Source: a virus
Direction: 5' to 3' (one strand)
Length of the DNA stretch: 25,237 nucleotides
IMG/VR virus record: IMGVR_UViG_3300035670_008542
Span: 1 to 25,237 of that record
Both the position numbers and the translations under genes were made by a program. This document shows positions 1 to 25,237 of this stretch, piece by piece; position 1 is the first letter of the stretch; each line of letters begins with the position of its first letter. The notes beneath the pieces were generated by a model, which was given only the letters and a program-made list of their open reading frames with translations, was not told the DNA's origin and did no database searches.

Positions 1-2
1 AT

Positions 3-590
3 CGCGGAGCAAATGGACGTTTCCTTTCTCAAACTGCCGTGGAGGCTTTAGTTGATGGTCGCATTTCTAATCTTGGTCGGCTCTTACGCCGCTATACAAG
101 CATGCTTGATCGTGGCGATATCACGCTGGATCAGTGGCAAGAAAGTGTTCGGCAAGCGTTAAAGCTGGCCCACGCTCAGGCCGCGATGATTGGTAGTGGT
201 GGTCGTAATAGCATGACTCCAGTTGAATGGGGCCGAATCGGCCAGAGGCTTCGTGCTGAATACCGTTATCTGGAGATTTTTGCTCGCGATTTGTTGGCCG
301 GTGGCGTATCTACTCCCATGGCTCTTGCTCGCATTGGGATGTATGCTGAAAGTGTGCGAGGTGCTTACTGGGAAGGCACGTCTATGCGCCAGGAACGGCA
401 AGGATATAGCTTGATGCGGCGCATCCTTGATAGCCAGGCTAAGCATTGTCAGGATTGCTTAAACTATGCAGCGCGAGGCGTTGTGCCAATTGGCAGTTTG
501 CCACTGCCCGGACAGCGTTGTGCGTGCCGTTCCAATTGCAAATGTAGGGTAAAGTATCTGCGTCAGCAAGCGCCTGTCGTAGCGGTTTAG
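3..590 (+). CDS. minor head / head morphogenesis protein (Mu gpF / SPP1 gp7-like), C-terminal part
   Basis: The reading frame is open from the first full codon at position 3, so the gene begins upstream of the window; a GTG at 39 is in frame but is probably internal. About 195 residues are visible. The N-terminal part is helical and charged (LGRLLRRYTSMLDRGDIT). The C-terminal part carries a cysteine cluster, HCQDCLNYAARG, then PIGSLPLPGQRCACRSNCKC, the arrangement seen at the end of Mu gpF-like / SPP1 gp7-like minor head proteins, where Cys pairs may hold a metal. These proteins sit with the portal in the procapsid. The portal and terminase genes are therefore expected just upstream, outside the window. 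It is followed after two bases by the first gene of the sugar cassette. Family assignment rests on the motif and on gene order. Confidence 0.7.
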   Translation, partial: RGANGRFLSQTAVEALVDGRISNLGRLLRRYTSMLDRGDITLDQWQESVRQALKLAHAQAAMIGSGGRNSMTPVEWGRIGQRLRAEYRYLEIFARDLLAGGVSTPMALARIGMYAESVRGAYWEGTSMRQERQGYSLMRRILDSQAKHCQDCLNYAARGVVPIGSLPLPGQRCACRSNCKCRVKYLRQQAPVVAV

Positions 591-592
591 TC

Positions 593-1288
593 ATGGATGT
601 GTTGATTGGAAGCACCGGCCTGATTGGCGGCATTCTCCAGGAACATCAGCAGTTCAACCATTTGTACAATTCCAGCAATTTATATCGTGCTTCGTTGTTA
701 AGCGGCACGATTGACAAGTTGTATTTGGCTTGTCTTCCGGCGGAGAAATGGAAGGCCAATCAAGATCCGGCGAAAGATTTTTTCAACATGCAAGAAATTG
801 CAGCCGCTATTCGCCCTTGGGAAGTGAAGGAAATTATTCTCTATTCCACCATTGATATTTATAAGCATTCTTTTGGCAATTTGGACTATGGGCGCGTAAG
901 GCGCATTTTTGAACTGCTTGTGAAAGCAATGTTTCCAAATAGCGTTGTAAAAATCATTCGCCTTCCCGCATTGTTCCACAAGCGCATTAAAAAGAACGTC
1001 TTGTTTGATTTGTTGAACAATAATAATGTTGAACAAATTAATGGCAATTCTGCCTACCAGTGGTACGATTTAAACGATTTGTGGCAAGATACACTGGCGG
1101 TTAAAGAGGCTGGCATTTACGATTTATTTTCCGAGCCTATTGAAACGCAGGAAATTCTTGATCGTTTCTTTCCCGAGGCTAAAGTGAGTTATGGCTCCCG
1201 TATTAACTATCATTGCGGGAGTTATAAATACGGCAAAGAAGAAATGCTTGCGAAAATGGAGGCGTTTATCAATGCTTATCGGAATTAG
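593..1288 (+). CDS. short NAD-dependent epimerase/dehydratase-like protein (Rossmann fold)
   Basis: The 231-residue protein begins with a Rossmann dinucleotide-binding loop, IGSTGLIGG (residues 5-13), typical of extended short-chain dehydrogenases such as NAD-dependent sugar epimerases and dehydratases. A second family feature is the strand YSTIDIY (84-90), placed like the catalytic Ser/Thr strand, followed by a Tyr at 99 in the pattern Y-x3-R; the usual pattern is Y-x3-K. At 231 residues it is shorter than typical sugar epimerases (about 300). It could act on a nucleotide sugar or be a non-catalytic relative. It starts two bases after the head gene and its end overlaps the next gene by 17 bases, suggesting translational coupling. 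The fold is well supported; the substrate is unknown. Confidence 0.65.
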   Translation: MDVLIGSTGLIGGILQEHQQFNHLYNSSNLYRASLLSGTIDKLYLACLPAEKWKANQDPAKDFFNMQEIAAAIRPWEVKEIILYSTIDIYKHSFGNLDYGRVRRIFELLVKAMFPNSVVKIIRLPALFHKRIKKNVLFDLLNNNNVEQINGNSAYQWYDLNDLWQDTLAVKEAGIYDLFSEPIETQEILDRFFPEAKVSYGSRINYHCGSYKYGKEEMLAKMEAFINAYRN

Positions 1289-2015
1289 TGCGATTGGCTG
1301 GGAGCCAGAGCAGGAGGAACAAATTTTAAGCGCCAATGCTGGCGCTTTTAATCTGTTGGAGATTGTTCCTCATCGAGTGTTTCAGCAGCGCCTTGACTAT
1401 GCAGACTTAGCAAAGAAATATAGGGAAGAATATGGTCTGTGGGCATACTCTGCTCAGGCTTTATTTTTTGGGAGTGATGTGCAAAGTTTTGAGGACACTG
1501 AGGCCACTCAAGAGCATTTATTGCGCGTTGTCAAACTGGGTTCTTTTATGGGAATCAAGCGTTTTGTGCTTGGCAGTCCTGCCCTCCGACGCGGAAGCCC
1601 AGCGTGCTTAATGAACGTGCTTCGGCGCATGGACAAAATCTTGGAAGCCAACGATGCCATTTTATGCATTGAACCAGTGGCAAGAACTTTTGGCGGCAAA
1701 TATTTTCACACAGTGGGAGAAATTGTCAATTTAATTGACTATTACAATTTGAAAAATGTCAAGACCATGCTTGATACCAACAACGCGTGGCTAGAGGGTG
1801 ATAGTCCCAAGAAGATACTGGGACATTATCTTCCTTACATTGCTCACGTGCATATCAGCGACACTGACAATGGACCGCTGTTAAATAAATATGAGCACGA
1901 GCAGGTTAGGGCGATGCTGGGTATGCATGGTTACCAGCTAGGCATCATTCGCGAGCTTTTTAAAGCCAAAAACCATCTTCGCGAATATCCATTGTTTAGG
2001 CAAATTTATGCTTGA
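1272..2015 (+). CDS. xylose isomerase-like TIM-barrel sugar isomerase/epimerase
   Basis: A 247-residue protein of the sugar phosphate isomerase/epimerase (AP endonuclease family 2, xylose isomerase-like) type. Likely metal and catalytic residues lie on successive barrel strands: Glu134 in LCIEPVAR, Asp168 in MLDTNNAW, His192/His194 with Asp197 in HVHISDTDNG, and Glu228 in GIIRELF. Families of this fold interconvert keto and aldo sugars or epimerise them. I chose ATG 1272 rather than the in-frame ATG at 1191 because GGAGG lies at 1258-1262, nine bases ahead, and because the extra 27 residues of the longer form are basic and unlike the family. It overlaps the epimerase-like gene by 17 bases and converges on the minus-strand FAD gene with a 10-base overlap of 3' ends. 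The substrate is not readable from sequence. Confidence 0.7.
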   Translation: MLIGISAIGWEPEQEEQILSANAGAFNLLEIVPHRVFQQRLDYADLAKKYREEYGLWAYSAQALFFGSDVQSFEDTEATQEHLLRVVKLGSFMGIKRFVLGSPALRRGSPACLMNVLRRMDKILEANDAILCIEPVARTFGGKYFHTVGEIVNLIDYYNLKNVKTMLDTNNAWLEGDSPKKILGHYLPYIAHVHISDTDNGPLLNKYEHEQVRAMLGMHGYQLGIIRELFKAKNHLREYPLFRQIYA

Positions 2016-2980
2016 TCAATGATTGATTGCACGTGATTTTTAATGGCATAGATGCCTTGAATTTTGCCCGTAAAAATGGAAATAAAATTATCACGCCGGC
2101 GATAAACGGGCATGCGATTGGCGCTCCTGTCTTTAATTTTGGCCTTGGTGGAACAAACTGGGGCTACAGGTCTTAGATATAAATTAAAGTCTGGCCAATA
2201 TTGCCTTGCGTGATCCTCCATTTTTAAGCGATGGAGATTGTAATCGTGATCATCATAATTATCAATCGGACAAGCGCTTTGTGACAAAACGCCATGCTTC
2301 ACATGGCTCAAGGACATCAGCCCTTCGCCATAGGGATAGAGGGAGAATAGTTCTCCGTCAATGTAAGTGAGTGCGCCAAAAGGGAGAGGACGTTCAATGG
2401 TATAGAGCATCATCATGACGCGCTCAAAGAAGCAATTCTCTTCTGGCTCTAAAAGAAAGTTGTTAGTGCAATCAAGCACTAAATCATAATCTTGTTGCAA
2501 AAACTGCACTTCATTCGCAACTATTTCTTCATGAACGACAAATGGCGAAAGAAGGGCTTGAAAATATTCTCCCGCCAATAAAGGGTTGATGAATTTTTCT
2601 GGCGTGGCAATGGCGCAGGAAGTGTTGTCTAGCCACGGTGCGTAAACCACGCGATGTGGCCATTCATCAAAAATTGTCAAAATTGTCGTGTCATCCAATA
2701 AGCTCTCATCTTGCGAAACAGCGTACAGATTGTCCGCAATGTCTTCAACAAGATGGCCGTAGTCTTTCAAGAACGCGTGAAAGGTGGTACGGCACAATTG
2801 ACGAGTGCGTCCATTGCGTGCATAGTGATAGCCATAGTGCAAACGATTTTGATTGATCAGCGATGCTTCGCTAATCAAATGATCATTGCGCTCGTAAATC
2901 GTAATGTTGTGTTCTTTGCTGAACTCTTTGGCTAAGTGGCAGCCCACCCAGCCGCCTCCAATGATGGCAATATTTTTCAT
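2006..2980 (-). CDS. FAD-dependent oxidoreductase (DAO-like fold)
   Basis: This 324-residue protein opens with an FAD/NAD-binding beta-alpha-beta unit: IIGGGWVG at residues 6-13, with an acidic residue at the end of strand two (IYERN, Glu30). Residues 43-56, NQNRLHYGYHYARN, resemble a conserved motif (NQARxHxGYHYPRS) that I know from FAD oxidoreductases often found near polysaccharide genes. The C-terminal part ends in FTGKIQGIYAIKNH, as in flavoproteins whose last strand contacts the cofactor. Its start overlaps the stop of the upstream minus-strand gene as TAATG, so the two are one translationally coupled transcript. A role in oxidising or rearranging a sugar or amino-sugar precursor is inference from context; the flavin-binding fold is well supported. 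Confidence 0.7.
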   Translation of the reverse strand: MKNIAIIGGGWVGCHLAKEFSKEHNITIYERNDHLISEASLINQNRLHYGYHYARNGRTRQLCRTTFHAFLKDYGHLVEDIADNLYAVSQDESLLDDTTILTIFDEWPHRVVYAPWLDNTSCAIATPEKFINPLLAGEYFQALLSPFVVHEEIVANEVQFLQQDYDLVLDCTNNFLLEPEENCFFERVMMMLYTIERPLPFGALTYIDGELFSLYPYGEGLMSLSHVKHGVLSQSACPIDNYDDHDYNLHRLKMEDHARQYWPDFNLYLRPVAPVCSTKAKIKDRSANRMPVYRRRDNFISIFTGKIQGIYAIKNHVQSIIDQA

Positions 2981-3678
2981 TAGATGTCAAGACAAAGAAC
3001 TGGCTGCACGCCTTGCCAATTGCTTTTGGCTTTATAGAGGTCTAACTGAGGAAAATATTCAATGCGACGGGCGAAGCCGGTGCCATATGCGTCTGAATGA
3101 CCTTGATAGTTCCATTCGTCGGGACCATGGCGATCAGGATGGTAAACGTGAGTGGGCGCGTCGTTTAGTTTCCAGAGCATGTAGTCCTCATTCGGCACCC
3201 CCCATTGCTTCCACCTTTGCAGGGCCTCAGGCGAGCAGTCCGTGTTTCGGATGGCCATCAGGCGGTCTTTGTGGCGCAGGAGGTAGTCCATGCGATACAG
3301 GCCAATGCTCATTGATGGCGTGCCCTTGAGGGCCACTTTCTCTGGACTGTCTACTGGCAACGACAAGGCAAGTTCGTAAAACAAGGGACCAGCGATGCAG
3401 GTGTCGTGCAGAAGGAACCAATAGTCGCTGTGGATGTTGTTATCGACAATTTCAATGAGAGGAGTGTATTCAAAAGAGTTCTGCGGCGTCAAAAGCATTG
3501 GTACGCCTTCGTAGTCCGTAATGGTCAGGGAGTCTTCCCATCCACCATTGACAATCAAAATATGCTCTTTGGCAATGCCGTTTTGGAGCAGGGAAGGAAC
3601 GATCACCTGTAGTGTATGCGCTGCAAATTTTTGGCAAGTGCTAATGCAGAAGCGCATTGAAGCTGGTGATAGTCGCAT
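2980..3678 (-). CDS. GT-A-like protein, probable glycosyltransferase
   Basis: A 232-residue protein first in a two-gene minus-strand unit. The layout resembles a GT-A glycosyltransferase: an N-terminal alpha/beta region with LIVNGGWED (about residue 40), then SDYWFLLHDTC (about residues 84-94), where the HD may take the place of the DxD metal site, then SMSIGLYRMDYLL (122-134). I cannot place it in a named family with certainty. The start at 3678 is supported by AGGAG on the minus strand seven bases ahead of the ATG; a second in-frame Met is residue 8. A TATACT hexamer lies a little further upstream. Its stop overlaps the FAD oxidoreductase start (TAATG). Its neighbours on both sides are sugar genes, which is the main reason for the functional call. 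Confidence 0.5.
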   Translation of the reverse strand: MRLSPASMRFCISTCQKFAAHTLQVIVPSLLQNGIAKEHILIVNGGWEDSLTITDYEGVPMLLTPQNSFEYTPLIEIVDNNIHSDYWFLLHDTCIAGPLFYELALSLPVDSPEKVALKGTPSMSIGLYRMDYLLRHKDRLMAIRNTDCSPEALQRWKQWGVPNEDYMLWKLNDAPTHVYHPDRHGPDEWNYQGHSDAYGTGFARRIEYFPQLDLYKAKSNWQGVQPVLCLDI

Positions 3679-3740
3679 GGTTCGTCTCCTGCGCCCATAG
3701 TATAAACGCGGCTTATGATGGCGAAGATTCTTGTTTTGTC
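3679..3740. promoter_or_regulatory. divergent intergenic region with back-to-back -10-like elements
   Basis: These 62 bases separate the minus-strand pair from the GT4 gene and must hold any promoter for the minus-strand unit. On the minus strand TATACT (complement of 3699-3704) is a good -10-like hexamer, about 20 bases ahead of the start codon, and AGGAG supplies a ribosome site. On the plus strand TATAAA at 3701-3706 overlaps it and could serve the GT4 gene. I see no convincing -35 hexamer for either. The region also holds a near-copy of the GT4 start, ATGGCGAAGATTCT at 3718. Confidence 0.35.
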
Positions 3741-4958
3741 ATGGCAAAAATTCTGTATTGCGGCGATGCTTTTGTCGAAACTGGCTTTGGCCGTGTGGCG
3801 GAAAACCTGCTTCCAGCCTTAGCTGAGCATCACGAAGTGAGCGTGTTGGCCGTTAACTACCATGGCGATCCAGACAAAGAAGCTCGTAAATACGACACTT
3901 ACCCGGCGATGCTGCATGGCTCCGATCCATTTGGCTCCCATCGCATTGGAGAGCTAGTGCAAAAGATCAAGCCAGATTTGGTGTGGGTGACCAATGACAT
4001 TTGGATAGGCATCAGTTTGTGGAAGGCTGTCAAGGCTTTTAAAGAAAGCATCGGCTTTAAATTCTTTGTGTACACGCCGATTGACAGCTACGGCTTATTT
4101 CCCGAACTGTTGGAGCCTATTAACGAATGGGACGGCGTGGCCACTTATACGGAGTTTGGCGCCGAGGAGCTTCGCAAGATTGGTTATGAAAAGCCAATTG
4201 GCATTATGGGGCACGGCACAGATTTCACCAAGTTTTTCCCGATGGACAAGGCCGAATGCCGAAAAAAACTGGGCGTACCGCCGGATGTTTTCATTGTTTT
4301 CAATGGCAATAGGAATCAGCCCCGTAAACGCATTGACTTAACCATTAAGGGCTTTATCAAATTCGCGAAGGATAAGCCCGATGCAAGGCTATGGCTCAAT
4401 ATGGGCAGCAAAGATATGGGGTGGGATTTGATCCCGTTATTTAAGCGCGTAGCGAGAGACGAAGGCTATGACCCAACCGGCAAGCTTATTTTGACGAGCC
4501 CAAGCTTCTCGACGGCCAACTGCCTCACTATTGAGCAGCTCAACATGGTCTATAACGCCTCGGACGTTGGCATCAACACTTGCATTGGAGAAGGCTGGGG
4601 CCTGGTCAACACTGAACATGCAGCAACTGGCGTGGCTCAGTTGGTGCCAGATCACACAAGCTGCAAGGAGATTTTTAATGGCGTGCCGCGCATTGACATT
4701 GAAAGCTGGGAAGTGGACAGGAATTATGGCCTGGATCGTGGCCAGCCATCGCCAGATCATTTAGCCGAATTGCTCACAATGTATTACGAAGATCGAGAGC
4801 AATTAAAGGCTGATGGCGAATGGTGCAAACAGCGCATTGAAGAATTCACTTGGCCTGGTATTACGCAACAAATGCTGGACCAAGTGGAGGCAGTTTTGGC
4901 CATGGACCCAGAAGAGTCTGAATTCAAGGGCTTTGGCACTCCCGCAAAAATCGATTGA
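3741..4958 (+). CDS. GT4-type glycosyltransferase (GT-B fold)
   Basis: A 405-residue GT-B glycosyltransferase. The N-terminal acceptor domain starts MAKILYCGDAFVETGFGRVA, typical of GT4 enzymes that bind the acceptor through a Gly-rich loop. The C-terminal nucleotide-sugar domain has GNRNQPRKRIDL (188-200), with basic residues that contact donor phosphate, and the E-x7-E signature EGWGLVNTE (284-292). Both are characteristic of retaining GT4 enzymes. I chose ATG 3741 rather than the in-frame ATG 3657, because the longer form would overlap the minus-strand start and adds 28 atypical residues. No strong ribosome site precedes it. The next gene begins at its stop as TGATG. It likely adds a sugar to a host glycan or virion target; the substrate is unknown. 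Confidence 0.85.
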   Translation: MAKILYCGDAFVETGFGRVAENLLPALAEHHEVSVLAVNYHGDPDKEARKYDTYPAMLHGSDPFGSHRIGELVQKIKPDLVWVTNDIWIGISLWKAVKAFKESIGFKFFVYTPIDSYGLFPELLEPINEWDGVATYTEFGAEELRKIGYEKPIGIMGHGTDFTKFFPMDKAECRKKLGVPPDVFIVFNGNRNQPRKRIDLTIKGFIKFAKDKPDARLWLNMGSKDMGWDLIPLFKRVARDEGYDPTGKLILTSPSFSTANCLTIEQLNMVYNASDVGINTCIGEGWGLVNTEHAATGVAQLVPDHTSCKEIFNGVPRIDIESWEVDRNYGLDRGQPSPDHLAELLTMYYEDREQLKADGEWCKQRIEEFTWPGITQQMLDQVEAVLAMDPEESEFKGFGTPAKID

Positions 4959-5680
4959 TGGTCATGCAGATTTCTCAAATTTTTCTAACCACTGATCCAG
5001 AAGAAAAGCTTTCTCCTTTTCTTCAATATGCCACTGGCACCATTGATACAGTGTTTCCTAAGGCCAACCATGTAATTTACAACAATGAGCAACTCCGTGA
5101 TTTCATTGCTTCTGTTTATGGTGGGCACGTTTTATGGGCTTACGATTCGCTACGTCCTTTTTCGTATAAAGCTGATCTTGGGCGCTTCTGTCTCCTCAAT
5201 CATTTTGGCGGCTGGTATTTCGACATTGCTATTCGGGCTGTTAATGCTGTGGACGTGGGAGATCGCATTAAATTTTTAGCCTTCCGTGATATCCAGCGAT
5301 TTAGCTACACGAGTTGGGCTTGTGCTACCACTGTTTTATATTCTCAGCCCAACAATGAGGCTCTGCAAACTGCCATTGAAATGATTGTGGCCAATTGCGT
5401 GGAACAATACTATGGCATTACGCCATTGTGTCCCACTGGCCCCACGCTTCTTGGCAAGGCTTTGGCATGCAACGGAAGCCAGGCAGATTTTGTTTATGGC
5501 GATTATTTAGAACTGACACCCACGCACGAGCAGAAGAACAGGGCGTTTGTGCTTCCCGATGGCACTATCATGGCGTGGAGCAAGCCAGCCGGAGGCGGCG
5601 ACCTCACTGGACTAGGCGCTAAGAGCGTCAACAACTACAACGAACTATGGGCTGCGAGGCAAGTGTATGAAACCGTCTGA
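4958..5680 (+). CDS. GT32-like glycosyltransferase (DXD sugar-binding type), motif altered
   Basis: About 240 residues. The central stretch SYKADLGRFCLLNHFGGWYF (residues 69-88) is the hallmark of the GT32 / DXD sugar-binding family, whose consensus is KaDllR followed by GGxYxDxD. Here the metal-binding motif reads FDIAI, so the first Asp (89) is kept but the second is replaced by Ala. A downstream PTGPTLLGKAL (about residue 160) also fits the family. The ATG at 4958 forms TGATG with the preceding stop; a TTG at 4955 and an ATG at 4964 are alternatives. It ends 14 bases inside the next gene. The enzyme may use a relaxed metal site or be impaired; family membership looks sound, activity does not follow automatically. 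Confidence 0.7.
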   Translation: MVMQISQIFLTTDPEEKLSPFLQYATGTIDTVFPKANHVIYNNEQLRDFIASVYGGHVLWAYDSLRPFSYKADLGRFCLLNHFGGWYFDIAIRAVNAVDVGDRIKFLAFRDIQRFSYTSWACATTVLYSQPNNEALQTAIEMIVANCVEQYYGITPLCPTGPTLLGKALACNGSQADFVYGDYLELTPTHEQKNRAFVLPDGTIMAWSKPAGGGDLTGLGAKSVNNYNELWAARQVYETV

Positions 5681-6383
5681 TTACACCATCTATGCAGTGT
5701 GCATTCAAAACGAAAAAGTTCGTTACGAAGCGCAATCAAAAATTGTCCCGATCATGGGCGGGGCGTGGAATATTGTTGATGCGGAACGTAGGGCTCTGCG
5801 AGAGCAAGGCTATGTATTTGACGATGAAGGAGCGTTTCTTTCCTCTTTAAATAGGCGATGGGGAGAGCTATCTTGTGTGCATTGGATGCTACTGAACGCT
5901 GAAGAAGCAAACATTGGCAATGCTCAGTATCGCCGGAATTGGATAGAGCCTAAGTCTGGATGGTATGCAGAGAACGTGCTTTACGTGCCAGAGCCGGCTG
6001 TATTTACTTGCACTTTGGAGCAGCAGTTCTATGGCGGGCATTCAGAGTTTGATGCTCCCGCTATCACTCGCGAACTTGCTGATACTGGCGCCTGGGCATT
6101 CACGCGAGAAGAGATTGACAAATTATGGGCGCAAAATTTATTTATTGGCTGCAATATGGCTCGCGGTCCGAAGCAATATTACAAACAATTTATGACCACT
6201 TTATTTGTTTGTTTATTGCCTATTTGGGAAAAGCATAAAGAACATTTTCTCTCCATTGAAGGTTATGACAAACGGGCCTTAGCCTTTATTGCCGAACGCT
6301 TGTTGACTGGTCTGGTTTTGTATCGCGATAAATTCTTTCCTGGCATGACCATTGAAACAGCGCCGATAGGATTTATTCATTGA
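5667..6383 (+). CDS. DUF4422-type capsular polysaccharide / glycosyltransferase protein
   Basis: 238 residues that follow the DUF4422 plan, a family found in capsular and O-antigen loci. Family-like stretches are VPIMGGAW (27-34), DDEGAFLSSLNRRWGELSCV (52-71; family form is DDxGxNISxxNxxxxELT), AQYRRNW (86-92; usually HYRR), and the C-terminal GYDKRALAFIAERLLTGLVL, which matches the xxRxxGFLxERLL end of the family. GCNM at about residue 167 fits the middle block. The start ATG overlaps the GT32-like gene by 14 bases, preceded by GCGAGGC. It closes the cassette; the small DUF6496 gene starts 26 bases later. Transfer of a sugar is inferred from family context. Confidence 0.7.
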   Translation: MKPSDYTIYAVCIQNEKVRYEAQSKIVPIMGGAWNIVDAERRALREQGYVFDDEGAFLSSLNRRWGELSCVHWMLLNAEEANIGNAQYRRNWIEPKSGWYAENVLYVPEPAVFTCTLEQQFYGGHSEFDAPAITRELADTGAWAFTREEIDKLWAQNLFIGCNMARGPKQYYKQFMTTLFVCLLPIWEKHKEHFLSIEGYDKRALAFIAERLLTGLVLYRDKFFPGMTIETAPIGFIH

Positions 6384-6409
6384 GTATGCTTAAGGAAAGC
6401 ATTATTGCC

Positions 6410-6691
6410 ATGACCAAGAAAGAAAAACAGGCCAAAGTGGCGAAGGTGATGCGTGAGTTTAAAGCTGGCACGCTGAAAGGTAGCGATAAAAAGCCTGTAA
6501 AGAATCGCAAGCAGGCCATTGCAATTGCTCTCTCCGAAGCCGGCATGAGCCGCCAAGGCAAGAGTGATGAATACTGGGACAACTATTTCATGACCCTCAT
6601 TGGAGAAGAGGAAGAGGGAGAAGAAGAGGAAAAGGAAGAAGAGGAAGTGGAGGATGCTTCTTGCGGAAAAAAGCATCGCGGGGGGATGTAG
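6410..6691 (+). CDS. small DUF6496-like protein with acidic tail (zero-frame product)
   Basis: 93 residues. Residues 7-50 match the DUF6496 pattern seen in many phage and bacterial small basic proteins: KVAKVMREFKAG, then KNRKQAIAIALSEAGMSR. The rest is an extremely acidic run of Glu (66-82) ending in CGKKHRGGM. I place the start at ATG 6410, ten bases after AGGAAAG (6393-6399); a TTG at 6380 and ATG at 6386 are in frame but lack this. The stop at 6689-6691 lies just past an A-AAA-AAG heptamer, and the following ORF is in the -1 frame, so this is probably the short form of a frameshifted pair. The function is unknown; a basic head plus acidic tail would suit binding to nucleic acid or head proteins. 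Confidence 0.7.
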   Translation: MTKKEKQAKVAKVMREFKAGTLKGSDKKPVKNRKQAIAIALSEAGMSRQGKSDEYWDNYFMTLIGEEEEGEEEEKEEEEVEDASCGKKHRGGM

Positions 6692-7026
6692 AAAGCTTCT
6701 CCCCTCCTGCTGGCGTTAGAAGCGCCGCTCGCCGTGGTTTAGAGCTTCGCAAGAAGCACGGCAAAGGCGGCTTAACTACGCAGGAAGCTGGCAAGCAAGG
6801 CATTGGCAGCGGCGTGGCTCGCGCCAGTGATTTAGCTGGTGGAGGAGCCGTGAGCTTTGCCACGATTAAACGCATGGCCGCATTCTTTTCTCGTCATGAG
6901 AAAAACAAGAGCGGAGGGGAAGATGATGCTGGTTATATTGCTTGGCTGCTATGGGGAGGCGATGCCGGTAGGTCTTGGGCAAATCGCATCATTAAGATGG
7001 TAGAAAATCGTCAAAAGGACCAATGA
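6410..7026 (+). CDS. predicted -1 frameshift fusion: DUF6496-like domain, acidic linker, RGLELRKKH domain
   Basis: Predicted join of 6410-6673 with 6673-7026, giving about 205 residues: 88 from the zero frame, then 117 from the -1 frame. The A-AAA-AAG heptamer at 6667-6673 is in the zero-frame phase needed for -1 slippage. The downstream domain (SAARRGLELRKKHGKGG, GIGSGVARASDLA, TIKRMAAFFSRHE, AWLLWGGDAGRSWA) is a recognisable recurring phage domain, but I cannot name it. It lacks an ATG or GTG; its only candidate start is TTG 6661, with GGAGG at 6649-6653 seven bases ahead, so independent initiation is the main alternative and would give 121 residues. A single-base sequence error in the A run is another alternative, though the RNA structure argues against it. 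Confidence 0.55.
6667..6706 (+). promoter_or_regulatory. -1 ribosomal frameshift signal: slippery heptamer plus stem-loop
   Basis: A-AAA-AAG lies at 6667-6673 in the phase of the DUF6496 frame, the same heptamer used in bacterial dnaX. After a six-base spacer (CATCGC), GGGGGGA (6680-6686) can pair with TCCCCTC (6700-6706), giving seven pairs with one G-U around a 13-base loop. An SD-like GGAGG at 6649-6653 lies 13 bases upstream of the heptamer, comparable to the stimulator in dnaX. All three elements are seen in the sequence; frameshifting itself is inferred. Confidence 0.6.
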
Positions 7027-7331
7027 GCGAATATGTGCGCGTCATCGAAGAAGAAGACGAAGGCATTGGTCTTTTGAAGGCATTAGCCATTCTTTCTGCA
7101 AATGAACATCGCAACACTTCACAGTGGGAACTGGTGGAAAAGCAATGCTTTAAGAATGGGCGGCTAGACGAAACCCATATTTATGTGATGAGCGTCTACG
7201 AGAAGCCCGACCTGCATTTTGAGCCGACAAAGTTTCTCACGTTTGAAATTGAAGCCATGGCCAAGGCTTACATTATGGAAGGCATTGAAAGCCAGCTCAG
7301 CGAGCTTCGCGGAGAGGATGACGAAGACTAG
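7023..7331 (+). CDS. hypothetical acidic phage protein
   Basis: 102 residues, rich in Glu and Asp at both ends (VIEEEDEG near the start, RGEDDED at the end). I do not recognise a family. The ATG overlaps the preceding stop as ATGA, so it is coupled to the frameshift product, and its last four bases overlap the 3' end of the minus-strand XRE gene. The middle contains alternating hydrophobic stretches (THIYVMSVYE, FLTFEIEAMAKAYIM) that could form a small alpha/beta fold. Its position between a sugar cassette and the prohead protease suggests an accessory or head-associated role, but nothing in the protein proves it. Confidence 0.6.
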   Translation: MSEYVRVIEEEDEGIGLLKALAILSANEHRNTSQWELVEKQCFKNGRLDETHIYVMSVYEKPDLHFEPTKFLTFEIEAMAKAYIMEGIESQLSELRGEDDED

Positions 7332-7609
7332 TGTCGCGTGTGAGCGATGAACGATGGGTAGCCCATTAGCCACAACACGCTAATTCCATAGAGACCGCTA
7401 AGGGTGCGAATTTGTACGCAGTCTGGCGGCACTGTGGCGCGTTCAATGCGTGAATAGGAGCTTTGGCTGATGTGGAGAATTTCAGCCACGTCCTTCTGAG
7501 AAAGCCCGCTGTTAAGGCGGGCTTCTTTAATGCGCTCGGCAATGAGCAGGCGGGCCTGTTGATGCGGCATTTTAAGAACGTCCGTGCTGCTCTTCGCCAG
7601 AAACATCAT
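7328..7609 (-). CDS. XRE-family helix-turn-helix regulator, antisense within the late region
   Basis: The C-terminal 80 residues hold a clear HTH_XRE domain: ERIKEARLNSGLSQKDVAEI, then SQSSYSRIERATVPPD as recognition helix and following loop, then LYGISVLWLMG. The frame stays open far upstream, but I place the start at ATG 7609/7606 (93 or 92 residues) or ATG 7570 (80 residues); longer versions run antisense into the protease gene. No good ribosome site supports any one of them. The protein is the size of a single-domain repressor with no dimerisation or cleavage domain. It faces away from the protease gene across a 63-base gap and converges on the preceding gene. It may repress its own promoter and perhaps the protease-side promoter; that is inference. 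Confidence 0.75.
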   Translation of the reverse strand: MMFLAKSSTDVLKMPHQQARLLIAERIKEARLNSGLSQKDVAEILHISQSSYSRIERATVPPDCVQIRTLSGLYGISVLWLMGYPSFIAHTRH

Positions 7610-7672
7610 GCCGCTAGTCGAAATTGAATAGGCTTTTTTATTGTAATAACAAATTTTTGGTAAAGTATAAGC
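7610..7672. promoter_or_regulatory. divergent intergenic region between XRE gene and protease gene
   Basis: This AT-rich 63-base gap contains TACAAT on the minus strand (complement of 7640-7645), a good -10-like hexamer about 30 bases before the XRE start, and TATAAG at 7666-7671 on the plus strand, which is too close to the protease ATG at 7673 to be its ordinary promoter. A small inverted repeat TTGT-AATA-ACAA (7641-7652) overlaps the minus-strand -10 and could be an XRE operator. The half-sites are only four bases, so this is weak. Confidence 0.3.
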
Positions 7673-8869
7673 ATGAGCACCATTTCTTGTCGATACGATT
7701 TCTCGCCAATTGAGAAATACGAAATGACGCCAGAAGGCTATCTTCGGGCGTGGGCTTCGATTGCTCGCACTGGCATTCAGCTCTACACAGACGCTGATGG
7801 CTCCGTGCGGCGAGAGTATCGTCCAGAAACAGAAGTGGCGTCTCCCGAGAGTCTTGCTTCGTTTGCGGGCAAGGCAATCACTTCGGAACATCCCCCTGTT
7901 CTTCTTGATGCTGACAACACTAAAGACTACCAAGTGGGCTTTAGCGGCACTGAGATTGTCTATGACAATGGTTTCGTCAAGGCCGTGATGACAATCACGG
8001 ACAAAGATGCCATTGAACGGATTATGCGGGGAGATGCTCGTGAGGTAAGCGCTGGCTACAGGGTGAATTATGATCCCACGCCTGGCGTTACAGAAAGTGG
8101 CGAAAATTACGATGGCATCCAAAAGGAGATCATCGGCAATCACATCGCTATTGTTCGTCGGGGCCGCGCTGGCCCGCAAGTGAAGCTCCATCTTGATCGC
8201 CAAGATGCAGCCGATCTATCTTTATTCTCTACTACAGGAGACCATCTAATGACTGCAAAAGTCGTTTTCGATGGCGCCGAGTTTGAGGTGACGGAGAGCG
8301 TTGCTCTTGCGATCACCAAAGAACGTGAAGACGCCAAAATGTCCTATGAGGACATGAAGAAAAAATACGACGAGCTGCAGGCCGCTGCTGATTCCATGAA
8401 GTCCGAAATGGATGCCATGGAAAAGGAAATGAAAGGGAAAATGGATGCTGCCGAAGGCCGCGCCGACGCCCTGGCCGAGCACGTTGAAGAACTGAAAGGC
8501 GAACTGGCTGCCGCCAAGGAAATCAATCTTGATTCCATGGTTGAAGAGCGTCTTGCTCTGATTGAAAAGGCTAAGCCTGTTCTGGATGCCGCTTATGAAT
8601 TTAGCGGCAAGGAAGCCCGCGAGGTGATGGTGGACGCCATCAAAGCCGTGCGTGGCGATAGCGTTGATCTGGCTGAAAAGTCTGATGACTATGTTCAAGC
8701 CATGTTTGACACCCTGGCTGAATCGTCCCGCGATGATTCTGTTGCCACTGATGAGCTGCGTAAAGCCGTAGCTTCCATTGCTTCCCCCATGAGCGCACCG
8801 TCTTCCTACATGGAAACGCTGCAAAACGCATGGAAGAAGCCCCTCTCCATCTCTAAGGAGGCTAAGTAA
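7673..8869 (+). CDS. prohead protease (DUF2213-type) fused to scaffold
   Basis: 398 residues. Residues 1-175 match the DUF2213 prohead protease type: TSEHPPV (His73), EVSAGYRV (Ser126), YDGIQKEIIGNHIAIVRRGR (about 146-165, with His157) and the closing GRAGPQVKL. His73, Ser126 and perhaps His157 are the likely catalytic set, by analogy with prohead serine proteases. Residues about 210-285 are a Lys/Glu/Met-rich coiled coil (SYEDMKKKYDELQAAADSMK onwards), as expected of a capsid scaffold, and the C-terminal part (about 290-398) is helical. The protein would assemble inside the procapsid, direct shell formation, then digest the scaffold. Start ATG 7673 has no strong ribosome site, unlike the internal start at 8249. 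Confidence 0.8.
   Translation: MSTISCRYDFSPIEKYEMTPEGYLRAWASIARTGIQLYTDADGSVRREYRPETEVASPESLASFAGKAITSEHPPVLLDADNTKDYQVGFSGTEIVYDNGFVKAVMTITDKDAIERIMRGDAREVSAGYRVNYDPTPGVTESGENYDGIQKEIIGNHIAIVRRGRAGPQVKLHLDRQDAADLSLFSTTGDHLMTAKVVFDGAEFEVTESVALAITKEREDAKMSYEDMKKKYDELQAAADSMKSEMDAMEKEMKGKMDAAEGRADALAEHVEELKGELAAAKEINLDSMVEERLALIEKAKPVLDAAYEFSGKEAREVMVDAIKAVRGDSVDLAEKSDDYVQAMFDTLAESSRDDSVATDELRKAVASIASPMSAPSSYMETLQNAWKKPLSISKEAK
8236..8251 (+). promoter_or_regulatory. ribosome-binding site and internal start for the scaffold
   Basis: AGGAG at 8236-8240 lies eight bases ahead of an in-frame ATG at 8249-8251, inside the protease gene. It is stronger than any site ahead of the full-length start at 7673. 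It falls exactly at the boundary between the protease domain and the coiled coil. Confidence 0.6.
8249..8869 (+). CDS. nested in-frame scaffold protein
   Basis: Predicted 206-residue product from the internal ATG at residue 193 of the protease-scaffold gene. It begins MTAKVVFDGAEFEV, then the coiled coil and helical C-terminus, and lacks all protease motifs. Lambda uses the same design (Nu3 inside C), where extra scaffold is made in excess of protease. The evidence is the well-spaced AGGAG, the domain boundary, and the weak upstream start of the full gene. It ends with AAGGAGG, which serves the decoration gene. The scaffold role is inferred from position and coiled-coil content. Confidence 0.55.
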   Translation: MTAKVVFDGAEFEVTESVALAITKEREDAKMSYEDMKKKYDELQAAADSMKSEMDAMEKEMKGKMDAAEGRADALAEHVEELKGELAAAKEINLDSMVEERLALIEKAKPVLDAAYEFSGKEAREVMVDAIKAVRGDSVDLAEKSDDYVQAMFDTLAESSRDDSVATDELRKAVASIASPMSAPSSYMETLQNAWKKPLSISKEAK

Positions 8870-8871
8870 TT

Positions 8872-9432
8872 ATGGCCGTTTCTTTCTCCACCTCGGGCAC
8901 TGCCTCCGCTGGTGGCGTGCAGCAGGCTTATGCCCTGACTCACACCGCCTATCTGGAAGGTGGTCTGTCTGACATCCGCGACAACACCATCTCCACCTGC
9001 GTTAACGAAACCGGCGCTGTTGTGCCTTTCGGTGACCTCGTGGTCTATAACAACGCCGGCACTGTTGCCAACTCTGCCGTTACCATCTCTGGTGCTTCTG
9101 ACACCGTGCTGGGCATCAACGCTCTCACCTATGTGGACGAGACCGCCGAAGACGCCAATGGCCGTCCTGGCGTGAAGAACCAGCAAGCCATGAACGTGGT
9201 GAACGAAGGTGCTGTGGCCGTCTACGTGACCGGCGCCGTCACCCCCAAGTCTGTGGTTCGCGTGCTGTATTCGGCAAGCGGCACTGGCAAGGCTGGCCAG
9301 TTCTCGCATGCTTTCGCCTCGGGCAAAACTGTCCGTCTGGCCAACGCTCGTTTCCTCACCTCCACCACTAGCAGCGGCATTGCCCTGCTGGAGCTGAATG
9401 GTCCGAGCTTCACCCTCTCTGCTGATTCTTGA
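8872..9432 (+). CDS. head decoration / capsid stabilising protein
   Basis: 186 residues of small, beta-rich sequence (many Gly, Ala, Ser, Thr, Val; no Trp and few charged residues), directly ahead of the major capsid gene, the usual place of a decoration or head-stabilising protein. Stretches such as GDLVVYNNAGTVANSAVTIS and GAVAVYVTGAVTPKSVVRVL look like repeated strands of a beta barrel. I do not assign a named family. The start at 8872 follows AAGGAGG (8855-8861) by ten bases. Third codon positions are strongly C-rich, as in the capsid gene, consistent with a high-copy product. It is separated from the capsid gene by 15 bases that contain that gene's ribosome site. Confidence 0.65.
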   Translation: MAVSFSTSGTASAGGVQQAYALTHTAYLEGGLSDIRDNTISTCVNETGAVVPFGDLVVYNNAGTVANSAVTISGASDTVLGINALTYVDETAEDANGRPGVKNQQAMNVVNEGAVAVYVTGAVTPKSVVRVLYSASGTGKAGQFSHAFASGKTVRLANARFLTSTTSSGIALLELNGPSFTLSADS

Positions 9433-9447
9433 TAGGAGGCCCTACCA

Positions 9448-10350
9448 ATGTCTGAATTCCGTATGGATGAAGCGGGTCTGTTTCTTGAGCGTCAGCTTGA
9501 GTTCATCCGCCCCCAAGTGTTTGAAGTGCAGTATGCGGATATCAAATATCCGACTGTGCTGCCCGTAACTTCTGAAGCCGGTCCTGGCGCTCAGACCTTC
9601 ACCTACCGCATCATGGATGCCACTGGTGAGTTCAAGCTGATCGCTGATGCTGCTGATGATCTGCCCCGTGCCGACATCAGTCAGACCGAGAAAAGCATCA
9701 ACATCCGTTCCTTCGGCGGCAGCTTCGGCTACACCGTGCAGGAACTGCGTGCTGCTCAAATGGCCAACATCGCCCTGGAGCAGCGTCGCGCTGCTGCTGT
9801 GCGTCGTGCCTACGAAGAGAAAGTGGAAGACCTCGCTTTCTTCGGTGAGAGCACCGTGGGTCTGTCTGGCTTCTTCAACAACTCCACCGTGGATGTGGTG
9901 GCCGCTGACAAGTGGTTCAGCACCGCCACTGCTCAGGAAATGCTGGAGCTGCTGAACTATGGCGTGACCGCCATTATCAACGCCTCCAAGATGAAGGAGC
10001 AGCCCGACACCATTCTGATGGCGTGGGAAGATTACAACAAGGTGAGCACCACCCGGAACTCCGATTCTTCGGACGTGACCGTGCTGGAGTATTTCCTGCG
10101 TACCAACCCCTTCATCCGCAATGTTGAGCCCATCAACCAACTGGATGCCGATAACAGCGCTCTGAACACCAACCGCATGGTGGTGTACAAGCGTGATCCT
10201 GAGAAAGTGCAACTGCACATCCCTCAGCCCCTGGAGCTGTTCCCCCCTCAGCAGCGCGGTCTGGAATTCATCGTTCCCGCCCATGCTCGCGTTGGTGGCG
10301 TGGCCCTGTACTATCCCAAGAGCGTTATCTACGTTCAGGCCAACGCCTGA
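9448..10350 (+). CDS. major capsid protein (DUF2184 type)
   Basis: 300 residues. Family-like stretches of the DUF2184 capsid group are visible: FTYRIMDATGEFKLIADAAD (50-69), GSFGYTVQELRAAQMANIAL (91-110), RRAYEEKVEDLAFFGES followed by GLSGFFNNS (the Gly-Leu-x-Gly-Phe-x-Asn block), and PAHARVGGVALYYPKSVIYV near the C-terminus. These proteins take the HK97 capsid fold. No long N-terminal delta-like region is present, which fits a separate scaffold. AGGAGG (9434-9439) sits eight bases ahead of the ATG. Codon choice (CTG, ACC, GGC, CGT) is typical of a highly expressed gene and differs from flanking genes. Confidence 0.85.
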   Translation: MSEFRMDEAGLFLERQLEFIRPQVFEVQYADIKYPTVLPVTSEAGPGAQTFTYRIMDATGEFKLIADAADDLPRADISQTEKSINIRSFGGSFGYTVQELRAAQMANIALEQRRAAAVRRAYEEKVEDLAFFGESTVGLSGFFNNSTVDVVAADKWFSTATAQEMLELLNYGVTAIINASKMKEQPDTILMAWEDYNKVSTTRNSDSSDVTVLEYFLRTNPFIRNVEPINQLDADNSALNTNRMVVYKRDPEKVQLHIPQPLELFPPQQRGLEFIVPAHARVGGVALYYPKSVIYVQANA

Positions 10351-10381
10351 GGATAGTTAGCAAGAAAGGGACGTTAAGCTA

Positions 10382-10406
10382 TTGACAATTGTTTTTCTGA
10401 ACAATG
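10382..10406 (+). promoter_or_regulatory. hairpin overlapping the start codon after the capsid gene
   Basis: ATTGTT (10388-10393) pairs with AACAAT (10400-10405) around TTTCTG, and the ATG of the next gene (10404-10406) lies in the 3' arm. The six-base consensus TTGACA precedes it at 10382. No -10 hexamer follows at the right distance, so I read this as a possible translational brake between the very abundant capsid protein and the low-copy connector genes. No U-run follows, so it is not a clear terminator. Confidence 0.3.
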
Positions 10407-10790
10407 CTCATTGCTTATCGTCCCGAACTTGAAAATCCCCCTCGTGAGGCGGGCTTCGGAATTATCACTAAAACTGGTCTCATTCAGCTTGTTCCAGGAC
10501 TTAATCAGGAAATCCCTGATGACAAATGGAGCGAAGCTAAAGAGAACATTGCAGTGAAGAAGCTCATGGCAATTGGGGCAATCGAAGAGATGAAAGAACA
10601 AGTGATGGTAGAGGATCTGCCTGAGTCTGTTCAAAGTCTTGCCGAGCTGCCCCTCACTCAAGCCATTCGCGCCATTGAACTCATCCATGATGCTGATCGC
10701 TTGGCTGACTGGAAGAAAATCGAAGGTCGAATCCGTGTGAGGAATGCTATTGCCAAACGCACTGAAGCCATTCGCATTGGAAAAGCTTAA
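10404..10790 (+). CDS. hypothetical head-region protein, possible head-tail joining
   Basis: 128 residues. The N-terminus (MLIAYRPELENPP, GIITKTGLIQLVPGLNQEIP) resembles a small beta domain; the C-terminal half is helical and charged (QAIRAIELIHDADRLADWKK, NAIAKRTEAIRIGKA). I do not recognise a family. It lies between the major capsid and a DUF4054 connector, where capsid-associated or connector proteins are usual. The start codon lies in the 3' arm of a hairpin and no ribosome site is obvious, so it is probably made in small amounts. The next gene starts two bases after its stop. Confidence 0.6.
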   Translation: MLIAYRPELENPPREAGFGIITKTGLIQLVPGLNQEIPDDKWSEAKENIAVKKLMAIGAIEEMKEQVMVEDLPESVQSLAELPLTQAIRAIELIHDADRLADWKKIEGRIRVRNAIAKRTEAIRIGKA

Positions 10791-10792
10791 TT

Positions 10793-11104
10793 ATGGCCGT
10801 CACCTACGCCAGTTTTTTGGACAGGTTTCCTGAATTCACGCCCCATCCATCGGGGATTGTGAATGGTGCCATTACAGAAGCAACTTACGATGCCTCGGCT
10901 GACGTGTTTGGGGACCAAACTGATAGAGCAGTTAAGTTTTTAGCTGCTCATATCATTGCCGTACAACTTGCTCAGATGGGCATCCAAATTGGTGCCACTG
11001 ACGGAAAAGTTTATGGCGAGGGGCTTGATGCCTCTCAGTATGGTCAAGAGTTCAAGCGTTTGTTGAATTCTCTTCCTTCGACTGCCGTTGGTTTTGTTGT
11101 ATGA
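10793..11104 (+). CDS. head-tail connector protein (DUF4054-like)
   Basis: 103 residues. It follows the DUF4054 plan: ASFLDRFPEFTPHP at the N-terminus, then AVKFLAAHIIAVQLAQMG (helix with the AAHxxA pattern), then GEGLDASQYGQEFKRLL near the C-terminus. Members are small helical head completion or connector proteins that bind the portal ring. The gene order after the capsid gene agrees. It starts two bases after the preceding stop with the string TAATTATGGCCGT, also present at the decoration gene start, and its stop overlaps the next gene as ATGA. Confidence 0.65.
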   Translation: MAVTYASFLDRFPEFTPHPSGIVNGAITEATYDASADVFGDQTDRAVKFLAAHIIAVQLAQMGIQIGATDGKVYGEGLDASQYGQEFKRLLNSLPSTAVGFVV

Positions 11105-11490
11105 GCAATTTCCTGGAGCCACTTGCTAATGCCACTCTGGTATGGTACGTGGCTTCGGGGTATGCGCTCGATAGTGAAACTGGCAATTACGTGGCCACAA
11201 CGACTGGTATTACTTACTATGCATCGTTAAGGCAAAAGCGTGCTCCGCAGTATGATCATCTTCTCGGAGCAGATCAAACGGCAGTTTATATGGAGGGGAG
11301 ACTTACGTCTCCTCTTGCTTTTTCTGGAGTGACGCCTGGTGATTCCGCTCAGGCGACCATCAATGGAAGGGAAGGGCGTTTTGAACTATTGCCCAACGAG
11401 GAAATTGCTATTCATTATTGGCAGTTCCTCGGCACGCCAATTAGGGGAATTTTTAGACTAATTGGCAAAGGAAGCGTGGACAACGCTTAA
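11101..11490 (+). CDS. head closure / neck protein, probable
   Basis: 129 residues, mostly beta-strand in appearance (LVWYVASGY, GITYYASLRQKR, AVYMEGRLTSP, IRGIFRLIGKG). The size, the position between a DUF4054 connector and the major tail protein, and the beta character suit a head-closure (SPP1 gp16-like) protein that plugs the connector. No diagnostic motif is visible, so the call rests on order. Its ATG overlaps the preceding stop as ATGA. A 35-base gap with a ribosome-site hairpin separates it from the tail gene. Confidence 0.5.
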   Translation: MSNFLEPLANATLVWYVASGYALDSETGNYVATTTGITYYASLRQKRAPQYDHLLGADQTAVYMEGRLTSPLAFSGVTPGDSAQATINGREGRFELLPNEEIAIHYWQFLGTPIRGIFRLIGKGSVDNA

Positions 11491-11510
11491 TCACTTTCCC
11501 TTTTCATTGC

Positions 11511-11528
11511 TGAGGATTTCCTCTCATG
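11511..11528 (+). promoter_or_regulatory. ribosome-binding site inside a small hairpin, major tail gene
   Basis: TGAGGA at 11511-11516 is the ribosome site for the ATG at 11526 (nine bases apart). GAGG (11512-11515) can pair with CCTC (11520-11523) around ATTT, so the site can be covered by its own downstream bases. This could tune expression of the tail tube. Confidence 0.4.
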
Positions 11529-12104
11529 CTCTACCATCCCACTGAACTGGTAAAGAGCCAAGACGTGATTGTGCGCGTTGGCTCTATTGGCGGCACCACC
11601 CGTCCAGTTATCACCCAGAGCGGCGCCACCTTTACTGTGAGCGGTGCTCCTACGCTTTACACCCTGCAAGCTGCCACCACGGCCTCTGTGGCCTTCAATG
11701 ATGGCAATCAAGAATTCTACCTGCTTGGCGGTGGCGGTTTCGCTGATAGCGTGATCACCACTTCGCAAGCTACGGCCTCTGTCACCTCCTACTTCCAGAA
11801 GGATGTTGATGGCACCACCTTCATCCCGAATAGCTTTGACGAAGCTTTCCAGGTGATCAGCGCTTCGCGGTACGACAAGAACCATGAAGTGTATGTGGAA
11901 ATCAATAAGCAGCTCGGCGTGAGCGGCACCACTTATTACTATGACCGTGTGGCCTTCACCGCTTGTGTGATGAACTACAACGAGAGCTATCCGGCTGATA
12001 ACCTTGTGGAAGTCACCTTCGATCTGACCAGCCGTGGCCGCATTGGTATTCACCAGAATGCTTCTGAAAGCGGTTCGATCATTCCGACTGCCCCTAATAG
12101 CTGA
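11526..12104 (+). CDS. major tail (tube) protein
   Basis: 192 residues, beta-rich, with few helices: DVIVRVGSIGGTTRPVIT, SVAFNDGNQEFYLLGGGGFA, TYYYDRVAFTACVMNYN, LVEVTFDLTSRGRIG. The position after head closure and before tail completion and chaperone genes, the size, and the C-rich high-expression codon choice all indicate the major tail tube protein. A strong terminator directly follows, as often seen after high-copy virion genes. I do not assign a named family. It lies in a separate sequence class from the two tube-like proteins at 23211 and 24573. Confidence 0.7.
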   Translation: MLYHPTELVKSQDVIVRVGSIGGTTRPVITQSGATFTVSGAPTLYTLQAATTASVAFNDGNQEFYLLGGGGFADSVITTSQATASVTSYFQKDVDGTTFIPNSFDEAFQVISASRYDKNHEVYVEINKQLGVSGTTYYYDRVAFTACVMNYNESYPADNLVEVTFDLTSRGRIGIHQNASESGSIIPTAPNS

Positions 12105-12107
12105 TTC

Positions 12108-12123
12108 ACTTTCCATTGAAAGT
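12108..12123 (+). repeat. small hairpin before the terminator
   Basis: ACTTTC (12108-12113) and GAAAGT (12118-12123) form six pairs around CATT. It lies between the tail protein stop and the main terminator and could protect the 3' end of the tail mRNA. Confidence 0.4.
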
Positions 12124-12129
12124 TTGCTA

Positions 12130-12155
12130 GCCTCTCCTTACGGGGAGGCTTTTTT
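12130..12155 (+). terminator. rho-independent terminator after the major tail gene
   Basis: GCCTCTCC (12130-12137) pairs with GGGGAGGC (12142-12149) around TTAC, eight pairs with one G-U, followed directly by six T (12150-12155). This is a textbook intrinsic terminator. The next gene starts at GTG 12159, so read-through or partial termination must supply the tail genes downstream unless a promoter hides in the tail gene. Confidence 0.85.
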
Positions 12156-12158
12156 ATT

Positions 12159-12569
12159 GTGAATATTTCTCAGCTCAGAGAGACTATCACTGAATTATTA
12201 TCTGCATCTCCAAATTTGATTGGCACTTATACACTGCCAAATGGATCGACGCTACCCGCTGTTTATGTGGTGGGGCCGCAGAGTGTGCCGAAAGAATGGA
12301 AGGTGAAGGGGCTGGAAGTGACAATGCGGCAGTTTCCTGAGTTGGTTTCCCGCTCTCCCTTGGGAGGGACGACAAAAGTCACACAAGTTTGGGAAGTAAT
12401 TTTGGTGCAATACACGCCCAGCGCTGGTGCCATTGCCACGGCCATGGACAGGATGGTCCGGCGCTTTCCTGATTCCACACCAAGATATTTTCCTGGTGAT
12501 GATGTGGCTTACGAGCGCTGTCGGTTCATGATTCCCGATCTTGTTCTTCGACCATTGATTGCACCATGA
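12159..12569 (+). CDS. tail completion / terminator-like protein, probable
   Basis: 136 residues from a GTG that begins four bases after the terminator T-run; no ribosome site is visible and the terminator stem lies where one would be. The N-terminus MNISQLRETITELLSASPNL and the body (TQVWEVILVQYTPSAGAIA, AMDRMVRRFPDS) look like a small alpha/beta protein of the tail-completion type that caps the tail at the head end. Gene order supports this. No family motif is certain. The next gene overlaps it as ATGA. Confidence 0.5.
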   Translation: MNISQLRETITELLSASPNLIGTYTLPNGSTLPAVYVVGPQSVPKEWKVKGLEVTMRQFPELVSRSPLGGTTKVTQVWEVILVQYTPSAGAIATAMDRMVRRFPDSTPRYFPGDDVAYERCRFMIPDLVLRPLIAP

Positions 12570-13021
12570 GCGGCGTCATCGTTGGCGGCAATATTATCAA
12601 TGCAAGGCTTTTGGAGCAGAAGCTTGCCCAAGCTTTTGAAACATGGGCGAAAGAAGACGTAGATGATGGATATTTTGAAGATCAGTTTAAAGACGATAAA
12701 TGGAACTATCCGGGTTACACGAGGAGAAAGAGCGGAGAAAATGCTGGCACTGTCCGTAATATTTATGACCTTGGAGAGCTTTATCAAAGCGGAAAAGACA
12801 GCTTCAAGATTACGCAAGGAGCCAACGACATCACTGCATCGTGGAACTGGGACGCCAAAAACGACAGTGGACGCGGCTATGCATGGTATGTCCACGAAGG
12901 ATTGTCAACCAATTTGGAGCCAAGGCAGTGGACTGACGTTTTTCAACAACGCAGTTTGTTTGATGGCAGTAACGTAAGCAAGGCGCTACGATCTCGGATA
13001 CGCACTGTTCTGAACAAATGA
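12566..13021 (+). CDS. HK97 gp10-like tail completion / joining protein
   Basis: 151 residues. The C-terminal block GYAWYVHEGLSTNLEPRQWT (about 108-127) follows the pattern YAxxVHEG followed by RPW seen in HK97 gp10-like head-tail joining proteins. The N-terminus is helical (ARLLEQKLAQAFETWAKE). This family commonly sits just upstream of the tail chaperones, as here. Start and stop both overlap neighbours as ATGA, so translation is coupled through 12159-13281. Confidence 0.6.
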   Translation: MSGVIVGGNIINARLLEQKLAQAFETWAKEDVDDGYFEDQFKDDKWNYPGYTRRKSGENAGTVRNIYDLGELYQSGKDSFKITQGANDITASWNWDAKNDSGRGYAWYVHEGLSTNLEPRQWTDVFQQRSLFDGSNVSKALRSRIRTVLNK

Positions 13022-13281
13022 AAATTGATTATTTGTGGAGCGACGATAAAACTGTTCACGCAATCAATAACACCATAGAGGGCACAGCGTTGGAGGCCGG
13101 TATTCTGTGTCTTATTTCCTGCAGGGAAGAGGCTGTTAGACTTTCTAACGAAAATCATTCAATGCTGGTTGAAATTCCTAAGGAATTTCGCTCTTCCAAT
13201 GAACGAGTGAAAGTCTTCAACGCATTGTTAAACGTCTTGGACCATGAGCAAATACAGCTTCCTGCTTCAAACCAAAGCTGA
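13018..13281 (+). CDS. hypothetical small protein
   Basis: 87 residues without a family I recognise. Visible parts: KIDYLWSDDKTVHAINN, ALEAGILCLISCREEA, VKVFNALLNVLDHEQIQLPA. The gene is supported by the ATGA overlap with the preceding gene and the continuous coding style. It overlaps the chaperone gene by 38 bases in another frame, which is unusual for this compact but orderly region. A role in tail assembly is possible from context only. Confidence 0.5.
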   Translation: MKIDYLWSDDKTVHAINNTIEGTALEAGILCLISCREEAVRLSNENHSMLVEIPKEFRSSNERVKVFNALLNVLDHEQIQLPASNQS

Positions 13282-13780
13282 AGATTATTTTGAACTTCTC
13301 CCAGAGCTTCGCCTGAAGAAATATGGCGGTTGGCTGGTTGCAGAGGCCATTGAGCAGGAAGAAATTAGCAAGTTGCAAAGCCAGGCCACCATCCGGGCCG
13401 TGCAGCTTGCAAAGCGTATTGCCACTGCCAAGGATATCCCCTTGGACGAGGCATTTGGTCTCTTGCAAGGTGGTGGCGGCTCAATCACCGAAGCTGAACT
13501 GCTTTCCGAATATACTGAAGAAACCTTGAGCATGATTACCAGTGGCTCGTCGGTGGAGAGTACTAACGCTCGTATGGTTACTGCCTTTATTCGTTCTCGC
13601 GGGCAAGGTCTCGTTGATGGGAATTGGCAAGACCTCGACGACTGGGAGTTGGAAGATACAAAAAATCTCCCCCGTAAATACGTTGCAAAAGTAGTGGAGT
13701 TTATCACTGCAGAGCAAAGCGCCGAAACCCAGGAGGCTGCAACGGCAAAAAAAGCAACGAAGAGGAATTCTCCTCAATAG
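13244..13780 (+). CDS. tail assembly chaperone, short form (G-like)
   Basis: 178 residues directly upstream of the tape measure, the position of lambda G. The protein is charged and helical (LRLKKYGGWLVAEAIEQEEI, ATIRAVQLAKRIATAK), and ends with a Lys/Ala tail, ATAKKATKRNSPQ. Chaperones of this class coat the tape measure while the tube polymerises. The stop at 13778-13780 lies 27 bases past an A-AAA-AAA heptamer, so most ribosomes would make this form and a minority the GT-like extended form. No strong ribosome site is visible ahead of 13244. Confidence 0.7.
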   Translation: MSKYSFLLQTKAEDYFELLPELRLKKYGGWLVAEAIEQEEISKLQSQATIRAVQLAKRIATAKDIPLDEAFGLLQGGGGSITEAELLSEYTEETLSMITSGSSVESTNARMVTAFIRSRGQGLVDGNWQDLDDWELEDTKNLPRKYVAKVVEFITAEQSAETQEAATAKKATKRNSPQ

Positions 13781-14220
13781 CTGAAGCGACAGAGGCGCGA
13801 GCTAGAAAACAACTTAAAAATTTAACTAATTGGGACGAAATTTACTTTCGCCTTTCGGCGTCAGACTTTCGTGATCCAAGATGGCACGCTGATCAATTTG
13901 GACGGCAGCGATTAAGGGATGTTCAGTGTGCATTGAAATATTTGGACAAGCATGACATTGCAAAATACAACGTGCAAAGCATTGCCATTGCAAAGTTTGG
14001 CACGATGACAGCAGCGATGATCGGCGGCAAGAAGTCTAAAGTGAAGCCAGAAGACTTCTTACCGTTTGACGCTAAGGCGTTGAAGAAAGATAGTGGCTTG
14101 ACAGACGAAAGCTTGATTGTTTTCCAACGCTTAATGAAGACAAGAAAGATGGACGGGCGAGTGATTGCTTTGCTGGCGGATGAATTAAAAGCTTTCGCCG
14201 GACGTAATCAAGATCAATGA
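13244..14220 (+). CDS. tail assembly chaperone, -1 frameshift extended form (GT-like)
   Basis: Predicted join of 13244-13753 with 13753-14220, about 325 residues. In the -1 frame the sequence stays open from 13678 to the stop at 14220, and after the slip reads SNEEEFSSIAEATEARARKQ, NWDEIYFRLSASDFRDPRW, then the KYLDKHDIAKYN and FLPFDAKALKK parts. It has no ATG or GTG ahead of a TTG at 13933, so it cannot easily be made alone. The G/GT frameshift arrangement before the tape measure is conserved in long-tailed phages. In lambda the extension binds tail tube subunits while the G part binds the tape measure. Confidence 0.7.
13747..13775 (+). promoter_or_regulatory. -1 ribosomal frameshift signal of the tail chaperone
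   Basis: Seven A at 13747-13753 read A-AAA-AAA in the phase of the G-like frame. After eight bases, GAGGA (13762-13766) pairs with TCCTC (13771-13775) around ATTC. The -1 frame leads into the extended chaperone frame. Sequence elements are seen directly; use is inferred from the conserved arrangement in other phages. Confidence 0.7.
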
Positions 14221-14255
14221 TTATAGAATTAAGAGAATAGTGAAGAACAATTAAA

Positions 14256-17200
14256 ATGGCAGCTCAAGACGCCGAACTTAAACTTAAGGTAAGTCTTGAC
14301 CTAGCGTTTTTTAGGCAACAATTAACGGGACTCGGGCAAGCAGCGGCTGGTTATAAAATTCCCATTCAAATACAGTTTGACCGGCGTTCTGTTCAAAACG
14401 AATTAAATAAGCTGAGCGAAAACTTTAGGCGACGCACTTACCGGCTAAATGTTGAGACGAATATTTCCGCTGAAATCGCAAAGGCTGAAACTTTAGCCAG
14501 AAAGCTGGGGGAGCTTAGTGGCAAATTAAAAGCTGGCGGCGGCTTTGCACAAAGTCCGCAGGGAGCTGCGGGCTTGATGGAATATATGCGCTCGCAAGGG
14601 CTGTCTGGCGGAGGCGGCTTTGTTGGCGTGGGTCGATCTGCACGAGCAAAAGCAGCTTTGGAAGAGCTTACTGTTAAGCAATTACAAGGGCTGGCTAAGT
14701 CTGAAGGTATTACTGGCGTTTCTCGATTAAACAAAAGCCCTTTAATTGACAGACTTCTTAACGAACTCAGTCAAACTGCCATGGAGAACATCCTTGGCAA
14801 TGCACAAATGGCTTTACGGCGTCCCGTCAAGGGCGTGTTTCAGCCGGGCAGGACGATAGCTCAAGGCCCCTTGGGTCAGTATCAAATGGGCGCTTCCCCG
14901 CGTCAAGGCGCTGCATTGCCAACACGCCCCATTTTCCCAGCGGCGGCCACTGGTGCTGCTGGAGGGGGTCAACGCTTTTCTTTTACAGGCATGGGCTCCA
15001 TGGGGCAGTTCCCCATGGCTGGCATGATGGGGCCATCTACGCCCTTGTCAATCAATGCAAGAACCAGCATGTTTGGCGGCGGAAACGTGCCGCCTGGCGG
15101 TGGTTTTCGCAATGCAATGGGTTTTGGCCCGGATCCAAGCAGGATCAACTTAGACATTTTTCAAAAGGCTCGATTGCCCTTGGCGGGTGCAATCGGAGAA
15201 GTTGCTAGCGAATTTGCAAATGCGACAAAGCAAGTGCTCTTGTTTGGCACTGCCTATAAAGGGCTTGCTTTCTTCATGGATTTGCCAAACCAGGCGTTCC
15301 AAGCAACAAAAGCTTTAGCTACATACAAGAACCAATTACAAGCAGTCACTTCCGCATCGGGCACTTTTGAACAATCTTTCGCTTTTGTTGACACACTGGC
15401 CACAAGGTTTAACGTGCCATTGGACAGTGCGCGTCAAGGTTTTGTCAAGCTTTATGCCTCAATGCAGCCGGCTGGATTTGATCAGGGGCAGATCGAAGGA
15501 CTCTTCACTGGAATTTCCAAGGCAGCAGCAGCTTTTGGCTTGAGTTCGGACAAAGTAGATCGCGTTAATTATGCCTTCGCTCAAATGGCAAGCAAAGGCC
15601 AGATTATGAGCGAAGAACTCAAGGGGCAGTTGGGAGACGTGCTGCCTGGAGCGCTGGGGCTTTTCGCTGAAGCTGCTCAAATGAGCATTCCCGAATTCAG
15701 CAAGGCAATGGAAGACGGCGCCTTCAAAGGGAAGGCAATGGAACAAGTGTTGGGAAACGTTGCTATTTTGCTGAACGAGAAATTCAGCGCTGCCGCCACG
15801 GGAGCTGCTAATACCCTGCAAGGTGCTGTAAATCAAATTCAAAATAATTTGAAATTAATGTATGAAAGCATGGGGCCAATTGTTGATCAATTTGCTTCTG
15901 CTTTTGGTCCTCAAGTGAATAGTCTTTTGGCCGACGTTACGTCTGCCATGAAAGCTTTAACGGCAACCATTTATCCTGGTTCTGACGTTATTGCCACAAT
16001 GACGCCCAGGGCGGCAAGTCTTTTCATCACTTTAAGAGAGCTTGGTGATTCCGCTCAAGCGGCAGGTAGAAACATATCTTCCTTTGCATCTTCGTTGCAA
16101 ATTTTTGTGGCACCATTGATTGCCGCAACAAGAGCTGCTCTTGACTTTATTTCCCTTCCTTTTGTTGCAAGAGTTGGCCTGTATGCTGCAATTTTGGCAT
16201 CGTTAAATGGCGCGTTCCAGCTATTGGCACGCACTGGAATCATTCAGGCAACCATTGCAATGGTTCAATTTGCTGCGAGTTTTAACATTGCACAAATCGG
16301 CGTTTATATAGCTGGCATTAGAACTGTTATTGCCGTGCTTGCGAGCATGATTACCACTGCAAACCTGGCGAGGCTTGCAGTTATGGCGCTCAAGGTTTCT
16401 TTGGTAACCCTTGGAGTGGGGGCCGTCCTGATTGCTCTGGATGCAGTTGCTCAGCGGCTTTTAAATATTGATAATGCGGCGCAATCAGGCAAGCAAAGCG
16501 TTAGAGAGTTTGCTCAAGAACTAGACAGAATTGCAGCAAGTGGAGACCTTGAAAGCGCCACTCGTCAGTATTTGGAAGCAAATACCAAACTGGCTCAAGC
16601 AAGAGCTGCAAACCAAAAAGCATTGAGAGACCTGTCCTTGGCTAAGGTTTTGCCCGCCGATGAGGGTGGCGGAATGCAGGACGTGTTACAAGCGGAAAAA
16701 ACAGCCTCTAATACTTACGCACAAGTATTGGCCGCAAGGCGCGAAGTTGAGCAGGCGCGAAGGGCAAGAGCATTGGCTGTTCAGCAGCAACAACAGCGAA
16801 GCCAGACAACACGACAACAGTTGCAAACAGTTGATCTCAGTGCTGAAGAAGGAGGAGCTGGTGGCAAGAAGTTGCAACCCTACGATCAGAGTCGGCTGGA
16901 AAATATTGAAAAAGTTGTTGAAAAACATAAGCAATACTTGGATGGATTGCTACTGGAAGAGCAAATTAGTCGCACAAGGTATGATATTGAAATTGCGAAT
17001 TTAAATGCATTAAAAGAGGAAGCTGTTGCAGCAGAGCAACTTCGTCTCAACAAGTTGCAGATAGATCGCGACAACATGAGCGCTGCAGATAAGAACTTGC
17101 GTAGATATGACTTAGAGCGAAATTATGAAATTGAATTGACAACTATAGCTGATAGGAGAAATTATGCTTTAAAAAAAGCAACAGAAGATATTCGCGGCCC

Positions 17201-18320
17201 CTTCAAAGATGCAATACGTGATGCAAACATTGAAATTGAAAAGTCCACAACTGAAATTGAAAATTTACGGCGCGGCTATGCTGGTTTAACGCCAGAGCAG
17301 CAGGCTAATTACCGCATAGAAGAATTAACTAAAGATTTAAAGGCGGACCAATATCGAATTATCAAAGATGAAATTGAGGCTGCGCGAGAAAGGCTTAAGG
17401 TGCAAGCGGAAACAAATCGCTTGTTAGAGCAAGAAAGAAACTTGTCTCAAGCACGTGCTCAAATTGGTACTGCTGGCCAAGGGCTTATGGCCGGTTTCTA
17501 TGGAAGTGCAGCGCAAACATTTGAGAATGCGCTCATGCAGTCCAATGGTGACCGAGGGTATGCCACGCAAATGGCTGAGCTAGAAACGCAATCAATGCGT
17601 CTTCAGACTGTGTTTGGCGGCATTCAAAACGCCATTGGCGGCATTGGCGATGCCTTTGGCACGTTAATGACTGAAGGCATTGCTTCGATGATTGAAGGCA
17701 CGGCAAGTGCTCAAGAAGTGTTCAGCAATTTCTTAAATGCTATTGGACAGGCATTGCAACAAGCAGCAGCGCAAATGATTGCCACTTACATTGCTATTGG
17801 CATTGCCCGCATCTTCGCTGGCATGGGAGGCGGCGGTGGTGGTGGTCTTGAAGCCAGAAATGCTTCTGGCAATGCGGCATTTATGGACAGAGTGGGCAAG
17901 TTGGACTTGGCTGGCAGCGCCTACGCAAATGGCGGAATAGCGGTTGGTGGCTTTAAAGCGTTTGCCAATGGTGGCGTGGTTCAAGGCCCCACTCTTGGCC
18001 TGGTAGGCGAAGGCAAGTACAACGAAGCCATTGTGCCACTGCCCGATGGCCGCTCTATCCCCGTGCAAATGCAAAACGATAGCATCCGCGACAAGATGGG
18101 AGGCAGCTCCAACGGAGGCGGCACGGCTTCTCCAGTGTTGTCTATGAACTTTGAGACCACCACTATTAACAACGTGGAATACGTCAGTAGGGATCAATTA
18201 GAGCAGGCTATGATGGAAACACGTAAGCTTGCCGTTCGTGACGGAGCACGGCAAGGAGCCAATTTGGCCATTGATAAGCTTCAGCAAAGTCCCACCACTC
18301 GTCGGAGGATTGGCATTTAA
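14256..18320 (+). CDS. tail tape measure protein
   Basis: 1354 residues, long and repetitive in character. Domains in order: helical N-terminus; a Rho-N/SAP-like motif at about 134-171 (LEELTVKQLQGLAKSEG, LNKSPLIDRLLNEL); a Gly/Pro-rich linker (about 190-300); the tape measure N-terminal core at about 350-540 (LATYKNQLQAVTSASGTFEQ, FVKLYASMQPAGF, MSEELKGQLGDVLPGALGLF); hydrophobic segments at about 610-735; a long Lys/Glu/Arg coiled-coil region to about 1130; and a Gly-rich C-terminus with GGVVQGPTLGLVGEGKYNEA, the usual tape-measure end. It sets tail length and is ejected ahead of DNA. The core motif makes the call secure; the Rho-N-like insert is unusual. Confidence 0.9.
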   Translation: MAAQDAELKLKVSLDLAFFRQQLTGLGQAAAGYKIPIQIQFDRRSVQNELNKLSENFRRRTYRLNVETNISAEIAKAETLARKLGELSGKLKAGGGFAQSPQGAAGLMEYMRSQGLSGGGGFVGVGRSARAKAALEELTVKQLQGLAKSEGITGVSRLNKSPLIDRLLNELSQTAMENILGNAQMALRRPVKGVFQPGRTIAQGPLGQYQMGASPRQGAALPTRPIFPAAATGAAGGGQRFSFTGMGSMGQFPMAGMMGPSTPLSINARTSMFGGGNVPPGGGFRNAMGFGPDPSRINLDIFQKARLPLAGAIGEVASEFANATKQVLLFGTAYKGLAFFMDLPNQAFQATKALATYKNQLQAVTSASGTFEQSFAFVDTLATRFNVPLDSARQGFVKLYASMQPAGFDQGQIEGLFTGISKAAAAFGLSSDKVDRVNYAFAQMASKGQIMSEELKGQLGDVLPGALGLFAEAAQMSIPEFSKAMEDGAFKGKAMEQVLGNVAILLNEKFSAAATGAANTLQGAVNQIQNNLKLMYESMGPIVDQFASAFGPQVNSLLADVTSAMKALTATIYPGSDVIATMTPRAASLFITLRELGDSAQAAGRNISSFASSLQIFVAPLIAATRAALDFISLPFVARVGLYAAILASLNGAFQLLARTGIIQATIAMVQFAASFNIAQIGVYIAGIRTVIAVLASMITTANLARLAVMALKVSLVTLGVGAVLIALDAVAQRLLNIDNAAQSGKQSVREFAQELDRIAASGDLESATRQYLEANTKLAQARAANQKALRDLSLAKVLPADEGGGMQDVLQAEKTASNTYAQVLAARREVEQARRARALAVQQQQQRSQTTRQQLQTVDLSAEEGGAGGKKLQPYDQSRLENIEKVVEKHKQYLDGLLLEEQISRTRYDIEIANLNALKEEAVAAEQLRLNKLQIDRDNMSAADKNLRRYDLERNYEIELTTIADRRNYALKKATEDIRGPFKDAIRDANIEIEKSTTEIENLRRGYAGLTPEQQANYRIEELTKDLKADQYRIIKDEIEAARERLKVQAETNRLLEQERNLSQARAQIGTAGQGLMAGFYGSAAQTFENALMQSNGDRGYATQMAELETQSMRLQTVFGGIQNAIGGIGDAFGTLMTEGIASMIEGTASAQEVFSNFLNAIGQALQQAAAQMIATYIAIGIARIFAGMGGGGGGGLEARNASGNAAFMDRVGKLDLAGSAYANGGIAVGGFKAFANGGVVQGPTLGLVGEGKYNEAIVPLPDGRSIPVQMQNDSIRDKMGGSSNGGGTASPVLSMNFETTTINNVEYVSRDQLEQAMMETRKLAVRDGARQGANLAIDKLQQSPTTRRRIGI

Positions 18321-18325
18321 TTATC

Positions 18326-18766
18326 ATGGCTAATTTCCCTTCAATTAAGCCTACGAGCCGCAATTTTACACTGGGTGAATATCCCACAAAGATTTATCGT
18401 TCACTGTCTGGCAAAACGGTTCGGCGTAGTTTTGGCAATCGGCCATTTGGCGCCACATTGGAACTGACGTTTGAAAACGTAAGCGAAACTGTTTTGTCTC
18501 TTATTTATGCTCATTACCATGGGCAACGCGGCAACACTGAAGGCTTTTTTCTTTCCGACGAAACGCTTGCTGGCCTTGATAGTTCTTCTAATACTTTTGC
18601 CCAGTTAAAAGCTGGCGATCCTTATATTATTCTGCAACAAGCTGGCATTGGAAGCGGAAGTCCTACAACCATGCTTTGGTTTTACGAAAGTGCCCCTGAA
18701 GTGGAAAGTAAATATAGAAACCTAAGTACTATTAGCGTCAAGCTTGTTTCTGAGTTTGCACAATGA
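18326..18766 (+). CDS. minor tail protein, tail tip region
   Basis: 146 residues, first gene after the tape measure, in the place of lambda M. It has a distal-tail-like beta-rich look: FTLGEYPTKIYRSLSGKTV, FGATLELTFENVSETVLSLI, GQRGNTEGFFLSDE, then TISVKLVSEFAQ. I do not assign a named family. It starts five bases after the tape measure stop and overlaps the next gene as ATGA. The M-, L-, K-type order of the next genes supports a tail-tip role. Confidence 0.55.
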   Translation: MANFPSIKPTSRNFTLGEYPTKIYRSLSGKTVRRSFGNRPFGATLELTFENVSETVLSLIYAHYHGQRGNTEGFFLSDETLAGLDSSSNTFAQLKAGDPYIILQQAGIGSGSPTTMLWFYESAPEVESKYRNLSTISVKLVSEFAQ

Positions 18767-19302
18767 GCACATTAAGAATTGTTCAATATTTTGATTTATT
18801 GGCAATGACCGAAAGCGCTCTTACGGCGCAAAGTCTTGCTGGACTAAATCAAACTGATACGATTACGCTGGGAGACTCACCAAACACTGTTTATCATCGT
18901 TATCAAAATTTCTTTGTCAACGAAACGAAAATCTTTGAAGGGCAGCAATATGCGTTTGCGCCTTTCAGAGCGGAAGGCACTGTCAGCAATCTTGGTGGCG
19001 ATAACACTCTGTTGCAAGTGTTGTTTCCCAACGTAGAAGTGGCAGTAAGGCTGGTTGAGCAGGGCAATGGAAATAGGCTTAGTCGTTTGGTGCTGACTAC
19101 GCAATGGCTTAATGCCAATTTTTCTCCTGTCAAGACATACCAAGAAAGATATGTGGGCATTGGAGCCGCATTCTCCGATACCACCATTGAACTTCGTTTT
19201 AGAAGCGCTATGGACAGCGTGGGCACTCAGTTTCCGGCAAGACAACTGAATAGGAATCTTGTAGGCTTATTGCCGTTAAGTGCTAATGTTTCTTTGCAAT
19301 GA
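18763..19302 (+). CDS. minor tail protein (DUF1833 / lambda L-like)
   Basis: 179 residues. The C-terminal part, YQERYVGIGAAFSDTTIELR then FRSAMDSVGTQFPARQL, resembles a pattern I associate with DUF1833-type tail proteins. The middle part (ITLGDSPNTVYHRYQNFFVN, FEGQQYAFAPFRAEGTVSNL) is beta-rich. It sits where lambda L does, between an M-like and a K-like gene, and overlaps both as ATGA. The role in the tail tip is inferred from order and resemblance. Confidence 0.5.
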   Translation: MSTLRIVQYFDLLAMTESALTAQSLAGLNQTDTITLGDSPNTVYHRYQNFFVNETKIFEGQQYAFAPFRAEGTVSNLGGDNTLLQVLFPNVEVAVRLVEQGNGNRLSRLVLTTQWLNANFSPVKTYQERYVGIGAAFSDTTIELRFRSAMDSVGTQFPARQLNRNLVGLLPLSANVSLQ

Positions 19303-19691
19303 TTGACTACAGCGATTTAATTGGTCTTAAGCATAAATACGCAGCCCGTCCCAGCGAGGGCGAAGGCTTTACTGACTGCTGGCTTTTGTGCATGGAAGTG
19401 AGGAAGCGCTTAGGACTTAAACATTTAGAAGAAGCATGGCCTTTTGTCTATAGAGACTACGCAGAAGAAGAGCTGACCATTCGTAGAATTCTGAGGTGGC
19501 TTTTAACGCTGGGTGAAAAAATTACTGACCCTCGTCCAGGCGCCATGTTTTATTTGCCAGGAGCAAAATCGTTATTGGCAATGGCTGTCGTTGCCGATGA
19601 TGGTAATTGTTTGTTTTTGTCGCCAAGTAAGATGGTAGTAGCAGCGCCTGTTTCATTGGTGCGGCCAAAATATTATTTTTGGGCAGATTAA
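19299..19691 (+). CDS. NlpC/P60-like tail tip protein (lambda K-like), catalytic His absent
   Basis: 130 residues. The N-terminus DYSDLIGLKHKY with FTDCWLLCMEVRKRLGL places Cys27 in the DC motif of phage NlpC/P60 tail-tip peptidases. The matching downstream block, where active members have HVGIV followed by FLH, reads LLAMAVVADDGNCLFLSPS. The only His residues in the protein are 12 and 42, so the catalytic His is missing. It is shorter than lambda K and has no separate second domain. A structural role without peptidoglycan cutting is the simplest reading. It overlaps the hub gene as TAATG. Confidence 0.6.
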   Translation: MIDYSDLIGLKHKYAARPSEGEGFTDCWLLCMEVRKRLGLKHLEEAWPFVYRDYAEEELTIRRILRWLLTLGEKITDPRPGAMFYLPGAKSLLAMAVVADDGNCLFLSPSKMVVAAPVSLVRPKYYFWAD

Positions 19692-22600
19692 TGAGCGATC
19701 CGCAGCGCCGTCTTCTTCCTTATGAGCATCAATTAATTGAAGCTCTTGGCATTACAAAAGAACAATATTTAGACTTTGTTGCTCAACAGCAAATCTATAG
19801 CGATCCGAAAGAAGGCACTGTTTTAGATGCCAGAAACTGGGAAGTTGTCGCAATTGTACTGGCAGTGGTTGGCATCATTTTTCAAGTGGTGTCAGCCTTA
19901 ATCGCTCCTCAACCACAGCAAGCACAGGCTCCGCGCATCAGCGCTCAGCAAGGGGGTGGTGGCGTGCCATCCTCTCGTGATGAAATATTTGCTCCGCGTT
20001 TTGGCTTTAACACTCAGCAGCAACTCGCTGCCTATGGCGATCCTATCAACCTTGTCTACACCAACACTGACACCAACCCATCGGGAGGTGTTCGCGTTGC
20101 CACTTCATTAATTTGGTCTGCAATTTTGAGCTACGGCAATAGTCAGCTTGTTCGGCTTATGTTTGTTTTATGCGCTGGTGGCATTGGTCGTATTGATGAA
20201 GAAAAAAGTGCTTTTGGCCAAACTGCATTACGTGATTTAATTGCACAAAATTATTGGTTATATTTTGCGCCAAATTACACTGGTTTCTTGCAAAATAGTC
20301 ACGTAAGGCCAGCGTTAAATGGCCTCACCGTTTCCGATCCAACCACGCTTGGAGGAGCCAATGCCAATCCTTATTTAGTAAGGTCTTCTTCTAATGGCAC
20401 TTCAGAAGGTTTTAGCCATTGCTATTCCCCTTCCACGGCCAATGTTTTTGGCATTTATGGCGCAGTGCCTATTAATGTGCAAATTCGCATTAGAAATGCT
20501 GCGGGGTACTTTGAGGATGCCATTAATGGCGTGCAAATGTCAGTGGCTGGACAAAATGGCTACACGGCTCGTCAGACCATTCCAGTCAATACTGATGTTG
20601 TCGTCCAATTGTTGCAAGCTTCTAGCGCGGATGAGGGGCTTGCTCCGGAAGAGGCAAAAGATTCAAGGCGAGTATTAGTGTCAGTTTTTGACAATTCCGG
20701 CGTGTTTAAATTTGGCTCAACTAAATTGAAAGCCATTTCAGCAAATCGTGGAGATATTGTCGATGGAGGAATGGTTATTAATTTAAAAGCAGTTGAACAA
20801 GGTCGGGCGCATTCTGTTAACTATGGCACGGATATGGCAGAAGGCGTAGATTTCGCCAATGCTATTGCTGACACGCCAACAGGAGAAAAGCGAAGAGCAT
20901 GGGAAGCGGCAAGGAGCGTCACAAATAGTTTATTGAGTCAAGATGCACGTCCTGAAATCAATAGCGCCCAAGCATTGTTAAATGATGGGCGTATTTATAG
21001 CTATGGCATCACAGGATATAGCTCTTATCAAGAAAGAAGGAGGCGCTTGGTGTGGTTTCGTGGCTGGCAGGCATGGGAATACTATACTGCTACCGTAACA
21101 ACGCCTAATTATGGCTACATCTTTCAAAGAAATATAACAAGCGAAGAAAGAAACGCTTTGCAATCTTATATTTCACTCAATCCCACCGTGGGAGACGACG
21201 CTCTTTCCGGAATACAAGCAGATTTATTTTACACCAAAGCGCTTGTTCGCATTGAAGAAGCTTCTTATGAAACAATTTCGCCTTGCAATCTTGTTGATTT
21301 TTCTTTAAAGGCTCGCGTATTCAAGCGAGTTAATGGGCGTCAAGAAGAATATGGCTCTAGCAGGGTTGGAAGTGGCTATAGAAGTGCTGACAATGGTTTG
21401 AAATATCGCTCAATGATGTTTTTGATTAGAGTTAAAAGAGCGCAAGATTCTTCGTATACCACTGCTCCTGCAATTTTTGTTGTGCGTCGCAGTGCTGACA
21501 TTGAAAACTTTATTTATCTGCGCTTTCGTAGTGGCACTTCTGGAGCAGTTAATGCACAACAATGGCAATTTAAATTTGAACCTGTTTATGACGTTGCTTC
21601 TGAAATTGTTTCCAAACCCCAATTGGTAAACAGTAATGGTGAAGCTATTTATTGTTATCTAGAAAATACCGGCAATGAAGCAAGTCTTGCGCTAGGAAGC
21701 AATATATATACTGGGGCATTTTTTGATTTCATTGGCACAGTACGCACTTCTGTACTGTTTCCAGCGGTCAATGAACAACCTGCTGGCTTGAATGAGTGGG
21801 ATGTATTTAGTAATACTTCCGATTCGCAAATTCAGTTTTCGTTTGATAATGGCCCAGAAATGTCATTGGCGGCAGTCACTGAACAAATCATTGATCCTTA
21901 CAGTAATTATTCGGGGCTTTATGACAACATTTCGCTGATTGGCCTGAATATGTATTCAGGCAAGAGCGTGCAAGACTTGCGTTCGTTTAGCGTGTTTGCC
22001 GAGCAAGGACGCTTGTCACGCCTCCTTCGCACTTCGGGTACTGTTAATGGCATCGGATGGGGACAGTCAGATTTCCAATATTTGCCTGACGCAGCCAATG
22101 GCTATGCCAATACTGCCCCCGATATTTTTGTCGATACAGTTCTAGATGTGCAAGATGGCATTGGTCGTCATGCCTCCATCCATTCCATTGACCTTGAACA
22201 ACTTGCCAAGAGCAAAAAGTTCTGCGAAACCAATTCTCTGTTTATGGATGGAATTATTGCTGAGCCATCTTCATGGAGACAGTTTTGGGCGCAATTTGCA
22301 GCATTTAGCTTGTTAGAACTTGCCAAGGTTGGAGGGCAAGATGTTTTGATTCCCGCTGTGCCATATGTGCCCACTACTGGCGCCATCACTCGTACTATTC
22401 CCATTACTGCATTATTTAATCAGGGAAATATTATCGAGGAGTCTTACAAGGAAGAATTTATTGATTACGGCGAAAACACACAAGATATGATTGTGACAAT
22501 TCTTTATCGCAAAACAGATAACACTGGAGTGTTTAATGTTAATACAAGCGTGGACGTGCAACTTGCGGACACAGTGGAAGAGAGCGCTGCTCGCAAAACA

Positions 22601-23173
22601 ATTGATGCATCAGCATTTGTTACTCGCCGGGATCAGGCAATTAAGCTTGGTAAGTTTTTATGCAATAGCAAGCGCTATTCGCAGCGAGCATGTGAATTTA
22701 AAACATTTCCCACTGACAGCCCCGTGTTTCCTGGAGCCTATGTTTACGTAGAACTGGCGCATAACCAGTGGGATGGCATCTATACGGGCATCATTGAAGA
22801 TGGTGGTTTCTTGAACATGCCCATCACTGCCTCCATTCCCAATGGCTCTTCCTATTCAATGCTTATTTATTCGCCTGATGGCGGGGCGTCTTCCACGCAA
22901 TCTTTTACTGGCGTGACCATTGGGAACAATCGTGCAAGCATTGCAGGCAACACCAATGCCTTCCAAAACTACGTAGGCAAGCTTTTTGTAATTGGTACAG
23001 TCGTTAATAACAAGCGCATTTTCCGAGTGACGGAAGTGCAAATGGATGAAGAGGGAGAGGTGACAATACGTGGCGTGCATCATGCCACTGATGCCAATGG
23101 CTTATCAATGATTTCTCGTGGCATTGCCGAGAACGTGCCTGGACTTTTCTTAATTGATGGACGACCAGAATAG
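19691..23173 (+). CDS. large tail hub / host-attachment protein (J-like), with N-terminal hydrophobic segment
   Basis: 1160 residues. I chose ATG 19691, which overlaps the preceding stop as TAATG, rather than the TTG at 19679. Residues 51-72 form a membrane-like helix (VVAIVLAVVGIIFQVVSALI), followed by a Gln/Gly/Pro linker and ASLIWSAILSYG-type hub sequence. Late in the protein (about 980-1050) are RDQAIKLGKFLCNSKRYSQR and FPGAYVYVELAH, matching the hub pattern of lambda J-like tail proteins that follow a K- and I-type gene. The N-terminal hydrophobic segment recalls lambda I, so this may fuse I- and J-like functions. It would form the tail tip and contact the host receptor. No fibre-like repeats are visible in it. 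Confidence 0.65.
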   Translation: MSDPQRRLLPYEHQLIEALGITKEQYLDFVAQQQIYSDPKEGTVLDARNWEVVAIVLAVVGIIFQVVSALIAPQPQQAQAPRISAQQGGGGVPSSRDEIFAPRFGFNTQQQLAAYGDPINLVYTNTDTNPSGGVRVATSLIWSAILSYGNSQLVRLMFVLCAGGIGRIDEEKSAFGQTALRDLIAQNYWLYFAPNYTGFLQNSHVRPALNGLTVSDPTTLGGANANPYLVRSSSNGTSEGFSHCYSPSTANVFGIYGAVPINVQIRIRNAAGYFEDAINGVQMSVAGQNGYTARQTIPVNTDVVVQLLQASSADEGLAPEEAKDSRRVLVSVFDNSGVFKFGSTKLKAISANRGDIVDGGMVINLKAVEQGRAHSVNYGTDMAEGVDFANAIADTPTGEKRRAWEAARSVTNSLLSQDARPEINSAQALLNDGRIYSYGITGYSSYQERRRRLVWFRGWQAWEYYTATVTTPNYGYIFQRNITSEERNALQSYISLNPTVGDDALSGIQADLFYTKALVRIEEASYETISPCNLVDFSLKARVFKRVNGRQEEYGSSRVGSGYRSADNGLKYRSMMFLIRVKRAQDSSYTTAPAIFVVRRSADIENFIYLRFRSGTSGAVNAQQWQFKFEPVYDVASEIVSKPQLVNSNGEAIYCYLENTGNEASLALGSNIYTGAFFDFIGTVRTSVLFPAVNEQPAGLNEWDVFSNTSDSQIQFSFDNGPEMSLAAVTEQIIDPYSNYSGLYDNISLIGLNMYSGKSVQDLRSFSVFAEQGRLSRLLRTSGTVNGIGWGQSDFQYLPDAANGYANTAPDIFVDTVLDVQDGIGRHASIHSIDLEQLAKSKKFCETNSLFMDGIIAEPSSWRQFWAQFAAFSLLELAKVGGQDVLIPAVPYVPTTGAITRTIPITALFNQGNIIEESYKEEFIDYGENTQDMIVTILYRKTDNTGVFNVNTSVDVQLADTVEESAARKTIDASAFVTRRDQAIKLGKFLCNSKRYSQRACEFKTFPTDSPVFPGAYVYVELAHNQWDGIYTGIIEDGGFLNMPITASIPNGSSYSMLIYSPDGGASSTQSFTGVTIGNNRASIAGNTNAFQNYVGKLFVIGTVVNNKRIFRVTEVQMDEEGEVTIRGVHHATDANGLSMISRGIAENVPGLFLIDGRPE

Positions 23174-23187
23174 ACTATGTATAGAAT

Positions 23188-23198
23188 GTAATTATTAC
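23188..23198. repeat. short palindrome ahead of the first tube-like gene
   Basis: GTAAT-T-ATTAC is an 11-base inverted repeat with one central base, 12 bases ahead of the ATG at 23211. TATAGAAT lies next to it. It might be an operator or promoter element; chance is possible in this AT-rich spacer. Confidence 0.2.
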
Positions 23199-23210
23199 TG
23201 ATCAAAGACC

Positions 23211-23693
23211 ATGGCATTTTATACGGGGCGCTCTGGAAGCTTGTCCTTCGGCACGACGGATAGCACTGCCCCGTCTAGCTCGTTGACGGCACCATCAAAC
23301 GTGCGCGAAGTGGCAAAAATTCGTGACTGGTCACTGGATACTACTGTTGAACTTATTTCTACCAATTCCATTGATAGCGGCGTTAATACTTTCACTCCTG
23401 GAATCAAAGGAGCCACTGGTAGTGCCACGTTGATTTATTATCGCTTGGAGGGGAATGAAACCAACACAAAATGGTCTTTTGTTAATTTGCTGACTAATAG
23501 TATTATGAAGACTGGCAATATTACAGAAGCTGATCGGTTGTTTTTTGAACTTAATACAGGAGGAGATGGATCCGATGACATTAAGTTTTGGGGCTACATC
23601 ACTTCTGCCGGTGTAGCAGTATCTACAGGCGAACTTTCTACTGTCCCCATTCAATTTACAATGGATGGTGATTTTGTGGAAGTACTGAGCTAA
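23211..23693 (+). CDS. tail tube-like protein, paralogue 1
   Basis: 160 residues with a tail-tube-like pattern: KIRDWSLDTTVELISTNSID (38-57), then FTPGIKGATGSATLIYYRLE (about 62-81), and GYITSAGVAVSTGELSTVPI leading to FTMDGDFVEV at the end. This resembles the TP901-1-type major tail proteins. Its N-terminus, MAFYTGRSG, resembles MTFFAGHTG of the next gene, and both share the same beta-rich second half, so they look like duplicates. Position after the hub gene is unusual for a tube protein. It could be a second tube, a spike or a tip-decorating protein. Confidence 0.55.
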   Translation: MAFYTGRSGSLSFGTTDSTAPSSSLTAPSNVREVAKIRDWSLDTTVELISTNSIDSGVNTFTPGIKGATGSATLIYYRLEGNETNTKWSFVNLLTNSIMKTGNITEADRLFFELNTGGDGSDDIKFWGYITSAGVAVSTGELSTVPIQFTMDGDFVEVLS

Positions 23694-23697
23694 ATTT

Positions 23698-24573
23698 GTG
23701 ACATTTTTTGCAGGCCATACTGGTTATATTCGCTTGCGAAGGAATTCGCAGGTGGTGTCATTTACGAGTGAAATTAGTGCTAGTGACGTTAATACTGTTT
23801 TAAATAGACTTGGCTTCCGGGGAAGCTTAGAAAACTTGCTCACTGGTGATCGCATCGTCATTTCAACGAGCGACCCAAGAAAATTGGCGTGCTTTCCGGC
23901 TTCTACATGGCCCAATGTATTAGAAATTCAAGAATCGTTGGCCGCATATGTCAACGTTAATCTATATGGTGGTCTTAGATTTTTTCGCACTTTTGAGGAT
24001 GCAGTAAATAATAATAGAGCAGCAGAATTACCTTTGCAGGCTTTTACTGGAGATGCTCTTCCAATCACCATTGAGATTGAAGATACTAACTTTGAAACGC
24101 TTGGGAGTGTTACTAATTTTGAATTTCAAACTGAACGTGAAGCCATTGAAACCACGTCATTGAGCGATAAATTTAGGCAACAATATAGTGCTGGCCTGAT
24201 TAGTGGAAGTGGCAGTATTGATGCAATGTTCAATTTGGACGTAGGAGCTTCGCAGGAAACTTCCTTATTGCTGCTTCAACTAATTCAACGCGTGGAAATT
24301 GGAAGCGGTTTTAAAGCTGAGCTATTCCTGACTAATGAATTGGTTTACGGAAGTGATTTAGACGTATTTTATTCTTTGGATGCAGTGATAACAAGGGCTG
24401 GTGTTGAAGTGGGGGCTGATAGGATTATTAGCGTTTCCATGGATTTCCTTTCTACTGGCGAAATTCAGTTGAAGGTTGGCAAGTCTGAAAGCGAACTGCG
24501 CCTGCAAGATGGTGGCCGTATTCTTCTTAAGGAGTTTGATGTGGACAGCTTGTTGTTGGAAGTGAATGATTAA
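23698..24573 (+). CDS. tail tube-like protein, paralogue 2, with N-terminal extension
   Basis: 291 residues from GTG 23698, four bases after the preceding stop. The N-terminus MTFFAGHTGYIRL matches the first paralogue, supporting this start. Residues about 130-270 have the same tube-like order: SVTNFEFQTEREAIETTSLS, then QQYSAGLISGSGSIDAMFNL, and ITRAGVEVGADRIISVSMDF followed by a closing strand. The first 125 residues form an additional domain not seen in the first paralogue. No ribosome site is clear. The role is unknown; it could be tail-tip or fibre-linked, since the next gene is a fibre. Confidence 0.5.
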   Translation: MTFFAGHTGYIRLRRNSQVVSFTSEISASDVNTVLNRLGFRGSLENLLTGDRIVISTSDPRKLACFPASTWPNVLEIQESLAAYVNVNLYGGLRFFRTFEDAVNNNRAAELPLQAFTGDALPITIEIEDTNFETLGSVTNFEFQTEREAIETTSLSDKFRQQYSAGLISGSGSIDAMFNLDVGASQETSLLLLQLIQRVEIGSGFKAELFLTNELVYGSDLDVFYSLDAVITRAGVEVGADRIISVSMDFLSTGEIQLKVGKSESELRLQDGGRILLKEFDVDSLLLEVND

Positions 24574-24601
24574 TCGAGAGATGGCAACGGTTAGAATTCT
24601 T

Positions 24602-24614
24602 TTAATGGCATTAA
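24602..24614. repeat. short palindrome ahead of the fibre gene
   Basis: TTAATG-G-CATTAA is a 13-base inverted repeat with one central base, nine bases before the fibre start at 24624. Possible operator or promoter element; no clear -35/-10 pair accompanies it. Confidence 0.2.
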
Positions 24615-24623
24615 TACGGTAAG

Positions 24624-25237
24624 ATGGCAGACCAAACAATTTCGCAGCTAAATCTTCTTGCTGCTGGCTCGCTGGCGGCAACTGATGAGCTGCCGATTGT
24701 TGATATTAGTGCCAGTGAAACTAAAAAAATCCGCGCCTCCACGCTAGTAGAAGCGGGTATTTCTTTAATTACCAATGGCAGTATTGATTTAATCAAGCTC
24801 GATCAAAATAGTACTACCAAAATTGGCACGTCTGCATTGGCAGATGCCGCCATCACTTCTGCAAAATTAAACGATAATAGTTCAATTGTTTCAGCTAGCA
24901 CTTCTCCTGCAGCCAATAACTTTACGGGAAAAGGCTGGTTCCGTTCCACTGACCAAAATCTTTATGTCTATTCAGCAGGTGCTTACCAGCAAGTGGTAAT
25001 GCCCACTGCTGGTATTGCAGATAGCGCAGTTACGACTGTCAAGATTGCAGCCAATGCCATTACTGATGCAAAAATTCAGAGTGGTGGCCTCACTGCTTCT
25101 GGAATTGCTAGCAATGCCGTCACAACAATCAAGATTTTAGATGGCAACGTAACCACCGACAAGGTGGCAGATAGTGCCATTACAAATGCAAAAATTGCTC
25201 CTAATACCATTGCTAGCAATCGTCTTGCGGCTGGAGC
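24624..25237 (+). CDS. tail fibre protein, N-terminal part (runs off window)
   Basis: ATG 24624 opens a frame that stays open to the window end, about 204 residues visible. The N-terminus (TISQLNLLAAGSLAATDELP then VDISASETKKIRAS) is typical of phage fibre and virion proteins with an entry motif. The following sequence is built from irregular repeats of about 13-17 residues with the core AIT-x-AKI or AVTT-x-KI: AAITSAKLNDN, AVTTVKIAANAITDAKI, AVTTIKILDGN, AITNAKIAPN. Such repeats make long triple beta-strand shafts. A short unrelated segment (NFTGKGWFRSTDQNLYVYSA) interrupts them. The receptor-binding tip lies outside the window. Confidence 0.75.
   Translation, partial: MADQTISQLNLLAAGSLAATDELPIVDISASETKKIRASTLVEAGISLITNGSIDLIKLDQNSTTKIGTSALADAAITSAKLNDNSSIVSASTSPAANNFTGKGWFRSTDQNLYVYSAGAYQQVVMPTAGIADSAVTTVKIAANAITDAKIQSGGLTASGIASNAVTTIKILDGNVTTDKVADSAITNAKIAPNTIASNRLAAG

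Follow-up and report, generated by a model that had tools for sequence, protein, structure and literature searches.

A predicted −1 ribosomal frameshift joins DUF6496 to a second domain in the head-gene region of S-CBS4-like cyanophages

Frameshifting is known from several phage structural genes, including gene 10 of T7 and T3, the major head protein of Lactobacillus phage A2 and the capsid protein of Listeria phage PSA (PMC5009743). The gene pair analysed here is similar to these in that a head-region gene is predicted to yield a C-terminally extended form by recoding, and similar to lambda G/GT in that a −1 shift is placed near the end of a small virion-assembly gene. With respect to the signals, it resembles Escherichia coli dnaX, with which it shares the heptamer, a hairpin about 5–6 nt downstream and, in the window, an SD-like GGAGG. 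The window is the whole stretch of DNA that was analysed, 25,237 bases of an IMG/VR virus record, and its source phage is close to Synechococcus phage S-CBS4 (major capsid proteins 87.8% identical). Genes gp018 and gp019 of S-CBS4 are the same pair, with the same heptamer, spacer and stem as the window, but are annotated without recoding as two separate hypothetical proteins, gp019 beginning at a GTG.

The pair is located between a block of sugar-related genes and the DUF2213 head maturation protease. The features referred to below are as follows, with the basis for the assignments or the position in the gene order given in brackets.

6410–6691, plus strand: 0-frame ORF, DUF6496 and a Glu-rich acidic tail, 93 aa, the predicted short product (sequence, Pfam PF20106)
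6649–6653, plus strand: GGAGG, SD-like, 13 nt before the heptamer, a putative optional 5′ stimulator (sequence)
6667–6673, plus strand: candidate slippery heptamer A AAA AAG in the 0 frame (sequence; heptamer kept in relatives)
6673–7026, plus strand: −1 frame, second domain (phrog_2859-like, domain 2), 117 codons, stop TGA 7024–7026 (sequence, profile match, dN/dS, structure model)
6679–6705, plus strand: predicted 3′ stem-loop, arms 6679–6686 and 6698–6705, 11-nt loop (MFE fold, covariation, pairing, codon choice)
7673–8869, plus strand: DUF2213 head maturation protease (profile matches)
8872–9432: cement-like protein (after the DUF2213 protease)
9448–10350: major capsid protein (after the cement-like protein; a gene separate from the DUF6496/domain 2 pair)

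The sugar-related block (593–6383) contains Gly_transf_sug, DUF4422, glycosyltransferase-like and epimerase/oxidoreductase-like ORFs, partly on the minus strand, and sits between early head genes and the head protease; glycosyltransferase and methyltransferase genes are found in the same place in S-CBS4. A minus-strand ORF (7328–8203) with a helix-turn-helix-like repressor segment also lies amid the head genes, and the matching place in S-CBS4 is occupied by gp021, a minus-strand "transcriptional regulator".

The DUF6496 ORF runs from ATG 6410 to TAG 6689–6691, and its residues 4–44 reach the Pfam threshold for PF20106 with 33.6 bits against a gathering cut-off of 24. As the initial annotation had proposed, the −1 frame continues for 117 codons through a recognisable phage domain: it is open to position 7026 and matches phrog_2859 significantly (E 2.9e-16). 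Protein residues 97–200 align to positions 163–266 of the 740 in the profile, so that a single domain of the profile is covered. The size foreseen for the fusion product is likewise recovered, since 88 residues of the 0 frame and 117 of the −1 frame give a predicted 205 aa. On comparative-genomic grounds, we consider it very probable that the DUF6496/domain 2 pair is expressed through −1 programmed ribosomal frameshifting. This prediction is strongly supported by the signal and its in-phase position, by the absence of any other conserved start and by the preservation of the fused product by selection.

Both the sequence and the ORF coordinates agree with the earlier observation that an A-AAA-AAG at 6667–6673, in phase (X_XXY_YYZ) with ATG 6410, lies near the end of the DUF6496 ORF, which ends just after it. 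AAAAAAG as a plain word is not rare, with 7 occurrences in the window against 11.8 expected, and the main plus-strand ORFs of the window contain 24 in-phase X_XXY_YYZ heptamers. Only two of these 24 lie less than 30 nt from the stop and are followed by more than 60 open −1 codons, namely 6667–6673 and one heptamer in a tail gene pair. Judged by conservation in relatives, the placement of the former is beyond what chance would be expected to give. The tail heptamer, A AAA AAA at 13747–13753, lies 27 nt ahead of the stop, has 155 open −1 codons and belongs to a plus-strand pair (13244–13780 and 13756–14220) directly before the tape measure gene, where it probably marks a tail chaperone frameshift of the lambda G/GT kind; S-CBS4 gp032 and gp033 represent this pair as separate annotations, with an A7 near the end of gp032.

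Relatives were gathered by three protein scans of IMG/VR, which gave 238 viral loci with 130 distinct junctions. Of these junctions, 95 place domain 2 in the −1 frame, 29 join it in frame to DUF6496, and 2 have it displaced by an indel; the "+1" junctions of loci L191 and L212 and the broken locus L239 look like single-copy indels in standard loci and were not counted as exceptions. For comparison of the signals, the protein motif RGD..PP, and not the heptamer, was used to anchor 82 distinct shifted junction fragments, of which two are single-indel copies. An X_XXY_YYZ heptamer is present in 81 of the 82, the exception being an indel copy, and the type is AAAAAAG in 72, GGGAAAG in 6 (L160, L172, L185, L193, L199 and L061) and CCCAAAG in 3 (L177, L235 and L238). 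Where the heptamer has been swapped, spacer and stem are unchanged, and the spacer between heptamer and stem is 5 nt in all 82. A 0-frame stop follows 0 or 1 codon past the heptamer in 80 of the 82. Unlike nearly all relatives, the window is without a 0-frame stop directly after the heptamer. Positions 6674–6679 read CATCGC instead of CGCTGA, so that the predicted short product gains four residues over the usual length and its stop falls within the stem-loop. A DNA-pattern scan found the full signal in at least 120 stretches. The dN/dS values in relatives, 0.044 for domain 2 and 0.135 for DUF6496, indicate that purifying selection is strong on both reading frames.

The SD-like element behaves differently. 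The GGAGG reported 13 bases upstream is indeed present at 6649–6653, and the same word with the same spacing occurs in 28 of 132 distinct cores; 35 of the 132 have no match of 4 nt or more, the position varies, and no universal SD-like element was found among these cores. The proposal of a complete dnaX-like signal set therefore applies to the window, where the predicted set is complete, and not to the family, this element being its weakest part.

In the MFE fold of the window, 6680–6686 pair with 6698–6704, which corresponds to pairs 2–8 of the stem (GGGGGGA/UCUCCCC), and the register conserved across relatives pairs 6679–6686 with 6698–6705, with the 8-bp consensus AGGGGNGA/UNYCCCCU. The initial annotation had described a seven-pair stem with the correct 5′ arm (6680–6686) and a 3′ arm at 6700–6706, the latter a second possible register in the window; this corresponds to a slide of +2, for which 69.4% of cells pair across relatives. 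Among 45 distinct stems, 97.8% of cells pair in the conserved register compared with 58–71% when the register is slid; at 0.199, the covariation score exceeds all 500 shuffles (mean 0.112) as well as all slides. All eight pairs form in 72 of the 82 shifted junctions, and at least seven in every one. The codons overlapping the stem deviate from those used elsewhere in domain 2: Arg is AGG in 44 of 45 cases compared with 14% elsewhere, Ser is TCC in 22 of 24 compared with 3%, and Ala is GCC in 19 of 19 compared with 25%. Codon choice is bent to the stem.

Pair 6 of the stem is C-G in 37 cases, A-U in 30, U-G in 7, and G-C and G-U in 1 each (Fisher p 5e-16). Its partners are the third (wobble) base of a Gly codon and the first base of a Ser or Ala codon, which switch in step. 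Because kinship among sequences inflates plain covariation counts, this pair was retested on the tree, where 11 changes are seen on each side. Over five independent tree pairs on supported branches, a number with which a p of 0.05 is out of reach, joint change occurs in 4.8 of 5 on average, all five show the same direction under most pairings, and change in the opposite direction never occurs. Two-sided change is restricted to this one pair; the others are nearly invariant because protein and stem both fix them.

As the initial annotation had suggested looking for, natural fusions of the two domains exist, and they provide a control for the signals. About 28 relatives encode both domains as one ORF, after exclusion of L049, which carries an extra A that may be a base error. 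These homologues are without the in-phase heptamer, and in the small control set of 14 the stem is fully paired in only 2 and the Arg codon, being free, is AGG in 7. The recoded and fused states interchange about nine times on the domain 2 tree, at least four of these on well supported branches. Since fused relatives keep the protein but not the signals, the comparison indicates that the fused product is what selection preserves, with the signals kept only where they would be required for making it. In 80 loci drawn with a distant-relative profile, a frameshifted domain 2 was not found outside the DUF6496 family; there the domain either begins at its own start or forms part of a longer ORF. 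The frameshift arrangement thus looks specific to the DUF6496 family. A search for close relatives in bacterial genomes found none.

The S-CBS4 annotation implies two separate proteins, in which case translation of domain 2 would begin at TTG 6661 or at an internal start, through re-initiation or coupling. The claim that the −1 frame has no ATG or GTG start is correct for the stretch before the domain, but it left TTG 6661 unmentioned, the only start-like codon upstream of domain 2 in this frame of the window, which could act as a weak start. Furthermore, 41 of the 130 distinct junctions have an ATG, GTG or TTG in the open stretch, more distant domain 2 relatives begin at their own start, and a GTG has been assigned to gp019. 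Most relatives nevertheless offer no such codon: between the last −1 stop and domain 2, ATG, GTG and TTG are all missing in 89 of the 130 junctions, none of seven start codons is present in 22, and in some relatives the −1 frame is stopped within 4–5 codons upstream of the domain. Because of these figures, and because the position of the gp019 start is a GTG in only 41 of 132 cases, separate initiation is unlikely; it would also leave the in-phase heptamer, the fixed spacer, the covarying stem and the domain fusion in homologues unexplained. We regard translation of domain 2 from its own start as highly improbable and reject it by comparison with relatives. The −1 frame of S-CBS4 encodes a tryptic peptide, GDAEGFAPPASVR, that begins upstream of the annotated gp019 start.

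The heptamer raises the question of whether the frame is changed already at the level of transcription, with RNA polymerase adding or dropping an A in the A6–A7 run so that part of the mRNA encodes the fusion. Transcriptional slippage is known on long A runs, the usual length being roughly 8–9 A, and the A6 run is shorter. Runs of 9 are mentioned for polymerase slippage (PMC5009743). Slippage by the polymerase is unlikely because GGGAAAG and CCCAAAG, which have no run longer than three or four, serve at the same place in some relatives. In addition, an RNA stem on the 3′ side with a spacing of 5 nt is a signal for the ribosome. Comparison with relatives leads us to reject this explanation also, with a probability that we put even below that of separate initiation. 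That the pair is a single gene broken by mutation or by a sequencing error in the A run gains some credit from the natural in-frame fusions, of which L049 with its extra A could be such an event or error, but it is refuted by conservation: the frame relation is common to over a hundred distinct contigs, both frames have low dN/dS, and non-A heptamers occur. Its probability is negligible. The frameshift reading of the initial annotation is supported, and none of the three checks run on it refuted it: the family has no conserved own start for the second domain, conservation of heptamer and stem extends from close relatives to more distant ones, and well over a hundred distinct contigs, together with strong purifying selection on both frames, exclude a base error in the A run.

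According to the frameshift mechanism that we propose, most ribosomes would start at ATG 6410, read DUF6496 and the acidic linker, and stop at TAG 6689 to release the 93-aa protein. In a fraction of the ribosomes, tRNA-Lys in the P and A sites on A AAA AAG would slip back by one base while the GC-rich stem-loop 5–6 nt downstream holds the ribosome, perhaps helped in the window by the upstream GGAGG. The shifted ribosomes would then read 117 more codons, giving the 205-aa DUF6496-linker-domain-2 protein. Slippage would presumably occur at a fixed ratio.

Domain 2 is predicted to be all-helical (model pLDDT 89.5). Among solved structures, none stands out for the fusion model or for domain 2 alone (best Z 4.6–4.7; Foldseek E > 0.7), and a PDB sequence search gave no match; matches among the viral models of BFVD include phage prohead protease, XkdF and portal proteins. 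A polyprotein of S-CBS1 and of a Roseobacter phage, which also contains prohead serine protease and HK97 capsid protein, has domain 2 at its N-terminus, and Vibrio and Limnohabitans phages have it at the start of a protein whose gene is the third one before the capsid gene. DUF6496 also occurs alone, for example as a 51-aa protein next to a portal gene. A role in prohead assembly is suggested because domain 2 heads protease-capsid polyproteins elsewhere, and because of the viral-model matches and the occurrence of DUF6496 near a portal gene. It is conceivable, and we offer it tentatively, that frameshifting sets the ratio of the short to the long product and that both cooperate in assembling the prohead, alongside the protease and capsid protein.

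In a wider perspective, we lean towards regarding the pair as a previously undescribed case of recoding that is common among uncultured S-CBS4-like cyanophages. The ribosome would set the proportion of DUF6496 carriers that receive a prohead-assembly domain, one that other phages incorporate in the protease-capsid polyprotein, with repeated switching between recoded and fused states and among three heptamers. If this is true, the family offers a natural experiment on the reasons for which frameshifting persists in phages: with matched lineages with and without recoding, the purpose of the frameshift, product ratio or tolerated route to fusion, becomes directly testable. The exchange of AAAAAAG for GGGAAAG or CCCAAAG at a fixed stem would be useful for slippage rules in cyanobacteria. 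Moreover, the current annotation splits the gene into two hypothetical genes and probably places the second start wrongly.

The locus would add a conserved −1 frameshift gene to the tailed-phage head module, outside the major capsid protein. It differs in this from the T7 gp10 and A2 type, since the DUF6496/domain 2 gene is not that of the major capsid protein and the extension is not Ig-like. Unlike the extensions in T7, A2 and PSA, it consists of a helical domain that is elsewhere part of protease-capsid polyproteins. Lambda G/GT precedes the tape measure gene, whereas the DUF6496/domain 2 pair precedes the DUF2213 head protease, which places it outside that type as well. As for dnaX, the shift there gives the shorter product, whereas the shift here would give the longer product with the second domain; in addition, the SD-like element is not universal in this family, and some relatives use GGGAAAG or CCCAAAG. 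The literature searched on DUF6496, the S-CBS4 genes and cyanophage frameshifts, with most subscription papers outside reach, holds no description of the pair, in agreement with the initial annotation, which knew of no described frameshift in it. The mechanism thus appears to be the ordinary bacterial −1 frameshift, already known from these systems, and the gene pair that uses it appears to be new.
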